Positions 1-64,000 of a stretch of 64,000 nucleotides of DNA are shown piece after piece (positions within the stretch are counted from its first letter, which is position 1; every line of letters starts with the position of its first letter). The translations under genes were made by a program, and so were the position numbers. Source of the stretch: Verrucomicrobiales bacterium (GTDB lineage: Bacteria; Verrucomicrobiota; Verrucomicrobiia; Limisphaerales; CANJXF01); contig CANJXF010000001.1 of assembly GCA_947478865.1 (NCBI GenBank), positions 62,001-126,000 on the forward strand, written 5' to 3'. Below the pieces are notes generated by a model. The model saw only the letters and a list, made by a program, of their open reading frames with translations, was not told the DNA's origin and did no database searches.

Positions 1-1039
1 CGAGCACTTTAACGAAGTTGCATTGCTGCTCGAGGTCAGCAATGGCCCTGGCCACTTTCCGATCATTCATGTGGCCGTCGCAATCGACAAAGAAAAAATA
101 TTCCCACGCCTTGCGCTTGCTTGGGCGCGACTCGATTTTCGTCATGTTCAATTTGTAGCGGCGAAAGGCACTGAGCGCGGAATGCAACGCGCCGACTTCG
201 TGAGCGATGCTGATCATGAGGCTGGTGCGATCCTTGCCGGTGGGCGGACTGCATTGCCGGCCCAAAACCAGAAAGCGCGTGGCGTTGGCGGAATTGTCCT
301 GAACATCGTGGTCGAGAACAGGCAATTTATACTTCTCAGCTGCCAAAACGCCGGCGATGGCGGCGGAATTTCTCTCTTTTGCGGCAAACTCGGCCGAGCG
401 CGCATTCGAGGAGGTTTCGATGATTTCTGCCTCTGGAAAATTCTTCTGCAACCAAATGCGGCATTGCGCGAGGGTTTGCGGATGGACGTAAAATTTTTTG
501 ATCTGGTCGCGGCGAAACCGGCTCAAGAGACATTGCTGAATCCGCAGAATGATTTGCGCGACGATTTTCAAATCGCTCTCCACAAACATGTCGAGGGTGT
601 GCGTGACGACGCCTTCGGTGGAATTCTCCACGGGAACCACGCCGTAATCCGCGCGGCCGTTGCTGACTTCGGAGAAAACGTCGGTAATGGTTTTCTGCGC
701 GGCGTAACGAAGGCTGGCGCCAAATTTTTGAATGGCAGCCTGATGCGTGAACGTTGCTTCCGGCCCGAGGTAAGCGATGGTCATCGATTTTTCCAGCGAC
801 AGGGCGCTCGACATGATTTCCCGGTAAATGGCGCGCAATGAATCGCCGGTGATTGGGCCGGGGTTCATTTTGCAAATTCGATTGAACACGGCCTGCTCGC
901 GATGCGGCGCGTAGATTTCTTCGCCTGCCTTGAGCTTGATTTCGCCAATTTCCAGAACGTGTTTGGTGCGTTCATTGAGCAACTTGACGATTTGCGCGTC
1001 GAGCTGATCGATGGCTTTGCGATGCTCAGGAATGTTCAT
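1..1039 (-). CDS. pheA: Bifunctional chorismate mutase/prephenate dehydratase, 3' end cut by window edge
   Basis: The minus strand reads open from an ATG at 1039 to the window edge with no stop, so the C-terminus is missing. The product starts MNIPEHRKAIDQLDAQIVKL, the helix of an AroQ-type chorismate mutase (about residues 1-85). Then comes a prephenate dehydratase domain with IAYLGPEATFTHQAA, GVVPVENSTEGVV and the C-terminal NSANATRFLVL signature. An ACT domain follows, with LMISIAHEVGALHSAL and EYFFFVDCDGH, where phenylalanine feedback is expected. The enzyme would convert chorismate to phenylpyruvate for phenylalanine synthesis in the cytoplasm. Its first 14 bases overlap the end of scpB, so it is probably co-transcribed with scpAB. 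Family assignment is firm; only the last residues are unseen. Confidence 0.95.
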   Translation of the reverse strand, partial: MNIPEHRKAIDQLDAQIVKLLNERTKHVLEIGEIKLKAGEEIYAPHREQAVFNRICKMNPGPITGDSLRAIYREIMSSALSLEKSMTIAYLGPEATFTHQAAIQKFGASLRYAAQKTITDVFSEVSNGRADYGVVPVENSTEGVVTHTLDMFVESDLKIVAQIILRIQQCLLSRFRRDQIKKFYVHPQTLAQCRIWLQKNFPEAEIIETSSNARSAEFAAKERNSAAIAGVLAAEKYKLPVLDHDVQDNSANATRFLVLGRQCSPPTGKDRTSLMISIAHEVGALHSALSAFRRYKLNMTKIESRPSKRKAWEYFFFVDCDGHMNDRKVARAIADLEQQCNFVKVL

Positions 1040-1739
1040 TGGTGGCCGTTTCCTGTGGCGCTTCCGCCGCTGGCGTTTCGATGGTTGCTTCCAATTCCTG
1101 CTGCGCGAGTTGCTTGGGGGGCGCGGTGGCAAGCCCGGGATCAATCGTCAATAGCGTCTCCGGTTTTTGGATGACGATGCGGCGAAGCTCATCGGCAGCG
1201 GGCAAATTTTCCAAAGCGCGCAGGCCAAAGTATTCCAAAAACAATGGCGTGGTGCTGTAGAGCGCCGGGCGACCGATCACTTCGGCGCGTCCGGATTGCA
1301 CCACAAGGCTGCGTTCGACCAGAGTTTGCATCACGCCATCGACGGCCACGCCGCGAACCTGCTCGATTTCAGCGCGCGTAATTGGTTGGCGATAGGCGAT
1401 GATGGCCAGCGTCTCGAGCGCGGGTTGCGAGAGGCGGGATGGGCGATTGCGTTGCCCGACCAGGGTCATGAGCCAGGGCGCAAATTCCGGCAAACTCACG
1501 AATTGCCAGGAGCCCGCAACGCACGCCAGACGATAACTGCGCAACGCTTCCTCGTGTTCTTTCTGCAACTGGTCCAGCGCGGCGACCAAATCTTCTTCTT
1601 TGATTTTCTTGAAAAGCTTGGCTTCTTCGGCAGCGCCCTCGGCCACAGCGGTAGCGGTGAGGATGTCCCGAAGTTCTTTCGGACTCATCGGCTTTTGTGC
1701 CGAAAACAAAACGGCTTCCAAGATAGTTTTCAATTCCAT
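1026..1739 (-). CDS. scpB: Segregation and condensation protein B
   Basis: This is a 237-residue kleisin-interacting winged-helix protein of the SMC-ScpAB condensin complex, which compacts and segregates the chromosome. The start MELKTILEAVLFSAQKPMSP and the central ETLAIIAYRQPITRAEIEQ followed by RGVAVDGVMQTLVERSLV are characteristic of ScpB. Two winged-helix domains span about residues 1-180. The last 45 residues are a loose Ala/Pro/Glu-rich tail. The gene lies 1 base after scpA and overlaps pheA by 14 bases, giving the order scpA-scpB-pheA. The smc gene is not in the window. Confidence 0.95.
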   Translation of the reverse strand: MELKTILEAVLFSAQKPMSPKELRDILTATAVAEGAAEEAKLFKKIKEEDLVAALDQLQKEHEEALRSYRLACVAGSWQFVSLPEFAPWLMTLVGQRNRPSRLSQPALETLAIIAYRQPITRAEIEQVRGVAVDGVMQTLVERSLVVQSGRAEVIGRPALYSTTPLFLEYFGLRALENLPAADELRRIVIQKPETLLTIDPGLATAPPKQLAQQELEATIETPAAEAPQETATNEHS

Positions 1740-1740
1740 G

Positions 1741-2556
1741 CTAATTCAAATTCGGGGCACCCGACTCGGCGGGCGCAGTGGAGTTGGTTGGCGGCAGATT
1801 GGCGTCGTCGGCGTTATAGACGGCAGCGATCTGCGGAGGTGCTTTGGTAATTTCAATTTCGCTGAAATGCTCGGACTGCAGGCAGGCGAGTTGTTTGAGG
1901 CGGATTAATTCCAGCAAGGCCAGAAAAGTGCAGATCACTTCCGAGCGGCTCGTTGCGCCCTCGAACAAACCTGAGAATTTAACGGCCGTCTCGGAAACGA
2001 GCTTGAGCAGTTCTTCAATCTTCTCACTGACACTCCATCGCTCCTCGAAAATATCGCGCTGATCCTCGCGCTGGTTGACCCGTTTGAGAATCGCGTTGAC
2101 CGCGTTGAGCAAATCGAAAATCGACACATCCGGGCGCAGGGCGGCGCGATCGGTCGCAAAATCAAGTTTGCCAGGCAATCTCGGGTAAATGTTTTCCTGC
2201 TCGAGTTCACGGACTTGAAGTTGCGCGGCGGCGTCTTTGAATTTTTTGTATTCGACGAGTTGACGGATCAATTCAAAGCGCGGGTCTTCGCCGTCATCTT
2301 CATCTTCAACCTGAACCTGTTGATCGACGGGCAGCAGTTCCCGGCTTTTGATGAACATAAGCGTCGAAGCCATCACCAGGAATTCGCCCGCGACTTCCAG
2401 GTCGAGCATGCGCATAACCTCGATGTATTCGATAAATTGCGTCGCTAACTTCGTGAGATTGACCTCATAAATATCGACTTCCTCCTTCCTGATCAGGTGG
2501 AGAAGCAAATCGAGCGGACCTTCGAAGACTTCAAATTTAACTTTGTATTCGGACAT
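1741..2556 (-). CDS. scpA: Segregation and condensation protein A (kleisin)
   Basis: The product has 271 residues. The N-terminus reads YKVKFEVFEGPLDLLLHLIR, the classic ScpA opening, and LVMASTLMFIKSRELLP follows in the first helical domain. The C-terminal winged helix, including VICTFLALLELIRLKQL, docks on the SMC head. It bridges SMC heads with ScpB in the nucleoid-associated condensin. The final 45 residues, rich in Pro and Ala, extend beyond the usual end. It is the first gene of the scpA-scpB-pheA run, and the 339 bases upstream must hold its promoter. Confidence 0.95.
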   Translation of the reverse strand: MSEYKVKFEVFEGPLDLLLHLIRKEEVDIYEVNLTKLATQFIEYIEVMRMLDLEVAGEFLVMASTLMFIKSRELLPVDQQVQVEDEDDGEDPRFELIRQLVEYKKFKDAAAQLQVRELEQENIYPRLPGKLDFATDRAALRPDVSIFDLLNAVNAILKRVNQREDQRDIFEERWSVSEKIEELLKLVSETAVKFSGLFEGATSRSEVICTFLALLELIRLKQLACLQSEHFSEIEITKAPPQIAAVYNADDANLPPTNSTAPAESGAPNLN

Positions 2557-2895
2557 GCAACGGCGGCGTTATTGAGGGCGAATCCTAAAAGGGGCGCCAT
2601 CCATTGGCAACGCTTTACTGGTTTTTCAGGAGCAGCGGAAAATAAATTCGCGACGAAACGAAGCTGAAAATTTCCCGGTCGCTTGCCCTAAAAAGTCTCA
2701 CGACAAGGAATTCAAGCACCCGGGGCGAATTCCACAACTCGAAGCGAAGGCGTAAACCCGCGAGCTCCTCCAAATGCTCCCCGCCACGGGAATTGCAACG
2801 CGAGGAGGAGCGGCGAGCGGGGGCGCAACGCCCTGAAAGCAACGCGACGACCCTGACTTGAACCGCGTTGAAAAACCTGTTAGTAAATAGCTGCC
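2557..2895. other. Intergenic region, 339 bases, divergent promoter space with one inverted repeat
   Basis: This region separates the divergent scpA operon and the exported protein at 2896. I find no convincing gene; the open minus-strand frame across it has an Arg/Ser-rich, low-complexity translation. It contains a perfect 8-base inverted repeat, GCTCCTCC at 2764-2771 and GGAGGAGC at 2804-2811, with 32 bases between, in a GC-rich stretch. This may be a decayed repeat element. A weak -35-like TTGAAC lies just before the 2896 gene. Confidence 0.5.
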
Positions 2896-3495
2896 ATGTT
2901 TCGCAATGTTTCACGTCCATTTTCTCTGCTTGCAATCTTCACCTCGATGATTTGCTCAACAACTTTCGCGGAGGAAGTCCGCGGAAAACCGATCGTGGCC
3001 AAGAAGAAAATCGCTCCCGTTGAGGCAACTACGAATTCCGTGACGGCTCCATCCGGCACCAAATCTGCAAAAAATGGAGATTACGTCGAGGTCGGTTTCG
3101 ACCGGCTCGCAAATTTTTCCTTCGAGATGCCCGAAGGCCTTCAGCCCACCAATTCAGCCAATAAAGCGACCAAGTCCGGCGACCAGATTCCGGCTGACGT
3201 AAAATCTTTTGATCAGAAGAAAGTGGCGCTCAAAGGCTTCATGCTCCCGCTGAAAGTGAGCGATGGCGTCGTCACGGAAATGTTGATCATGAAAGATCAA
3301 TCCATGTGCTGCTACGGCTCAGTCCCGCGGATCAACGATTGGGTCAGCGTTAAGATGAAAAACGGCGGAGTCAAATCCGTCATGGATCAACCCGTCACGC
3401 TCTACGGCAAACTGCACGTCGGCGAAATGTTGGAAAACGGTTATCTCGTCGGCATCTACGAACTCGACGGCGACAAGATGGACGAGCCGAAATAA
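2896..3495 (+). CDS. Exported DUF3299-like protein
   Basis: The product has 199 residues with a signal peptide of about 25 residues (MFRNVSRPFSLLAIFTSMIC, cleavage near TFAEE). The N-terminal third of the mature part is low-complexity, rich in Lys, Ala and Thr. The C-terminal region contains KVALKGFMLPLKVSDG and KDQSMCCYGSVPRINDWV, the pattern of DUF3299 proteins (a beta-rich fold of unknown function), in which a Cys pair near SMCC and a following Pro-Arg are conserved. It probably acts in the periplasm, possibly binding metal through the Cys pair, but no activity is established. It stands alone and ends 1 base from the convergent heme protein. Confidence 0.65.
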   Translation: MFRNVSRPFSLLAIFTSMICSTTFAEEVRGKPIVAKKKIAPVEATTNSVTAPSGTKSAKNGDYVEVGFDRLANFSFEMPEGLQPTNSANKATKSGDQIPADVKSFDQKKVALKGFMLPLKVSDGVVTEMLIMKDQSMCCYGSVPRINDWVSVKMKNGGVKSVMDQPVTLYGKLHVGEMLENGYLVGIYELDGDKMDEPK

Positions 3496-3496
3496 T

Positions 3497-6400
3497 TTAT
3501 TTTGCGACCGGCGCGGCCAACGGGACCTGTCCCGGCCGGCCCAAATAATAAATCAGATCGCGCACTTCCTGCGCACTGAGCGCATCCAGCAACCCTTCCG
3601 GCATCATCGACAACTCATTTTGCTTCAGTGATCGCACCTCGTTTTTTGGAACCGTGATCGCCTCGTTCGCGGTCAAAACGAGATAGGCATTGTCGCCTTG
3701 CGTTTTAACAATTCCCGTGATGACGCGATCGTCTTTGGTCTCCAAGGTGGAAGCGCGATATTCATTTGGAATGACCGCGTTCGGGTCCACCATGTTCTGT
3801 AGAATATAACTCAGATCACCGCGATTTGAGCCGGTCAAGTCGGGCCCAACCTTCCCGCCAACGTCGAACAAGGTATGGCATTGCTGGCAGGTCTTTGCAA
3901 AAACGGCGCGACCTCGCGAAGCATCGCCTGACTGTGAACCGCCCGCGCGATAAGTTTTTCGATATTTTTCAATCTGCTGAACCTTGTCGGCACTCGATTC
4001 GCGAAATGCGCCCCAGACTTTTTCAAGCTGCTGATTGACTTCGTCGTTCTTCAAGCTGCGGAGCTGGCGAACCAAATCGGCGCTCAGATCTTTGCGGGAG
4101 ATTTGGTCCGCGCCCACGGAGACCAGCAGCGGTTTGGCGAACGTCACGCGTGACGAAAGCGTGTTGAGCGCATCACGTTTTTCCTCTGAATTGAATGAAT
4201 TGTAGCCTGTGATAATTTTGGCGGGCGTCGCAGAATCTTCATACAAGGCCAGCCCGCGCAAAGCCTGACCGCGCAAAGCCGGATCGTTCAGCAGCGACTG
4301 CAAGGCGGGCGCGAGCTCCTTGTCTTTAAAATTCAAAAGCGACTCCAGCGCAGTTCGGCGCGCGCTCGGTTCGGCAGCAGGGTTGACCAGTGTTTTCCGA
4401 AGCCCAACCAGCGCCTGAATGCTGCCGAAGGTCAACGAAAGCGATTGCATCTGCGCGCGAATTTCTGCGTTCGGATTTTCCGACAACTTCGTTTCAATTT
4501 CTTCCCAACCGCGTGGCATTGGCGCGCTGCGCTGGCCTTTGAGCGAAATGCCGAGACCATTCAAAATATTCAGAGTGCGTTCGGCGGAACTCTGGCGTTT
4601 CAAACTTGCGACAATCTCTGCCATGGCGTCGGCGGTTCCGATTGCGGCAACCCGGCGAACGGTGAAGTTTAAAATATTGGGCAGCGTGGTGGTTTCGGCG
4701 ATTTGCAACGCGCGTTTCGCATCAAGAGCCGCCAATGGTTCCGCCGCATACCAATACATCAACGGAAGATTCGGGTCACTCGCGTCTTCCGAATGCGGGT
4801 AAAGATTCGCCAAAATATCCCAGCGGTTTTCGAGCGGCAACCGTTGGAGCGCGGAGGCGAGGTAGAGGCGAACGATGGGAGATTTGTCTTCACGAGCGAG
4901 CCGGGAGAATTCCTTCAAAATCTCAGGTGAAACTGTTTTCTCTTCGCACAGAAACTGAATTGTCCAAGCACGAATATGTTCGTCGGAATCGCTCAACATG
5001 CGCTTTTCAAAAGGAAGCACCAGTCCGTCAATGCGCCCGAGCGCCTGATAAGAATTTAAGCGTAGAAGCTGATCGGATTTGCTGTTGATATTTGACGCGA
5101 GTTGTTTGGCTGGTTGATTTCTCTGCGAAAGTTTCTGCGCGCGATCTTTTCCATCCCGGTTTCCATAGCGCTCCTGAAGAATCTCCTGAGCATGTCGCAC
5201 CTGCCAATTATTCTTGCTGGCGAGCAGCTTTACCAATTCTCCATCACTTAACTTCTGCAAATCCACTTTCTGAAACTTGGTGTCGCCATAGCTAATTTTA
5301 AAAATTCGCCCATTTGAACGGTCGTGTCCCGCCTCATTGTTATGGTGGCACTGGTTCTTGTCATACCAATCGATGAAATAGACCGCGCCGTCCGGGCCGG
5401 TTTGAAAATTAATCACCTGCGACCATCGGTCGTTGAAGTTGATCGGATCTTTTCCATGGTGGCCGATGAATCCGGAACCTTTGCGCTCGGGGATATCCAT
5501 GTTGATCCGTTGCCCGTGAATATTGCCGATGAAAATCTTCCCCCGATATTCTTCCGGCCAATTGTTGCCCTGATAAACCATCAGCCCAGCATGCGCGTGA
5601 CCGCCGCCTGCGGAATCCGAACGGCCGTTTCCGGCGTGTGGACCTTTGTCGCCTGCGTAATGCACATGGTCGGCAATCGTTTTCAGATCGTCATAAAAGT
5701 ATGGAAAAATCGTTTTACGACTGTTTCGTTCCCGGCTTTTTTCGTTACGCGCCGTTTCATCGGCACCGACGGTGTAATGTTCCCCGCCCTGCCGCATGTA
5801 ACGGCCACCTTGAATCATGTGAAACAAATGCGGGATGACGCACGCTTCTTCAAAGAGTTGCCCATGCTCGTCGAAATCAAATCCCCACGGATTGCTCGTG
5901 CCTTCGGCAAAAACTTCGAAAACTTTCTTCGTGGGATGATAGCGCCAGATGGCCGCATCAACCCATTGCCGTTCTTTCTCGGGCGCACCCGGTTTTCCAA
6001 CGAGGGACGGACAGAAAACGCCGTGAGAACCATAGAGCCAGCCGTCCGGGCCCCATTTGAAACTGTTAAGCGTTTCGTGCGTGTCACGTTTATAATCCCA
6101 TCCGTCGAGCAAGATTTCCGGTTTGCCTGCGGGCTTGGGTTCGTCGCCATCGGCAATCGGGATGAACATCAAATAGGGCGCAGCGCCGACGTAGACGCCG
6201 CCGAAACCCAGTTCAATTCCGCTGACGAGATTCAATCCTTCCATGAAAACGGTGCGCTTATTGAATTTGCCGTCGCCGTCCGTGTCCTCAAAAACCAGGA
6301 TGCGATCCTTGCCCTCCCCTTCCGGGGCGCGTTTCGGATAGGTGTAAGCCTCCGCCACCCACAAACGCCCGCGATGATCGATCGCAAATGCGATCGGCTG

Positions 6401-7108
6401 TTTCACGTCAGGTTCACCAGCGAAAAGAGTGGCTTTGAAACCGGGCGGCAACGTCATTTTCGTCACGGCATCCTCCGGAGAAAGGCCTTCGTAGAGGACC
6501 TTGTCCGTTTCGGGAATTGCGGCCGCCTTTTTTGGGGTCAACTCGTTTTTGAAATTGGGCCGCTCCGCGTAAAATTTGAAATCATCAAAATTAATGTGAC
6601 CCCAAGGCCCCTTCTGTTCATCCACGACGCGGATAAAAATCTTCCGCCCCATTTCCTTGCCCATCTCGACCACCACCGGACGCATGTTTTCAACCTGCTG
6701 GCCGGATATCTTGTAAAAAACCTTGTCGCGCTTCTCGTCCACCAGCTCCACGCGGACTCCTTCCCCGTCACCGCCACCCACCAGAAAGCTGGCCCAAGGA
6801 TGCGTCACTTTGAACGGGGCTGAAGTCAAGGTGCCACGTAAATCGTCCCCGCTATTTTCGTAAGTGCCGATCCAGAATTCGCCCTGGTGCTCGCTTTTCA
6901 AATCCGCACGGCGTTTAACCACCGTGTCGCCGTGAACCGGTTGCTTCTCGAGCGCCTGGCCCGTGGCAGTCCAATCGTTCAACGTGCCGTCTTCAAAATC
7001 GAGGTTGAGGCGGTGGCCTTTGGCATCGACCGGGGCGATCGGCTGGGCAAGGAGAACGGGCCCGGAGCAAATCAGAAATAAGAACGGGAACGAACGGAAC
7101 ATTTTCAT
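3497..7108 (-). CDS. PVC-type giant cytochrome c / membrane-bound dehydrogenase protein
   Basis: This is a 1203-residue exported protein with a signal peptide (MKMFRSFPFLFLICSGPVLL). Residues about 30-185 form a beta-rich module (LNLDFEDGTLNDWTATGQAL) that may bind carbohydrate. Residues about 200-620 are the PVC membrane-bound dehydrogenase propeller (LPPGFKATLFAGEPDV, HRGRLWVAEAYTYP, TGPDGAVYFIDWYD). HEAT-like helices fill about 640-1040. A C-terminal heme module carries CQQCH at 1074-1078 with VGPDLTGSNRGDLSYIL behind it. Such proteins are abundant in Verrucomicrobia and Planctomycetes and are thought to couple extracytoplasmic sugar oxidation to electron transfer; the substrate is unknown. 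The gene stands alone, with a TATAAT box about 40 bases upstream. Confidence 0.9.
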   Translation of the reverse strand: MKMFRSFPFLFLICSGPVLLAQPIAPVDAKGHRLNLDFEDGTLNDWTATGQALEKQPVHGDTVVKRRADLKSEHQGEFWIGTYENSGDDLRGTLTSAPFKVTHPWASFLVGGGDGEGVRVELVDEKRDKVFYKISGQQVENMRPVVVEMGKEMGRKIFIRVVDEQKGPWGHINFDDFKFYAERPNFKNELTPKKAAAIPETDKVLYEGLSPEDAVTKMTLPPGFKATLFAGEPDVKQPIAFAIDHRGRLWVAEAYTYPKRAPEGEGKDRILVFEDTDGDGKFNKRTVFMEGLNLVSGIELGFGGVYVGAAPYLMFIPIADGDEPKPAGKPEILLDGWDYKRDTHETLNSFKWGPDGWLYGSHGVFCPSLVGKPGAPEKERQWVDAAIWRYHPTKKVFEVFAEGTSNPWGFDFDEHGQLFEEACVIPHLFHMIQGGRYMRQGGEHYTVGADETARNEKSRERNSRKTIFPYFYDDLKTIADHVHYAGDKGPHAGNGRSDSAGGGHAHAGLMVYQGNNWPEEYRGKIFIGNIHGQRINMDIPERKGSGFIGHHGKDPINFNDRWSQVINFQTGPDGAVYFIDWYDKNQCHHNNEAGHDRSNGRIFKISYGDTKFQKVDLQKLSDGELVKLLASKNNWQVRHAQEILQERYGNRDGKDRAQKLSQRNQPAKQLASNINSKSDQLLRLNSYQALGRIDGLVLPFEKRMLSDSDEHIRAWTIQFLCEEKTVSPEILKEFSRLAREDKSPIVRLYLASALQRLPLENRWDILANLYPHSEDASDPNLPLMYWYAAEPLAALDAKRALQIAETTTLPNILNFTVRRVAAIGTADAMAEIVASLKRQSSAERTLNILNGLGISLKGQRSAPMPRGWEEIETKLSENPNAEIRAQMQSLSLTFGSIQALVGLRKTLVNPAAEPSARRTALESLLNFKDKELAPALQSLLNDPALRGQALRGLALYEDSATPAKIITGYNSFNSEEKRDALNTLSSRVTFAKPLLVSVGADQISRKDLSADLVRQLRSLKNDEVNQQLEKVWGAFRESSADKVQQIEKYRKTYRAGGSQSGDASRGRAVFAKTCQQCHTLFDVGGKVGPDLTGSNRGDLSYILQNMVDPNAVIPNEYRASTLETKDDRVITGIVKTQGDNAYLVLTANEAITVPKNEVRSLKQNELSMMPEGLLDALSAQEVRDLIYYLGRPGQVPLAAPVAK

Positions 7109-7145
7109 GCGTCAGTGATTAAAAGTTGTTTGTGCGTGCGGTGAC

Positions 7146-7151
7146 ATTATA
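7146..7151 (-). promoter_or_regulatory. Candidate -10 box for the heme protein gene
   Basis: On the minus strand the sequence reads CCCTATAATG, a perfect TATAAT 38-43 bases upstream of the 7108 start codon. The -35 region at the expected spacing (TCTTCT) is poor. The box implies a transcription start near 7139. Confidence 0.4.
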
Positions 7152-7336
7152 GGGAAACCTTGAAAGGCAGAAGAAAATTTGCTTTAGCGTTAGCTTTTTG
7201 ATTGTTAGCCCGGCCAAAGCAACTACACTCCATCGATGTTGCAGCAGAGGGAACTGGGCGCTGGATTTTCGAATTGGAGCGCTGCGACTTGAGTTTCTGA
7301 GCTGTTCGCGGGCTGAAAACCGTGGATGGCAAACTT

Positions 7337-8434
7337 ATGCCGAACCATTTCGCCCAACAGACGGTCGACGACCTGAACGTTACGGATATCCTCCGTAATA
7401 GCGTTTCTTGCGCGACCATCGTCGTTGATGCCAACCAAAAAATCTCGATCCTCACTCCGGACGCTGCTCGCCTCACGGGAGTTCCTGCGGACCAAGCCAT
7501 CGGTCTTTCCATAGAAATTCTTCCGCCGGCGCTGAAAGAAATCTTTTCTCAGACTTTGCTCGGCGAACAAAGCATCTCATCCCAGATTAGCTTTCGCAGC
7601 GACCAGAACGCGCCTTCCACAATCCTGGTCAGCACCACTCCTACTCGGGACAGCAGCGGAAAAATCACCGGTGCCGTCGCAGTTCTGCATGATTTTAGCG
7701 ACCTGGAAAGGCTCGAGGCGAAGCTGGCGCAGATCGATCGCCTCGCCAGCATTGGAACCTTATCGGTGAGCATGGCGCATGAAATAAAAAATGCGCTGGT
7801 CGCCGTGAAAACCTTTGTGGAAGTGCTCATCATCCGCAATCCGCAGGACGAACTTTCGGCCATTGTGAACCGAGAAATGTCGCGCATCGATTCCATTGTC
7901 AGCCAGATGCTGACCTTTTCCGGTCCTGCCAAACCGAACCTTTTGCCAATTCGCCTGCATGATGTTTTGAATCACTCGCTCCGCCTGGTTCAGCATCAAA
8001 TTGCGCAAAAAAACGTGCAGCTCGACCGCAGTTTCGCCGCTTCAACCGACGTGGTGAAAGGCGATGATTATCAATTGAAGCAGGCGTTTTTGAATTTATT
8101 ATTCAACGCACTGGAAGCGACCCCGGCCAATGGAACGTTAACCGTGTTCACGGAATTGGCCGACCCCAGCACGGATGCTTTGCGCGAAGGTGAACCTTCG
8201 GAAATCACGGTCACGATTCGCGACAGCGGCCTCGGAATCTCGTCCGAAAACTTAACCCGCGTTTTTGAACCCTTCTTTACCACTAAACCGAAAGGGACGG
8301 GGCTGGGCCTGCCGATTACCCGCCGCATTGTTCAGGAGCACAACGGAATCATCACCGTCGAAAGCGAACCGAACAAAGGCACGACGTTCCGGATCGCTTT
8401 TCCGATTTTCCGCAAAGGTTTTCAGCCGCAATAA
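7337..8434 (+). CDS. PAS-domain sensor histidine kinase (NtrB-like)
   Basis: The product has 365 residues from the ATG at 7337; an in-frame GTG at 7322 would add 5. A PAS domain spans about 15-125 (SCATIVVDANQKISILTPDA). The HisKA box is SMAHEIKNALVAVKTF with the phospho-acceptor near His148. The HATPase domain has LNLLFNALEATPANG (N box), DSGLGIS (G1) and KGTGLGLPITRR (G2). No membrane segment or signal peptide is visible, so it should be cytoplasmic, like NtrB. No response regulator is adjacent. The NtrC-family regulator at 20512-21957 is a possible partner, but that is a guess. Downstream is the phosphoesterase gene 54 bases away on the same strand. Confidence 0.9.
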   Translation: MPNHFAQQTVDDLNVTDILRNSVSCATIVVDANQKISILTPDAARLTGVPADQAIGLSIEILPPALKEIFSQTLLGEQSISSQISFRSDQNAPSTILVSTTPTRDSSGKITGAVAVLHDFSDLERLEAKLAQIDRLASIGTLSVSMAHEIKNALVAVKTFVEVLIIRNPQDELSAIVNREMSRIDSIVSQMLTFSGPAKPNLLPIRLHDVLNHSLRLVQHQIAQKNVQLDRSFAASTDVVKGDDYQLKQAFLNLLFNALEATPANGTLTVFTELADPSTDALREGEPSEITVTIRDSGLGISSENLTRVFEPFFTTKPKGTGLGLPITRRIVQEHNGIITVESEPNKGTTFRIAFPIFRKGFQPQ

Positions 8435-8488
8435 TTCCGGAGCTCAAAGGGTCGTGAGCAGGATCGCTTCTGCCCGGTCAAAACCAAG

Positions 8489-9460
8489 ATGCAGCGCCAG
8501 ACTGTTCTGATCGTCAGCGATATTCATTATGCCTCTCCGGCGGAACAATTGCGGCGCGATCACGAAGTAAATGTCATTTCCAATCCCCTGCTCCGCCTGT
8601 TCATCAGATTTTTCCGACACTACATTTGGTTGCGGGCGCCGATGGAGAAAAACCATTTGCTCGACCAATTCATCGAGCGCGCCGGACAACCGGATTGGGT
8701 CGTGGCCAATGGCGATTATTCCTGCGACTCCGCCTTTCTCGGCGTCAGCGACGACGCCGCTTTTCAAAGCGCCCAGCAATGCCTTGGAAAATTGCGCCAA
8801 GCCTTTCAACCGCAGTTCCGCGCCGTTTTCGGTGACCACGAATTGGGCAAGAAAAGCCTCTTGGGCGATCGCGGCGGAATGCGCCTGGCCAGTCTTCATC
8901 GCTCGGAAACGGAACTCGGCCTGGAGCCGTTCTGGCGATTGGAACTGGGCCATTACGTTTTGATCGGCGTCGTCTCTTCGCTGATTGCGCTGCCCGTTTT
9001 CGAATCGGACAGCTTGCCCGGCGAACTGGCCGAATGGGCTCAAGCGCGCGAGAGGCACCTCGCAAAAATCCGCGAGGCTTTCGCCCGCTTGCGGCCGGAA
9101 CAGCGCGTCATTCTATTTTGCCACGATCCATCGGCGCTCCCGTTTTTATGGGAAGAGAGCGCCATTCGCGAAAAGATTTCCCGCCTAGAACAAACGATCA
9201 TCGGGCATTTGCATTCACCCGCGATTCTCTGGAAGAGCCGTTTGCTGGCCGGGATTCCGCCCATCCGTTTTCTCGGAACGACGGTTCAACGCGCCACGAC
9301 CGCTTTGAGCCGCGCGCGACACTGGCAGGAATTCCACGTGCGTTTGTGCCCCGCCCTGGCAGGAATTGAACTACTGAAAGACGGCGGATTTTTGAGCATG
9401 GAACTGGATCTGAGCGCGCAAACACCCGCCCGTTTCACGAGGCATCGGATTGCTCGCTAG
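8489..9460 (+). CDS. Calcineurin-like metallophosphoesterase
   Basis: The 323-residue product carries the dinuclear metal motifs of this superfamily in order. These are SDIHYA (D11, H13), VVANGDYSCD, FGDHELGKK, FCHDPSALPF and IIGHLHSP. In typical members GDxHG/GNH motifs are tighter; here DHE replaces the common NHD/NHE, so it belongs to a divergent branch. It has no signal peptide or membrane segment and would be cytosolic. Substrate cannot be read from sequence; UDP-diacylglucosamine hydrolase-like, nucleotide or general phosphodiester activities are all possible. It follows the histidine kinase by 54 bases and may share its transcript. Confidence 0.85.
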   Translation: MQRQTVLIVSDIHYASPAEQLRRDHEVNVISNPLLRLFIRFFRHYIWLRAPMEKNHLLDQFIERAGQPDWVVANGDYSCDSAFLGVSDDAAFQSAQQCLGKLRQAFQPQFRAVFGDHELGKKSLLGDRGGMRLASLHRSETELGLEPFWRLELGHYVLIGVVSSLIALPVFESDSLPGELAEWAQARERHLAKIREAFARLRPEQRVILFCHDPSALPFLWEESAIREKISRLEQTIIGHLHSPAILWKSRLLAGIPPIRFLGTTVQRATTALSRARHWQEFHVRLCPALAGIELLKDGGFLSMELDLSAQTPARFTRHRIAR

Positions 9461-9574
9461 AGCTCCGCAACCCTTGGATTGATCGATTTCAATCCCGCAC
9501 AGGCCGTATTTGAAGGGGCGTTCATTGACACCCGGAGGAGCGCTGTGCTAATTTCCGCGCAAAATTGAAACGTT

Positions 9575-10195
9575 ATGACCTCGTTCCTTAACGAACACGT
9601 TCTGGTTTTAAACCGGCTCTGGCAGGCGGTGAATATCTGCACGGCACGGCGGGCGCTGTCGCTTCTCTTTGAGGGCCACGCCAATGTTGTTTTTAGCGGG
9701 AGCGACGGCTCTTTTCAGACCTTTAACTTCAGCCAATGGCAGGATTTTTCCCGGCAGGAACCGCACCCGGAAAGCATTCACACCATCTCATTCCGAATCC
9801 GCGTGCCGCGCGTGATCCTGCTGGTCATGTTCGATCGATTGCCGAAAAAGGAAGTGAAATTTACGCGGCACAACATTTTCGAGCGCGACCGGAACACCTG
9901 CCAGTATTGCGGGAAGATTTTCGAGCGCAAAGATCTGAATCTGGATCACGTTATCCCGCGCGATCGCGGCGGCCCGACGACGTGGGAGAACATCGTTTGC
10001 TCCTGCATCCCGTGCAACACGCGCAAGGCCAATCACACGCCGCAGGAAGCCGGCTTGCATCTGGTGCGCAAACCGAAACGGCCGAAGTGGAGGCCGTTCG
10101 TGCAGGTCAACCTCGGCTTGAGCCATCACGAGAGCTGGAAGCACTTCCTGGATCTCGCTTATTGGAATGTGGAGCTAGGGGAAGATGTGCAGTAA
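9575..10195 (+). CDS. HNH endonuclease
   Basis: The product has 206 residues. Residues 105-160 hold a zinc-ribbon HNH domain with C109xxC112 (CQYCGK), the catalytic LDHVIPRDRGG (D124, H125), WENI with N139, and CIPCNTRKAN supplying the second Cys pair (C144, C147). The N-terminal 90 residues (VLNRLWQAVNICTARRALSL) are the domain commonly found before HNH in Bacteroidetes and PVC homologues. The family is widespread, chromosomal and usually single-copy, so it is not necessarily part of a mobile element. The physiological role is unknown. No methylase or phage gene lies beside it. Confidence 0.9.
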   Translation: MTSFLNEHVLVLNRLWQAVNICTARRALSLLFEGHANVVFSGSDGSFQTFNFSQWQDFSRQEPHPESIHTISFRIRVPRVILLVMFDRLPKKEVKFTRHNIFERDRNTCQYCGKIFERKDLNLDHVIPRDRGGPTTWENIVCSCIPCNTRKANHTPQEAGLHLVRKPKRPKWRPFVQVNLGLSHHESWKHFLDLAYWNVELGEDVQ

Positions 10196-10234
10196 ACCAA
10201 CGCGATCGCACCTGAAGTTTACTTTTTCTTTACC

Positions 10235-10319
10235 AAAACTTTACCAGTTTTCGACCGGATGGGATAACCGTTTCAGGGAAAGTCAGCCGCGTGGCAGCGA
10301 AAGCAGTTAAAACTTTACC
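10235..10319. repeat. Pair of 11-base direct repeats in AT-rich intergenic DNA
   Basis: AAAACTTTACC occurs at 10235-10245 and again at 10309-10319, with further TTTACC variants at both edges, all within the 184 bases between the HNH gene and the RelE-like gene. The tract is clearly richer in A and T than its neighbours. It could be a decayed insertion boundary or a binding array; nothing decides this. Confidence 0.3.
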
Positions 10320-10379
10320 GTTTTTTACCGCTTTTCTAGGAAATTGGCGCAGAGATTGTCCGATCTGAGACGAACGAGA

Positions 10380-10763
10380 CTACGCCTGGCCCTTCACGGT
10401 TTCAACCCGAGCGGATTCGATCATCTCCCAGAACTTGGGGTTCTCCTGCAACGCCTCATCTTCGCCGGTCGGCAGGCTGGAACGGAAGAGAAAATCCTTG
10501 AGCGTATTGCGATTTAAGATGCGGTGGACGACGATACCGAGGTCGTGCCGCTCGAAATAGACCCGGTAATCGCCGAGCCGGAAGCGATGCAGGGTTTTCC
10601 CCGCGCGCTCGAGCTTGCCGAAACCGAAACGATCGAGGTCCGTGCTCATGATCTTCTGGGGCAAACCGCGGAAATCACCCAGGATGTTCAATTGCAGCTC
10701 CCGCGGCATCTTGGCGAGTTCCGCTGCGCTCGTGGGATTGAAGATGATTTGAAATTGGATCAT
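10380..10763 (-). CDS. RelE/ParE-superfamily toxin-like protein, no visible antitoxin
   Basis: The product has 127 residues. The pattern KLERAGKTLHRFRLGDYRVYFERHDLGIVVHRI is the core beta-sheet of RelE/ParE toxins (about residues 48-85), preceded by the expected N-terminal helix pair (SAAELAKMPRELQ). RelE proteins are ribosome-dependent mRNA interferases and ParE proteins gyrase inhibitors; this one could be either. It is longer than the usual 85-100 residues, with a C-terminal extension of about 35 residues. No antitoxin gene is recognisable directly upstream or downstream, where a transposase remnant and REP-like palindromes lie. It may be an orphan, a remnant, or paired with a distant antitoxin. 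Confidence 0.65.
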   Translation of the reverse strand: MIQFQIIFNPTSAAELAKMPRELQLNILGDFRGLPQKIMSTDLDRFGFGKLERAGKTLHRFRLGDYRVYFERHDLGIVVHRILNRNTLKDFLFRSSLPTGEDEALQENPKFWEMIESARVETVKGQA

Positions 10764-10825
10764 GTATTTTCGTGGCTGAACCCCGCCGTTTCAGCAGGAG
10801 AGCATTGATACTTTCATAAAGGATT

Positions 10826-11146
10826 CTACTGGAAAAGCCAGCTTCGGTTTTTGAGAGGTGTAGCTTTTGTAGTGTCAGGCATCTTGCCTGGCGTGAAGGG
10901 TGGCGTCTCGCCAATCGAACTAAAGCCGATTTCCAAGATAGGAATTGGAAACCGGCGGTGTAGTGGCAGGCGTCCGCGCCTGCCGTAGAGCCGGGCGATT
11001 TCTGGGGCGGGTAAAGAATCGTTGAGCCGGAACGTGACGAAGTAGGCCGCGCCTTCCTTTTTCAGATGCGGCAACTTTCCGCGAAAGTGCAACCCGGCAA
11101 TCAGCGGATCTGCCGCATGCGCAGGTGGATCACTCATATCTGGCAT
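10826..11146 (-). pseudogene. Remnant of REP-associated tyrosine transposase (RAYT, Y1_Tnp family)
   Basis: The first 50 or so codons (about 11146 down to 10990) read HFRGKLPHLKKEGAAYFVTF followed by RLNDSLPAPE, the N-terminus of RAYT-type Y1 transposases common in Verrucomicrobia. The catalytic HUH motif and the Tyr helix are absent. After residue 52 the frame merely translates REP-like palindromic DNA (Arg/Pro-rich, ending SWLFQ). Intact relatives are around 200-300 residues, so roughly three quarters of the gene is gone. RAYT proteins mobilise REP/REPIN palindromes, and such palindromes lie at both sides here. Confidence 0.7.
10876..10984. repeat. REP-like palindrome cluster
   Basis: Three short hairpins lie inside the degraded transposase frame. 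They are CAGGC-atctt-GCCTG at 10876-10890, TGGCG-tct-CGCCA at 10901-10913, and GGCAGGCG-tccg-CGCCTGCC at 10965-10984 (8-base perfect stem). The CAGGC/GCCTG core recurs at 11346-11364. Repeated cores plus a transposase remnant match the REP/REPIN-RAYT arrangement. Confidence 0.6.
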
Positions 11147-11345
11147 GCGAAGAACGTGGCAGCGTCAGAGATTACGGACAAGTGCGAAGTGAGTGACCTT
11201 GGAGCGTTGGTCATCCCCGGAAATAGAGGGCTTGAGCGTCTCTCCGCCCGGAATAATGGACGAATTATCTGGCGATGCTCATCTAATATAGACGGGTTTA
11301 GGGTGTAACGTGGTTTTTCCGCCGGGCGGGACGCCACGGCTCTAC

Positions 11346-11364
11346 GTCAGGCAGGATGCCTGAC
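11346..11364. repeat. REP-like palindrome
   Basis: GTCAGGC-aggat-GCCTGAC forms a perfect 7-base stem with a 5-base loop. It shares the CAGGC/GCCTG core with the hairpin at 10876-10890 and sits just outside the tRNA-Glu gene. The 228 bases between the transposase remnant and the tRNA hold no other recognisable feature. Confidence 0.55.
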
Positions 11365-11374
11365 GCTACCGGAT

Positions 11375-11450
11375 TGGTAGCGCGTACGGGAATCGCACCC
11401 GTCTTTCAGCCTTGAGAGGGCCGTGTCCTAACTGATAGACGAACGCGCCA
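11375..11450 (-). tRNA. tRNA-Glu (anticodon CTC)
   Basis: The reverse complement folds as a 76-base cloverleaf with encoded CCA. The acceptor stem is TGGCGCG paired with CGCGCTA (one G-T). The anticodon stem is CGGCC/GGCTG with loop CTCTCAA, placing CTC at positions 34-36. The T arm is CGGGTGCGATTCCCG. It decodes GAG. REP-like DNA and the RAYT remnant lie just beyond its 3' end, a common place for mobile DNA. Confidence 0.93.
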
Positions 11451-11504
11451 GCTAACGTGATGACATGCTAATGGCCGGAAGTGATCTGTCAACATTCGGG
11501 CAAC

Positions 11505-11532
11505 AAAAAAGCCGCCCTCGAAAGGGCGGCTT
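11505..11532 (-). terminator. Rho-independent terminator of the PEP-CTERM gene
   Basis: On the minus strand AAGCCGCCC-tttcga-GGGCGGCTT is followed by TTTT, 18 bases after the stop codon at 11550. The stem is GC-rich and perfect, so confidence is high. Confidence 0.9.
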
Positions 11533-11549
11533 GAAGGGAATTGGAACTA

Positions 11550-12080
11550 TTATTTCTTGCGGCGCAAGAACAACAGTGAACCAGCACCGATAACTCCGAG
11601 AGCGATCGTGGACGGTTCTGGAACTGCAACCAATTGGAGCGGACTGGTCCAGCCCGTGAGGTTTGCAGCGAGCGTAGGAGGATTTGCGCCCGGATTTCCG
11701 GTCGTCACCGTGAATGACGGCGTGACTCCAGCCAAACCAGTGCCCGAGGCAATGGCAGCTTCATAAGTAGCAAACGCTCCCGTCCAAGCACGAACTTGGA
11801 GAACTGCGTTAGCTCCGCCTAGCACGTTGACACCGGTGGTGCGTGTTCCACCGTTAATTGATCCGTTTAAAGGCGATACCGTGATAGCTCCCAACAAAAC
11901 CAAGTTTGCATCAAGCGTTCCAACCGGCCCGTAATACAGACCCACGTTAGCCACAGCGCCGGAGGAACCGTTTTTAACGAGCATAGCTGCTGTTGTTGTT
12001 TGGAAGTTAATGGTTCCTTGAGCATGAACCATCGACGGAATAGCAATCGCAAGTGCTAGTATTGTGATTAGTTTTTTCAT
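11550..12080 (-). CDS. Small PEP-CTERM exported protein
   Basis: The product has 176 residues with an N-terminal signal peptide (MKKLITILALAIAIPSMVHA) and a C-terminal PEP-CTERM sorting tag. The tag has VPEPST, then a hydrophobic stretch (IALGVIGAGSLLFL) and the basic end RRKK. In PEP-CTERM systems the tag is cut by an exosortase and the protein is sent to the envelope or exopolysaccharide. No exosortase gene is in the window. The body is Gly/Ala/Thr/Asn-rich without catalytic motifs. It lies 38 bases behind the duplicated-module protein gene and is probably co-transcribed, ending at a strong terminator. Confidence 0.85.
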   Translation of the reverse strand: MKKLITILALAIAIPSMVHAQGTINFQTTTAAMLVKNGSSGAVANVGLYYGPVGTLDANLVLLGAITVSPLNGSINGGTRTTGVNVLGGANAVLQVRAWTGAFATYEAAIASGTGLAGVTPSFTVTTGNPGANPPTLAANLTGWTSPLQLVAVPEPSTIALGVIGAGSLLFLRRKK

Positions 12081-12118
12081 TGTATTTTTGTTTTGTGTTT
12101 TGTTTACGGGTTTTGGGA

Positions 12119-12745
12119 TTATGGGTTAAATGTTCTTGTCCAGTTATTTGCCGCACCTTGAGCATTGAAGTAGAAGAAGCCTTCAGCTACATTGATCGCC
12201 GGGTCGCCGTTAGCCCATGAACCGAACATATATGCATTTGCAGGATCATAGTTTTGCGTTCCCTGGTTGAATTTATAAACGATATCGAAGTCGCCTGGAA
12301 CCAATCCGAGCAAAGCTTCCAAACCACCAGCTTGAGGAACTTTAGAACCCTTCAAACTGAAACCAACCGGCAAGGTGTTAGTTTGAGCACCAAGAAGAAC
12401 TTCACCAACATAAGTGTTCGTCCAAGCCGAGGGAGAATAAAGGAACGCACCATCACCAGGATCCAAAACCTGTGCTGGATCAGACCAACTACCGAACATG
12501 TATGCATTAGCCGGCTCATACAAACCGCCGGTAAATTTATAAATGATCGAAAAGTCTGGAGGTGAAGCAAACAAGAATGGGACGGCGTTATTCGTTCCCT
12601 TCAAAGGAGCATTGATGATCGAATAACCTGCTGGATACGATTGATTGACGTAACCAACCACGTTAGCCGAGTAAACCTGCGCCATGGAAGTCGCCGCGGA
12701 GGCGAGGCCAAGCACAGCCGTTAGGAGTAGTGTTTTTGTTCTCAT
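12119..12745 (-). CDS. Exported protein with two related internal modules
   Basis: The chosen start is the ATG at 12745 (MRTKTLLLTAVLGLASAATS, a clean signal peptide). A longer frame to 12850 would start upstream of the likely promoter. The mature part begins QVYSANVVGYVNQSYPAGYS. It contains two copies of a module of about 60 residues. The first holds YKF..YEPANAYMFGSW and the second YKF..YDPANAYMFGSW, each followed by an Ala/Gly/Phe/Tyr-rich strand (DGAFLYSP, EGFFYFNA). The pattern resembles exported proteins of unknown function that are numerous in Verrucomicrobia. It precedes the PEP-CTERM gene in the same direction. Function is unknown; a structural envelope role is only an inference. 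Confidence 0.75.
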   Translation of the reverse strand: MRTKTLLLTAVLGLASAATSMAQVYSANVVGYVNQSYPAGYSIINAPLKGTNNAVPFLFASPPDFSIIYKFTGGLYEPANAYMFGSWSDPAQVLDPGDGAFLYSPSAWTNTYVGEVLLGAQTNTLPVGFSLKGSKVPQAGGLEALLGLVPGDFDIVYKFNQGTQNYDPANAYMFGSWANGDPAINVAEGFFYFNAQGAANNWTRTFNP

Positions 12746-12776
12746 AGTTTTGTTTTTTGTTACCGTGTGTGCGCCA

Positions 12777-12805
12777 ACATTTACAGAAAGAGGGTTTTGC
12801 GTCAA
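12777..12805 (-). promoter_or_regulatory. Candidate promoter for the 12745 gene
   Basis: On the minus strand TTGACG (12805-12800) is followed after 17 bases by AAATGT (12782-12777). This would start transcription near 12770, about 25 bases before the ATG at 12745. The -35 is good and the -10 weak. Confidence 0.4.
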
Positions 12806-12913
12806 CGATTTTTTGATATTTTTTCCTGTCTTTTTTTCTCCATGAATCACGGTGCTTGATGAGGGGTCTTTTTCACTCTGTAAAGCGCTTTCTTTTTCCA
12901 GAATTGATACAGT

Positions 12914-13060
12914 TCAGTTTCCTGGGCAACAACTCATCCCGCCGCTGTTAAAAGTAATATTTTTTCCATTTCGCTGATCACCCGCCTCCAGAATTTTCTC
13001 CAGCTCCGCTTTGGTTTTTGCCGGAGGTTTCCGGTCGGATTTAAGTTCCAAGCCCAGCAC
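12914..13060 (-). CDS. Possible small protein (48 residues) directly behind the alcohol dehydrogenase gene
   Basis: The frame starts at GTG 13060, is in phase with the alcohol dehydrogenase and begins right after its TAG stop. The translation is protein-like: LGLELKSDRKPPAKTKAELE, then KILEAGDQRNGKNITFNSGG and an end of MSCCPGN. The first part looks like an amphipathic helix and the end carries a Cys pair before the stop. No ribosome-binding site is obvious. It could be a real small protein, the C-terminal fragment of a lost gene, or a readthrough tail. I do not recognise the family. Confidence 0.4.
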   Translation of the reverse strand: MLGLELKSDRKPPAKTKAELEKILEAGDQRNGKNITFNSGGMSCCPGN

Positions 13061-13072
13061 CCGATCAACGTC

Positions 13073-14149
13073 CTAAAGATTTTCGGCGGACGGCTGGCTT
13101 CCAGCCAGTGCCTGGTTCACGATCACCTTTAATGAGGCGGGCGTGGGATTTGAAGCCAAGGCGATGGCTTCGGCGCCGTTTTCCAGGGAAAACTCATGAG
13201 TGATGAGCTTTGCCACGTCCAGTTGCCGCGAGAAAACGAGCCGGGAAACTTCCCGCTGCAAGGTGAAATCGGAGGAATAACTGCCGACGAGATCTTTTTC
13301 ATCTGCACAGATCGAGGACAGATCAATCGGCAGTTTTGCGCCACGACGAGTGTGGGCAAAAAGAAGGGTTTGCCCACCGCCCCGGAGCATTCGTTCCGCA
13401 GCCAAGACCGCGGCATCCGAGGGGACGGCGATGATCGCGGCATCCAGAAGGTTTTTCCCGGTGATCCGGCGGATTTTTTCCTCGAACGCCGGATCGGCGG
13501 CATCCAGAGCGTGAGCCGCGCCCAACTCTTTGGCCAACCGAAGTCGGCGTTCCATCAGATCGCTGGCAATAACCTTGATGCCGCGCAAGGCGAGCAGTCG
13601 GGTGAAGATCAAACCGATTGGCCCTTGTCCGGCGACGAGCACATGATCACCGCGCAAGATGTTGAGGCGTTTGACGGCTTTGAGCACGGTGTTGACCGGT
13701 TCGAGCATTGCGCCTTCGGCAAAGGTGTTGCGCTGCGGGATTTTGACGATGCCGGGGAAAACAAACGGCATGACCCGGACGTATTCGGCGTAGCCGCCGC
13801 CCGCGGGTTCGAATCCGGCGGTGATCCCGGTGCGTTTATAGGTTTCGCATTGCGCAAACGCGCCATGCCGACATACATGGCATTTCAAACAGGGAACGTG
13901 ATGATGCAAGCCAACGCGGTCGCCGACGCGGAATTTCTGCACCCGCGCGCCGAGGCGAACAATGGTTCCAGAAGTTTCGTGTCCGAAGATCCTCGGCGGC
14001 GCGACGGTGCCATGCTGAATTTTTTTGATGTCGGTCGGGCAGACCCCGCAAACGGCGACTCGCACCAGAATCTCGCCGGATTGAATGGGAGGGACCGGGA
14101 CCGTTTCGACTCGCAAATCGTTGATGCCGCGATAGACAAGCGCCCGCAT
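13073..14149 (-). CDS. Zinc-dependent medium-chain alcohol dehydrogenase
   Basis: From the ATG at 14149 the product has 358 residues; an in-frame GTG at 14167 would add 6. Catalytic zinc ligands appear in AVCGVCPTDIKK and FGHETSGTIVRLG. The structural zinc loop is CLKCHVCRHGAFAQC (four Cys). The NAD-binding Rossmann motif is VLVAGQGPIGLIFTRLLALR. It belongs with threonine and sorbitol dehydrogenase-like enzymes that oxidise a secondary alcohol or polyol with NAD(P). The substrate is not readable. The neighbouring RluA-type gene lies 88 bases upstream on the same strand. Confidence 0.9.
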   Translation of the reverse strand: MRALVYRGINDLRVETVPVPPIQSGEILVRVAVCGVCPTDIKKIQHGTVAPPRIFGHETSGTIVRLGARVQKFRVGDRVGLHHHVPCLKCHVCRHGAFAQCETYKRTGITAGFEPAGGGYAEYVRVMPFVFPGIVKIPQRNTFAEGAMLEPVNTVLKAVKRLNILRGDHVLVAGQGPIGLIFTRLLALRGIKVIASDLMERRLRLAKELGAAHALDAADPAFEEKIRRITGKNLLDAAIIAVPSDAAVLAAERMLRGGGQTLLFAHTRRGAKLPIDLSSICADEKDLVGSYSSDFTLQREVSRLVFSRQLDVAKLITHEFSLENGAEAIALASNPTPASLKVIVNQALAGSQPSAENL

Positions 14150-14237
14150 GGTTTTTGGAATTCGCACGGACGAACGCTACACAAGGGTGAAAATCACAGG
14201 AACGAAAATCTGGAAGGTAAAGGATTTCGCAGACTGC

Positions 14238-15002
14238 TCAGGGAATGAGCTTTTTCTCTGCAACCAGGTTTGATTCGGTGCCGAGCCCCATTTTTGAAAA
14301 CTCCGCAAAACTATTTTCAGGCGCGGCGATGAATCTCCATTCCTGAGCGCGCCACCGGAATGAAAGCGTCCGGGCATGCAATGCCTGGTTGGGCAGAATC
14401 AATTTCCTCTTTTGCTCGTCGCTCAGGCGCTCTTGCACGAGCGCAAGATAAGCGTCCTCGTCGTGGCCGTAGAGTTTATCCCCGACGATCGGGTGCCCGA
14501 TCCGGGCGAGATGGATGCGAATCTGGTGCTTCCGTCCGGTGCGCGGCTGGACGCGCAGCAGGCTGAATAGCTGGCCGTCGCGCTCGAAAGAATGGATCAA
14601 TTCATAATCCGTTTGTGCCGCGGCCCCATCGGCCCGCACGCAATCCTTGATCGCCACAATGCTCTGCAAATCTTTGCCCAACGGAAAATCGAGCCGCCCC
14701 GATGGCTCGGCAGGGTGGCCGTGGACGATGGCCAAATACTCCTTTTTCACGGCGCGGCTCTCCCAGATTTTGCCCAATTCCCCCGCCACCTCCGAGCTCT
14801 TGGCCACGAGGACAACGCCGCTGGTTTCGCGGTCCAAACGGTTGACCAGATGGGCGCCGGGACCGGCTCCCAGGTGCAATCGGACGCGGCTGATCAGGCT
14901 GGAATACTCGTCGCCCTTGGTCGGATGGCAGACCAGCCCGGCCGGCTTGTTAATCGCCAGCAGCTCGGCGGTTTCGTGCAGGATTTCAAACAATGTTTGC
15001 AT
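14238..15002 (-). CDS. RluA-family pseudouridine synthase
   Basis: The product has 254 residues. The catalytic loop reads LVNRLDRETSGVVLVAKSSE, with the essential Asp in RLDRETSG; the more common His before RLD is Asn here. Other family marks are AINKPAGLVCHPTKG near the start and RTGRKHQIRIHLARIGHPI followed by VGDKLYG. No S4 domain precedes the catalytic domain, as in RluA and RluC/D short forms. It isomerises uridine in 23S rRNA or tRNA; the target site cannot be assigned. Confidence 0.92.
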   Translation of the reverse strand: MQTLFEILHETAELLAINKPAGLVCHPTKGDEYSSLISRVRLHLGAGPGAHLVNRLDRETSGVVLVAKSSEVAGELGKIWESRAVKKEYLAIVHGHPAEPSGRLDFPLGKDLQSIVAIKDCVRADGAAAQTDYELIHSFERDGQLFSLLRVQPRTGRKHQIRIHLARIGHPIVGDKLYGHDEDAYLALVQERLSDEQKRKLILPNQALHARTLSFRWRAQEWRFIAAPENSFAEFSKMGLGTESNLVAEKKLIP

Positions 15003-15076
15003 TCAAAGGCAGGCGTGGGCCAATCGTGATTTGCGCGAGCTTGTCATCAAAGTGAGGCAGCGTATCATTTTGCCGA

Positions 15077-15673
15077 GTGAAAGCGAAAATTGTTCTTCCG
15101 ATTATTCTGCTGGCCGTTTTTGCGCTGAGCCGCTGGCCCGGGTCCATGCCGGAAAACTTTAGCGCAGCTTACGCCATCGCTTTCTGCGCGGGATTGTATC
15201 TTCCCAAACGGCTGGCCTGGTGGATTCCAATGGCTGCGCTGCTCGCGACGGATTTGCTGATCAACGTCTGGTTTTATCATGTCCAAGCGTTTCACATTTC
15301 GATGCTGGGCAACTACGCCGCGTTTGCCGCCATCATCTGGCTCGGGACAAAATTCCATGCGACCGGGTCGTGGCTGAAACTGTTGAGCGGCGGAATTCTG
15401 GGCGCGATCCTCTTCTATCTGGTCACCAATTTTGCCGCCTGGCTGCAATTGCCCGAATACCCAAAAAATCTGGCGGGATTGATCCAGGCGTTGACGGTCG
15501 GCACGCCGGGCTGGCCGCATACGTGGGAGTTTTTCCGCAACACGCTGCTCAGCGGCGGCCTGTTCACCGGATTCTTTGTTGGCGCCATGAAATTGGAGGA
15601 GAAGCTCGAAGCCAAAGAGGAAGCGCCGACTGAAGCCGAGCCAGATGAACAACCGGAAAACGCCAATCCCTAG
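15077..15673 (+). CDS. DUF6580-like integral membrane protein
   Basis: The product has 198 residues. About five membrane segments are visible, beginning AKIVLPIILLAVFALSR, then FSAAYAIAFCAGLYLPKR, WWIPMAALLATDLLINVWF, MLGNYAAFAAIIWLG and LLSGGILGAILFYLVTNFAA. The pattern MPENFSAAYAIAFCAG and the motif ATDLLI match a family of putative transport proteins resembling the substrate-binding S components of ECF transporters. No ECF ATPase is adjacent, so this is only a similarity. A Glu/Ala/Pro-rich cytoplasmic tail of about 30 residues ends the protein. Confidence 0.65.
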   Translation: MKAKIVLPIILLAVFALSRWPGSMPENFSAAYAIAFCAGLYLPKRLAWWIPMAALLATDLLINVWFYHVQAFHISMLGNYAAFAAIIWLGTKFHATGSWLKLLSGGILGAILFYLVTNFAAWLQLPEYPKNLAGLIQALTVGTPGWPHTWEFFRNTLLSGGLFTGFFVGAMKLEEKLEAKEEAPTEAEPDEQPENANP

Positions 15674-15889
15674 GTTTTTCGCCTCACCCGTTCCGCCCGC
15701 CGGTTTGTCCGCACTGTTTACTGCCAAAACATTGGACAAGTTGTAATTGATTCGTCCCAAACCGAGTAAAACCTTCATTCCGTTCGCCCGGCCAGCCGAT
15801 GCATTGGAAAATGAATTATGGCCGCAAAATCTCCATTTTTCTCAGTATTTCCCCACTTTTCCCTGCGCCATTCGCATCGTTGAGAAAGT

Positions 15890-15905
15890 CGGCCTGCCAG
15901 TTGCT
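15890..15905 (+). promoter_or_regulatory. Possible sigma-54 (-24/-12) element before pilM
   Basis: CGGCCTGCCAGTTGCT has GG at 15891-15892 and GC at 15903-15904, with exactly 10 bases between, and keeps TTGC of the -12 box. It would start transcription near 15916, very close to the GTG start at 15922. The -24 half is imperfect (CGGCCTG against TGGCACG). An NtrC-family activator gene faces this operon, which makes the match worth noting, but chance is a real alternative. Confidence 0.3.
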
Positions 15906-15921
15906 ATGGCGTTAATCCTGA

Positions 15922-17013
15922 GTGAATACAACGCAAACAGTTTCAGGACGAAAGTTCCCGTTTTTCGGCAAAACGTCCGCGAGCCGGGATCAAATCGTGG
16001 CCATTGATTTAGGGTCGCGCACGACCAAGGCGGTTTATGTCCAACGCAACGGCGAAGGATTCGACCTGCTGCGTTATGTGATTCAGGACGCCCCCATTTA
16101 CGACAAGGCGCCGTCGCCGGAATTGCTCGGTGAACATTTGCGAGTCGTCACCCAGGCGCTGGAAGCGAAAACGAAAACCGTGACGCTGGTGATCGGGATG
16201 GGCGATTCGATTTTGCGCAACGTGGAGCTGCCGCCGCTGCCCATCTCGGAAATGCGATTGATGCTGAAGTTCAACACCAAATCGTATTTGCAACAGGAAT
16301 TGCCGGACCACGCATTTGATTGTTTTATTTTAGCTCCCACCGTTGCCCCGGCCAAACCGGGCGCACCCAAAGTGGCTCAAAAATACAAGGTCTGGGTTGG
16401 CGGAGCAAAAAACCAGTATGTCGCCGATTTGCAGAAAGCGACGCGATCCGCCGGGCTGATCCCCGATCAGATCACGCTGAGCGCGCTGGGGCCGGTGAAT
16501 GCATTTGAAAATGCTCGCCCTGACGCTTTCACGAAGGACGTTGTCGCGCTGGTGGACATTGGCTTCAAGCATTCGACGATCAACATTCTTTCCCACGGAG
16601 AACTTGCTTTGAGCCGGGTGGTGGCGATTGGCGGCGATAAAATCACGGCAGGACTTTCTGAAGCGCTGGGCATCAGTTATGCCGAAGCGGAAGGAATCAA
16701 AATCGGGATGCCGAGCGAAGTTGAATCTTCCCTGCAACCGCTGCTCTCTCCGCTGGGCCGTGAACTGCGGGCTTCCATCGATTTCTTCGAGCATCAGCAC
16801 GAGAAGACCGTGGCGCACGTTTACGTTTCTGGCGGCGGAGCGAGATCCGAGTTTTTCATTCACACGTTGCAGTCCGACCTGATGCTTCCCTGCACCAACT
16901 GGAACCCAACGACCTCATTCAACATTGCAGTCCCTTCGCACCAGGCTGATGAAGTGGACCAAGTGGCGTCACAACTCACCGTCGCGCTCGGCGCGGCTGC
17001 CAGTTCATTTTAA
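15922..17013 (+). CDS. pilM: Type IV pilus assembly protein PilM-like ATPase
   Basis: The product has 363 residues from a GTG start. It has the actin/FtsA-like fold of PilM. The first phosphate loop is IVAIDLGSRTTKAVYV. LPPLPISEMRLMLKFNTKSY lies in the PilM region, VALVDIGFKHSTINIL is the second phosphate loop, and VAHVYVSGGGARSEFF is the adenosine motif. PilM sits on the cytoplasmic face of the inner membrane and recruits PilN through its tail. It heads a five-gene run (pilM, N-, O- and P-like, secretin) that matches the order around Akkermansia Amuc_1101 to Amuc_1098. Confidence 0.88.
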   Translation: MNTTQTVSGRKFPFFGKTSASRDQIVAIDLGSRTTKAVYVQRNGEGFDLLRYVIQDAPIYDKAPSPELLGEHLRVVTQALEAKTKTVTLVIGMGDSILRNVELPPLPISEMRLMLKFNTKSYLQQELPDHAFDCFILAPTVAPAKPGAPKVAQKYKVWVGGAKNQYVADLQKATRSAGLIPDQITLSALGPVNAFENARPDAFTKDVVALVDIGFKHSTINILSHGELALSRVVAIGGDKITAGLSEALGISYAEAEGIKIGMPSEVESSLQPLLSPLGRELRASIDFFEHQHEKTVAHVYVSGGGARSEFFIHTLQSDLMLPCTNWNPTTSFNIAVPSHQADEVDQVASQLTVALGAAASSF

Positions 17014-17024
17014 TCCAAGCGCTT

Positions 17025-17705
17025 ATGCCTATTCGCATCAATTTACTTGCCGAAGTCCAAGCCGCTGAAGAACAGCGCCGGCGCGACCCCGTGAAGCGAA
17101 CCATCTGGGTGTCCGGATTCGCGATATCCCTGGTCCTGCTCTGGAGCTTGTCGATCCAGTTAAAGATCATGCATTCGAACTCCGAATTGACCAGGCAGGA
17201 AAAACAGTGGAGTTCCGTCGAAAAGAAGGCCAGCGAAGCCACGGAAAACCTCAAACAAGTGGCCGTGGTGGAGCAAAGGCTGGCCGCGCTCAACCGCCTT
17301 TCGACCAACCGCTTCTTCTATGGCTCCACCTTGAACGCGCTCCAGCAGACGGTGGTGGATCATGTCCAGGCCGTTCGCGTGAAAACCGAACACAAGTATA
17401 CATTCGTTGAAGGAACCCCGGCAAAAGTCACTGGCGGCAAAGCCACGCCCGCCATACCGGGAGCAGCCGTGGAAAAAAGGACCCTGGTTGTTGAAGCCAA
17501 AGACTGGAATCCGACGGAGCAGAATTACAACAAATACAAAGATGCCCTGACCAAATTCCCCTACTTCCAGACCAACCTGCTGAAGTCCGACGCGCTGCGT
17601 CTGACGGCCTTGTCCAAACCGATCGCAGACCAAGGCGACGCCACCCGTTCCTACGTTCTTTTCACCTTGGAAATGCAATATCCGGAGACCACCCGCAATG
17701 AGTAA
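17025..17705 (+). CDS. PilN-like inner-membrane pilus assembly protein
   Basis: The product has 226 residues. It starts MPIRINLLAEVQAAEEQRRR, the INLL motif by which PilN tails bind PilM. One membrane helix follows (WVSGFAISLVLLWSLSIQL), then a coiled coil (about residues 50-95) and a periplasmic alpha/beta domain. The size and topology fit PilN/GspL-like assembly proteins. In Akkermansia the protein at a comparable place is Amuc_1100; sequence identity cannot be judged here. The gene is 11 bases behind pilM and overlaps the next gene by 8 bases. Confidence 0.75.
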   Translation: MPIRINLLAEVQAAEEQRRRDPVKRTIWVSGFAISLVLLWSLSIQLKIMHSNSELTRQEKQWSSVEKKASEATENLKQVAVVEQRLAALNRLSTNRFFYGSTLNALQQTVVDHVQAVRVKTEHKYTFVEGTPAKVTGGKATPAIPGAAVEKRTLVVEAKDWNPTEQNYNKYKDALTKFPYFQTNLLKSDALRLTALSKPIADQGDATRSYVLFTLEMQYPETTRNE

Positions 17706-18297
17706 AATCCCCAAAGCCAAAAAGAACCAAATGATCCTCGTGGTCATGGGCGCGGTCGTCGTCATGGCCGGCATCTGGTACTCGGTCATCCAAACCCAAG
17801 ACGCCGGTCTGGCGAAGGTGCAAAAGAAAACGAGCGACATCCGCGATAAAATTTCCAAAGCCGAATCCCTCTTGAAAAAGGCCGAGCAAATACAGGCCGA
17901 GCTGCAGGGCAAACAGAAGGAGCTGACCAAAATTGAAAACGGAATGGCCTCGGGCGACCTCTACCTGTGGATGATCAACACCATGAACGACTTCAACTCC
18001 GCGCGACAGGTGACCGTGGCCGATTTTGCGCGAGAGACACTGGGCGACGTGGGCGTGCTGGCAAAATTTCCTTACAAAGCGGCCACGTTCCCGATCAGAG
18101 GCACCGGTTACTTCCATGACATCGGCCGGTTCGTGGCGGATTTTGAAAACGCCTTTCCTTACGTCCGGGTGCAAAACCTGGAACTCAACCCGATTGGCAA
18201 AATCTCCAACTCACCTGACGCCGAGAAGCTCAATTTCCGACTTGAAGTGGTGGCGCTGGTCAAACCTTCTGAAAACAACCTATCCACGACGCGATGA
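17698..18297 (+). CDS. PilO-like inner-membrane pilus assembly protein
   Basis: The product has 199 residues. A short basic N-terminus (MSKIPKAKKNQ) precedes one membrane helix (MILVVMGAVVVMAGIWYSVI). A coiled coil covers about residues 40-85, and a periplasmic domain ends with FRLEVVALVKPSE. The repeated bitopic plan (membrane helix, coiled coil, ferredoxin-like domain) is that of the PilN-PilO heterodimer. The motif FPIRGTGYFHDIGRFVADFE corresponds to the PilO strand-helix around its Gly-x-Tyr-His turn. It overlaps its upstream neighbour by 8 bases and the downstream gene by 4 (ATGA), implying translational coupling. Confidence 0.75.
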   Translation: MSKIPKAKKNQMILVVMGAVVVMAGIWYSVIQTQDAGLAKVQKKTSDIRDKISKAESLLKKAEQIQAELQGKQKELTKIENGMASGDLYLWMINTMNDFNSARQVTVADFARETLGDVGVLAKFPYKAATFPIRGTGYFHDIGRFVADFENAFPYVRVQNLELNPIGKISNSPDAEKLNFRLEVVALVKPSENNLSTTR

Positions 18298-18746
18298 AAA
18301 ACTGGAAAAAACAATCCCTTAGCACCTTTCTGGGCCTTCAACTGGCTCTGCTCGCAGCCGTTGCGTTCTCGGCGCAGGCTGCGGCCATTGAGACTAATGC
18401 GGCTCCCGCCGGATTCGCGGTGCAAAAATCCGTTTTCGACGACGATCTCAAGAATGGTCGCGACCCGATGTTTCCAAGGTCCTTGCGGCGCGGGAAAGCT
18501 GTAGCCGCGCAAGCGCCTGTGATCGCCCCGCTGATTCAGCTCACCCTTAAAGGCATCTCCGGCTCGGGAAACCGCCGCCTGGCCTTGATCAATAACCAAC
18601 CGGTGGCCGCCGGCGAAACCGCAGTGGTCAAAATCGCCACGGGCCAGGTGACGGTTCATTGCTGGCAGGTTCTGGAAAATTCCGCAGTGATCTCCATCGA
18701 AGGAGCCGCTGAAAAGAAGGAATTACGATTGCGCGATGGCCTGTGA
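18294..18746 (+). CDS. PilP-like periplasmic pilus protein
   Basis: The product has 150 residues with a signal peptide (FLGLQLALLAAVAFSAQAAA). NGRDPMFPRSLRRG resembles the linker segment (RDPF-type) found in PilP and GspC proteins. The C-terminal half, LIQLTLKGISGSGNRRLALI and VTVHCWQVLENSAVIS, fits the beta-sandwich homology region. PilP/GspC proteins link the inner-membrane PilNO complex with the secretin. The position between the PilO-like gene and the secretin supports this. The assignment rests mostly on architecture and gene order. Confidence 0.7.
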   Translation: MKNWKKQSLSTFLGLQLALLAAVAFSAQAAAIETNAAPAGFAVQKSVFDDDLKNGRDPMFPRSLRRGKAVAAQAPVIAPLIQLTLKGISGSGNRRLALINNQPVAAGETAVVKIATGQVTVHCWQVLENSAVISIEGAAEKKELRLRDGL

Positions 18747-18784
18747 AAAAAAACTGATTAGACCCCAAACAAACTCAAACAAAT

Positions 18785-20464
18785 ATGAAAATGCAAAAGA
18801 GCCTCCTCCTCACCGTTCTGCTCGCAGCCAGCGCCACGCTCGGCTCCGCCCAGACCAACGCGCCCATCGCTGAAACCAAAGCGGCTGCGGGCAATACCAA
18901 CGCCGCCGCGGCAACGCCGGCCCTCCGGCAGGGCGACGACATCGTGCCCCTCATCAACATCGACGACGCGCTGCTGCCCGATGCGATCAAGACTCTGGCC
19001 CGCCAGGCAGGCATCAACTTTCAATTTGATCCAAAAGTGTTGAATCCAGCACCCGATGCGACCGGCAAACTCCCTGCGCAACCTTCGGTCACCTTCCGCT
19101 GGGAGAATGTCACCGCCATGGAAGCGCTCATGGCCGTCCTGGACAACTACAACTTGCAGCTCATCAAGGATCCGAAAACGAAGATCGCCCGCATCACGGT
19201 CAAAGACGTCGCCGCCCTGGAACCGCTGACCACGAAAGTGTTTCAACTCCAGTACAGCAGCCCCTCGAACCTGGTGGCGATTTTGACCAACACCATCTCG
19301 GTTCGCGGACGCGTCATTGCCGATACCCGGACGAGTCAATTGGTTATTTCAGCCACCGATCGCGAAATGGATTCCGTCGACGCCTTGATCCAGAAACTCG
19401 ACACCCAAACGAAACAGATCCTGATCGAGGCGCGCTTCCTGGAAATCAACAAGAACCCTCGCACCAGCAAGGGCGTCGATTGGACCGATACCTTGTCCAA
19501 ACAAAACATTGCCTTTGGCAACGGCATTACCTCAGGGCTCTCGACCAAAACAACTCCTCCTGGCTCGACCAGCAGCACCATCGACACTTTGATCGGCGAC
19601 AAGACAACCCCAGGGTTGAGCGCCAACACGGCGTCTGGCCTTTCGCCGGAAACCTTCTTTCTCAATGCCGATGGCGTGAAGGTGGCCCTCTCCTTCCTCA
19701 ACACGGACAACGATGCGGAATCGCTCGCGACACCCCGCGCGGTGACCTTGGAAAACGTTCCGACAGAACTCTCGGTCGTACGGAACATTCCCGTCTTTGA
19801 AGAACAACAAGGCGCCAACACGGGTGGCTCGGTCCAAGCCAATACGGTCAAACCAAACTACCTGCTGGCTGGCCCAAACGGAAGCACGTTGAACGAAGTC
19901 GGCATCAAGCTCATGGTAACCCCGCGTGTTTATGGAAGTTCCAATGTGTTTCTTGATTTGAAGCCCGAGATTTCCGACAAGGAAGTCAAGCCGGAGACCA
20001 CCATTCTAAGTGGCAAAGTCAGCTCCGCGCCGATTTTCTCGCGCCGCAAACTTCAAACCCAGGCAATGATTCCGAGCGGATACACCTTGGTTTTAGGCGG
20101 TTTGCGCCAGGACAATAACTCGAAAAGCTTCACGAAAGTCCCCTTCTTTGGCGATTTGCCGGGAATCGGGCTCGCCTTCCGCAAAGACGAAAAGTCCCAT
20201 GACAAACGCGATTTGATCATCTTCGTCACGCCGACAATCGTCGGGCTCAACGACTTCCAGAAATCCGAGAAGTCGGCCGATTTTCTCCATCAAAAGCCAG
20301 TGGAACATTCCGATGAAGAATGGTCCTCCTGGGATAGCGGCAAGCCGAAGGATTGGACCAAGCCGAAGAAAGACGCGGGCAGCGCTCAGGCAGACGACGC
20401 CGGCTACAACCCGCCGGCCGTCAACCAGACGGAAAGCACCGCGGTGGCCGGGTTGCAAAAATAA
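18785..20464 (+). CDS. Type II/IV secretin (PilQ/GspD family)
   Basis: The product has 559 residues with a signal peptide (LLLTVLLAASATLGSAQ). An N domain (DALLPDAIKTLARQAGINFQF) is followed by an N1/NolW domain with RGRVIADTRTSQLVISATDR and then the linker TKQILIEARFLEI. The secretin pore domain (about 250-500) includes SAPIFSRRKLQTQAMIPSGY and LVLGGLRQDN, then KVPFFGDLPGIGLAFR and DLIIFVTPTIV. It forms the outer-membrane ring for pilus or substrate passage. A Lys/Asp/Trp-rich tail of about 60 residues (EEWSSWDSGKPKDW) follows the pore. It corresponds in gene order to Akkermansia Amuc_1098. A hairpin terminator follows. Confidence 0.92.
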   Translation: MKMQKSLLLTVLLAASATLGSAQTNAPIAETKAAAGNTNAAAATPALRQGDDIVPLINIDDALLPDAIKTLARQAGINFQFDPKVLNPAPDATGKLPAQPSVTFRWENVTAMEALMAVLDNYNLQLIKDPKTKIARITVKDVAALEPLTTKVFQLQYSSPSNLVAILTNTISVRGRVIADTRTSQLVISATDREMDSVDALIQKLDTQTKQILIEARFLEINKNPRTSKGVDWTDTLSKQNIAFGNGITSGLSTKTTPPGSTSSTIDTLIGDKTTPGLSANTASGLSPETFFLNADGVKVALSFLNTDNDAESLATPRAVTLENVPTELSVVRNIPVFEEQQGANTGGSVQANTVKPNYLLAGPNGSTLNEVGIKLMVTPRVYGSSNVFLDLKPEISDKEVKPETTILSGKVSSAPIFSRRKLQTQAMIPSGYTLVLGGLRQDNNSKSFTKVPFFGDLPGIGLAFRKDEKSHDKRDLIIFVTPTIVGLNDFQKSEKSADFLHQKPVEHSDEEWSSWDSGKPKDWTKPKKDAGSAQADDAGYNPPAVNQTESTAVAGLQK

Positions 20465-20486
20465 CTTAGGGTTGGTTAGTGGTTGG

Positions 20487-20511
20487 TAGCCGGAGATGGA
20501 AACGTCTCCGG

Positions 20512-20519
<8 letters not shown>
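20487..20519. terminator. Bidirectional hairpin terminator between secretin and NtrC-family gene
   Basis: TAGCCGGAGA-tggaaacg-TCTCCGGCTA is a perfect 10-base stem followed by TTTTA on the plus strand. It ends the pilus operon. On the minus strand it includes the stop codon of the convergent regulator gene, but no strong T tract follows there. Confidence 0.8.
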
Positions 20520-21957
<1,438 letters not shown>

Positions 21958-22046
21958 ATCTACCTAATCAATTCAGATGAAAATGTTGGAATGCACAAGT
22001 TTTAACCGGCGCGGGCAGGGTTCAGCAGCGATTTTTTGCGAATGAA

Positions 22047-23144
22047 TCAGGCGTTATCCGGAATGGTTTCGGCCTGAGTCACTTCCTGCAAATGCTGCTT
22101 ATCCCTCAGCCCGACGTAAACCGCGCCGCCCACCACGCTCCAAAACAAATTGGTGGCGTAGGTTAATAACGAGAGAGAAAGAGCCATTGTCGCCGGGACG
22201 TGAATTTCCGGGGCAGCCAGCATCAATACGAATAAATTTTCGCGCACGCCCAGCCCGCTCGGCGTGATGGGCAAAGCCGAAATGCAACTGATGATCGGAA
22301 CAATCACAAACAGCGCGACGTTCGAAATATGCAGCCCCAAACCGTTGGCCAGCGTGATGACCTGCATGACGCAAAGGGCATTGATGGCCATGGACATCGC
22401 GACCGCCTTGACCATGAAAACCCGTTCGCGCCCGAATTGGCGGCAGGAGTCAAACGACCGCTCCAACAAATCGCCCTTGGGAATTTTCCTCAAGTAAATT
22501 CGCGCTTTGGGAAACCGCCGGGACACCCCCCCCCAGAACGCGATACTCAGGAAAGCAGAGCAACCGCCGAACAAAGACAGAATCAGCAACGCGCACGCGC
22601 CCAGCTTTTCGTGCGAGAACAGCAAATTGAAATTAGGCACCATCATCAGCAGGGCAAAGAGAAGCATCGACCACAGCCCGATCAGGCGATCGACAAATAC
22701 CGTGACCACGGCTTCGGTTTTCTTGTGATGCGTTTCGCGGGCGGCGTAGTAGGCCTTGATCAGATCGCCGCCGGTTGAGCCCAGAAGAAAGGAATTGAAA
22801 AACTGGGCCACGAACGTGATGCCGGTTGCGCGGGACAAAGGCAGGTGCAACCCCTGCACCTCCATCACCATGCGCCAGCGAACCACCCCGAGAAAAACGG
22901 TGATACCGGCCAAAGCGGTCGACAGCAAAAAAGCGCTCGGGTGAACGAGCGAGATGGTGCGCCACAGTTCCTGCGGACCCACGGTCCAAGCGATCCTCCA
23001 TTGTTCGGCGCGAGAAAGTTGCGTCCAATTGGGGGTGGCCGCGCGGCCTTCATTGGAAAAAATCGAATGAAAAATCCAGGTTAGCAGAATCAGACAAAGT
23101 CCGATTTGCCAGGTCAATTTCCAGATTTTTCGCAGGTGGCTCAC
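22047..23144 (-). CDS. YbhN/LPG-synthase-like membrane protein (UPF0104 family)
   Basis: The chosen GTG at 23144 gives 365 residues and a 4-base GTGA overlap with the upstream stop; another GTG at 23156 would add 4. About seven to eight membrane helices are seen (for example IGLCLILLTWIFHSIF). The family hallmark is FNSFLLGSTGGDLIKAYYAA, and LPITPSGLGVRENLFVLML appears near the end. These are lysylphosphatidylglycerol synthase/flippase membrane domains without the catalytic soluble domain; several relatives act in lipid or glycan transfer across membranes. The coupled upstream gene encodes a sugar isomerase-like protein. The precise role is unknown. Confidence 0.82.
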   Translation of the reverse strand: MSHLRKIWKLTWQIGLCLILLTWIFHSIFSNEGRAATPNWTQLSRAEQWRIAWTVGPQELWRTISLVHPSAFLLSTALAGITVFLGVVRWRMVMEVQGLHLPLSRATGITFVAQFFNSFLLGSTGGDLIKAYYAARETHHKKTEAVVTVFVDRLIGLWSMLLFALLMMVPNFNLLFSHEKLGACALLILSLFGGCSAFLSIAFWGGVSRRFPKARIYLRKIPKGDLLERSFDSCRQFGRERVFMVKAVAMSMAINALCVMQVITLANGLGLHISNVALFVIVPIISCISALPITPSGLGVRENLFVLMLAAPEIHVPATMALSLSLLTYATNLFWSVVGGAVYVGLRDKQHLQEVTQAETIPDNA

Positions 23145-24055
23145 TCGTTGCCCCACAGGTTCTTGATGTGCGCAATGCCGAGTTGCGCGTCCCCGGTGCT
23201 GAGCGAGGGGCTGAACTCGAACACCTTGATGTGCTCCGGTTTGATCATCGGTTTCAACGCCGCGAAATCGATCATGCCCAAACCGGGCCGACGATGGTCC
23301 CGGCCGGGGAACTCCACGTCGTGAATATGCAAGCCGAGCAGTCGGTCAGCGTGCGATTCCAAATGAATGGCGTGATTGATGAACCCGAGGTTTTCTTTGA
23401 TTTGGGCGTGGCCGGTGTCGTGCCAATAGCCGACGGTTTCCATCGGGAATTCGCGGAGAAGAAATGAAAAATCGGCATCCAGCGGAATTTCCTCAAGCGC
23501 CTCACGATTTTCGACCCCGAGCCGGATCCCGCAGGCCGCCGCAGGCTCGATCAGCCGGCGCAACATGTCATTGGATCGCGCGACATATTGCTCCTTCTTT
23601 TGTTCGCGCTTTTCGAAGACCTCCTCGCTCAGCTTCTCGAACTTGCTGCTCTCCCTTTTACCCTCGCGAATCAACTCCAGCAATTTGTCGGTGTAATCCT
23701 TCATATCAATGCAGCCCAAGTGCAACACCACCGCGCGCGCCTTCACCCGGGCCGCCGTCTCGATGGTTTTGATGGAATGACGAAAGGCGTTCTCGCGCTC
23801 GCGAGGATCTTCCGACGAAAAAAGGTAAATGTTCGGCGCGGCCTGGGTCACGCCCATGGGAAGCGGACAGAAATTGTGGAGGGTGGAAATCTTGATTTCG
23901 CCGGCATCGACGGCTTCAAAAATTCCCGGCAAAAGGCTGATGCGAATGCCGTGGCTTAATTCGGCATATTCAAAGCCGAGGTCGCGAATTTCGCGCAGCA
24001 TCGCCCGCCCATCCGTATGCCGATGTGAATTCCAGCAGGTCGAAAATGAATACAT
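23141..24055 (-). CDS. Sugar phosphate isomerase/epimerase-like TIM-barrel protein
   Basis: The product has 304 residues of the xylose isomerase-like/AP endonuclease 2 superfamily. It has the metal-site pattern of the barrel: EYAELSHGIRIS, AVVLHLGCIDM, IRLGVENREALEEIP, VGYWHDTGHAQIKE, HIHDVEFPGRDHRRPGLG and a terminal KVFEFSPSLS. The conserved Glu and His/Asp residues for one or two metals are all present, so it should be active, but the substrate (inosose, ketose or other polyol) cannot be told. It has no signal peptide. It overlaps the YbhN-like gene, so both are made together. Confidence 0.85.
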   Translation of the reverse strand: MYSFSTCWNSHRHTDGRAMLREIRDLGFEYAELSHGIRISLLPGIFEAVDAGEIKISTLHNFCPLPMGVTQAAPNIYLFSSEDPRERENAFRHSIKTIETAARVKARAVVLHLGCIDMKDYTDKLLELIREGKRESSKFEKLSEEVFEKREQKKEQYVARSNDMLRRLIEPAAACGIRLGVENREALEEIPLDADFSFLLREFPMETVGYWHDTGHAQIKENLGFINHAIHLESHADRLLGLHIHDVEFPGRDHRRPGLGMIDFAALKPMIKPEHIKVFEFSPSLSTGDAQLGIAHIKNLWGNE

Positions 24056-24116
24056 TTTTTAAGTCGCTGAACTTGCCTTATCACTGAACCAGAACCCAAT
24101 TCCGCTCTCAATCCAA

Positions 24117-24159
24117 ACAAAAAGGCCGAGTGCAGTCACCTTCTGACCACACTCGGCCA
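24117..24159 (-). terminator. Rho-independent terminator of rpsU
   Basis: On the minus strand GGCCGAGTG(T) and CACTCGGCC form a stem with a loop of about 20 bases, followed by TTTTTG, 16 bases behind the rpsU stop. The stem and T tract are good. Confidence 0.85.
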
Positions 24160-24174
24160 TGATAATTCAAACAA

Positions 24175-24372
24175 TTACAGGTCCGCGTAGCGGGCGCTCA
24201 ACATGGCGGAGAAACGCGCCACTTTCATTTTGCGGCGTTTGCGTTCGCTCGGCTTTTCGAAATGGCGGCGTGTGCGCACTTCTTTCATCGTGCCTTCACG
24301 GTCGATTTTCTTTTTCAAACGGCGGAGAGCCTTATCGACTGGTTCGCCTTTTTTAAGTCTAATTTCGGTCAA
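24175..24372 (-). CDS. rpsU: 30S ribosomal protein S21
   Basis: The product has 65 residues: [20 protein letters not shown], then [20 protein letters not shown], then [15 protein letters not shown]. This is S21, which sits near the mRNA exit region of the small subunit and helps initiation. The start codon is TTG (24372), behind GAGAGGAAG about a dozen bases upstream, an unusual start for a ribosomal protein but supported by the MTEIRL alignment. It has its own sigma-70 promoter and a strong terminator, so it is a single-gene unit. Confidence 0.96.
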
Positions 24373-24441
24373 AAAAATTCACTTCCTCTCTATAATCTGA
24401 CGGGTGGCCTCATGGCTCCCGTCTCCAAAGTTGGGGGACGG

Positions 24442-24470
24442 AGATTAGATTTGGTCGCAATGGGTGTCAA
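24442..24470 (-). promoter_or_regulatory. Sigma-70-type promoter for rpsU
   Basis: On the minus strand TTGACA (24470-24465) is separated by exactly 17 bases from TAATCT (24447-24442). The -35 is perfect and the -10 matches 4 of 6. The predicted start near 24435 gives a leader of about 63 bases. It lies in the 181-base gap behind hisA, whose own terminator is not obvious. Confidence 0.75.
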
Positions 24471-24553
24471 CATCCCGTTTTCCCATTTTATTTAAGCCAT
24501 TTCTGGAAAAACTCCTCGAATCCTACTTTGCAACCGTCCCGTCTTTTTTAATT

Positions 24554-25312
24554 CTACAACCCGCGATTGTATTTCACGGCATCCTCGTAGCGGACGCCGG
24601 TTCCGCCAAAGATATCCAGCGCCGAACCGATGGTCAGGTCCACCTGCCCTTTCCCGAGGCGCGTGACTTCCTCCAGATCGTGGAGCGACTTTGCCCCGCC
24701 GGCGTAGGTGGCGGGGATCGGCGTCCATTGGCCAATTTTTTCGACCAGCTCCAGGTCGATGCCGCGGCAGAGACCCTCGACGTCGGCGGCGTGGATCAAA
24801 AACTCATCGCAAAAACCGGCCAGCTTTTCGAGCGTGGCCGCGCTCAAGGTCAGCTCCGTGAATTTCTGCCAGCGATCGGTCACGACGAAATAGTCGCCGC
24901 CTTTCTTGCGGCAACTTAAGTCCAGCACCAGGCGCGCCTGGCCGATTTTCTGGACGAGCGCCTGCAGCCGGTCCGCATCCAAGGCGCCGTCGCGGAAGAC
25001 CCAGGACGTCACGATCACGTGCGAGGCGCCGGCATCGAGCCAGCCGGGCGCATTGTCGAGATTGATCCCGCCGCCGACCTGCATTCCGCCGGGATAAGCC
25101 AACAACGCATCGCGCGCCGCGGCCTCGTTCCCGGCTCCGAGCATGATGATGTGCCCGCCGCGAAGTTGGTCGCGCCGGTAGAGATCCGCATACCAGGCGG
25201 CGGAACGTTCGGAGACGAAATTGGTGCGCAAGGTGGAAGCGTCATCGCTCAGCGATCCGCCGACGATTTGTTTCACTTTGCCTTCATGCAAGTCGATGCA
25301 CGGTCTAAACAC
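24554..25312 (-). CDS. hisA: Eukaryotic-type HisA: ProFAR isomerase of histidine synthesis
   Basis: The product has 252 residues from a GTG start. The sequence follows the yeast His6/plant type of 5'-ProFAR isomerase rather than the common bacterial HisA. Marks are RPCIDLHEGKVKQIVGGSL, TNFVSERSAAWYADLY, MQVGGGINLDNAPGWLDAGA, HVIVTSWVF, LVLDLSCRKKGGDY, DEFLIHAADVEGLCRGIDLE, TYAGGAKSLHDLEEV and VDLTIGSALDIFGG. It should carry out the Amadori rearrangement in the fourth step of histidine synthesis. It lies apart from other his genes. A similar subfamily is known in some bacteria, so ancient transfer or sharing is plausible, not necessarily recent. Confidence 0.93.
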   Translation of the reverse strand: MFRPCIDLHEGKVKQIVGGSLSDDASTLRTNFVSERSAAWYADLYRRDQLRGGHIIMLGAGNEAAARDALLAYPGGMQVGGGINLDNAPGWLDAGASHVIVTSWVFRDGALDADRLQALVQKIGQARLVLDLSCRKKGGDYFVVTDRWQKFTELTLSAATLEKLAGFCDEFLIHAADVEGLCRGIDLELVEKIGQWTPIPATYAGGAKSLHDLEEVTRLGKGQVDLTIGSALDIFGGTGVRYEDAVKYNRGL

Positions 25313-25472
25313 GCCGAAAAACTACGGGCGCGCCAGCCAAACTTCAAAGCAAAAGGCCGTAATCCACTCCGAAACCCCGAGGGTAAAATCAGGGGTTCGC
25401 GTTTGGTCCGGTTGCGGGACTTCGGTATAATCAGACGTCATACTTGGGCCAAGACGTCGCAAGGAGACGACC

Positions 25473-28400
25473 ATGGGTTTGAGCAAACGCCAACGAAACG
25501 TTCTGCGCGGCGGGGGATATTTCCTCCTCGTTCTGCTTTTGCTACTCGCCGCGCTGCCGCTCTGGTTCGACTGGATTCTTAAACCGATTCTCAACCAAAA
25601 CGGCGTTCATTATTCCCGCTACGAACGGCACGGATTCACGCGCTTTGCGCTGACCGAGGTTAAATTTAAAAAAGGCGAAACCACCTTCGCCGCGCAACGC
25701 GTGGAGACCTTATTCCCCGGGCCGTTTCTCTGGAGCAATTTCAACGACGACCGGCAAAAGGATTATCTGCGCGTGGCCGGCTGGACCCTGGAAATTCCGC
25801 CCGCAGAACGAACGACGGCCGGAATCAATTCCGCCCAGGCCGCGGCTCAAAAACTGGACGAAGTCCTGGCGGAGGTGAACCGGTGGATCCCGCGAGCCGC
25901 ATTCAAGGGCGGCCTGGTGCGCGCTGGCCGAAGGGAAATCTCCATCCCCGCCGCCGATTGGACCGATGGAAACCTTTCCGGCCGCATGATTTCGAGCAAC
26001 CTGTTTCCTGAAACGTTTTTCAACACACATTTGAAAAGCCGATTGCCGCAGGAAATCCTGGTCGAGATTCCCGCGTGGGATTTAGGCGGCGAAATCGTCA
26101 TCCAGCGAACCGCCGCCGGCACCGTCCAACTCAAAGGCGGCGCGCTCTGGCAAAGCAACCGCATCGATATCGCTGCGCAATTTGGACGCGACGGCTGGCT
26201 GCCCGAATCGGCGTCGATTCAATCGAAGTCGTTCCGGATTCCGTCGCAGACCGCGAAGCTGGAAGGCTACAGCGACCTGGTCGGCTCGCTCAGTTTGAGC
26301 TGGCGCAGCAACGGGTTCGCCCTTGATCTCCAAGGGCAGGCGCAACCGGTGGGTGGCGAGATTTTCCTCTCGCCGATCGCGGCCAACATTCATGCCACGG
26401 GAGACACTGAATCCATTGTCGTCGAAACCGCCAACATCACCCTGCCCTGGCTGGAGGCGCGCCTGTCGAAGAATGTGCGGTTCGATTTTCAGGGGAAATT
26501 ATTGAGCGAGACCGCCGCGCTGAATTTGGCCACCGATTTGTCCAAGCAGAAATGGATCAAGGCCACGGGCGTTCTGACCGGCGAAGCGCAATTGCGGCGA
26601 AGCGAGCGCCGTTTTCCCGACGCAAGCTTGGATTTGGTCGGCGCCGACATCGGCCTGGGCGAGGTGCAATGCAAAAAGCTCAATCTGAAAGGCGATCTGG
26701 AATGGCCATGGTGGCGAATCCATTCCGCGCATGTGACAATGGCCGACGACGCAGCCGCAGACGCGAGCCTGGAGTTCAACGCCGTCACGCGAGTGATTGC
26801 TGATGGCCATTTGCAGCTGCGCGGCCGTTTCGGGCGCCCGTTTCTTCCGCCGGAAATCTCGTATCGAACGGTCGCGCTGACCGGAACCTTCGCCGGGCCG
26901 ATCAAAAACCTTTCCCATGCCGCGCACGCAGAATTTCAGGACGTCCAGCTGCCACAACTGAAACCGCTGCAAATCGCCGCGGACTGGCGCGCCAATTCAC
27001 TGAATTTTGAAAATCTGGAAGCGCGCGTTGCATCGCTCAGCTCCGCGCTGCACATCGCGGGCTCCGGAACGTGCTCCACAAATGGAGCTGATTTCATCGT
27101 GAAACAATTATCGCTGTCGAGAGCAGGACAACCGAGTCTCGGCTTGCAAAAAACATTCGCCATTTCAGCGAGCCACCTTTCGAACCGCAACCCGTCGTGG
27201 TCGCTTCGCCTTGATCCGGTGCAGCTGCGCGGGGCGACGTCGGCGCTTTCAGCCGAGGCAAACATCCTTTGGCCGGCGCGGGGAAATGTTTCCGTCTCGG
27301 CCCGCGGACTGAGCCCGGATCAGTTCCGCGATTTTTTCGCCACAAAAATTCCCGAGGCCGCCCTTGAAAAACTGGATCTCGCGGCCCAATGGACCAACGG
27401 CCCGGTGACGTTCGCGCTCGACGCCGCGACGCAATTTGCAGCGGACGGCAGCGGTCCGTTTTCGGCCGGATTGCGCGCAACCGGAAACGGCAACGGACTC
27501 TCAATCGAGCGCGCCGAGGCCGGAAGCGCATCGCAAACATTCATCTCCGGAAAAGGTTTTCTGCCGATCACGCTTCGCCCGAGCCATTCCAATCTCGTGG
27601 AGATTCTGCGGCAAAAACCCATCGATTTTCGCGCCGAAACGATCCCGAACGCACCGTTTTGGCGACAGGTCTCGACCTGGGCGCAGGCCGAGCTGCGTGA
27701 GCCGCGCTTGGCCCTGGCCATTGCCGGAACCATCGATGCGCCGACCGGAAAAATCACCGCGGGCGCAAACGAAATCCTGCTGAAACGGGGCGAAACCAAC
27801 CAGCCAATCCCGCATTTTGAGAATCTCTACGCGGACTTAAGCTTCAACCGCGACCGCGTTTTGCTCGATCGCTTCGAGCTGTTTGTGGAAGGCCAGCCGG
27901 TGACTGCCTCCGGCGAGCTTCCGCTGCCAAAAAATTGGAACGCGAATTGGAAATCCGTTTTCGATTGGCGCAAGGCCAGCGCGCGCTTGAAAATCGTCGA
28001 TGCGCAAGTCGCGCCGTTCGAGCGTTTGTTCCCGAAACTCTTGAGCCCGACCGGCGCGCTGAACCTGGACGTCGCCATCTCGCCCGGCGGAAATCTCAAT
28101 GGCGAACTGCGCCTCAAAAACGCGGCGCTCCGCCCGATCGCGCCGGTTGGTCCGGTGCATGATTTGCAGGCTCGCGTGCGGTTCATCAACGAGCGGGTCG
28201 AAGTGGAATCTCTGCAGGCTTCCATTGGCGGCGAAACGGTTTCCCTCACTGGCGAAATGAACCTGGCCACCCACAGCGCAACCAATGACTTGCCGGAGTT
28301 TCATTTTAAATTGCGCGGCGCCAATGTGCCGCTGGCGCGACGTCCGGAGTTCATCGTGCGCAGCGATCTGGATCTCGATTTTTCGCACCGGGCCGGAACG

Positions 28401-29174
28401 CAGCCGCTGATTTCGGGTGCGCTGAATTTGAAAAACAGCTTTTATTTGAATGAACTTAAACTGTTGTTGCCGGGAAAAATTTCCCGGCCCAAACAGCGCT
28501 CGCCTTACTTCAGCGTGGAGACGGAACCGTTTGCGAAATGGCGTTTGAATGTGGCCGTGCGCGGGACGGAATTCCTCACCGTGCGCAGCCCGCTGTTCCG
28601 CGGAAAACTCTCAGCCAACCTGAAACTGGAAGGAACTTTGAAAGAACCGCTGGCCACCGGCGAAGCGCGCATCAACTCCGGCTTGATTCAATTTCCCTTC
28701 GCCAACCTGACCGTGGACCGCGGCTCTGCCTCGCTCAGCAGCGACAATCCCTACAGCCCGCAATTGTCGATTTCCGCTTCGTCGCGGGTCTTTGGCTACG
28801 ACGTGAAAATGGACTTGAGCGGCCCGGCGGACAAACCCGCCGTGGAATTTTCTTCGACGCCCGGCCTGGCCTCCGAGCAGATTTTATTGATGATCACCGC
28901 TGGAGAACTGCCGCGGGCCGAAATCAATTTCACCACGAAACAAAAGGCCGGGACGATCGCGTTTTTTCTCGGGAAAAACCTGTTCTCCAAGTTTGGCGCC
29001 GACGGATCGAGCGCGGATCGGCTGGAGATTCGCTCCGGCGAGAATGTTTCCACGCAGGGCCGGCAAACTTATTATCTGGAATACAAATTGAGCGCGGACT
29101 GGTCCATCGTCGGGGAATACGATCGGTTTGGCGCATTCAACGCCGGGTTGAAATGGAGGTTTTTCTCAAAATGA
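25473..29174 (+). CDS. tamB: TamB-like AsmA-family translocation/lipid transport protein
   Basis: The product has 1233 residues. One N-terminal membrane helix (YFLLVLLLLLAALPLWFDWI) anchors a long, mostly beta-sheet periplasmic part, as in TamB. The C-terminal DUF490 domain is clear: GTLKEPLATGEARINSGLIQ, LSSDNPYSPQLSISASSRVF, and a final LASEQILLMITAGELPRAE region. TamB proteins bridge the inner and outer membranes and are implicated in outer-membrane protein assembly and phospholipid transport. The stop overlaps the start of the Omp85-family gene by 4 bases (ATGA), which is the standard tamB-tamA partnership in reversed order. Confidence 0.9.
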   Translation: MGLSKRQRNVLRGGGYFLLVLLLLLAALPLWFDWILKPILNQNGVHYSRYERHGFTRFALTEVKFKKGETTFAAQRVETLFPGPFLWSNFNDDRQKDYLRVAGWTLEIPPAERTTAGINSAQAAAQKLDEVLAEVNRWIPRAAFKGGLVRAGRREISIPAADWTDGNLSGRMISSNLFPETFFNTHLKSRLPQEILVEIPAWDLGGEIVIQRTAAGTVQLKGGALWQSNRIDIAAQFGRDGWLPESASIQSKSFRIPSQTAKLEGYSDLVGSLSLSWRSNGFALDLQGQAQPVGGEIFLSPIAANIHATGDTESIVVETANITLPWLEARLSKNVRFDFQGKLLSETAALNLATDLSKQKWIKATGVLTGEAQLRRSERRFPDASLDLVGADIGLGEVQCKKLNLKGDLEWPWWRIHSAHVTMADDAAADASLEFNAVTRVIADGHLQLRGRFGRPFLPPEISYRTVALTGTFAGPIKNLSHAAHAEFQDVQLPQLKPLQIAADWRANSLNFENLEARVASLSSALHIAGSGTCSTNGADFIVKQLSLSRAGQPSLGLQKTFAISASHLSNRNPSWSLRLDPVQLRGATSALSAEANILWPARGNVSVSARGLSPDQFRDFFATKIPEAALEKLDLAAQWTNGPVTFALDAATQFAADGSGPFSAGLRATGNGNGLSIERAEAGSASQTFISGKGFLPITLRPSHSNLVEILRQKPIDFRAETIPNAPFWRQVSTWAQAELREPRLALAIAGTIDAPTGKITAGANEILLKRGETNQPIPHFENLYADLSFNRDRVLLDRFELFVEGQPVTASGELPLPKNWNANWKSVFDWRKASARLKIVDAQVAPFERLFPKLLSPTGALNLDVAISPGGNLNGELRLKNAALRPIAPVGPVHDLQARVRFINERVEVESLQASIGGETVSLTGEMNLATHSATNDLPEFHFKLRGANVPLARRPEFIVRSDLDLDFSHRAGTQPLISGALNLKNSFYLNELKLLLPGKISRPKQRSPYFSVETEPFAKWRLNVAVRGTEFLTVRSPLFRGKLSANLKLEGTLKEPLATGEARINSGLIQFPFANLTVDRGSASLSSDNPYSPQLSISASSRVFGYDVKMDLSGPADKPAVEFSSTPGLASEQILLMITAGELPRAEINFTTKQKAGTIAFFLGKNLFSKFGADGSSADRLEIRSGENVSTQGRQTYYLEYKLSADWSIVGEYDRFGAFNAGLKWRFFSK

Positions 29175-31303
29175 AACCGGAGCGCTGGCGAATCTTTTTG
29201 CTCAGGTTACCCGGCGCAAGGCGACTGGCCGGGCTGCTGATTCTTCTGTTTTTCACCGGGGCGCTGATGGCGGAAGAAAAGGAGCCGGCCAGATTGAAAA
29301 TTTCCGGCTACGGATTCTTTGGAAATCTCGCGTTAAAAAACCTGCTGAAAACTTTCGACGAAAAACTGAAAACACGAGAATTCTTCGACGCGAATTACAT
29401 CGAAGACACCGCGCTGGTGCTCATTTCGCGGATTAATTCCGACGGCTATTTGCGTCCGAAGATCACCACGCGGGTGACGCTGGCCGACGGGTCGATCCAG
29501 ACCTACGAATGGGAAGAAACCATTCGCGATCCCCTTCCCCGCCCGACGGAAGCGCGGCAGGTCGAATTCAGGATTGAGAAAGGCGTTTTCTATTTCTACG
29601 GCGAGATTCAGTTTGAAGGATTGCACGCGATCGGAACGGATGACGCGAACTCGTTTTTCGTCAAGCGCGGAGCGCTGGTGAAATTTAAAAAGGGGCGAAT
29701 CTTCACTCCCGCCCGGCTCACCCGCGGGATGTCGAGTCTCACGGACATTTTATCGCGACGCGGCTATGAACAAGCGGAAGCGACGGCGGGGCGAATCGAC
29801 CAGGACGACGCGACGGGAGCCGTGAATGTGACGATCAAAGTGAGCGAAGGGCCGAAACATCTGGTTCGCTCGATCCGCGAGGAATTTTTCTACGGAACCA
29901 ACCCGCAGCCGGCCACCGTCACCACGATCAGGACCAACGCCACCTTCTCTCGATTGTGGCAGCAGGACTTTGTGCAGTCGTTGCGCGCGACGAATTTCTC
30001 ACGCGGCTACCCGGACACCACGGTGGAAATGGCGCCGCTGGAACGCGAGCCGGCTGACGGGATGATTTTCCTGGATCTGACCGCGCGGGTCAGGAGCGGC
30101 GAAAAAACCACGCTGAGCGGCGTGAGTTTTACGGGTCAGGAGAAAACAAAGGAAGCCGTTCTGCGGCGGCGCGTGCGCCTGAAAAAAAATCGCGCGTTGG
30201 ACAAAATCGAAGTGGAAAACGGCCGGAATCGCCTCGCGCGCCTGGGAATTTTTGAGTCGGTCGGCGTGCGATACGATCAAGTGGACGAACAAACGCGGCG
30301 CGTCATTTACGAATTGAAGGAAGGCAAGGATGTTGATGTCAGCATGCTTTTTGGCTTTGGCACCTACGAATTGCTGCGGCTCGGCTTCGAGGTCGACCAA
30401 TACAACATCTGGGGGCGGGCGCATCGGGCGAAGCTGCGCCTCACCCAATCCTTCAAATCCTCCAGCGCCGATTACCTTTACACGATGCCGGAGCTGGTCG
30501 GCGAAGATGTGGACGTCTTCTTCAACGCGTTCGGCTTGCGGCGCGAAGAGGTTTCCTTCACGCGCGAAGAATACGGCGGCGGGGTTGGCGCGCGAAAATT
30601 TTTTAACGCCATCACCAGCGATGTTGGCGTGCGCTACAATTATCAAATCCTTCACGCCACTGAGACGAAACTTGCGGAGCAAGTGGGCCCGGCCGATGCC
30701 GCGGTCGGCTCCGTGATTTTCGACCTCAAACACGATCGGCGCGACAGCCCGCTCTATCCGCAGCGCGGCTACAAGATTGCCGCCAGCTTCGAAGTGGCTT
30801 CCGAATACCTCGCCAGCGAGGTCAATTTCCAGCGGTTCGAAGCGGACGCCTCCGTGCACGTTCCACTTCGCGACACCACCTGGCTGCACCTGGGCGCAAG
30901 TCACGGCATCGCCTTCACGCAAGGCAGCCCGCTGCATGAACTGCCGTTCAACAAACGATTCTTTCCCGGCGGCGCTAATTCCGTGCGCGGTTTTCAAGAA
31001 GGCGAAGCCGCCCCGCGCAACGAGGACGGCGATGTGATTGGCGCAGAGACTTTTCTCACCGGCAACGTGGAGCTGGAACAAGCGCTCACGGAAAAGTGGT
31101 CGGTGGTCCTGTTCTCGGACTCAATCGGTTTCGCGAAAAGCCTCGAAAATTATCCGTTCGACGAAACGCTCTTCACCGTCGGCCTGGGAATCCGCTGGAG
31201 AACGGTGGTCGGGCCGATTCGATTGGAATACGGCCACAATTTGAATCCGCGCGAGCACGATCCCGACGGCACGCTCCAGTTTTCCATCGGGTTCCCGTTT
31301 TGA
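29171..31303 (+). CDS. Omp85-family outer-membrane assembly protein (TamA/BamA-like)
   Basis: The start is the ATG at 29171, preceded by GGAGG and overlapping the tamB stop, although the frame stays open further upstream. The product has 710 residues. It has a signal/anchor segment (LAGLLILLFFTGALMAEE), then POTRA-like domains in about residues 30-380 (VEFRIEKGVFYFYGEIQFEG, LDLTARVRSGEKTTLSGVSF). A 16-strand barrel follows, with DLKHDRRDSPLYPQRGYKIA, FNKRFFPGGANSVRGFQEGE and a C-terminal aromatic end QFSIGFPF. It inserts beta-barrel proteins in the outer membrane. With TamB next door it is best called TamA-like. Confidence 0.9.
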   Translation: MKPERWRIFLLRLPGARRLAGLLILLFFTGALMAEEKEPARLKISGYGFFGNLALKNLLKTFDEKLKTREFFDANYIEDTALVLISRINSDGYLRPKITTRVTLADGSIQTYEWEETIRDPLPRPTEARQVEFRIEKGVFYFYGEIQFEGLHAIGTDDANSFFVKRGALVKFKKGRIFTPARLTRGMSSLTDILSRRGYEQAEATAGRIDQDDATGAVNVTIKVSEGPKHLVRSIREEFFYGTNPQPATVTTIRTNATFSRLWQQDFVQSLRATNFSRGYPDTTVEMAPLEREPADGMIFLDLTARVRSGEKTTLSGVSFTGQEKTKEAVLRRRVRLKKNRALDKIEVENGRNRLARLGIFESVGVRYDQVDEQTRRVIYELKEGKDVDVSMLFGFGTYELLRLGFEVDQYNIWGRAHRAKLRLTQSFKSSSADYLYTMPELVGEDVDVFFNAFGLRREEVSFTREEYGGGVGARKFFNAITSDVGVRYNYQILHATETKLAEQVGPADAAVGSVIFDLKHDRRDSPLYPQRGYKIAASFEVASEYLASEVNFQRFEADASVHVPLRDTTWLHLGASHGIAFTQGSPLHELPFNKRFFPGGANSVRGFQEGEAAPRNEDGDVIGAETFLTGNVELEQALTEKWSVVLFSDSIGFAKSLENYPFDETLFTVGLGIRWRTVVGPIRLEYGHNLNPREHDPDGTLQFSIGFPF

Positions 31304-31377
31304 GCAGGAGATCGCACCAGCGCCGGCGCATCGGAAATGAGTCGCAGGCGCGGTTCGGGAAGAATAGGCTCCTTCGC

Positions 31378-32028
31378 ATGACCCTTTCCGATAAGGACAG
31401 CGCCTCGGGATTCACGCTTATCGAAGTCATCCTGATCATAGCGACCGTTGCCGTTCTGGTTATCGTTCTCATTCCTGCGCTCGCGAAACAAAACGGCAAA
31501 CAGCACCAAGAGGTTTGCGTCAACCAACTCAAACAGGTTGGATTGTCGTTTCGGATCTGGGCTGGTGACAGCTCTGATGCCTATCCAATGGCACGCTCAA
31601 CGAATGACGGAGGCACGATGGAATTCGTTAAGACCCCTGAAGTCTTCCAGCACTTTCTATCCATAAGCAACGAATTGGGCTCGCCGCAAGTTTTGATCTG
31701 CCCGACAGATAAAAAGCGAAGGCCCGCGAAAGACTTCTCGAAGCTGGGCAACATAAACCTCAGCTACTTCGTCGGTGTCGATGCAAGCGAAAACCTTCCG
31801 CAGTCCATCTTGTCCGGCGACCGGAACATCACCAATGGATTCGCACCCACGAACGGAATGCTGACCCTTATTAAGAACCAACTGGTCGGATGGACAAAAG
31901 ACCTGCACAAATCTCAGGGAAATATCGCGCTGGGAGATGGAATCGTTCAACCAGTAAGCAGCGCCCTGTTGAAAAATGAAATTGTCGCGAACAGCGATCT
32001 GGTGACGAACCGGATTATATTGCCGTGA
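31378..32028 (+). CDS. Prepilin-like protein with N-terminal methylation motif
   Basis: The start is ATG 31378 and the product has 216 residues. After a short leader comes GFTLIEVILIIATVAVLVIV, a class III signal cut before F with E at +5, then the helix ending in the usual NQLKQVGLSFRIWAGD. The body has PVC pseudopilin features (LICPTDKKRRPAKDF, LSYFVGVDA, GNIALGDGIVQ), like the H-X9-DG type proteins of Verrucomicrobia/Planctomycetes. Such proteins are processed by a prepilin peptidase and assembled by a type II/IV machine such as the secretin system at 15922-20464. It is the only prepilin in the window. Confidence 0.85.
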   Translation: MTLSDKDSASGFTLIEVILIIATVAVLVIVLIPALAKQNGKQHQEVCVNQLKQVGLSFRIWAGDSSDAYPMARSTNDGGTMEFVKTPEVFQHFLSISNELGSPQVLICPTDKKRRPAKDFSKLGNINLSYFVGVDASENLPQSILSGDRNITNGFAPTNGMLTLIKNQLVGWTKDLHKSQGNIALGDGIVQPVSSALLKNEIVANSDLVTNRIILP

Positions 32029-32087
32029 AGGGTAAGGGTTCCGTTGGCAGCCTTGGATATTCTAAAGTAGTTATAAAAAATCGAGGA

Positions 32088-32163
32088 TGGTGGAGCCTAG
32101 GGGATTCGAACCCCTGACCTTCTCATTGCGAACGAGACGCTCTACCAACTGAGCTAAGACCCC
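32088..32163 (-). tRNA. tRNA-Ala (anticodon CGC)
   Basis: The 76-base cloverleaf has encoded CCA. The acceptor stem GGGGTCT pairs with AGGCTCC (two G-T). The D arm is TAGCTCAGTTGGTAGAGC. The anticodon stem TCTCG/TGAGA encloses loop TTCGCAA with CGC at 34-36. The T arm is CAGGGGTTCGAATCCCCT. It decodes GCG. Confidence 0.94.
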
Positions 32164-32306
32164 ATCCAGTGCCCACAACTATGGAATAAAAATAGTTGCA
32201 GGCAAGCGGAAATAGCGCGGACCACCGCGCCGACCCAGGATGAATCCGGCAAATCAAAACCGGCCAAGCCGGCCGGTGAACCGTGCGCAATCGAATTGAC
32301 CTGCGG

Positions 32307-33788
32307 CTACCGCAGTCGGGCGTTTTCGACGACGAGGTATTGCATGGCTCCTTCGTTCCAGACGCGCAGCAGGACGCGTTTATCCCGCAAGTTGCGACTT
32401 TGGGAAATGGCTTCCCGCGAATTGGTCACCGGTTTTTGGTTGATCTCAGTGATGATCCCTCCCGGCCGCAACCCCGCCGAATAAGCCGACGATCCAGGGT
32501 CCACTTTTGTAATCAAGACTCCACGGATGGTGCTGGGAATTTGCAACGCCTCCCTCGCATGCGGCGTCAGATCGATCACATCCACGCCGCTTAAGCCAAT
32601 ATTTCTGCTGGGCGTTGGGCGCGGTTCCGGTTCGGCTTGCGCAACAGAACTCCGCGGCATTTCATCGAGGATGCTGGTGAATTTCTTTTCTTTGCCATCG
32701 CGAAGAACACTTAAATCAACGCGCGAATTCGGCCCGGTTTGCGAGATCATGAGCCGAAGGTGTCGGCTATCGCTGACCTCCTGATCATTTAGACGCGTGA
32801 TGACATCGCCCGGTTTTATTCCGATCCGCGCCGCAGGGCTGTTGGATGAGACGTCGGCGACCAGCGCCCCTTTGAGCCCCGGCAAACTCATCACCTCGAC
32901 CAATTCAGGGGTGATAGGCTGAATGATCACGCCGAGGTAGCCGCGCGTGACCTTTCCTTGTTTGATGATTTTATCCATCACTCCGCGAGCCATGTTGATC
33001 GGCACGGCAAAACCAACGCCGGAACTCCCTCCGCTGCGACTGAGAATGGCGGTGTTTATTCCGACCAATCTTCCTTCGGCATCCACGAGGGCGCCGCCAG
33101 AATTGCCGGGATTAATGGAAGCGTCGGTCTGGATGAAATCTTCGTATTCCACGATGCCAAAACCGCCGCGGCCCACCGCGCTGACAATGCCCATCGTGAC
33201 CGCCTGGCCAACGCCGAATGGATTTCCAACCGCCAGAACGATGTCGCCCACCTCAAGCTTGGAGCTGTCCGCGACGGTGGCAGCGGGAAGTTTTTCGCCC
33301 TCCACTTTAATCACGGCAACGTCGGTTTGGGGGTCGGTTCCAACCACCTTGGCCGCGAATGTCTTCGATTCGTTCCCCAGAGCCACTTTGATTTCGTCCG
33401 CTCCGTCAATGACATGATTGCTGGTCAAAATATATCCCTCTTCCAAAAGGATCACGCCGGAGCCAAGCCCTTGTTGCTGCCGCGTCCGAGGGGGATGGCC
33501 ATCGGCCGCCCCGGGCTCTTCGTCATCCTCGCCACGCAAAAGCTGGTCGAAAAATGGAATTCCTAAAAACGGATGCGGACTGACCCGCACGAGTTTGGTG
33601 GAGAAAATATTGACGACGCTCGGCGCGATGCGTTTCACCGCAGGAGCGAAACTGCGCGTGACATTCTGATCGCGCGCTGGCCCGGCGGCGACGCCCGGCG
33701 CACCCGTCGTGCTCTGCGCGAAACTGCCGGTCGCAAGGGCGCACGCCATCGTGAAGGCGAGGAACCGGCAAATGATTTTATCGCTCAC
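32307..33788 (-). CDS. HtrA/DegP-family periplasmic serine protease
   Basis: The product has 493 residues from a GTG start, with a signal peptide (FLAFTMACALATGSFA). The trypsin-like domain carries the triad H125 (TSNHVIDGAD), D156 (PQTDVAVIKV) and S230 (INPGNSGGALVD). Two PDZ domains follow: GYLGVIIQPITPELVEVMSL (about 285-380) and the C-terminal VLITKVDPGSSAYSAGLRPG (about 410-490). It is the DegP/DegQ layout of a periplasmic chaperone-protease. Its start overlaps the ferritin-like stop by 4 bases (GTGA), so both genes are one operon. Confidence 0.94.
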   Translation of the reverse strand: MSDKIICRFLAFTMACALATGSFAQSTTGAPGVAAGPARDQNVTRSFAPAVKRIAPSVVNIFSTKLVRVSPHPFLGIPFFDQLLRGEDDEEPGAADGHPPRTRQQQGLGSGVILLEEGYILTSNHVIDGADEIKVALGNESKTFAAKVVGTDPQTDVAVIKVEGEKLPAATVADSSKLEVGDIVLAVGNPFGVGQAVTMGIVSAVGRGGFGIVEYEDFIQTDASINPGNSGGALVDAEGRLVGINTAILSRSGGSSGVGFAVPINMARGVMDKIIKQGKVTRGYLGVIIQPITPELVEVMSLPGLKGALVADVSSNSPAARIGIKPGDVITRLNDQEVSDSRHLRLMISQTGPNSRVDLSVLRDGKEKKFTSILDEMPRSSVAQAEPEPRPTPSRNIGLSGVDVIDLTPHAREALQIPSTIRGVLITKVDPGSSAYSAGLRPGGIITEINQKPVTNSREAISQSRNLRDKRVLLRVWNEGAMQYLVVENARLR

Positions 33789-34237
33789 GGGGTTTCGTAT
33801 TCCTTCAAGAATCCGACGAACTCGCGACGATGCTCTTCCTCATCCGCGAGAATTTCGATGGCGAGATCCTGCGTCACGTAATCGCGTCCATCGCACAGCT
33901 TGATGATCTTGTTGTATTGTTCGATGGCCCTTTCTTCGGCGGCGATCACGCCGATGATTACGGAGACGACATCCGTGGTGTCCTCCTTGGGCTGCAGCAG
34001 GTTCTGACTGGCTTCAAACTGCTGCGAACCCGGCACGAGGCCGCCGATGGTTTTGATCCGCGCGGCCAATTTCTGCGCGTGCATTACTTCGGCAGGAATG
34101 TCCGCCCCAAGAGATTTCTTGATTACATCGGAGCGCACGCCGTCGAGGTTTACGGAAGCGGCGATGTAGTTTTGCACGGTCTCCAATTCCATTTCGTAGG
34201 AGACGGTCAGTTCGGAAATTATTTCTCGATTGCTCAT
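33785..34237 (-). CDS. Ferritin-like diiron protein
   Basis: From ATG 34237 the product has 150 residues; open sequence continues upstream but the start SNREIISELTVSYEMELETV is where the fold begins. Four-helix metal-binding residues are seen in SYEMELETVQNYIAAS, AEVMHAQKLAARI, AEERAIEQYNKII and ADEEEHRREFVGFL, giving the E...E..H plus E...E..H pattern of bacterioferritin/Dps-like diiron sites. It probably stores or oxidises iron, or detoxifies peroxide, in the cytoplasm. Genes of this type paired with a protease suggest a stress role, but that is inference. Confidence 0.85.
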   Translation of the reverse strand: MSNREIISELTVSYEMELETVQNYIAASVNLDGVRSDVIKKSLGADIPAEVMHAQKLAARIKTIGGLVPGSQQFEASQNLLQPKEDTTDVVSVIIGVIAAEERAIEQYNKIIKLCDGRDYVTQDLAIEILADEEEHRREFVGFLKEYETP

Positions 34238-34428
34238 GTGAACATGCCCCGGCTGGCCATCCATTCCGCGACGGAAGCATAACATTCTTTCGCGTGAAAA
34301 CCGGCCTTGAGCAATCAGGCGCTCCGTGTTTTTCCACAGTGGGCAAACCACAGGGCCGCATCCACGGAGAGAGGGCCCGGCTGAGAAAAACCAGTGGACA
34401 ACCCGGGCGACGCAGCTAAATTTCGCGC

Positions 34429-34704
34429 ATGTTTTCTGGAAAAAATCTACTACCAGCCACGCTCACGGTGCTGCTTTTTGTCAGCACAGTGGCCTGCGCG
34501 GCGTCAGCCATATTCCTAGTGCGGGGCCACAGCGAATTGCGCAGTTTGCAGGGCCAGGCCGCAGCGATTGAGAACAACCGCAACCTTGTCCGCGCCCTGG
34601 CCAACGACGCGATTGAATACAGCAAGCGCAATCCGGCCATCGACCCGGTCTTGCAATCGGCCGGACTTAAACCCGCGCCCACCAGCCCGAAAGCTTCGAA
34701 ATAA
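34429..34704 (+). CDS. Small bitopic membrane protein, paralogue of the next gene
   Basis: The product has 91 residues. One membrane helix (LTVLLFVSTVACAASAIFLV) is followed by a short coiled coil (HSELRSLQGQAAAIENNRNL) and then DAIEYSKRNPAIDPVLQSAG before a Pro/Lys tail. The last element resembles the same region of the next protein, so the two genes appear to be a diverged tandem duplication. I do not recognise a function. The divergent neighbour is the ferritin/HtrA operon. Confidence 0.7.
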   Translation: MFSGKNLLPATLTVLLFVSTVACAASAIFLVRGHSELRSLQGQAAAIENNRNLVRALANDAIEYSKRNPAIDPVLQSAGLKPAPTSPKASK

Positions 34705-34705
34705 C

Positions 34706-35119
34706 ATGAACGACTCCGAAAACCTTGATTCCCCGGCGAGTTTCTCAGCGGAAGCGAAAACCAGCAGCGCGATCGAACCCTACGAAGCGCTGCGCAAACT
34801 TTTTGTCGCGACACTCTTTGCGCTGATCATCCTCAGCGGCGGATTGAATATTTTTTTCCTGCGCCAAATGATTTTTGTGCGCAAAGACCTTGATGTTGTC
34901 CGTCCGCAAGTGAGCCAACTCCTCGCGAATTATCAGGCGACAGAAGACCCGCAGATCAAAACTTTTATCAACTCGCTCATCGGTTACGGCCGCACGCACC
35001 CCGACTTTCTACCGATCCTGGTAAAATACAAAGTCGTTCCTGACACCACCGCGCCGCGAATGACAGCACCGGCGCCCGCTGCCCCGGCTCAGGCTCCCGC
35101 TAAACCGGCGAAGAAATAA
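34706..35119 (+). CDS. Small bitopic membrane protein, second paralogue
   Basis: The start is ATG 34706, one base after the preceding stop; the product has 137 residues. It has a cytoplasmic segment of about 30 residues, one membrane helix (LFVATLFALIILSGGLNIFF), a coiled-coil stretch (VRKDLDVVRPQVSQLLANYQ), and FINSLIGYGRTHPDFLPILV. That is similar in layout and sequence to the previous protein's DAIEYSKRNPAIDPVL segment. An Ala/Pro/Lys-rich end follows. Function is unknown; the pair is probably membrane-associated and may interact. Confidence 0.72.
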   Translation: MNDSENLDSPASFSAEAKTSSAIEPYEALRKLFVATLFALIILSGGLNIFFLRQMIFVRKDLDVVRPQVSQLLANYQATEDPQIKTFINSLIGYGRTHPDFLPILVKYKVVPDTTAPRMTAPAPAAPAQAPAKPAKK

Positions 35120-35255
35120 CGCTGGCGGCAGGCTGGAGGTTTTTTAGACTTTTCCCGAATCCATTCGCAAGCCGGGTTCGGGGGGATTTTGCGACGTTTC
35201 CACTCACCCTCGAGAGGCAAGCGCCATCCATGCGCGGGGTTGCAGCCGACGGCGA

Positions 35256-35666
35256 TTAAGGCGCCGTCGAGTTCAAGGTCGGCAACTTGGTTCCACATTC
35301 CGGGCAGAAACAGGCCGAAGGGGGCGATTCACCACCGCAATCTGAACAGGTTTGATGCGCTTTGGCGTGGCGATGAGCGATAATCAGATTGCGGATGTAA
35401 GGAATCCAAGTGAAAGCGTAGGCGAAGATAAAAACGGAATCGCGCCGGTGAAGTCCATAGGTGAGCAGCAGGAGCGAGCCGATCAAGCTCAACCACCAAA
35501 AGCTGGAGGGAATGACCACTTTTTTCTGTTTCTCGGTGGCATACCACTGCACGAAAAAGCGGGAAAAGAAAACGACGTTCCCGAGCCAGCCGAGGACTTT
35601 CCAAAAGCTCCATTGAATGCCGAGAAATTTGTCGTTATGAAAAATTAAATCTCCAAACCAGTCCAT
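35256..35666 (-). CDS. LAB_N (lipid A biosynthesis N-terminal) membrane protein fused to a zinc ribbon
   Basis: The product has 136 residues. Residues 1-95 match the LAB_N domain: WKVLGWLGNVVFFSRFFVQW, ATEKQKKVVIPSSFWWLSLI and GLHRRDSVFIFAYAFTWIPY, forming three membrane helices. The domain is normally the N-terminus of lipid A disaccharide synthase or a stand-alone membrane protein. Unusually, residues about 105-126 form a zinc ribbon, CSDCGG...FCPECG (two CxxC knuckles). The combination suggests a metal- or RNA-binding cytoplasmic tail. No lpxB lies beside it. Function is not known. Confidence 0.8.
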   Translation of the reverse strand: MDWFGDLIFHNDKFLGIQWSFWKVLGWLGNVVFFSRFFVQWYATEKQKKVVIPSSFWWLSLIGSLLLLTYGLHRRDSVFIFAYAFTWIPYIRNLIIAHRHAKAHQTCSDCGGESPPSACFCPECGTKLPTLNSTAP

Positions 35667-35768
35667 GGCTGGAATTTAGGTTAACGCCCGATGGTTAGAA
35701 AGCTTAGAAGCGTCAGCCATCAAAGCTGAGAGAATTGGTTCAACGATTTGGCGCTTCTCCATCAATCG

Positions 35769-36884
35769 CTATTCCGCCAAAAATTTTTCCACTTTTTCCG
35801 CTAAATTATCGCGGGCGCTGACGTCCCGCAGAACGCCTTTTTTGTCCACGAGCCACATGGCGGGAATGCTGTTGATGCCGAATTCCTGCCCGAACTTATT
35901 CTGCCAGCCTTTGCCATCGAAATACTGGGGCCAAGACATTTTTTCTTTCGCGACGAATTTCTCCAGCTTTTCTTTGTCCTGATCGAAGCTGATGCCGACG
36001 ATTTCAAACCCTTTGGCGTGCAGCTTTTCGTAGGCTTCCTTGACGTGCGGCAGTTCCGCCACGCACGGCCCGCACCATGTCGCCCAGAAATCAACCAGGA
36101 CGACTTTGCCTTTCATTTTGGCGAGGTCCACTTCGCGGCCGTCAACTGCTTTGAACTGGATCGCAACCGGTTTGCCGACCGCTTCCATTTTTTTCAGGAT
36201 GCTTTTGGCCTGGGCTTTGACTTCATCCGACGCTGGGCTGTTGACGATTTCAGTGGCTAGTTCGCGGGCTTTGTCGCTCTCGCTCGCGCCCGCGACCGAG
36301 AGGAGCATCTCATAAACCTCGCTCCGTTTTGGAAACTGTTTGATCAAATCGCGCGTGCCCTTCTCGAAGGCGGCCAGAACGGCGGGCATGCCTTCGGCTT
36401 TCTTGCTCATCGCGTTGCGCTGCACCGAGCCAGCCAGAAGGTTGAATTTTTCATCCTCGCTCAACTTGGGATCTTTGAGCCTTTCCTGTTCGATCTTTTC
36501 GAGTTGCGCCACGCGCTTGGTGTCGCCCAGTTGAATGGCAAAACCGAGCATATCCTGCTCCTTTTCGCGAGCTTCGTCCGCTTTGGGGTGTTTAGGAAAA
36601 CGGGTGTAGAAATCGTGCGCCTTATCGGCGGCGGCACCGGCCAGATCCCTTTGGCTGTCGCGGAATTTATTGATCTCTTCCTCCGAGGGCTGCTTATCGC
36701 GCCACTCGGCAGGCGGCGTGGGCGGGCGGGTCGCTTTTTCCAATTCCTTCCACGCTTTGTCCCCTTCCGCATCGCCGGCCGACTCCGTTTTCTCAGCGAG
36801 TTTGGGATCGGCGGCCCGGACGCGATCCGTGGCGGCGAAAGTTAAAACCGCAGCCATCAAGAGGGTTTGAAGAATGGTTTTCAT
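35769..36884 (-). CDS. TlpA-like exported thioredoxin-fold protein
   Basis: The product has 371 residues with a signal peptide (ILQTLLMAAVLTFAATDRVR). A long helical region (about 30-225) is followed by a TlpA/AhpC-TSA thioredoxin domain: KVVLVDFWATWCGPCVAELP with the CxxC pair, GFEIVGISFDQDKEKLEKFV and NSIPAMWLVDKKG with the cis-Pro. It most likely reduces disulfides in the periplasm, for example in cytochrome c maturation; the heme protein at 3497-7108 would need such a system. The helical front half is of an unknown type. Confidence 0.88.
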   Translation of the reverse strand: MKTILQTLLMAAVLTFAATDRVRAADPKLAEKTESAGDAEGDKAWKELEKATRPPTPPAEWRDKQPSEEEINKFRDSQRDLAGAAADKAHDFYTRFPKHPKADEAREKEQDMLGFAIQLGDTKRVAQLEKIEQERLKDPKLSEDEKFNLLAGSVQRNAMSKKAEGMPAVLAAFEKGTRDLIKQFPKRSEVYEMLLSVAGASESDKARELATEIVNSPASDEVKAQAKSILKKMEAVGKPVAIQFKAVDGREVDLAKMKGKVVLVDFWATWCGPCVAELPHVKEAYEKLHAKGFEIVGISFDQDKEKLEKFVAKEKMSWPQYFDGKGWQNKFGQEFGINSIPAMWLVDKKGVLRDVSARDNLAEKVEKFLAE

Positions 36885-37109
36885 AAATTTTAATCGGCGA
36901 ACGAGCTACGAATGACAGAGTTTCGCGATTTGGCAATCAAATCAGTTCGAGGGCAATGCTGAACCAGGCAACATGGAATCTGAGCCTTTGCACGGCGGGC
37001 TCCCCGATTTTTGCCGTGTTCCAGAGCCTAGACAGGCCATCGGGCTTGTGGTAATGCATCGCGTGCCCAAAATGGGCGCAGGCTCGTTTTCTAAACAATT
37101 TAACATCAA

Positions 37110-37952
37110 ATGAAACAAATGAAATCAGTATTAAGCACCGTTTTAATCACCGGGTTGTTGGCATTTCAGGTGAATGCCGAGGAGAAAAAGCCCGAAGCCA
37201 AGCCCGAGAAGGTGGACAAGGAAAAGGTCAGTTACGCCATTGGGATGAATGTGGGCACGAATTTGAAACGCCAGATGATCGATGTGAATCCAGACACTTT
37301 GGCCAAAGCGATCAAGGATGTCATTGCGGGCAGCCCAACGCAGTTGACCGAACAGGAAGCACAGCAAGTCCTTACCGCGATGCAGAATGATCTTCGGTTA
37401 AAACGCGAGGAAGAAAACAAGGTCGCGGGAGAAAAGAATAAGAAAGAAGGCGAAGCTTTTCTGGTCGAAAACGCCAAGAAACCCGGCGTGACCAAGACGG
37501 CCAGCGGCTTGCAATACAAAGTCATCACCGAAGGAAAAGGCGCAAAGCCAAAGCTGACGGACACGGTCACAACCCATTATCGCGGACGGTTGCTCAACGG
37601 CACGGAATTCGATAGTTCCTACAAGCGGAATCAGCCCGCGGAATTCCCGGTGACGGGCGTGATCAAAGGATGGACCGAAGCCCTGCAACTGATGCCCGTC
37701 GGATCGAAATGGGAATTGTATATTCCCGCGGCCCTCGCATACGGCGAGCGCGCCCAGGGACGCGACATCGGCCCTAATGCCACGCTGATTTTTGAAATCG
37801 AATTGATCGGCATCAAAGCGCCAGCGGCTGAAACCAGCCAGGCGGTCAGCGGCGAGATCATCAAAGTCCCCTCTGCCGAAGAGCTGAAAAAAGGCGCGAA
37901 AATCGAAGTGATCCGCCCCGGCCAAACGAATCAGGTGATTGAGAAGAAATAG
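37110..37952 (+). CDS. Exported FKBP-type peptidyl-prolyl isomerase (FkpA/Mip-like)
   Basis: The product has 280 residues with a signal peptide (VLSTVLITGLLAFQVNAEE). An N-terminal helical dimerisation domain (VSYAIGMNVGTNLKRQMIDV, about 35-120) leads into an FKBP domain from about 125. There TVTTHYRGRLLNGTEFDSSY, VIKGWTEALQLMPVGSKWEL, YIPAALAYG and NATLIFEIELIGI are the standard active-site strands. It assists proline isomerisation and folding in the periplasm. It stands first in a short run with the SpoU methyltransferase 20 bases behind. Confidence 0.94.
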   Translation: MKQMKSVLSTVLITGLLAFQVNAEEKKPEAKPEKVDKEKVSYAIGMNVGTNLKRQMIDVNPDTLAKAIKDVIAGSPTQLTEQEAQQVLTAMQNDLRLKREEENKVAGEKNKKEGEAFLVENAKKPGVTKTASGLQYKVITEGKGAKPKLTDTVTTHYRGRLLNGTEFDSSYKRNQPAEFPVTGVIKGWTEALQLMPVGSKWELYIPAALAYGERAQGRDIGPNATLIFEIELIGIKAPAAETSQAVSGEIIKVPSAEELKKGAKIEVIRPGQTNQVIEKK

Positions 37953-37972
37953 ATTTGGGGTGCAGTCAAATC

Positions 37973-38797
37973 ATGCTGCACATCCAAACGATTTCCACGC
38001 TCGATCTGCCCGAACTGCAGCCCTATCGCACGCTGCGCCGGCACGATGAACATCGCCGCGAACGCATCTTTGTCGCCGAAGGAGAAAAAACCCTTCGGCG
38101 ACTTCTTGAAACCCCTTTTTTTCTCACCTCCGTATTGCTGACGCCCGAGTGGCTGGCGATTTTCGATCCACTCTTGCGAACCCGCCACGAAAACATTCAA
38201 GTTTTCGTCGCTGAAAAAGCCATTTTAGAAAACCTGACCGGTTTCACAATGTTTCAGGGAATCATGGCCGTCGCAAAAAATCCCACGGCGCCAACACTGG
38301 CAGAACTTCTCGCGCAAAGCCCCAACCCGAGCCTTTTCGTGGCGACGGATGGCATCAGCAACGCCGAAAACCTGGGGACGCTGGTGCGGAATTGCGCGGC
38401 GTTTTCCGTGGATGGCCTGTTGATCAGCCAAAGTTCAAGCAGCCCTTTTTTGCGACGCGCGGTGCGCAGTTCCATGGGGGGCATTTTCAACATTCCGGTC
38501 ATCGAGGAACTGGACCTAGCGCAAACCATTGGGGAACTCCGCCGGAACAAAGTCCATTGCGTGGCCGCTCATCCACACGCTTCTGGAAAAACGTTGAACG
38601 CAGCCCACCTTCGGACGAGTTGCTGCATCGTTTTGGGCAACGAATCCGACGGCATATCCGATCCGGTGTTGGCCGCATGCGATGAGGCTGTGGCCATCCC
38701 GATGCCCGAAGGCGTTGATTCGTTGAATGTCAGCAGCGCCGGGGCGGTTTTTCTCTACGAAGTTCAACGCCAGCGACGCGAATCCGCCGTGGGCTGA
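37973..38797 (+). CDS. SpoU/TrmH-family RNA 2'-O-methyltransferase
   Basis: ATG 37973 is the chosen start (274 residues); an in-frame TTG lies 18 bases earlier. The N-terminal half has the substrate-binding region (RIFVAEGEKTLRRLLETPFF). The SPOUT knot motifs follow: motif 1 ISNAENLGTLVRNCAAFSVD, motif 2 CCIVLGNESDGISDPVLAAC and motif 3 IPMPEGVDSLNVSSAGAVFL. It methylates a ribose in rRNA or tRNA using S-adenosylmethionine. Target is not assignable; RlmB- and TsnR-like enzymes share this layout. Confidence 0.92.
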   Translation: MLHIQTISTLDLPELQPYRTLRRHDEHRRERIFVAEGEKTLRRLLETPFFLTSVLLTPEWLAIFDPLLRTRHENIQVFVAEKAILENLTGFTMFQGIMAVAKNPTAPTLAELLAQSPNPSLFVATDGISNAENLGTLVRNCAAFSVDGLLISQSSSSPFLRRAVRSSMGGIFNIPVIEELDLAQTIGELRRNKVHCVAAHPHASGKTLNAAHLRTSCCIVLGNESDGISDPVLAACDEAVAIPMPEGVDSLNVSSAGAVFLYEVQRQRRESAVG

Positions 38798-38841
38798 TTA
38801 ATTCACCCACCCTTTCTTGGCTTATTAATCACAAAAACGGT

Positions 38842-38869
38842 TTGACAGGTAGAGAATGCAATTTATTGT
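38842..38869 (+). promoter_or_regulatory. Promoter and possible Rrf2 operator before iscR
   Basis: TTGACA at 38842-38847 is followed after 16 bases by TATTGT at 38864-38869, 26 bases before the ATG at 38896. The stretch from TTTGACA to TGTCTCAAA (38841-38875) has imperfect dyad symmetry overlapping the promoter, the right place for autorepression by an Rrf2 protein. Confidence 0.45.
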
Positions 38870-38895
38870 CTCAAAGGATAGTTTTTGTCCGATTT

Positions 38896-39357
38896 ATGCA
38901 AATCACGCGTGCTGGAGAATACGGAGTTTTAGGATTGCTGAACCTGGCACGCCGGGCTCCCGCGGAGTTGGTCATGATCGACGACGTGAGCCGGCAGGAG
39001 GCAATTCCAAAAAGTTTTTTGGCAAAAATTTTTCAGAGCCTGGTAAAGGCGGGAATCATCAAATCGACTCGCGGCAGCGGCGGAGGTTTTGCCCTGGCCA
39101 AAGCGCCGGAACAGATCTCCGTGTTGCAGGTCATTGAAGCGATTGAAGGCAAGATTGCCTTTCAACGCTGCCAGCAGGAAGAACCGGATTGCGAACATGT
39201 CGGCGGCTGCGCGCTGTGCAGTTTGCTGGGCGAAGCGCAGGACAGCTTGAAAGAGGTTTTCTCGAAAACGACTTTGGCGGACTTGTTGAAACCCAAGACA
39301 GCGCCCGGACAGAACCATCGGCGCGGCAATTTACAAAAACTGGCAGAAACAAATTAA
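38896..39357 (+). CDS. iscR: Rrf2-family Fe-S regulator, IscR-like
   Basis: The ATG at 38896 gives 153 residues beginning MQITRAGEYGVLGLLNLARR, the Rrf2 winged helix, with IPKSFLAKIFQSLVKAGIIK and STRGSGGGFALAK in the recognition part. Cysteines C92, C99, C105 and C108 (RCQQEEPDCEHVGGCALC) correspond closely to the [2Fe-2S] cluster Cys92/98/104 of E. coli IscR, so it should sense cluster supply. The next gene encodes an IscU-type scaffold, fitting a feedback loop. A cysteine desulfurase gene is not adjacent. Confidence 0.9.
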   Translation: MQITRAGEYGVLGLLNLARRAPAELVMIDDVSRQEAIPKSFLAKIFQSLVKAGIIKSTRGSGGGFALAKAPEQISVLQVIEAIEGKIAFQRCQQEEPDCEHVGGCALCSLLGEAQDSLKEVFSKTTLADLLKPKTAPGQNHRRGNLQKLAETN

Positions 39358-39367
39358 AAGAAAATTT

Positions 39368-39790
39368 ATGAGCGAGACATACACATTATACAACGAAACG
39401 GTCATGGAACATTTCATGAACCCGCGGAACATGGGCGACCTGAAAGATGCCGATGGGATCGGTGAAGTCGGAGCAGCAGCGTGCGGCGACATCATGAAGA
39501 TCAGCCTGAAGATCAAGGACGGACGAATCGAAGATGCGCGGTTCAAAACCTTCGGCTGCGGCTCGGCGATCGCCAGTTCAAGCATGGCCACGGAATTAAT
39601 CAAAGGCCGTTCCATCGATGAGGCGATGAATTTTTCCAATCAGGAAGTGGTTGACGCGCTGGGCGGTCTGCCGCCGGTGAAAATTCACTGCTCTGTGTTA
39701 GCTGAAGAGGCGCTCAAAGCGGCGCTCGAAGACTACCTAAAGAAACACCCCGAGGCTGCGACCAAGACGACTGAAGCCGTTACCGCTTAG
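39368..39790 (+). CDS. iscU: IscU/NifU-like iron-sulfur cluster scaffold
   Basis: The product has 140 residues. The three cluster-ligand cysteines are C39 (AAACGDIMKIS with D41), C64 (FKTFGCGSAIASSS) and C108 (VKIHCSVLAEEALKAAL), as in IscU. The LPPVK HscA-binding motif is present as LPPVKIHC. It assembles [2Fe-2S]/[4Fe-4S] clusters for transfer. It lies 10 bases behind the IscR-like gene and ahead of a strong terminator, so the two form a bicistronic unit. Sulfur must come from a desulfurase encoded elsewhere. Confidence 0.95.
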   Translation: MSETYTLYNETVMEHFMNPRNMGDLKDADGIGEVGAAACGDIMKISLKIKDGRIEDARFKTFGCGSAIASSSMATELIKGRSIDEAMNFSNQEVVDALGGLPPVKIHCSVLAEEALKAALEDYLKKHPEAATKTTEAVTA

Positions 39791-39811
39791 TTCCCGAAAT
39801 AAAATCTTCGC

Positions 39812-39842
39812 AAAACCCCACGGATTGCCGTGGGGTTTTTGC
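39812..39842 (+). terminator. Rho-independent terminator of the iscR-iscU unit
   Basis: AAAACCCCACGG-attg-CCGTGGGGTTTTT is a perfect hairpin with a T run, 22 bases after the iscU stop. Confidence 0.92.
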
Positions 39843-39919
39843 TTTTATACGGGCCCTTCTCGAAAATGACTGGACTTACCCGGTGATTTTCAGAAGCTTT
39901 CGTGAAGTCCAAACAACGC

Positions 39920-41356
39920 ATGAAAAATATTTTTACCATTGTCCTGTTCTCCGTTCTATCGACCGGTTTTTACGCTGAATCGGCCGACGCCATCGCAGCC
40001 TCAGGTTTTAAAAAAGTCATTCTGGACGCAGATCGAGAGGTCAATGGGCAGCTTGAAGATACCTTGAAAGACCCGATGGAGCTGTCTGTTGCCCAAGACG
40101 GACGCGTTTTCTACGCCGAGCGGGCTGGGCTCGTCAAAATGTGGAACCCGCAAAGCAAAACGGTCTCGGAAGTTGGAAAAATCAATGTTTTCTCCGGGCT
40201 GGAGGATGGTTTGCTGGGCATCACACTTGATCCCAAGTTCGTGAAAAACGGTTGGATTTACTTGTATTATGCCTTGCCTGAAACAGGCACGGATGCGGAT
40301 GGGAAAAAAGTTGGAACCAATCGCGTTTCACGCTTCACCTTCAGCAAGGGATCGATTGATTTGTCTTCTGAAAAACGGCTGCTCGACGTCCGCACACAAC
40401 GGGAAGAATGCTGCCATGCGGGCGGCTCGCTCGCCTTCGATGCGAAAGGAAATCTTTATATTTCCACGGGGGATAACACGAATCCGTTCAAATCGGATGG
40501 ATACGCCCCGATTGATGAAATGCCCGGACGCAGCCCATGGGATGCACAGAAATCCTCCGCGAACGCGAATGATTTGCGCGGCAAAATCCTTCGCATTCAT
40601 CCCGAGGACAAAGGCGGCTATAGCGTCCCCAAAGATAATCTTTTTGGTCCTGGCACCGCGAAAACGCGCCCCGAAATTTACGTGATGGGATGCCGGAATC
40701 CGTTCCGAATTGGGCTCGATCAAAAAACTGGGTTTCTATACTGGGGCGAAGTAGGTCCCGACGCAGGCAGCCCCAATGAGCGCCATGGTCCGGCGGGCTT
40801 CGACGAGGTGAATCAAGCCCGCAAGGCTGGAAACTTTGGCTGGCCCTATTTCGTGGGCGACAACAAGCCGTATTGGCACTGGGATTTCGCGGCCAACACC
40901 AACACCTTCCTTTACGACGCGGCCAAGCCGGTTAACAAATCGCCCAACAACACGGGCATCAACGAACTACCTCCGGCACAGCCCGCTTTCGTTTATTATC
41001 CCGGCGGGCCATCGACGAAATTTCCGATCGTGAAAAGCGGTGGCCGCACGGCCATGGCTGGACCGGTTTACTATTTTTCAAAAAAATTAAACTCACCGGG
41101 AAAACTGCCTGAATCCTTCGATCACACCCTGTTCATCTACGAGTGGTCCCGAAACTGGGTCATCGCCGTGCACCTGGATCAGGATCAAAAAATTGCGAAG
41201 ATGGAACCCTTCTGCCCTGGCCTCGAATTCAAACGGCCGATGGATTTGGAACTTGGTCCGGACGGATGCCTTTACATGATTGAGTGGGGCACGGCTTGGG
41301 ACAAAAACAAAGACACCAAAATCATTCGCCTGGAATACGTGGGCAACGAGAAATAG
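39920..41356 (+). CDS. Exported PQQ-dependent sugar dehydrogenase-like protein
   Basis: ATG 39920 is preferred over the in-frame GTG 39902; 478 residues. A signal peptide (FTIVLFSVLSTGFYAESADA) precedes a six-bladed propeller of the glucose/sorbosone dehydrogenase type: ELSVAQDGRVFYAERAGLVK, GLLGITLDPKFVKNGWIYLY, CHAGGSLAFDAKGNLYISTG and LGPDGCLYMIEWGTAWDKN. Soluble quinoprotein dehydrogenases of this fold oxidise aldoses in the periplasm. A PQQ-binding Arg and catalytic His could be present but are not verified. It is convergent with uppP, with only 12 bases between. Confidence 0.85.
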   Translation: MKNIFTIVLFSVLSTGFYAESADAIAASGFKKVILDADREVNGQLEDTLKDPMELSVAQDGRVFYAERAGLVKMWNPQSKTVSEVGKINVFSGLEDGLLGITLDPKFVKNGWIYLYYALPETGTDADGKKVGTNRVSRFTFSKGSIDLSSEKRLLDVRTQREECCHAGGSLAFDAKGNLYISTGDNTNPFKSDGYAPIDEMPGRSPWDAQKSSANANDLRGKILRIHPEDKGGYSVPKDNLFGPGTAKTRPEIYVMGCRNPFRIGLDQKTGFLYWGEVGPDAGSPNERHGPAGFDEVNQARKAGNFGWPYFVGDNKPYWHWDFAANTNTFLYDAAKPVNKSPNNTGINELPPAQPAFVYYPGGPSTKFPIVKSGGRTAMAGPVYYFSKKLNSPGKLPESFDHTLFIYEWSRNWVIAVHLDQDQKIAKMEPFCPGLEFKRPMDLELGPDGCLYMIEWGTAWDKNKDTKIIRLEYVGNEK

Positions 41357-41368
41357 TTTTGCCCGCGG

Positions 41369-42151
41369 TCAGCGGAGCAGAATTAAAATCAGGGCGCCGA
41401 AAGCGATTCGGTACCAACCAAACCCGACGAACGTGTGCGATTGGACGAATTTTAGCAGCCATTTTACAGCGATAAACGAAACGATTGAGGCAACAATCGT
41501 CGCCAGAATCAGCACGCTCCAATTTTCTGTTACTTCTCCCGAGTGGTGAAGGGCTTTGAAGATTTTCAATCCGCCGGCGGCCAACATGGTGGGGATACCG
41601 ACCAAAAATGAAAACTCAGTGGCAAGCGGACGATTTAGCCCGAGCAACAGCGCCATAACAATGGTGGCACCGGATCGCGAGGTGCCGGGAAATATGGCCG
41701 CGATCAGTTGAGCCAGACCGACGGCGACGGCGATGGACCAAGTGATCTCATGGCGAACCGACCGGCCTTCCAGCCAACGTTCTGCGATCAAAAATAGGAA
41801 TCCGCCTACCAGCAGAGCCACCGCAACGGGCAATGCCTTTTCCGGGAGTTTGAAATGCATTTTTTCCAAAACCATTCCGCCAACTCCCGTGATGACAAAG
41901 GCGCAGATGATTTTTTTTAAATAATCCTGCGTCTGTGGTTCGCGCCAACGGAACATAAACTGGTGAAAGCGCGCGCCAAAAAGAGGGATGACCGCCAGCA
42001 CGGCGCCACTCTGGATGACGACGTTGAACAGATCAGATTGCCTCGGAAGCCACTGTTCCGCCAGCAGCAGGTGGCCCGTGGATGAAATGGGAAGGAACTC
42101 GGTAATTCCTTCGATGATTCCTAAAATAATTGCGACAAGCCATTCAGACAT
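41369..42151 (-). CDS. uppP: Undecaprenyl-diphosphate phosphatase (bacitracin resistance, BacA type)
   Basis: The ATG at 42151 gives 260 residues (an upstream in-frame TTG at 42169 would add 6). The two catalytic motifs are present: GIIEGITEFLPISSTGHLLL and FPGTSRSGATIVMALLLG. Six to eight membrane helices are visible. It dephosphorylates undecaprenyl diphosphate at the outer face of the inner membrane, recycling the lipid carrier of peptidoglycan and O-antigen. The O-antigen ligase-like gene at 55157 would use the same carrier. Confidence 0.95.
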   Translation of the reverse strand: MSEWLVAIILGIIEGITEFLPISSTGHLLLAEQWLPRQSDLFNVVIQSGAVLAVIPLFGARFHQFMFRWREPQTQDYLKKIICAFVITGVGGMVLEKMHFKLPEKALPVAVALLVGGFLFLIAERWLEGRSVRHEITWSIAVAVGLAQLIAAIFPGTSRSGATIVMALLLGLNRPLATEFSFLVGIPTMLAAGGLKIFKALHHSGEVTENWSVLILATIVASIVSFIAVKWLLKFVQSHTFVGFGWYRIAFGALILILLR

Positions 42152-42260
42152 CCGCCGTAGAAACGACAAAAATGGAACTCACGCAAGCGCCAAAAAGAAT
42201 CGCGGCGGGCGGAAAGCAGTAAAACTCCCTCCACTTGCCCAGGACTCGTCAAGAAGGCGA

Positions 42261-42671
42261 CTACAGCTTTTTAGTCTTCTTCCCAAAGAAACCAAACATA
42301 GGCCGCACTTCCTTTTTGTGCTGCTGCACTTTTAACTGGCCGAGGATCGAGACCCAGCCGATGAAAATCTTGTGCCATTGGTTTTCCAGGCCACGCATGA
42401 CGCCGTCCGCCATTTCGCTGAGGTAACGAATCGACGGCGCACTCGAAATGAGCGCAAGCACCTCTTCCTTGGTCGGGGAGACGCATTCGACACTCGCGAG
42501 AATCAATTCCAATTCCTGCACGAGAACACTTTTCACCTCGAGAAACTGGCTTTCATCCTCGGCGCTGAATTTTTTGGAGCGGGCAAGACTGGTGAAATAA
42601 TTGAACTGCTTGAGGCATTCCAAATAGTTTTCCAGCTGCATGATGATCTGATCAACGTCATGTTTAGGCAT
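42261..42671 (-). CDS. Helical protein of the MglA/roadblock locus
   Basis: From ATG 42671 the product has 136 residues (MPKHDVDQIIMQLENYLECL). It is mainly alpha-helical and amphipathic (FLEVKSVLVQELELILASVE, LSEMADGVMRGLENQWHKIF) and ends in a basic segment (FFGKKTKKL) that could touch membrane or nucleic acid. I do not recognise the family. It lies 7 bases behind the roadblock-like gene and is the last gene of the minus-strand arm of this locus, so a role as adaptor or effector of the GTPase system is an inference from context only. Confidence 0.7.
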   Translation of the reverse strand: MPKHDVDQIIMQLENYLECLKQFNYFTSLARSKKFSAEDESQFLEVKSVLVQELELILASVECVSPTKEEVLALISSAPSIRYLSEMADGVMRGLENQWHKIFIGWVSILGQLKVQQHKKEVRPMFGFFGKKTKKL

Positions 42672-42678
42672 AAAAATA

Positions 42679-42984
42679 TTAGCTGTTGTAGGCCTGTAGA
42701 CCTTTTGGTTTAAGAAAAATGATGGCGCCGCCACGCAATTCGCGTCCGACGATTTTAAGCCCGCCGTAGCGCGCAATGATTTCGAGAAGCGGCAGGCCGG
42801 ATTCCTTCGCGTCCTTGAAAATAGCCAGCACAGCCGAGCTGATTTCCATCATCAGCGGTTCTGGAAAGGAATGCGGAAGCGTAGAGGCCAAAACCCTGCC
42901 GCGACCATCGACGGTAAAACTGCCCGAGGGAAGTTTTACTGTCAGCTTTGGAACTGGCGTTGAGAAAAAGTTCAGGATGCCCAT
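42679..42984 (-). CDS. Small roadblock/LC7-like protein
   Basis: ATG 42984 gives 101 residues. The pattern GSFTVDGRGRVLASTLPHSF, then LMMEISSAVLAIFKDAKESG, LEIIARYGGLKIVGRELRGG and AIIFLKPKG follows the strand-helix-strand of roadblock domains, with the characteristic KIVGRELRGGAIIFL final strands. Such proteins bind MglA-type GTPases, often as dimers acting as GTPase-activating proteins. The start overlaps the end of the response regulator by 13 bases, so they are translated together. Similarity is by eye and moderate. Confidence 0.6.
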   Translation of the reverse strand: MGILNFFSTPVPKLTVKLPSGSFTVDGRGRVLASTLPHSFPEPLMMEISSAVLAIFKDAKESGLPLLEIIARYGGLKIVGRELRGGAIIFLKPKGLQAYNS

Positions 42985-44048
42985 TTTGTTGAAATATTTT
43001 TTAAGGTTTCGTGGAGTTGATCGGCGGTCATCGTTCGTCTGAATCCAACGCATAATTGCGTGTCGCCGCGCGAGGCAATGCCGACATGCCGTTGCAATCC
43101 AAGCCCTTCGATTTGTTTAAGATCGCCGGTTTGTAATTTTTCACCAAGCTCGCGCAAGCGTTTCTGCGTCTGTCTTGTCCAGGCGGCGAGCGGCCCCGCG
43201 TTTTCCAAGCCCCAGGAATCGCAGGCAGCGTCTTCCTTTGCCGGGACGGTCATGACAAATTCAACGCCATCAACACGCGACAGTGCCGCCAAAGGTGAGC
43301 GCGTCAGAAATGTGGTATCGCAAGCAGCCGATTGCACGGAAGCTTCGTTGCCCTTTTTCTCATCGAATGCCTGCGCGAAATCGAGGAGCAATCCCTGGTA
43401 GGAAGTGAAAATAGTGCGAACGCGTTTGGGTTCCGCTGGAAGAATTTCGAAGGTGCCGTTTTTCCAGGATAAAATTTCTTTGAAGGCGGCTTCGCCCACA
43501 AGGTTGATCGTTGCCGCATCGATGACTTCTCCATTGGCCACCCAAATACTCCCGCTCTCTCCCGGCTTGGTCATTTTCAGGACGGAGGAGCTGTGGGACA
43601 AACATTCCAGCTGGATCAGGTCCACCAGACTTTTGCTTTGGATTCCGCGGAAGCCGCCGTCGTCCTGACGGCCGAGCAGCGATTCAATGCAATCGCGAAA
43701 TAGATTCATCTCTTCGTTGGTGCGCGGTTTTTCCCAGAACAAATCAACGCCCATGGCATAAGCGCGCGAGCGATATTGTTCATCGACCACAGCGGTCATG
43801 ACGACGATTCGGATCTGCGGAAATTTTCTACGCACGATGGCAAGAACCTGGAGGCCGTCCATTTTCGGCATGCGCAAATCGGAAATCAGCATCGAGAAGG
43901 GCTCCGACTCAAGCAGCGCAATGGCTCGCGCACCGGAATTGGATGTGTGCACTTCCGGCCTGCTGGGCAACTCCAGCAACAGATCGCGATAGAGATCGAG
44001 CAGATCCTGTTCATCGTCCAAGAGCAAAATTTTCTGTCGTGTGGGCAT
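42972..44048 (-). CDS. Response regulator with DUF4388 (PATAN) and roadblock-like C-terminal domains
   Basis: The product has 358 residues. A receiver domain (1-120) has the DD pair (LLLDDEQDLLDLY), phospho-acceptor D57 (ISDLRMPKMDGL) and the K in FWEKPR. A DUF4388 domain (about 135-235) has GFRGIQSKSLVDLIQLECLS, SGSIWVANGEVIDAATINLV and EAAFKEILSWKNGTFEILPA. The C-terminal part (about 255-358) resembles roadblock (LAALSRVDGVEFVMTVPAKE, RELGEKLQTGDLKQIEGLGL). It has no DNA-binding domain, so it works through proteins, probably linking a histidine kinase to the GTPase module across the divergent promoter. Confidence 0.8.
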   Translation of the reverse strand: MPTRQKILLLDDEQDLLDLYRDLLLELPSRPEVHTSNSGARAIALLESEPFSMLISDLRMPKMDGLQVLAIVRRKFPQIRIVVMTAVVDEQYRSRAYAMGVDLFWEKPRTNEEMNLFRDCIESLLGRQDDGGFRGIQSKSLVDLIQLECLSHSSSVLKMTKPGESGSIWVANGEVIDAATINLVGEAAFKEILSWKNGTFEILPAEPKRVRTIFTSYQGLLLDFAQAFDEKKGNEASVQSAACDTTFLTRSPLAALSRVDGVEFVMTVPAKEDAACDSWGLENAGPLAAWTRQTQKRLRELGEKLQTGDLKQIEGLGLQRHVGIASRGDTQLCVGFRRTMTADQLHETLKNISTKWAS

Positions 44049-44164
44049 AAGGGTTTGAGAGAGATCAAATGGATTGGCTCAGAAATTGCGAACGTAACAA
44101 ACCGAATGAGAACGTCAGCGGCAGCACAAACTGAAATTTCAACAAAGTATTAAAGGTTAAAAAC

Positions 44165-45775
44165 ATGTTCGCTTCTTTCAAAAAATTGTTTTTTAAGGAC
44201 ACTGCGGAAGTCCTAGCTACTTCCATTCCAGAGCCCGTGGCTTTCACTCCAGCGCCCGATTGGTCGATGGAAAATGACGCCTCTGCCGCAGGGGCGGCGC
44301 CCTCTGAAAAGGCCGCTGTTCATAGCTCCCCGTTTGAAACCGTGGTGGAGGATGATTCCATTGCCCTTCCATTGGATAGCGTCTTTGCTCGGTTGCCCAA
44401 TTCGTTGGCTGGCTTTGTCCAATCTCAGGGCAGCGGCGTTGTTTTGATCCCGGCCCGGAGGATTCTGCAGGAACTGCCGAAAGGATCGGTAAAAGTTTCC
44501 TTTGGCGAACTAAGAGTGGCAGCTCCGCCAGGAACATTTTCAGAAAATGCCGGCCATGACCAGGTTCTCGTCGAACTGCCGCTCAACCAAATCTTAATGC
44601 GAATACCGCCTTCCTTGCTTTCGCGGCGTCCGGATCAGAAAAAAGTCGAGGTGTCTTCAGAGGTAAAAGACATCTTTGGGCAGAACGGAGAAAAACTCTC
44701 CATTTCTACCGCGCCAGCGAGCGTCCCGAAATTTGTTCAACCGGTCGCGCCGCCAACCCTCGTCCCGCCTTCTCGTGCGACAGCCATTCCAATTGCAATA
44801 CCACAAATGGCGAAACCCTCGCCAATCAAAGTCGCGATGCCCAGCCCGGTGCAAACTCCTCCGGCGAGCAAGCCGGTTGTTTTCCGCGTTTTGCCGGATC
44901 AGCTGCCAGACGAAAACGAGAGCAAAGTTTTAATCAGTTTATCGGCGCTTTCCGAAAGTTGGCCGGAAATGGTTAACCGCGAAATCAGCGAAGCGAACCT
45001 AAATGGGGCAAAGGTTGCCTTGCCTATGGACAAACTCGAAGGGGCTCTTCGCACAGGCAAATTGGTTTTTACCTGGAAACAAATCTGCGAATGGATTCAG
45101 CCGCGCGTTAATTATTCTTCTGAGATTGAAGATCTCCCCCTGGATCTGCCGCTGAAAATAATTGCTCCGCTCTTCATGGCCAAGCACCGCACTGATAAGG
45201 TGCAAAAACAAATTTTCGTCGGTGATGTGCCCGACTTATTTGCAGGAAGAAAGCCTAGAATCGATTCGGTAAAGCCGGCCATGGCCGCTCCCGCGCCAAC
45301 CGCAATTCCGTTGAATCCGAGTATGCCGCCGCTGGTCATGGCGGAGGCCGCGCAACCCGCGCCGCTGGCTCGGGTGGAGCCACAGGCTACTGCGGCCGAA
45401 AACGCTTCAGCCAAAGCCACCCGAAGCGATTTATCCCCACAAGCGGTCGTGAAGAATCTCGTTTCACATCCGGAAATCGCCGGCGCCTTCATTGCCATGC
45501 AGGATGGTTTGCTGGTGGCAGCTGAGCTGCCGGAGCATTTAAAGCCGGATACCTTCGCCGCCTTTCTTCCGCAAATTTTTGGCCGCATGAATCAGTACAC
45601 CAAAGAACTTCAACTCGGGGCGGTCTCCAGCCTCACCTTCGTGGTTGAAAATGTCACATGGCAAATCGTCAAGAGCGGGACGGTTTATCTGGTCGCACTT
45701 GGAAAACCCGGCGAGAGCTTGCCGGGTTCGAAACTCAACACCCTCGCGGCACAGCTAAGCCGCCAAATCAGTTAG
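44165..45775 (+). CDS. Large repeat protein with C-terminal roadblock domain
   Basis: The product has 536 residues and no signal peptide. It carries three or four related modules of the form LPLxxIxxxLPxxL. They are IALPLDSVFARLPNSLAGFV (about 60), VELPLNQILMRIPPSLLSRR (about 135), VALPMDKLEGALRTGKLVFT (about 285) and LPLDLPLKIIAPLFMAKHRT (about 325). Ala/Pro-rich linkers lie between. Residues 425-536 form a roadblock domain (VKNLVSHPEIAGAFIAMQDG, QLGAVSSLTFVVENVTWQIV). It ends 9 bases before the MglA gene. It probably serves as a GTPase-binding scaffold. I do not recognise the repeats as a named domain. Confidence 0.72.
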   Translation: MFASFKKLFFKDTAEVLATSIPEPVAFTPAPDWSMENDASAAGAAPSEKAAVHSSPFETVVEDDSIALPLDSVFARLPNSLAGFVQSQGSGVVLIPARRILQELPKGSVKVSFGELRVAAPPGTFSENAGHDQVLVELPLNQILMRIPPSLLSRRPDQKKVEVSSEVKDIFGQNGEKLSISTAPASVPKFVQPVAPPTLVPPSRATAIPIAIPQMAKPSPIKVAMPSPVQTPPASKPVVFRVLPDQLPDENESKVLISLSALSESWPEMVNREISEANLNGAKVALPMDKLEGALRTGKLVFTWKQICEWIQPRVNYSSEIEDLPLDLPLKIIAPLFMAKHRTDKVQKQIFVGDVPDLFAGRKPRIDSVKPAMAAPAPTAIPLNPSMPPLVMAEAAQPAPLARVEPQATAAENASAKATRSDLSPQAVVKNLVSHPEIAGAFIAMQDGLLVAAELPEHLKPDTFAAFLPQIFGRMNQYTKELQLGAVSSLTFVVENVTWQIVKSGTVYLVALGKPGESLPGSKLNTLAAQLSRQIS

Positions 45776-45784
45776 GAAAACATT

Positions 45785-46396
45785 ATGGCAATCATCAATC
45801 AGGCAACAAAAGAACTACAGGTTAAGATCGTTTATTACGGCCCCGGCAAAGGCGGCAAAACCACCAACCTCGAACAGGTGCACAGCAATGTGCAGGATGT
45901 TCAGGAAAAAGGGAAACTGGTCTCGCTCGCAACGAGTTCGGACCGCACGCTCTTTTTCGATTTTCTGCCCATCGAGGCGATGTCGATCAAGGGATTCAAG
46001 ACCAAGTTCCAGCTCTACACGGTGCCGGGACAGGTCATCTACAACACCACGCGCCAACTGGTCTTGCGCGGCGTGGACGGCATTGTGTTTGTCGCCGATT
46101 CGCAATACGACAAGATGGCCGAGAACGTGGAAAGCTTTTCGAATCTCGAGGAGAATTTGAAAGCGCTGAAGCTGAATCTGGGCGATATCCCTTACGTGCT
46201 GCAATATAACAAGCGGGATTTACCGAATGTCGCGCCCGTTGAATACATGGAGTTCCTGTTGAACAATCGCGATGTGCAAGTGCCCTCGTTCTCAGCTTCA
46301 GCCACGAAATGCGAAGGCGTTTTCGATTCGCTGAACATGATCACGCGCCTGTTGCTCAACAAATTCATCAACGAAGGAAATCGCAAGGTGGCTTGA
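45785..46396 (+). CDS. mglA: MglA-type Ras-like GTPase
   Basis: The product has 203 residues. P-loop VYYGPGKGGKTTNLEQVHS (residues 19-27), LYTVPGQVIYNTTRQLVLRG (MglA-type TVPGQ, a G3 variant of DxxG), and G4 YNKRDLPN are seen, with SASATKCEGVFD near G5. MglA-family proteins set cell polarity and drive gliding or pilus placement in Myxococcus and relatives, controlled by roadblock MglB proteins. Both a downstream roadblock gene and upstream roadblock fusions are adjacent, so the module should be self-contained. The pilus operon in this window is a possible client. Confidence 0.93.
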   Translation: MAIINQATKELQVKIVYYGPGKGGKTTNLEQVHSNVQDVQEKGKLVSLATSSDRTLFFDFLPIEAMSIKGFKTKFQLYTVPGQVIYNTTRQLVLRGVDGIVFVADSQYDKMAENVESFSNLEENLKALKLNLGDIPYVLQYNKRDLPNVAPVEYMEFLLNNRDVQVPSFSASATKCEGVFDSLNMITRLLLNKFINEGNRKVA

Positions 46397-46397
46397 T

Positions 46398-46877
46398 ATG
46401 TTAAGCCTCCCCCCATTGATCGAGGAGGATATCCAGTGCATGGAAAATGCATTGGACGACTTGCTGCAAAGGAGCGAGTCATTGGGTGCGCTGCTGATCG
46501 ACAAAGGCGGCCCACTAATCACCCAGCGAGGGAAACTCGCCGGATTCGACACGACCACGATGTCAGCCCTCGCGGCCGGATCATTCGCCGCGACCGAAGC
46601 GATCGCGGGATTGGTGGGCGAATCGAATTTCAGCAGCATCTATCAACAAGGCGAGCACCACAGCGTCCTTGTGGGCAATGTTGGCGAGAATTTGCTGCTG
46701 ATCGTAATTTTCAAGGCCTCACTCAGCGTGGGCGTCGTGAAATATTATGCCGCGAATACGGTTCAGGTCGTTGCCGCGCAACTTGAGCAAGCCCGCGCCC
46801 GGACGCCTGATTCCAGCTTGGATTTGGTTTCCCTGAACATGACGGACACATCAGAGTTATTTAAGAAAAAAGCATAG
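46398..46877 (+). CDS. Roadblock/LC7 (MglB-like) protein
   Basis: The product has 159 residues. The roadblock core is seen as LDDLLQRSESLGALLIDKGG, TQRGKLAGFDTTTMSALAAG, ATEAIAGLVGESNFSSIYQQ and LLLIVIFKASLSVGVVKYYA. It lacks membrane segments. It begins one base after the mglA stop, the usual position of the GTPase-activating partner. The C-terminal helix pair (VVAAQLEQARARTPDS) probably mediates dimerisation. Confidence 0.88.
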   Translation: MLSLPPLIEEDIQCMENALDDLLQRSESLGALLIDKGGPLITQRGKLAGFDTTTMSALAAGSFAATEAIAGLVGESNFSSIYQQGEHHSVLVGNVGENLLLIVIFKASLSVGVVKYYAANTVQVVAAQLEQARARTPDSSLDLVSLNMTDTSELFKKKA

Positions 46878-47210
46878 ACCAGATGCCGAGGGCATTTCAG
46901 ATAGCCGAAGCCACGACGATTTTTTTGAAGTTTTTTCAGAAAAAATTCCCTGTGGTTCCGCAGAGGCTCGACACGTCCAATTACAATCACAGCAAGGCCA
47001 CGGCTCGTTCCAATTGCGTCACGATGCATCTTGCGGGCATGGAGACCCCAAAACTCAACGAGCCGCAGAACTTATCCCATTACGTCCACTCTTCTTCCAG
47101 CGACTCGGCGCAACGCCAAACTTCCGCCCTGGGTATTTCCCCGCTTCCGGTAGATCGCTCCACCCAAATGCTTGGTTTGCATTCGAAAACTCCCGGTGTT
47201 TAATGACCGA
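46878..47210. other. Gap of 333 bases behind the roadblock gene, no convincing gene
   Basis: An open plus-strand frame (46883-47203, MPRAFQIAEATTIFLKFFQK) and a second in another phase (47014-47214) cross the gap, but neither translation shows a fold, signal or motif. Neither has a good ribosome-binding site. The Ser/Gln/His-rich 3' part looks like non-coding drift or a decayed gene. I see no terminator behind the roadblock gene. Confidence 0.4.
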
Positions 47211-47438
47211 ATGAAGCTGATCAGAATTGGTGACTGCTATCTGAATTTGTCATGCATCACGCATGTCGATATGGAAAACGAATCGCGCGGACTTCTTTGC
47301 ACCGTGAACTTCAATTGTCAGGTGACCGATCGCGATGGATCTAATGGAATTCAAGCGTGCAAGATTTTTACCGGGGCAGCCGCGAGGGAATTGAAATCCG
47401 CGCTGGACACCCTGGCCTTGCAATCACCAGTGGAATAA
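47211..47438 (+). CDS. Small conserved-looking protein of unknown function
   Basis: ATG 47211 gives 75 residues: MKLIRIGDCYLNLSCITHVD, then a beta-rich stretch (RGLLCTVNFNCQVTDRDGSN) and a helix (AAARELKSALDTLALQSPVE). The layout (short strands, acidic loop, C-terminal helix) is like small single-domain proteins that regulate or bind nucleotides, but no motif settles it. No signal peptide is seen. It is separated from the MglA locus by 333 bases, so it is probably independent of it. Confidence 0.55.
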   Translation: MKLIRIGDCYLNLSCITHVDMENESRGLLCTVNFNCQVTDRDGSNGIQACKIFTGAAARELKSALDTLALQSPVE

Positions 47439-47656
47439 GTCTCTTTGCGAAGCCGCCGATCGCGCCTACTTCCCGCTCTACAAAAATAAAACTGCTGCCC
47501 GATTTTTAAGTGTAACCTTCGACCTGCGCGACCGGATTCACGGTGCGTGCTCTATCCCCAGTAGGCTCTCGACCTTCATCGCGAATGGACCTAGCGGCTG
47601 TCCTTCCTAAACCGCCCCATGACTGCGCAAAGAAAAATCTCTCTTGCGCCCTGTAG

Positions 47657-47674
47657 GAAACGTGTTTACGTTTC
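47657..47674. repeat. Perfect small palindrome upstream of tRNA-Lys
   Basis: GAAACGT-gttt-ACGTTTC forms a 7-base stem and 4-base loop, 15 bases before the tRNA. It differs from the CAGGC/GCCTG hairpins at 10876-11364. The rest of the 251-base gap (47439-47689) shows nothing recognisable. Confidence 0.4.
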
Positions 47675-47689
47675 GCGGCTCTGATGAGC

Positions 47690-47765
47690 GGGCTGGTAGC
47701 TCAGTTGGTAGAGCAGTGCCCTTTTAAGGCATTTGTCCAGGGTTCGAATCCCTGCCAGCCCACCA
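47690..47765 (+). tRNA. tRNA-Lys (anticodon TTT)
   Basis: The 76-base cloverleaf has encoded CCA. Acceptor stem GGGCTGG pairs perfectly with CCAGCCC. The D arm is TAGCTCAGTTGGTAGAGC. The anticodon stem GTGCC/GGCAT encloses loop CTTTTAA with TTT at 34-36. The T arm is CAGGGTTCGAATCCCTG. It decodes AAA and AAG. Confidence 0.96.
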
Positions 47766-47819
47766 TCTGTCTAGATCATTTTGCATCAACGGCAAAATGA
47801 CGATCGGACAAGGCTTCAA

Positions 47820-49154
47820 TCACTCATGTCGCAACGCCTCCACAGGATCCATACTGGCAGCGCGGAAAGCTGGGTATAGACCAAACACAACACCGACCAA
47901 ACCCGAGATCGTAAACGCCACCAATGGCGACCAAAATGTAACGATGGTCTCCATCCCGGCAAAATACGTCACGCCGTAAGGAATGGTTATTCCAAGAATG
48001 ACGCCGAGCAATCCGCCTGAGCCGGATAGCATCACCGCTTCGACGAGGAATTGAGTAATGATGTCACGACGCCTGCCGCCGAGCGCGCGGCGGATTCCGA
48101 TTTCTCGCGTCCGCTCCGTCACATTCGCGAGCATGATATTCATAATCCCGATTCCGCCCACGAGCAGGGAAATTGCGGCAATGGAGCCAAGCACAATATT
48201 GAAAATCTGTTTCGTTCTCTCGGCGCGTTTCAACAACTCCAGCGGAACAACAATTTCGTAGTCCTTCTTTTTGTGATTTCGTTCGAGCAGATCTTTAACG
48301 GCGAGAGATACATTCATGACCTGATCGGCGCTCTCCACTTTAACCGTGACTTCATGCAAGGCCACCCGCTCCGCCTCGAAACTGCCGCTGCGGCGCTTCA
48401 TCAACGTTTCACCGAAGCGAATCTTCTGGGCAGAAAGTGGCATGAACATCCGATTCACCGGACTGGCCGACGCACCCCCCTCGCTGGAGTTGCGACCCGA
48501 ATTTTTTACTAGCCGTTCCATCACGCCGACCACTCGATAATAATCTTCTCCCACGCGCACATCGCGACCGATGGGCGATTCGACCGGGAAAAGTTTTACC
48601 GCCATCTCCGCGCCGATCACACAGACGTTCACCTTTTCCGACATCTCGAATTCCGAAAAAAAGCGGCCGATCGCCACATGTTGGTTTCGCATGGCCGGAT
48701 ACCAGGGAACGGTTCCTAAAATCTCGCAATCCACCCGGCGGGTGATATTCCAGACGTAATCGCGCACGATCCGTCCGGGAACAATCACGGTCACGCCGGG
48801 AATCGTTGCTTTGATTCGCTGTAAGTCGAGATACTTCAGGCCGTAATTGAGCACAAAGTTCTGCTGGTTGTTGGAAACCTTCTGTTCCTCGGGCGGTTTG
48901 ACGCTGCGCAAAATAATATTTTGGCTGCCCAAATTCTTGATTTGTTCCTGCGCCTCAAAACTCGCCCCCTCACCAATGGCCAGCATCGAAATGACTGAGG
49001 AAACGCCGAATACAATTCCAAGGACGGTCAGGAGCGAACGGAGTCGATGCAGCCAAAGGCTCTTGACGCCAAGGCGCACTGACCTTTGCAGGCGCGCTTT
49101 GGAAAAAGCAAAATCGCGCCGAAACGTTTTGAACTCTATTTTAGCGTTGGACAT
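47820..49154 (-). CDS. MacB-type ABC transporter permease
   Basis: ATG 49154 gives 444 residues (the frame stays open upstream into the ATPase gene). The layout is one N-terminal membrane helix (LRSLLTVLGIVFGVSSVISM), a large periplasmic MacB_PCD domain (about 60-260), and three C-terminal helices of FtsX type including LVGGIGIMNIMLANVTERTR followed by EIGIRRALGGRR. MacB proteins are mechanotransmission pumps that drive export through a TolC partner rather than carrying substrate across the inner membrane. The ATPase is a separate upstream gene here, overlapping by 14 bases. Confidence 0.93.
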   Translation of the reverse strand: MSNAKIEFKTFRRDFAFSKARLQRSVRLGVKSLWLHRLRSLLTVLGIVFGVSSVISMLAIGEGASFEAQEQIKNLGSQNIILRSVKPPEEQKVSNNQQNFVLNYGLKYLDLQRIKATIPGVTVIVPGRIVRDYVWNITRRVDCEILGTVPWYPAMRNQHVAIGRFFSEFEMSEKVNVCVIGAEMAVKLFPVESPIGRDVRVGEDYYRVVGVMERLVKNSGRNSSEGGASASPVNRMFMPLSAQKIRFGETLMKRRSGSFEAERVALHEVTVKVESADQVMNVSLAVKDLLERNHKKKDYEIVVPLELLKRAERTKQIFNIVLGSIAAISLLVGGIGIMNIMLANVTERTREIGIRRALGGRRRDIITQFLVEAVMLSGSGGLLGVILGITIPYGVTYFAGMETIVTFWSPLVAFTISGLVGVVFGLYPAFRAASMDPVEALRHE

Positions 49155-49830
49155 CGGTTTCCAATTGGCCATCGCGCAAACGGATCGCGCGTTGCGTGCG
49201 TTGCGCGACTTCATTGTCGTGCGTCACCATGATTAACGTTTTTCCGCGGCGATGCAGCTCGTCGAAAATCTTCAATATTTCCTCGCCCGCCGTGGAATCC
49301 AGATTTCCCGTGGGTTCATCAGCCAGGATAACGAGGGAGTCATTCACCAGCGCGCGAGCAATGGCAACACGCTGCTGTTGTCCGCCAGAAAGCTCGTAGG
49401 GTTTATGTTCCAAACGTTTTTCGAGTCCGACCAGCGCGGCGAGTTCGGTGGCCTTGGCGCGACTTTCCTCCTCTGGCCGGCCTTGGTAATAGAGGGGAAT
49501 TTCAATATTCTCCACGACCGAGAGCTGCTGGATCAAGTTGTAGGATTGAAAAATAAAACCGAGCCGCTGGCCGCGCACCGAAGACAATGCATCGTCATCC
49601 ATCTGCGAGACGTCCTGCCCCCCGAGCAAATAATGTCCAGACGTGGGGCGATCCAAACAGCCGAGGAGATTTAACATCGTCGATTTTCCACAGCCCGAGG
49701 GGCCCATGATGCTCACGTATTCGCCTGCTTTAAAATCCAGCGAAACTCCACGCAAGGCCTCAACCGTGACCATTCCCATTTTGTAGGTCTTGCGGACGTT
49801 TTCGAAACGGGCAATGGAAGTTTCCGACAT
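49141..49830 (-). CDS. MacB/LolD-type ABC transporter ATP-binding protein
   Basis: The product has 229 residues. It has Walker A GPSGCGKSTML, Q-loop FQSYNLIQ, signature ELSGGQQQRVAIARALVND, Walker B VILADEPTGNLD and the H-loop VTHDNEV. The LolD/MacB/FtsE subfamily is shown by MVTVEALRGVSLDFKAGEYV. It powers the permease encoded directly downstream. Two bases separate it from the membrane fusion protein gene upstream. Confidence 0.95.
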   Translation of the reverse strand: MSETSIARFENVRKTYKMGMVTVEALRGVSLDFKAGEYVSIMGPSGCGKSTMLNLLGCLDRPTSGHYLLGGQDVSQMDDDALSSVRGQRLGFIFQSYNLIQQLSVVENIEIPLYYQGRPEEESRAKATELAALVGLEKRLEHKPYELSGGQQQRVAIARALVNDSLVILADEPTGNLDSTAGEEILKIFDELHRRGKTLIMVTHDNEVAQRTQRAIRLRDGQLETDVQR

Positions 49831-49832
49831 GG

Positions 49833-51680
49833 TTAAACCTTTTTCGGAGCTGTCTTTTTCGCGGGTGCGACTGGTTTTACCTCTTCCTCCTTGGCGGGGT
49901 CAGGGGAATTTTTGTTCTCGTCACCCGTTGCACCGGGCAGGTTCAACAGAACATTTTCACCTTCCTTTAATCCGCTTCTCACCTCGATAAACTCATCATT
50001 GAAATCTCCCACCTCGATGTCGCGCTCGTCAGATTTGCCGCCTTTGACCACGTAGCAAATCTGTTTTCCATTCTTCGGCGCAACCGCCTGTAACGGAATA
50101 TGCACAACGTTCGTGAGCTGCTTCACCAAAAGTTCCACTTTTGCGCTCATCCCAGGTTTCACCCAGTCGCGTGAGCCATCGATGCTCACTGTCGTGACAT
50201 AAACCTTTAAATCCGGGCTCATCCAACGGTTTTGTGAATCGGGCAAAACGGCAACCTTCATCACGTCGCCGGTCAATTTTTCCTCGGGAAATGCGTCCAC
50301 CTGAATGCGCGCCTTGATTCCTTTTGCCACCTTCTTAATGTAGGACTCGTGAATCTTCACCTTCACCGACATCTGTTTCATATCTGGAATGGTTATAATC
50401 GGCTGACGCTCTCGGACCGTTGCGCCCTCTCGAATCTGTTCCTGTCCGCCGTAGAAATAACCGTCCGAGTTGCCGCCGCCATAAACCACCAAACCGGTTT
50501 TCTTTGCCACAATCACGCATTTTTCCAACTGTTCGTTCAACTCTTTGCGCTGTTCGAGTTCAATGTTGTAGCGGCCTTCGGCACCTCTGAGTCGCGCCAG
50601 CGCCTGGGCGAGTTTTGAAACTGCTTCCTTCCGCGCGCGCTCCAATCCGCGAAGCGCCTCTTCATATTTGGACACCAATTCCTCAGCCTGTTTTGGAAAT
50701 TCGTACTTCAAAAAAAGATCCCGCGCCGTGACCGCAGTTTGGATTTTCAATTCGTTGTTCTCGAAAGTCATCTCCTCGGTTTCGAGCTCCGTCTTGGTCA
50801 TGAACCCTTTTTCAAACAACCGCTTCGTTCCCTGCAGCTTCGCCTTCCCAAGGTTTTGCTGCTGCTCTGCAACCTGCAAATCGTCCAGCAATTTTCGAAG
50901 CTGCTGCTTTGCCGAACCGTCACCCAGCAACTCAAGCGTGGCGTATTTCGAATAATCAATCGGCGCCGGCTTATTCGTTTCAAGGATTACGGCCGGCTCC
51001 GTCTTCACCGCCGAAGTCAGTTTTGCTTCCGGATTTTTATTCGAGTCGGAAACCCGCAGATCTTTCCCGCCGGGACCCGCTGTTTTTGGATCGCCCAGCT
51101 GAACTTCCACCAAGATGGGGCTGTTCGACACGGCTTCAAACAGCTTCAAATGATCGAGGATTTTCCGGGTCGCTTTGTCGCTCATGAATTTCTCCAAATC
51201 CATGCGCGCAAATTTAGCTTTTTGTTCCGCCGCCTTGATGTCGGTGACGTTCTGGTTGAATTGAATGTCGTATCCCTGAGTCGCTTCGGTGAGGGAGGCG
51301 AGCGTAGTTTGAAACCCAATCTCCTGCTGGGTCATTCGCTGTTTCAAATCAGCAGAATCGAGCTCCACGAGCACCTTCCCAGTCTTCACATCGTCTTCGC
51401 TGACCTGATAACCTTCTTCAACGATCTTCAATATCTTGGTTCCCTGCCCGCCTCGCACTTCGGAACGAATTTCCTGTGATTCCAATGCTTCAATACTTCC
51501 ACCTTCCAGCACGCTGATTTGCAACGGCCCACGCCGCGCGGTGAAAGTAATTCCGTTCACGGTTCCCTTTCGGTTGCCAAAAATTACCCAACCGGCGAAG
51601 AGCAGCGCCGCAATGGCCAGCACAACTTTCCAACGCGATTGCCGGCGAAAGAATTGTGATAATTTAATTTTTTCCAGCAT
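49833..51680 (-). CDS. MacA-like periplasmic membrane fusion protein, enlarged
   Basis: The product has 615 residues. An N-terminal membrane helix (VVLAIAALLFAGWVIFG) leads to a lipoyl-like half (ISVLEGGSIEALESQEIRSE). A coiled-coil hairpin interrupted by a Lys/Thr/Pro-rich segment covers about 120-380. Barrel and beta-domains follow (VRERQPIITIPDMKQMSVKV, IPLQAVAPKNGKQICYVVKG). Family members are usually 370-450 residues, so the long hairpin arm and inserted loop are unusual and may adapt it to a partner. A Lys/Glu/Pro-rich tail ends it. It overlaps tolC by 17 bases. Confidence 0.88.
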   Translation of the reverse strand: MLEKIKLSQFFRRQSRWKVVLAIAALLFAGWVIFGNRKGTVNGITFTARRGPLQISVLEGGSIEALESQEIRSEVRGGQGTKILKIVEEGYQVSEDDVKTGKVLVELDSADLKQRMTQQEIGFQTTLASLTEATQGYDIQFNQNVTDIKAAEQKAKFARMDLEKFMSDKATRKILDHLKLFEAVSNSPILVEVQLGDPKTAGPGGKDLRVSDSNKNPEAKLTSAVKTEPAVILETNKPAPIDYSKYATLELLGDGSAKQQLRKLLDDLQVAEQQQNLGKAKLQGTKRLFEKGFMTKTELETEEMTFENNELKIQTAVTARDLFLKYEFPKQAEELVSKYEEALRGLERARKEAVSKLAQALARLRGAEGRYNIELEQRKELNEQLEKCVIVAKKTGLVVYGGGNSDGYFYGGQEQIREGATVRERQPIITIPDMKQMSVKVKIHESYIKKVAKGIKARIQVDAFPEEKLTGDVMKVAVLPDSQNRWMSPDLKVYVTTVSIDGSRDWVKPGMSAKVELLVKQLTNVVHIPLQAVAPKNGKQICYVVKGGKSDERDIEVGDFNDEFIEVRSGLKEGENVLLNLPGATGDENKNSPDPAKEEEVKPVAPAKKTAPKKV

Positions 51681-53343
51681 TCGATATCTCCTCCCATCGA
51701 CCGTTTTCTTTGATCATTAAAATTCCCATGTCGCGCCAGAAGCGCAGACGCGCCACGGTGTGGCTGACCAGCGCCGTCGTGCGCTCGTTCTTGGAATTAA
51801 TCAAATCGTTTTGCGCATCGACGAGGTCACGCGCGGTGCCGCGGCCCAGTTCAGCGCGAAGCTGTTGCTCCTCGACGCGGCGCTCGGCCAATTGCACGCC
51901 GATTTCACTGATTTCAAAACTGCGCTTGGCTTGATCGAGATTGCGCCAGCCGTCATTGATCTGGAGTTTGATATTGTCGATGGCCAGTTCCAGCTCGCGC
52001 TGTGCGCGTTCGTTGGCGATCAGTGCCGCTCGATAGAAATTACGCTGGGCTTTTCGGTCGATGGGGAGATCGATATCCAGGCCGGCGTTCCAGGTGTAAC
52101 GATCAAAGTCCGACTTTGGAAAACGGCTGCCGCCTCGGCCGTTCACACTTGCCGCAGCGACGAGATCGACCTGCGCCTTCAAATTATTTGCGGCCACATC
52201 GATTTTCCGAGTCGCATCTTCGGCTTGGTCGCGTTCGTTGTAGAGATCAAGCCGACTTTCCATCGCCACTTTCGTCGCTTCATTGACGCTTACGGCTGGA
52301 TGCAAAATCTTCAATTGCTCCAGCTCCTGATCTTCGAGAACGATCGCCGCATCGGTGGAAAGCCCGAGTTGAATTTTGTATTGGTCCAAGCTCTGCCGAT
52401 AAACGCGAACGGCATTGATCCATCGACTTTCCGTCTGCAATTCGGCCTGTTTGATTTGATCGAGTGCCGCTTGAGGACGAAGCCCCTCTTCAGTGAAAGC
52501 CCGCTCCCGTTCTACATTCAGTTTGAAGTTTTGAAAGCCGCGCCAGTTGTTGCGGACGGCGTCGCGGTTTTGCAAAACGCCGTAATAGGCGGAAGCAATT
52601 TCCACCGAGAATTCTTTGCGATAGCGGGTGAAGTCGCGCAGGCCGTAAAGCAAATCACGCTCTGCCTGGGTCAAATTTTCGGAGGCGATTTTATATCCGG
52701 CGCCCCGCAACAGCGGCTGCGTGAGAGAACCGACGAGCAGGGAGGAGGAGGTTGCCCGGGGATCGCCCAGAATGTAGCGCGTAAAATCCGTGGAGAAATC
52801 CGCCGCGAGCCGCCCGCCGATGCGAAGAAGTTGATCCACACCCGCTGAGCCATTGGCTGTCACAAATCGGGCCTCGGTCACGGAATCAACGCCCTCCTGC
52901 GTGACGCGCGCATTGGCCACCCGCGCGCCACCGTTGATTGAGAAAATGGGCGCGTAGTTATGCCGGGCCAGGGTCAATTGCAACGCTTCGAGGTAAAGCA
53001 ATTCCTTGCGGTTCTGGTAGGCGCGACTGTGTTTAACAGCCAGATCAAGCGCGTTCTCCAACGAGATGACGCGAGCCCCTTTTTCCTTGTCGCCTTCCGG
53101 CCCGAAAAAATCCTCCATCTTGGTCGCAATTGGAAATTTTTCAAAACTTACCTTTTCCGAGGCCTCAATTGAAAAGTTGGTGTCCATGTTCGGCACCGCC
53201 GGCGTTTTCTGCGCGATCACCGCGGCGGCCTCCTTGTCCGCCGAATTGCGATAATGTTTGGTGGAACAAGAAGACAGGATAAGCCCGGAGCAGAACAGGT
53301 ATGCCCACCTGGAGAAAATAATTTTTGTCGCCTTAAGGTTCAA
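51664..53343 (-). CDS. TolC-family outer membrane efflux lipoprotein
   Basis: The product has 559 residues from a TTG start. The N-terminus ends in LILSSC, a lipoprotein signal with the lipobox Cys at about 26. The body repeats the TolC alpha-helical hairpins: ALDLAVKHSRAYQNRKELLY, RFTEEGLRPQ-like turns (ERAFTEEGLRPQAALDQIKQ), and RAQRELELAIDNIKLQINDG followed by WRNLDQAKRSFEIS. It forms the outer-membrane duct of the tripartite exporter with MacA and MacB behind it. The order tolC-macA-ATPase-permease is a full efflux operon. The exported substrate is unknown. Confidence 0.9.
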   Translation of the reverse strand: MNLKATKIIFSRWAYLFCSGLILSSCSTKHYRNSADKEAAAVIAQKTPAVPNMDTNFSIEASEKVSFEKFPIATKMEDFFGPEGDKEKGARVISLENALDLAVKHSRAYQNRKELLYLEALQLTLARHNYAPIFSINGGARVANARVTQEGVDSVTEARFVTANGSAGVDQLLRIGGRLAADFSTDFTRYILGDPRATSSSLLVGSLTQPLLRGAGYKIASENLTQAERDLLYGLRDFTRYRKEFSVEIASAYYGVLQNRDAVRNNWRGFQNFKLNVERERAFTEEGLRPQAALDQIKQAELQTESRWINAVRVYRQSLDQYKIQLGLSTDAAIVLEDQELEQLKILHPAVSVNEATKVAMESRLDLYNERDQAEDATRKIDVAANNLKAQVDLVAAASVNGRGGSRFPKSDFDRYTWNAGLDIDLPIDRKAQRNFYRAALIANERAQRELELAIDNIKLQINDGWRNLDQAKRSFEISEIGVQLAERRVEEQQLRAELGRGTARDLVDAQNDLINSKNERTTALVSHTVARLRFWRDMGILMIKENGRWEEISNAGKN

Positions 53344-53562
53344 CTTTTTGGTTGTTGTTTAGTAGAACGACGATGCGGTCAAAGGTAAATTCAATCGAGC
53401 CTCATTTTAGTTTTTATCATGGATCCTGGTTAAACTCCGCAGAGCGCGAATGGTTTCCGTCTGGTGAATTAAACGGAGGTGTAGCCTGGCCAGCCGTTGG
53501 AAAATTAAAAAATGATGACCAACGCAGTCGCCCGGTGGCGCGCCCAATCGGCGTCAACGACT

Positions 53563-54957
53563 TTAGCCGGTTTTTTGTTTTATCGGCGTTCCAGGTTGCG
53601 GATAGTTTTTTGCCGCGTCATCCAGGACCAGAACCCAGTCCTCGGCCTCAGAATTCGTGGGAGGAGCAAACTCCATCCGGCTTGGCTTCTCAAATTCTCC
53701 CAGCGGCCGGACAGAACCATCGCGAGGGTTGAACCACCAACCGCGCAGGGTTTTACCAAGGATGCGCTCCGTCTTAAGCGTGATTCTGGAATAGTGCGGA
53801 AAATAAGCCAGCAGGTAAGTTGCGTCATTCCGGCCAACGCTGCCATCGCGCGTGACCTGGACGTAGGCCAACTTCGATTGCAGCCCTGAATAAATTGAGG
53901 TTTGGTCAGGAATCCTGGATAAAAATGGCCGGCTAAACAAAAGCGCTTTGAGATAGCCCAACTGGTCAACGCCCGGCAGATCCATCGTTTCCTGCCAGGG
54001 CTGATGAACGTCCCACAATGGCTGCCTAGGCGGCGCATACATCTGCCAGATGGAATGCGTTCCGTAGGTATGCCCATGAGCGCCCGCGAACAAGGCCCAG
54101 TAAGCGCGCAACCTCACCTGCAGGGCGCCGTTCGGCCGGGTCGCGGGCATGTCATCGGGCGGATATTCGTAGGCCGGTTCGCCATCCATGCAAGGCTTGG
54201 CGGGCTGGAGATTATAATCCGATAGAATGTGAGAATAATTAACGCTGGTCGGCGTGTGACCGGACTGGATCATGTTAAAGTCCAGCCAGTCGGAATAATG
54301 AAACATGACCGCAGAATGACCACCGCCCGAAGGATGAAAGGTCATCAGGTGGCGCCCGCGATCGCCCGCTTTCAATCCATGGGCTAACGCCGTCCAGATG
54401 GGTGCCGTTACTTCTGACGGACGGTCGCCGCCGAGAATCCAGATAATCGGCTGATCTGCATATCGTCGGCCAAGGAACCGGCCGTAAGCAGGCGCGTTCT
54501 GTTCGTTGATAAAATAGTTTCCATGCATTCCGACTTTATCACCCCAGCTCGGCAACATCCCGATGTATAAACCTAGTGAACCCGCTTTCTTCACGATGTA
54601 ATCAACGTGTTTAAAGTAGGCTTCGTTCGGCTTGCTCGTGTCCATGTTCACGAAGGGCAGCGCTCCGTAGGCATTGGGCGTTTTCAATCCATCCAGTTCG
54701 GCCAAAACGACGGCTTGAATTACGGTAAATCCTTTTCGTGCGCGATTTTCCAGATAAAGATCCGCCTCTCCGCGATTCAACCGATGAAACAACTCCCATG
54801 CGGTATCGCCCAGATAGAAAAAGGGCCGCCCGTCGGAGTAGACCAGATATCGCCCATTCGAACTCACCTTCAGGCGTGAATCTTTGGCGGCACCGACCGA
54901 ATTCAACGCGCCACCAAGGAAACAAAGTGAAACGCAAAGCAGAATTAATTTCCTCAT
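53563..54957 (-). CDS. Exported DUF4038 glycoside hydrolase-like protein
   Basis: ATG 54957 gives 464 residues with a signal peptide (LILLCVSLCFLGGALNSVGA). The TIM-barrel signature of DUF4038, found in apiosidase-like GH140 enzymes, is seen as SDGRPFFYLGDTAWELFHRL, YLENRARKGFTVIQAVVL, FLGRRYADQPIIWILGGDRP and CMDGEPAYEYPP (likely acid residues in the last two). A C-terminal beta-sandwich (about 375-464), called a putative collagen-binding domain in databases, follows (TLRGWWFNPRDGSVRPLGEF). It probably cleaves plant-type pectic glycans outside the cell. It stands alone. Confidence 0.85.
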   Translation of the reverse strand: MRKLILLCVSLCFLGGALNSVGAAKDSRLKVSSNGRYLVYSDGRPFFYLGDTAWELFHRLNRGEADLYLENRARKGFTVIQAVVLAELDGLKTPNAYGALPFVNMDTSKPNEAYFKHVDYIVKKAGSLGLYIGMLPSWGDKVGMHGNYFINEQNAPAYGRFLGRRYADQPIIWILGGDRPSEVTAPIWTALAHGLKAGDRGRHLMTFHPSGGGHSAVMFHYSDWLDFNMIQSGHTPTSVNYSHILSDYNLQPAKPCMDGEPAYEYPPDDMPATRPNGALQVRLRAYWALFAGAHGHTYGTHSIWQMYAPPRQPLWDVHQPWQETMDLPGVDQLGYLKALLFSRPFLSRIPDQTSIYSGLQSKLAYVQVTRDGSVGRNDATYLLAYFPHYSRITLKTERILGKTLRGWWFNPRDGSVRPLGEFEKPSRMEFAPPTNSEAEDWVLVLDDAAKNYPQPGTPIKQKTG

Positions 54958-55156
54958 CGAAAACGAATTAGCCGGTATCAATTGAGTGATTTTGGTAAAA
55001 CAATTCCTAATGAGGAAGGATAGGTTGATCATGAAATACTTTACGGAAAAGGGCTTTCGATAAGCAAATTGCCTAAGCCCACCGATGAAAACCTAGCAGT
55101 ATACAATCAATTACTTGGACAATTTTTTGGCCGGCTATTACTGGGGGGGCAAGAAA

Positions 55157-57025
55157 TTAAGATGAGGGCGGCGCTGCCATCTTCTGCTCGATCATTTCCA
55201 GGTACGATTCAGCGATGGAGTTGGCTCGCAGATGATTGGACCGTTCAAATTCTTTTTTTGCACCAGCATAGTCACCTACCTGCAAAAGATGCCAACCGAC
55301 GTGCGCAGCGGTGAAGTAGCCATTGGGATCAAGGTCATAGGCGCGCTTAAAATAGGGTGCGCCCTGCTCGGTTTTTCCAAGCCAATCCAGGCACATCCCG
55401 TAGCGCAAAAGGGCGTAGGGATTGTATGGGTTTAAATCAATGCTGCGCTGGAACCAGGACATCGCATCCTGCGCCCATTTTTCGTATCCCGCCAAGCCAA
55501 CCCAGCTGCGGGCGCGGTAAATTTCTCCAATGGAGTAGGCGACTGCAAAATTCTTCGGCTCAATGGAAAACGCTTGTTGAAGCATCGCTAATTTGCCGGG
55601 GGATGCTGCGGCTTCTTTTCTGGCGCGGGCGAGCCAGATTTCTTCGCGGGTTTGTTGAATGGCTTGCTGGCCGAGGTAAAACATTCCTGCAGAACCAATT
55701 AACGTAAGCACAATTTTTGTGGTGACACGGGCGCTGGCCCAGAACGTTTCCGTGGCGAATCGAAGGTAGGTGCTAACCAGCGCAACCAAGGTCAGCGCAG
55801 TAATCGCATTCGCCGGAATGTGCATGTTGAAGTCCACGACGGAATGAAAAACCAGCGCCAGCACGCCGAGCGAGCCACCGAGAACAAAGGCGGCTTTGTT
55901 GCTTTTTTTCGTGCCGAAATCGTTGGCACTGCGTTGCACAAACCGCCACGTCTTGATCGCGCATACGCCAAAGGTCCCGAGAAAAGCGGTGATCAATCCA
56001 AGACCGATCACGCCCCAATCGGCGAGGGTATTCAGGTAATCGTTGTGGGCATATTGCGGCCTGTCCTGCAGATCGGGGTCACGATATTTTCTAAAGCGAT
56101 AGTCATAGTGGCCCGGACCAGATCCCAGCCAAATGTTCTCCTTCCAAATTTGAATTGCTGAATTCCAGTAGCGAAATCGGTCATCATTTTCCGCTTGGGA
56201 TGTCGTCGTGAGAATCTGCTTGAAACGCTGTTGTGACAGTCGCGCATTTGCGACCACCCCAATGCCCGCCGTGAGAAGCAAGGCGAGGGCGACGATCGAG
56301 CGGAGGCGGAAATCACGTTGAAAGATGAGCACGGAAAAAAACACGACCAACATGAGAGCGGAAGCGATCCATCCTCCTCGAGAAAGGCTCATGCCGAGGC
56401 CAATCACGATGGTCACGGAAGCGTAAACGAGCATAACTTTGACCGCGTGGCTGAAGCGGCCAATCAAGGTATAAGCCAGCCCAAGCGGCAAAATCAATTC
56501 GACGAACCCCGCGAAGTTGTTTGGGTTGATGAAGGTGCCACTTCCTCGGTAGACGTAGCCTTCCGGCTTGATCGTGGTCCAGATTCTCTCCGTGTGCGTG
56601 ATGAATTGATAAATCGCCCAAACCGATTGCGCAAAGGCGACCGTGATGAGCGTCAGCGCGATTATTTGAATCGATTCCTGCCGATTTAAATTATTGAGAA
56701 TCGATAAAAACAAAAACGCGTAAACAATGATTTTGATCAGTTCGAAACGAGCAACGTATTCAATGGGCGCGAGCCGATATCGGACGATGGCATAGATGAC
56801 AAAGGCGAGGATCGCCCAAGAAATCGGCGGCCAAAAAAGCACGGGACGCGTCGAGACCCACAGCCGCATGATCCAGAGCAGGACCACGAGCATGGCCAGA
56901 CATTGGACCGCGACAAACCCCAACGTTTGCACTGCACCAAAGGCGAGCGGTCCGAAGACCAAAATCGCGAGAACAAGGCCGAGAATGCCTCGCTCGCACC
57001 AGCGGTCTAGTCGTTCGCGATCCAT
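55157..57025 (-). CDS. O-antigen ligase/polymerase-like membrane protein with TPR tail
   Basis: The product has 622 residues. Ten or more membrane helices occupy about 15-410 (LGLVLAILVFGPLAFGAVQT and others). The Wzy_C ligase signature is RGSGTFINPNNFAGFVELIL, with ENIWLGSGPGHYDYRFRKYR and the following YAHNDYLNTLADWGVIGLGL as the large periplasmic loop. Three or so TPR repeats end the protein (WFQRSIDLNPYNPYALLRYG, YFKRAYDLDPNGYFTAAHVG). It joins or polymerises glycan on undecaprenyl or lipid A in the inner membrane. TPR-fused versions occur in PVC and Acidobacteria. No glycan cluster is adjacent. Confidence 0.85.
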   Translation of the reverse strand: MDRERLDRWCERGILGLVLAILVFGPLAFGAVQTLGFVAVQCLAMLVVLLWIMRLWVSTRPVLFWPPISWAILAFVIYAIVRYRLAPIEYVARFELIKIIVYAFLFLSILNNLNRQESIQIIALTLITVAFAQSVWAIYQFITHTERIWTTIKPEGYVYRGSGTFINPNNFAGFVELILPLGLAYTLIGRFSHAVKVMLVYASVTIVIGLGMSLSRGGWIASALMLVVFFSVLIFQRDFRLRSIVALALLLTAGIGVVANARLSQQRFKQILTTTSQAENDDRFRYWNSAIQIWKENIWLGSGPGHYDYRFRKYRDPDLQDRPQYAHNDYLNTLADWGVIGLGLITAFLGTFGVCAIKTWRFVQRSANDFGTKKSNKAAFVLGGSLGVLALVFHSVVDFNMHIPANAITALTLVALVSTYLRFATETFWASARVTTKIVLTLIGSAGMFYLGQQAIQQTREEIWLARARKEAAASPGKLAMLQQAFSIEPKNFAVAYSIGEIYRARSWVGLAGYEKWAQDAMSWFQRSIDLNPYNPYALLRYGMCLDWLGKTEQGAPYFKRAYDLDPNGYFTAAHVGWHLLQVGDYAGAKKEFERSNHLRANSIAESYLEMIEQKMAAPPSS

Positions 57026-57057
57026 TTTATTACTTGAAAACTTTGAGACTCATTCAA

Positions 57058-57098
57058 AATAAAAAAGCGCAAAAGATGTTTGGTTTCTTTTGCGCCTT
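57058..57098 (-). terminator. Rho-independent terminator of leuC
   Basis: On the minus strand GCGCAAAAGA and TCTTTTGCGC form a perfect 10-base stem around a 9-base loop, followed by TTTTTTATTTT, about 27 bases after the leuC stop. Confidence 0.88.
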
Positions 57099-57124
57099 TG
57101 TTCCCAAATTCAGTTCGGTTCCGA

Positions 57125-58495
57125 TCAACTCAGGTATTCCCGAGGGTCAGTGATTTTTCCGGTGAGCGCGCTCGCCGCCACCGTGCTGGGGGATGCCAGG
57201 AAAACCTGGGATTCCTTGTGACCCATCCGGCCGGGAAAATTCCGGTTGGTCGCACTGATGCATTTCATCGGAGAATTCATGCGGCCAAAAGTATCAACGG
57301 GCCCGCCGAGACATGCTGCGCACCCGGCGTTTTCAGTCATTTGCACACCGGCATCGACTAGAATTTGCCAGATCGTTTTGTCGCCCCACCGCGCGGTTTG
57401 CAGGTCGCGAACGATTTCCGGCGTCGCGGGAACGCCGAAGGTATCGATGACCACCTTTTTACCGCGAAGCACGCGAGCGAATTCCAGGAAGTCGCTGGTC
57501 TTGCCACCGGTGCAGGAACCGACGTAAGCGCGATCCAATTTGACGTTGGAAAGTTCCTTCGCCGTTTTGCGTTGGCCGGGGTCCGGATGGCAGGCAACGG
57601 TTGGTTCCAGCTTTGAAAGATCGACCACTTTTTCGTAAACAAATTTCTCGTCGGAATCGCGTTCGACCGGCTCGTAGCTGGCTTTGGTTCCATTCAACTT
57701 GCAGCGGTAATCAACGAACGCTCGGGTTTGATCGTCAAACTCGAAAATGCCGTTCTTTCCACCCGCTTCGATCGCCATGTTCGCGATCGTCATGCGGTCG
57801 TCCATCGAAAGATGCGGAATGGCGGAGCCATCGAATTGCATGGCGCGATAGGTGGCGCCGTCGAAACCGATTTCGCCGATGCAATGCAAAATAATATCCT
57901 TGGCCATGACGCCGGGCTGCAGTTTTCCCTCGAGGCGAAAGTGCATCGTTTCAGGAACTTTGATGAGCAATTTCCCTGTACCCATGACGAAGCCTGCGTC
58001 GGTGTTGCCGATGCCGGTGGCGAATTCATTAAAGGCGCCAGCCATGCAAGTGTGCGAATCGGTGCCGAACAGAATTTCGCCGGGGCGGGTGTGGCCTTTC
58101 TGCGGCAGCGCGGTGTGACAAACGCCAGCGTAGTTGGAACCGTATTGTTTGTTGAGCAAACCTTTTGCAGCATCGAAAACCCAATGACCGTTCGGGTCAT
58201 CAATCACATCGTAGAAATAAGGCAGCCCCTGCTCTTTCACGAAGTCGCGGAGAATATCAACGTTGCGATTGGATTTGGAATCGGCCGTAAAAATGTAGTG
58301 ATCGGGAATAATGACGACTTTGTTCTTGTCCCAAACCTTGGCGGTTTTGCCGAATTCACGTTTAAACACGCCGATGGTTCCCGGCCCGCAAACGTCGTGA
58401 GTCATGAGCACGTCGGCGTTGACCCAAATGTTATCTCCGGCTTGCACACGAGGTTTGCCCGCAGCACGCGCTAATATTTTCTCGGTCAGTGTCAT
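57125..58495 (-). CDS. leuC: 3-isopropylmalate dehydratase large subunit (aconitase family)
   Basis: The product has 456 residues. It starts MTLTEKILARAAGKPRVQAG as in LeuC/HacA proteins. The [4Fe-4S] ligands are the Cys in AYVGSCTGGKTSDFLEFARV and the pair in MTENAGCAACLGGP. GEILFGTDSHTCMAGAFNEF holds the substrate-site residues. It isomerises 2-isopropylmalate in leucine synthesis; the related HacA subgroup acts on homocitrate or citraconate, and the two are hard to separate by eye. The small subunit gene leuD is not adjacent, though often it follows leuC. Confidence 0.9.
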   Translation of the reverse strand: MTLTEKILARAAGKPRVQAGDNIWVNADVLMTHDVCGPGTIGVFKREFGKTAKVWDKNKVVIIPDHYIFTADSKSNRNVDILRDFVKEQGLPYFYDVIDDPNGHWVFDAAKGLLNKQYGSNYAGVCHTALPQKGHTRPGEILFGTDSHTCMAGAFNEFATGIGNTDAGFVMGTGKLLIKVPETMHFRLEGKLQPGVMAKDIILHCIGEIGFDGATYRAMQFDGSAIPHLSMDDRMTIANMAIEAGGKNGIFEFDDQTRAFVDYRCKLNGTKASYEPVERDSDEKFVYEKVVDLSKLEPTVACHPDPGQRKTAKELSNVKLDRAYVGSCTGGKTSDFLEFARVLRGKKVVIDTFGVPATPEIVRDLQTARWGDKTIWQILVDAGVQMTENAGCAACLGGPVDTFGRMNSPMKCISATNRNFPGRMGHKESQVFLASPSTVAASALTGKITDPREYLS

Positions 58496-58650
58496 AATGC
58501 GGCGGCCAACTTAACTGAGGCTCAGCGCGGCTGCAATCGAGAATAGTCTCAAAACATTGCGTCGAACATTTTGCAACCAATCGGGTCGAAGTGCTATGAA
58601 GTTCGCGTTGACGATTTAGCGCGCATCAACGATAAGTTGTGTCCCAAACA

Positions 58651-59694
58651 ATGTTTATCCACCGTTCTTCAGTTCTAAAATTGTTTACGCCGTTGAGGGT
58701 TGCGGCGTTCTGGATGATTTCCGTGGGGCTTTCTACGGTTCTAGCGGAGCCGATTCAGTTTTCTAACGAGCAAAAGCCGTCGCCAGGTGCGGCTGCAAAG
58801 AAAGAAGCGGTAGCAACTGAAGAAAAAGTTCCTACGTCGAAATTTTTTCGCCCCTATCGCCCGGCGGACACCGTTTCCGGTTCGGTCGAATCCCCATTCT
58901 CAACGCCGGTTGTCCAACCGCAGTCAAGCGCGCCTCCATCCAGAACTTCGAGGCAAGCGGATGATCTCCTGGATCGTCGGCGCAACTGGATTTTTGCCGA
59001 GCCAGGTGACGGAGGCAAGAAACAGACGGCCGATGAAGCGTTGGGCATCGACGATTTCGCGACGGGCAGCAAAAAATCGCAAGGCGTAATTGGGCGGTTT
59101 TTGGAAAGCAAAAAACAGATTGATCCGAAGGCTAATGGATTAGACCGCAATCGTCCTGGGGCATTGAAGGAATTGGGTTTCCATACGGAGGTCGGCTTTG
59201 ATGATGACCAGAGGTTTCAAAAAGAAGAAATCAAGGAAACCAAAGCGAGTGCCGGTCCTCAACAGAGCTTGCGCGTCCCGGGGTTGAGCGGGGTCGGTGC
59301 TGAACAGTCAAGACTGGCGGAAATCTGGATGGAGCAACACGGTCCGGAAGCCAAACGAATTCGCGAGGAGAAACAAATGCGCATGAACGAATTTGAAAGT
59401 TTGTTTGGCCCCACTGGCCAAACCGCACCCGGCGTGAATTCATTGAGCGATGTTGGAGCGCAACAAGCGATTTCACCACTGTCGCCCAGCTCGGGATTAA
59501 ATACTTTGCCCCCCGTCTCACAAATTCCGGAGCCATCCAGAAGCGCGCGGGCTTTGTCCGTATCGAGTGGCCCTACGCTGCCCGACGTGAATGCTCGTGT
59601 GTTCGGCCCATCTTCGGTGGGAACTCCTCTTCCTCAACCACAGAGGGTTCAGTCGCAACCGGCCATCCTGCCGTTTCCGAAACGCCGGTTTTAA
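58651..59694 (+). CDS. Exported low-complexity protein of unknown function
   Basis: ATG 58651 (347 residues) is preferred to the in-frame GTG 58639. A hydrophobic signal segment (RVAAFWMISVGLSTVLAEPI) is followed by a mostly disordered Ser/Pro/Gln/Lys-rich chain. Short ordered patches are DDLLDRRRNWIFAEPGDGGK, LGIDDFATGSKKS and RLAEIWMEQHGPEAKRIREE. The pattern NWIFAEP appears in short exported proteins of Verrucomicrobia, but I cannot name a family. Its stop is 2 bases from that of the convergent moeA. Function unknown. Confidence 0.7.
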   Translation: MFIHRSSVLKLFTPLRVAAFWMISVGLSTVLAEPIQFSNEQKPSPGAAAKKEAVATEEKVPTSKFFRPYRPADTVSGSVESPFSTPVVQPQSSAPPSRTSRQADDLLDRRRNWIFAEPGDGGKKQTADEALGIDDFATGSKKSQGVIGRFLESKKQIDPKANGLDRNRPGALKELGFHTEVGFDDDQRFQKEEIKETKASAGPQQSLRVPGLSGVGAEQSRLAEIWMEQHGPEAKRIREEKQMRMNEFESLFGPTGQTAPGVNSLSDVGAQQAISPLSPSSGLNTLPPVSQIPEPSRSARALSVSSGPTLPDVNARVFGPSSVGTPLPQPQRVQSQPAILPFPKRRF

Positions 59695-59696
59695 AA

Positions 59697-60899
59697 TCAA
59701 TCAAGCGGCTGGACCAAAACCGTTGTCCCCATAGCCAGAGTGGTTTGCGGGGCGACTTCCACCAAACCGTCAGCCTTAGCGAGCGAGCTTAAAATGTGGG
59801 ATGCCTGAATCCCCGCGGAAGAGACGTTTCCATTTTCATCCACTGACACGCGGACGAAATGGCGTCGCGAACCCGGATTGGCAAATGTTTCGGCAAGAAC
59901 TCCGGGATAACGGCGGGGCGCAGGGTTGGCGGCTCCTTGAATTCGAAGCAATGCGGGGGCAACGAGCAGAACAAATGTAACGAGGGCTGAGACAGGATTT
60001 CCCGGCAAACCAAACAGAAATTTTTCACCAAGTCTGCCGAACACAAATGGCTTTCCCGGTTTTATTGAAATTTTCCAGAATTCCAGTTTGCCACCCAAAT
60101 CTTCGAAAGCAGCTTTAACGAAATCCAGTTCTCCCACGGAAACGCCGCCGGTAGTGACGACGACGTCGCATTCGGCGAACGCTTTTTGCAATGCAGCCTT
60201 GGTCAGGGCAAGATCGTCGGGGACGAGCGGAAAAACTCTCGGGACAGCTCCGCTGCGTTTGGCCAGGGCGGCGAGGCCAATCCGGTTGCTTTCAAAAATT
60301 TCGCCACCGGAAATAGCGTCGCCGGCTTCACGCAATTCGCTGCCTGTAGCGAGAAGAGCGACAACCGGTTGTCGGCTGACGCGCACGCTTCTTTTTCCGG
60401 TAGCACCGAACAAACTGAGATGAGCCGGGCTCAATCGAACGCCGGGTTCAGCGAGGGCACTGCCGACTTTTACGTCTTCACCGCGAAATCGAATATTTTC
60501 CCAAGGCTTTGCCGAGCAGGAAATAAAAACGCGATCGGAGGCAGATTCGCGCTGAGTGTCTTCCTGCATCACAACGGCATCAGCGCCATCCGGCAGGGGA
60601 GAACCGGTAAAAATACGAACGCACTCGCGTCGATTAACTTTAAAGGCAGAAGATTCACCGGCAGGAATCTTCCCGACGAGCCGCAATGAGATAAGATTGT
60701 CCTGCGTGGCGGATTCTAAATCTTGGGCCTGAAGCGCGTAACCATCCACGGCGGAATTATCGAACGGCGGAAGATCGATTTCGGAAACAACCTTCTCGGA
60801 AAGGACGCGCCCATCCGCTTCGCTCAGAAGAATGGATTCGCTCCCGAGGGCTGTGGTTACTTCCAAAATCCGCCGCTGCGCTTCTTCCAATTCGAGCAT
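59697..60899 (-). CDS. moeA: Molybdopterin molybdotransferase MoeA
   Basis: The product has 400 residues. Family marks are LPPFDNSAVDGYALQAQDLE, IFTGSPLPDGADAVVMQEDT and ATGSELREAGDAISGGEIFE. DVVVTTGGVSVGELDFVKAA and FLFGLPGNPVSALVTFVLLV surround the MPT-binding site, and a C-terminal beta domain follows. It inserts molybdate into adenylated molybdopterin to form the molybdenum cofactor. Other mo- genes and molybdoenzymes are not in the window. It lies 61 bases behind the PilB fragment gene on the same strand. Confidence 0.95.
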   Translation of the reverse strand: MLELEEAQRRILEVTTALGSESILLSEADGRVLSEKVVSEIDLPPFDNSAVDGYALQAQDLESATQDNLISLRLVGKIPAGESSAFKVNRRECVRIFTGSPLPDGADAVVMQEDTQRESASDRVFISCSAKPWENIRFRGEDVKVGSALAEPGVRLSPAHLSLFGATGKRSVRVSRQPVVALLATGSELREAGDAISGGEIFESNRIGLAALAKRSGAVPRVFPLVPDDLALTKAALQKAFAECDVVVTTGGVSVGELDFVKAAFEDLGGKLEFWKISIKPGKPFVFGRLGEKFLFGLPGNPVSALVTFVLLVAPALLRIQGAANPAPRRYPGVLAETFANPGSRRHFVRVSVDENGNVSSAGIQASHILSSLAKADGLVEVAPQTTLAMGTTVLVQPLD

Positions 60900-60960
60900 A
60901 AAAACAAATTTCGAGCGCCGAATTTCGATTGTCGAGCGTTGAATGAAACAGCGGGGAAAC

Positions 60961-62175
60961 TCAGTGCGCCGAGGTCAGCACCAGAACTTGTTCCAGGGTG
61001 GACATGCCTTCGCGCGCTTTATCCAAGGCGACCATACGCAGCGTTTTCATTCCCTGCTCGACCGCGAGTTTGCCAATTTCCTGAGCGCTGGCTCGCTTGA
61101 TCACCAGTTTCCGAATTTCGTCGGTAATGGTCATCGCTTCGATGATCGCGGCGCGCCCCGCGTAACCGGAATTCTTGCATCGATCACAGCCGCGGCCGCG
61201 ATACAAAGGGACTCCGTTGAACAAATTCGGATCGATGCGCAAGTCCTCGAACATTTTCACCGGATATGTCACCGGCTCTTTGCACGAAAGGCAAATGCGG
61301 CGCATGAGGCGTTGGGCGCACGCGAGAATTACGGAAGAGGAAATCAAGAACGGCGCAATTTCCATGTCATCCAGACGCGAAATGGCTCCAGGTGCGTCGT
61401 TGCAATGCATCGTGCTCAAAACTTGGTGACCTGTGAGCGCGGCTTCGACCGCAATTTCGGCCGTTTCGGTATCACGGATTTCGCCGATCATCACGATGTC
61501 CGGATCCTGGCGCAAAATTGACCGAAGAGAGTTCGCAAACGTGAGCCCGATTTCCTTTCGCACGGGAACCTGGTTAATGCCGGGCACTTGAAATTCCACG
61601 GGGTCTTCGACCGTGACAATGTTGTATTCTGGATTATTCAGCTCGTTGAGCGCCGAATAGAGCGTGGTGGTTTTGCCTGAACCCGTCGGACCGGTGACGA
61701 GGAGCAGACCGTGGGGAGCATCGACCGCTGCTTTGAAGCGGCGAAACGTATCAGGATCCATCCCGAGCTTGTCCATGCTGGCGGAGAGATTCGATTTATC
61801 CAACACGCGCAACACGCATTTTTCGCCGTGGACCGTGGGCAAAAATGAAACGCGCAAATCAATGTCGCGCCCGCCCACCTTCACCCGCATGCGTCCGTCC
61901 TGAGGCAATCGCCGTTCCGCAATGTCCAGTGAACTCATGATCTTCAAACGCGACGCCAGCGCGATCTGCAGTTTTTTAGGCGGCGGCGGCATGTCGATCA
62001 GCGCACCGTCCACGCGATAACGCAGGCGAACCATTTTTTCAAATGGCTCGATATGAATGTCGCTGGCTCGATCTTTGATCGCTTGAACGATAATCAAATT
62101 AGCGAGCTTGATATCCCAAAACCAAGCCGATGCGTTGGACCGGAACGGGAGAGAACCGGTGGCCAAATCGTCCAA
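60961..62175 (-). CDS. PilB/GspE-type secretion ATPase lacking its N-terminal domain
   Basis: The frame opens at a TTG (62175) and reads 404 residues, against about 560 for intact PilB/GspE. The N-terminal MshEN/T2SSE_N domain is absent: after about 20 unrelated residues the sequence joins the family at IKLANLIIVQAIKDRASDIH. From there it is complete: Walker A GPTGSGKTTT (162-170), Walker B region IVMIGEIRDTETAEIA, the His box LSTMHCNDAPGAISRL and the four-Cys zinc motif (CLSCKEP...GCDRCKNSG). An intact version powers pilus or pseudopilus extension. Loss of the front half would probably abolish interaction with the platform. The upstream stop TAA is in the same phase. Confidence 0.75.
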   Translation of the reverse strand: MDDLATGSLPFRSNASAWFWDIKLANLIIVQAIKDRASDIHIEPFEKMVRLRYRVDGALIDMPPPPKKLQIALASRLKIMSSLDIAERRLPQDGRMRVKVGGRDIDLRVSFLPTVHGEKCVLRVLDKSNLSASMDKLGMDPDTFRRFKAAVDAPHGLLLVTGPTGSGKTTTLYSALNELNNPEYNIVTVEDPVEFQVPGINQVPVRKEIGLTFANSLRSILRQDPDIVMIGEIRDTETAEIAVEAALTGHQVLSTMHCNDAPGAISRLDDMEIAPFLISSSVILACAQRLMRRICLSCKEPVTYPVKMFEDLRIDPNLFNGVPLYRGRGCDRCKNSGYAGRAAIIEAMTITDEIRKLVIKRASAQEIGKLAVEQGMKTLRMVALDKAREGMSTLEQVLVLTSAH

Positions 62176-62875
62176 TTACGGAATCGTTGCCAGTTTTTTG
62201 CCACTGGTTATGGCGATGCTGCGGATAAGCAGATGGGTGGACTCCGTTGAATCGCTGGTGAGGGTGACATCCATACTTCCCAAGCCGCTTCCCCAAAACC
62301 TTTTGGACGCAATCAAACACATCGAGGGTTCCGGTAAAATAGAGCTTTAAATTCCCGCCGCTGATTCCGTTGCTCGCATTCCCAACACTTGAGAATGTCA
62401 CCTCTCCGAGACTTTTTTTGAAGCCTGTGGATTTGGCATCGCATTCCTTCAAGCCATCCACCGTCTGACACACAACTTTTGAAGTGTCCAGGGAATCGAA
62501 CGAACCGATTTCAGCCAACGTGACGACCACGTTGGAGCCGATCTTGTCATAAACAACCAAATTGGCACCTCCATCACCGCAAGGTAGCGATATCGCCAAA
62601 GCAAGGTTCGCTGCTATGGAAGCATCAATCGACTGTCCCATCGCGAGATTGATCAACCGCTTGTTATTCAAAACACTTGAGGCAATCACACTGGTATCAA
62701 AACAATCACATTCCTGCTGCCTTTCCACGGTGCGACAATTGGTTTTTACGGTTTTAGATTCTTGAAATCGCACTTTTCCCGTCACGTTGACCGCAAGAAT
62801 ATTTTGCGCCCATCCGGATGAAACCAGGAACAAAGCGCCCGCTGTTATGATGAGTGTGGACAGGATTTTTTTCAT
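62176..62875 (-). pseudogene. Secreted Cys-containing protein gene with an apparent frameshift
   Basis: The gene starts MKKILSTLIITAGALFLVSS (signal peptide, cut near GWAQ) and codes for an acidic beta-rich protein with Cys pairs (ECDCFDTSVI, LPCGDGGANLVVY, KVVCQTVDGLKECDAKSTGF). In the annotated phase it becomes Pro/His/Arg-rich junk after GTLDVFDCVQKVLGKRLG and runs on to 62099. Moving one base at about 62280-62300, near TTTTGGGG, restores a natural end (GSMDVTLTSDSTEST, then HLLIRSIAITSGKKLATIP and a TAA at 62176-62178). This reads as a genuine frameshift or a sequence error. The family is unknown; other Verrucomicrobia exported proteins have the ASGKK-type ending. Confidence 0.65.
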
Positions 62876-63017
62876 AGCGGTTAGAGTATAGCCAAAGGTT
62901 GTTGGGGAGACTTCTGACAGTTACCAGGAATTGTTACATTTATAGAAATGCGGTAGAAAAACCCCTTTGAGCGGAAATTTAACGGATTGCATTTGAAATT
63001 CGGCGTGTTACATAAAC

Positions 63018-63043
63018 GACCCCGTTTTCAACAAGAACGGGTC
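63018..63043 (+). other. Hairpin in the leader of the small basic protein gene
   Basis: GACCCCGTT-ttcaacaag-AACGGGTC is an 8-pair stem with one bulged C, 14 bases before the ATG at 63058. No T tract follows, so it is not a terminator; it might shield the ribosome-binding site or stabilise the transcript. Function is speculative. Confidence 0.45.
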
Positions 63044-63057
63044 AATACAGGAAATTT

Positions 63058-63213
63058 ATGTCACAGCATCCGAGTCTCCGTGCAGCCAGCAACACTGGCG
63101 GCAAACGCAACGTTCTCAAACGATTTGAACGTGTCGAAATTTTGAAAAAACGCGGCCAATGGAAAGACGGAGAACGCGTCACCGGTCTGCGCAAGACTAA
63201 ACCCGACGCTTAG
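63058..63213 (+). CDS. Verrucomicrobial/chlamydial small basic protein
   Basis: The product has 51 residues: MSQHPSLRAASNTGGKRNVL, then KRFERVEILKKRGQWKDGER and VTGLRKTKPDA. It matches the short, strongly basic protein that is conserved in Verrucomicrobia and Chlamydiae and is thought to be ribosome- or nucleic acid-associated. It is a good lineage marker. GAAATTT lies just before the ATG and AGGA a few bases further up. A hairpin sits in its leader. The next gene is a pseudouridine synthase 82 bases downstream. Confidence 0.9.
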   Translation: MSQHPSLRAASNTGGKRNVLKRFERVEILKKRGQWKDGERVTGLRKTKPDA

Positions 63214-63295
63214 TTCACTTGCGATTGACGATTTACGAACTGCGATTGAACTCCGAGCGCATTCGGAAATCAGACGTTGCCACTCGTAATTCTCA

Positions 63296-64000
63296 ATGCG
63301 TTTGCAAAAATTTCTCGCCGAAGCTGGAGTCGCTTCGAGGCGGGCCAGCGAAAAGATCATTCTCGCCGGCCAGGTCTCGGTCAACGGCAAGGAAGTTCGC
63401 GAGCTCGGCACCAAGGTTGATCCAGACCACGATCGCGTAGAAGTCGATGGCCGACGCATCCGGCCGAAACGAAAAATTTACGTCGCCCTGCACAAGCCGC
63501 GTCGCTTCCTCTGCGCACGCGAAGAAGGTTCCCCACGACGGTTGGTCGGCGATTTACTACCCCGGGAATGGGGAAATCTTTATTCTGTCGGACGGTTGGA
63601 CTACGATAGCGAAGGATTAATTTTCATGACCAACGATGGGGATTTCTGCCTCCATTTGACCCATCCGCGATACGGTGTCCGCAAAACATATATTGCGACC
63701 GTCGAGGGAAAAGTGGGCGGAGAAGTGTTGCGAAAATTAACCCAGGGCATCGAGGACGCGGGAGAAACTTTGAAAGCGGAAAAAGCCCATTTGATTTCCG
63801 CCAGCAATTCACGCAGCGTGATCGAACTGGAAATGTGCGAAGGAAAAAATCGCGAAGTTCGACGCATGTTTGAATCACAAGGGCTGAATGTTGTCCGATT
63901 ACAGCGGATTAAAATTGGTCCGATTAAGCTTGGCGAATTGCCAGAGGGAAAATGGCGGACGTTGACAGAATCCGAGATTAAATCTCTACTTCCAAAAATA
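63296..64000 (+). CDS. RsuA/RluB/E/F-family pseudouridine synthase, 3' end cut by window edge
   Basis: The gene opens at ATG 63296 and runs through the window edge without a stop (235 residues seen). An S4 RNA-binding domain starts it (MRLQKFLAEAGVASRRASEK, GQVSVNGKEVRELGTKV). The catalytic region has LYSVGRLDYDSEGLIFMTND with the essential Asp in GRLD, then HPRYGVRKTYIATVEG and CEGKNREVRRMFESQGLNVV. It makes pseudouridine in rRNA; RluB is the likeliest kind because of the KNRQVRRM-like ending, but RsuA or RluE/F is not excluded. It is probably complete but for a few C-terminal residues. Confidence 0.93.
   Translation, partial: MRLQKFLAEAGVASRRASEKIILAGQVSVNGKEVRELGTKVDPDHDRVEVDGRRIRPKRKIYVALHKPRRFLCAREEGSPRRLVGDLLPREWGNLYSVGRLDYDSEGLIFMTNDGDFCLHLTHPRYGVRKTYIATVEGKVGGEVLRKLTQGIEDAGETLKAEKAHLISASNSRSVIELEMCEGKNREVRRMFESQGLNVVRLQRIKIGPIKLGELPEGKWRTLTESEIKSLLPKI

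Follow-up and report, generated by a model that had tools for sequence, protein, structure and literature searches.

The window, i.e., the whole stretch of 64,000 nucleotides analysed here, contains on its forward strand a gene for a 536-residue protein in which two copies of a folded module are followed by a roadblock domain (Table 1). The genes for this protein, which for brevity is called the adapter in the following, for an MglA-type GTPase and for an MglB-like protein form one apparent operon, which lies opposite to the gene of a receiver-PATAN protein and to two further conserved genes.

Table 1. Features of the locus, with positions in the window and, in the last column, the basis of each assignment or its occurrence among the loci compared.
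Feature	Positions	Strand	Basis or occurrence
Module-module-roadblock protein gene, 536 aa	44165..45775	+	ORF; relatives in 57/97 same-order genomes
N-terminal basic amphipathic stretch, residues 1-13, MFASFKKLFFKDT	44165..44203	+	Hydrophobic moment and charge; putative anchor role
Module copy 1, residues 64-173	44354..44683	+	HMM match; pLDDT mostly >90 over 64-153; homologous to copy 2
Module 1 beta-alpha unit 1, residues 65-83	44357..44413	+	AlphaFold2 model and unit profile scores
Module 1 beta-alpha unit 2, residues 92-107	44438..44485	+	AlphaFold2 model and unit profile scores
Module 1 beta-alpha unit 3, residues 108-123	44486..44533	+	AlphaFold2 model and unit profile scores
Module 1 beta-alpha unit 4, residues 134-153	44564..44623	+	AlphaFold2 model and unit profile scores
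Disordered linker, Ala/Pro-rich, residues 186-250	44720..44914	+	pLDDT about 45-50
Module copy 2, residues 254-361	44924..45247	+	HMM match; pLDDT mostly >90 over 251-343
Disordered linker, Ala/Pro-rich, residues 363-419	45251..45421	+	pLDDT about 42-49
Roadblock domain, residues 420-536	45422..45772	+	Pfam, AlphaFold2, Foldseek, VIA
MglA-type small GTPase	45785..46396	+	M. xanthus MglA 6h17 as top PDB sequence match, E 6e-63; DRT motif
MglB-like roadblock protein	46398..46877	+	Pfam Robl_LC7 E 1e-8; M. xanthus MglB 6izw E 1e-14
Divergent response-regulator receiver + DUF4388 (PATAN) gene	42972..44048	-	Pfam; divergent neighbour in 88/98 loci
Conserved 124-aa partner, no Pfam family	42679..43053	-	Present in 75/90 loci
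Conserved partner, 171-aa ORF	42261..42776	-	Weak sub-cut-off Pfam matches; present in 76/85 loci

This arrangement is kept among the relatives. Over 112 distinct merged loci (L136 excluded), where for each count only the loci with enough flank were taken, the script finds the MglA-type GTPase directly next to the adapter in 102 of 104, with the two misses (L064 and L117) being ORFs called from a start far upstream, and the MglB-like gene is present in 98 of 98; the receiver-PATAN, 124-aa and 171-aa genes occur at the frequencies given in Table 1, and UppP in 30 of 49 loci. In L136 the adapter and the GTPase appear fused, but at 6770-6771 two N replace the end of the one gene and the start of the other, and because the joint is an assembly gap the fusion was dropped as evidence of contact. 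The cluster is also carried by a locus titled Akkermansia muciniphila (L151), a label that may be wrong since its adapter begins almost exactly as that of L134 (Verrucomicrobia bacterium Pedos-510) does. Locus L147 is that of a cultured species, Chthoniobacter flavus Ellin428, whose adapter has both modules.

When aligned to 6h17, the GTPase carries the TVPGQ motif and an Arg adjoining the Thr of G2, and among 76 ORFs picked by the P-loop pattern 75 have DRT before LFFDF. In the sections available of PMC4316618, an Arg beside the G2 Thr is the mark of MglA Group 1, PATAN genes near mglA and mglB are already noted, and Verrucomicrobia appear under MglA Group 5 only, whereas the GTPase at 45785-46396 and its relatives have the Group 1 DRT. 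The MglB-like protein scores 35.2 bits against Robl_LC7 (cut-off 23) and 72 bits against the NCBIfam MglB equivalog (cut-off 200).

The adapter itself was predicted by AlphaFold2 from 49 sequences, giving a mean pLDDT of 73.5. The 266 residues that reach at least 90 lie mostly in 64-153, 251-343 and 420-536, and values elsewhere, including the Ala/Pro linkers at residues about 14-60, 186-250 and 363-419, are mostly low. The first 13 residues are modelled as a low-confidence helix, and over 80 relatives the N-terminus has a mean hydrophobic moment of 0.46, versus 0.30 when shuffled, and a mean net charge of +2.65. At the other end of the chain, the roadblock fold that the sequence-only reading had proposed is borne out, with pLDDT mostly above 90 over 420-536 and with Foldseek and VIA in agreement. 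Foldseek gives 9jue as the best match (E 2.9e-8) and MglB 6izw at E 4.1e-7, while VIA superposes the domain on 9jue_A with Z 17.9 and rmsd 1.9 and on MglB 6hjm_K with Z 16.5 and rmsd 2.1, each over 115 residues. By sequence the domain matches Pfam Robl_LC7 at E 1.3e-4 and 22.1 bits, just below the 23-bit cut-off; among 49 relatives, 45 reach E <= 0.01 with this family. The profiles of the adapter roadblock domain and of MglB show no sequence match to each other (hhalign 0.4%), so that the direct pairing with the MglB-like protein that is proposed below rests on the fold and the neighbourhood. Two further hhalign results with the roadblock domain, 12.9% for the 124-aa protein and 48% for the C-terminus of the receiver-PATAN protein, are not claimed as roadblock domains.

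We now consider the repeat that precedes the roadblock domain. It had been read from the sequence as four segments sharing a V/I-x-LP pattern, near residues 60, 135, 285 and 325, which were taken as repeats joined by linkers. The pattern is indeed present at all four places, with one more at residue 93 having been missed: [VIL]x[LI]P[LIVMA]xx[IVL] is found five times, at residues 66, 93, 136, 284 and 326. Since none of 2000 shuffles of the protein reaches five occurrences (mean 0.18), the pattern exceeds chance, and its strict form, LPLxxIxxxLPxxL, which had also been named, occurs twice only, at 68 and 138. The repeat is therefore real, but four equivalent repeats as first placed are rejected by profile comparison, which gives a unit of ~110 residues in two copies, each of them a folded module; the four named segments are a mixed subset of the beta-alpha units of these modules.

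In this comparison, made with a 38-sequence alignment, residues ~64-182 match residues 253-362 with an hhalign probability of 98.86% and a score of 93.4 over 104 columns, while the score does not exceed 16.1 in 60 column shuffles, is 13.0 with the reversed profile and stays within 28.1 for the 27 other pairings of eight profiles made from this gene cluster. Within the 536-residue protein the HMM of copy 1 detects copy 2 at 17 bits, and that of copy 2 detects copy 1 at 23 bits. The module-module-roadblock order is found in 102 of 115 distinct sequences and a third module between copy 1 and the roadblock domain in five, the remaining eight, which are without a domain, being cut or broken ORFs. 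Overall sequence conservation in the alignment of relatives is low (mean column identity 26%). In the phylum-wide A6 profile, the module is nearly invariant at a few positions: the Pro that follows the first helix, Leu and Gly in 'LxxG', one Leu in the last 'LPL', and a final Phe after the last helix.

Structure prediction, which had been put forward as the check on the repeat, gives repeated folds, with both copies folded alike by AlphaFold2. The elements of copy 1 are E65-69, H70-75, H79-82, E92-96, H97-106, E109-112, H113-119, E135-138 and H140-146, and those of copy 2 are E254-258, H259-263, H268-276, E283-287, H288-297, E301-303, H304-309, E325-327 and H330-343, i.e., nine elements in identical order with an offset of ~190 residues. 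Each module is predicted to consist of four short beta-alpha (strand-helix) units, and when the units are compared with one another, all six pairs outscore all 60 column shuffles and all 144 control windows of 18 columns drawn from the cluster's other proteins or domains. The three pairs that involve unit 4 score 14.8 to 21.5, with the top control at 14.5, and the weakest pair, 2-3, scores 12.2, with controls for units 2 and 3 of at most 11.6. These scores support, but do not prove, that the four units arose by duplication. The 124-aa partner (42679-43053) contains SGLPLLEIIARYGGLKIVGRELRG, which resembles the beta-alpha units, and for three of the four units windows of this protein lead the 144 controls, though weakly. 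As a relative of the module, it was rejected: SGLPLLEIIARY is the top control window for units 1 and 4 (12.7 and 14.5) and the profile reaches 11% with copy 2, both of which are too weak.

The remark, made from the sequence, that no named domain was known to have such a repeat agrees with Pfam, where no family is over cut-off for either module and only scattered weak matches are seen, in one or two of 19 members per copy. No PDB sequence is matched at E <= 1 by the profiles of copy 1, of copy 2 or phylum-wide. For a model of copy 2 by itself (pLDDT 75), Foldseek gives no match in the PDB (best E 4.0), VIA gives no Z >= 2 among 81 chains, and a fold search of the viral models in BFVD gives no match (best E 0.6). 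The module thus seems to represent a new domain family in which an internal repeat is clear, and from these fold searches, which took copy 2 and covered the PDB and viral models, it is possible that its predicted fold is new as well.

As regards the distribution, an initial scan with the single protein as query gave no match, and in the same order relatives were found in 56 of 97 genomes with the single protein and in 57 with the alignment. Named records exist for 72 loci from the GTDB contigs, 48 of which were used in alignment A3; the titles of 68 are Verrucomicrobia or subgroups of it and those of four are 'bacterium' only. The GTPase is present in 55 of the 97 genomes, all 55 of which are among the 57 with the module protein (Fisher 3e-25, relatedness not corrected), and in the two with the module but without the GTPase (G027 and G035) the adapter ORF reaches the contig end. 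Across the phylum, 44 of 387 sampled genomes have the module and 39 the GTPase, with 39 of 39 GTPase genomes within the 44 (Fisher 1.9e-48, again with relatedness not corrected). Note that these genome counts are lower bounds, as among the 387 genomes A5 finds 5, A4 22 and A6 44, and that the A6 profile was built partly from loci of these genomes, the 22 of the 44 that were newly found having been unused in building it; the GTPase is present in 18 of these 22.

Outside the order, relatives have one to three module copies, mostly with a roadblock domain, and 11 of 20 have one detected module. The GTPase lies within the fetched stretch in 28 of 40 loci outside the order, and in several genomes of family f101 (e.g., G307 and G290) the module and the GTPase are distant or on separate contigs; in G307, for instance, the module lies at C2:185,070 but the GTPase at C2:1,877,867. 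Since the distant genes in f101 still co-occur, the bond between the module and the GTPase is not merely one of neighbourhood. A link to type IV pili was also considered via PilT and is uninformative because every genome of the order (97 of 97) has PilT.

An important point for the interpretation is that the module can exist without the switch. Five of the 44 module genomes in the 387-genome sample are without the GTPase, and four of them (G103, G116, G149 and G310, of family f86 and 96-98% complete) keep the module as a stand-alone domain in a single-module protein, with no GTPase found at E <= 0.001 and no Robl_LC7 at E <= 0.1. Three of the stand-alone proteins have 162, 149 and 155 residues, and the fourth is an ORF of 328 residues whose called start is probably too early. 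The f86 members with the GTPase (G247, G341 and G445) have the module plus the roadblock domain, and the stand-alone protein of L206 is 35-42% identical to these f86 module-roadblock proteins. The fifth genome, G439, which is 89% complete, has a module-roadblock protein. Each of the four stand-alone loci (L205-L208) has a GDSL-lipase ORF immediately downstream, and three have a TauE-type gene. The stand-alone state in f86 follows the loss of both the GTPase and all detected roadblock proteins, possibly in one event. Because these four genomes retain the module, it has another use than with the switch, at least there, and because the roadblock domain is missing from these four along with the switch, it goes with the switch. 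It could also be that the stand-alone domain has been repurposed in f86.

Based on these data, we consider it somewhat probable that the protein is a phylum-specific adapter which couples the MglA-type switch of Verrucomicrobiota to a target. The four genomes with the stand-alone module but with neither switch nor roadblock suggest that the roadblock part probably joins the switch and the modules bind something else. In such a mechanism, the roadblock domain would be the switch-side contact, pairing with or beside the MglB-like dimer and hence with MglA, much as MglC pairs with MglB in Myxococcus. The modules would extend on the flexible linkers and hold a target whose existence does not depend on the GTPase. 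Through its basic amphipathic N-terminus, the chain may be anchored to a membrane or a polar structure, and the GTP state together with the receiver-PATAN partner would set where the module-bound target is held. Which domain contacts which partner cannot be told from co-occurrence or synteny.

Some relatives outside the order carry additional domains. In L165 (3254-5920) and L195 (3989-7708), a ComEA-like helix-hairpin-helix lies between the modules and the roadblock domain (HHH_3, E 1.4e-17 and 1.7e-14), with weak matches also in L194 and L199. The receiver-PATAN protein beside the adapter in L188 (2943-4766) has an N-terminal MshEN domain (24.4 bits, cut-off 23.1), and that of L203 (2707-4380) has an MshEN match below the cut-off. 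MshEN is a domain of type IV pilus and secretion ATPases. We take the helix-hairpin-helix and MshEN domains as leads to the target of the adapter.

By contrast, the sequence-only reading took the protein as a multivalent scaffold, in which each repeated module binds GTPases or roadblock dimers and so clusters the switch. What is found is indeed a repeat without a Pfam name that is joined to a roadblock domain and encoded in a GTPase operon, and both the near-perfect co-occurrence with the GTPase and the module copy number varying from one to three would fit with such a scaffold. The binding of several GTPase or roadblock copies is, however, weakened by the four genomes that have the module protein without the GTPase or a detected Robl_LC7, and the single detected module in more than half of the relatives outside the order implies that multiple copies are unnecessary. 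We therefore regard the scaffold as unlikely, and it is mainly for the stand-alone modules in f86 that the adapter is preferred. Quite unlikely, too, is that the protein regulates the GTPase cycle as a co-GAP or exchange factor whose modules act on MglA in the manner of RomX or RomY and are placed by the roadblock domain. The apparent operon with the MglA and MglB-like genes is consistent with such a role, and according to PMC9481161, RomX provides the GEF function in RomR/RomX, while RomY stimulates the GAP activity of MglB; but the likeness to RomX and RomY is drawn from published description, the module is kept without the GTPase in the four genomes, and its few near-fixed positions, mostly Pro, Gly, Leu and the final Phe, include no obvious catalytic residue. 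That the modules are expandable spacers or remnants, the roadblock domain alone mattering, would accord with the low overall conservation but is very improbable, given that the modules fold with high confidence, have near-invariant positions across the phylum and survive as a stand-alone protein.

Returning to the adapter, we tentatively put forward a further possibility, namely that the module has a fold unseen in the PDB, derived from fourfold duplication of a beta-alpha unit of ~17 residues, and defines a Verrucomicrobiota-wide class of MglA adapters. It would then be a newly arisen binding domain, present in varying copies and tethered to a roadblock domain, with the switch lost in one family, where the domain stands alone. 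In the literature found, including the available sections of PMC4316618, PMC11580455, PMC9481161, PMC7949163, PMC12719032 and PMC5696360, there is no account of a module-module-roadblock companion of MglA, and those same sources give no role for MglA switches in Verrucomicrobiota, a large and little-studied phylum. The MglA/roadblock system is of a known kind, and the adapter and its module appear to be new. As a companion in 39 of 39 GTPase genomes among the 387 sampled, the adapter offers a natural handle on the role of MglA in this phylum. Moreover, the module genomes without the switch are a natural experiment, as whatever the module binds in them may be what the switch targets elsewhere.

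Finally, we compare the adapter with known systems. MglA switches govern cell polarity and motility in Myxococcus. With the MglA/MglB polarity switch of Myxococcus and Thermus, the present system shares an MglA-type GTPase of the DRT group that is encoded together with an MglB-like partner in an apparent operon, and it differs in having a constant extra companion, the module-module-roadblock protein. MglC resembles the adapter as a second, sequence-divergent roadblock domain beside MglB, but it is not known to have N-terminal modules or long linkers. RomR, to which the adapter is similar in its role as a connector, combines a receiver domain with a C-terminal helix, whereas here the receiver is on the separate PATAN protein and the adapter chain ends in the roadblock domain. 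In the sections available of the respective papers, MglC is the second roadblock protein that binds MglB in Myxococcus (PMC7949163), RomR is a binding partner of MglC and also of the MglB-MglC complex (PMC12719032), and Ragulator p18/LAMTOR1 is a membrane-anchored scaffold that organises roadblock proteins and small GTPases (PMC5696360). Like p18, the adapter, with its putative anchor, would be a membrane-tied organiser of roadblock proteins; p18, however, wraps separate roadblock proteins, while the adapter has the roadblock domain within its own chain, preceded by folded modules.
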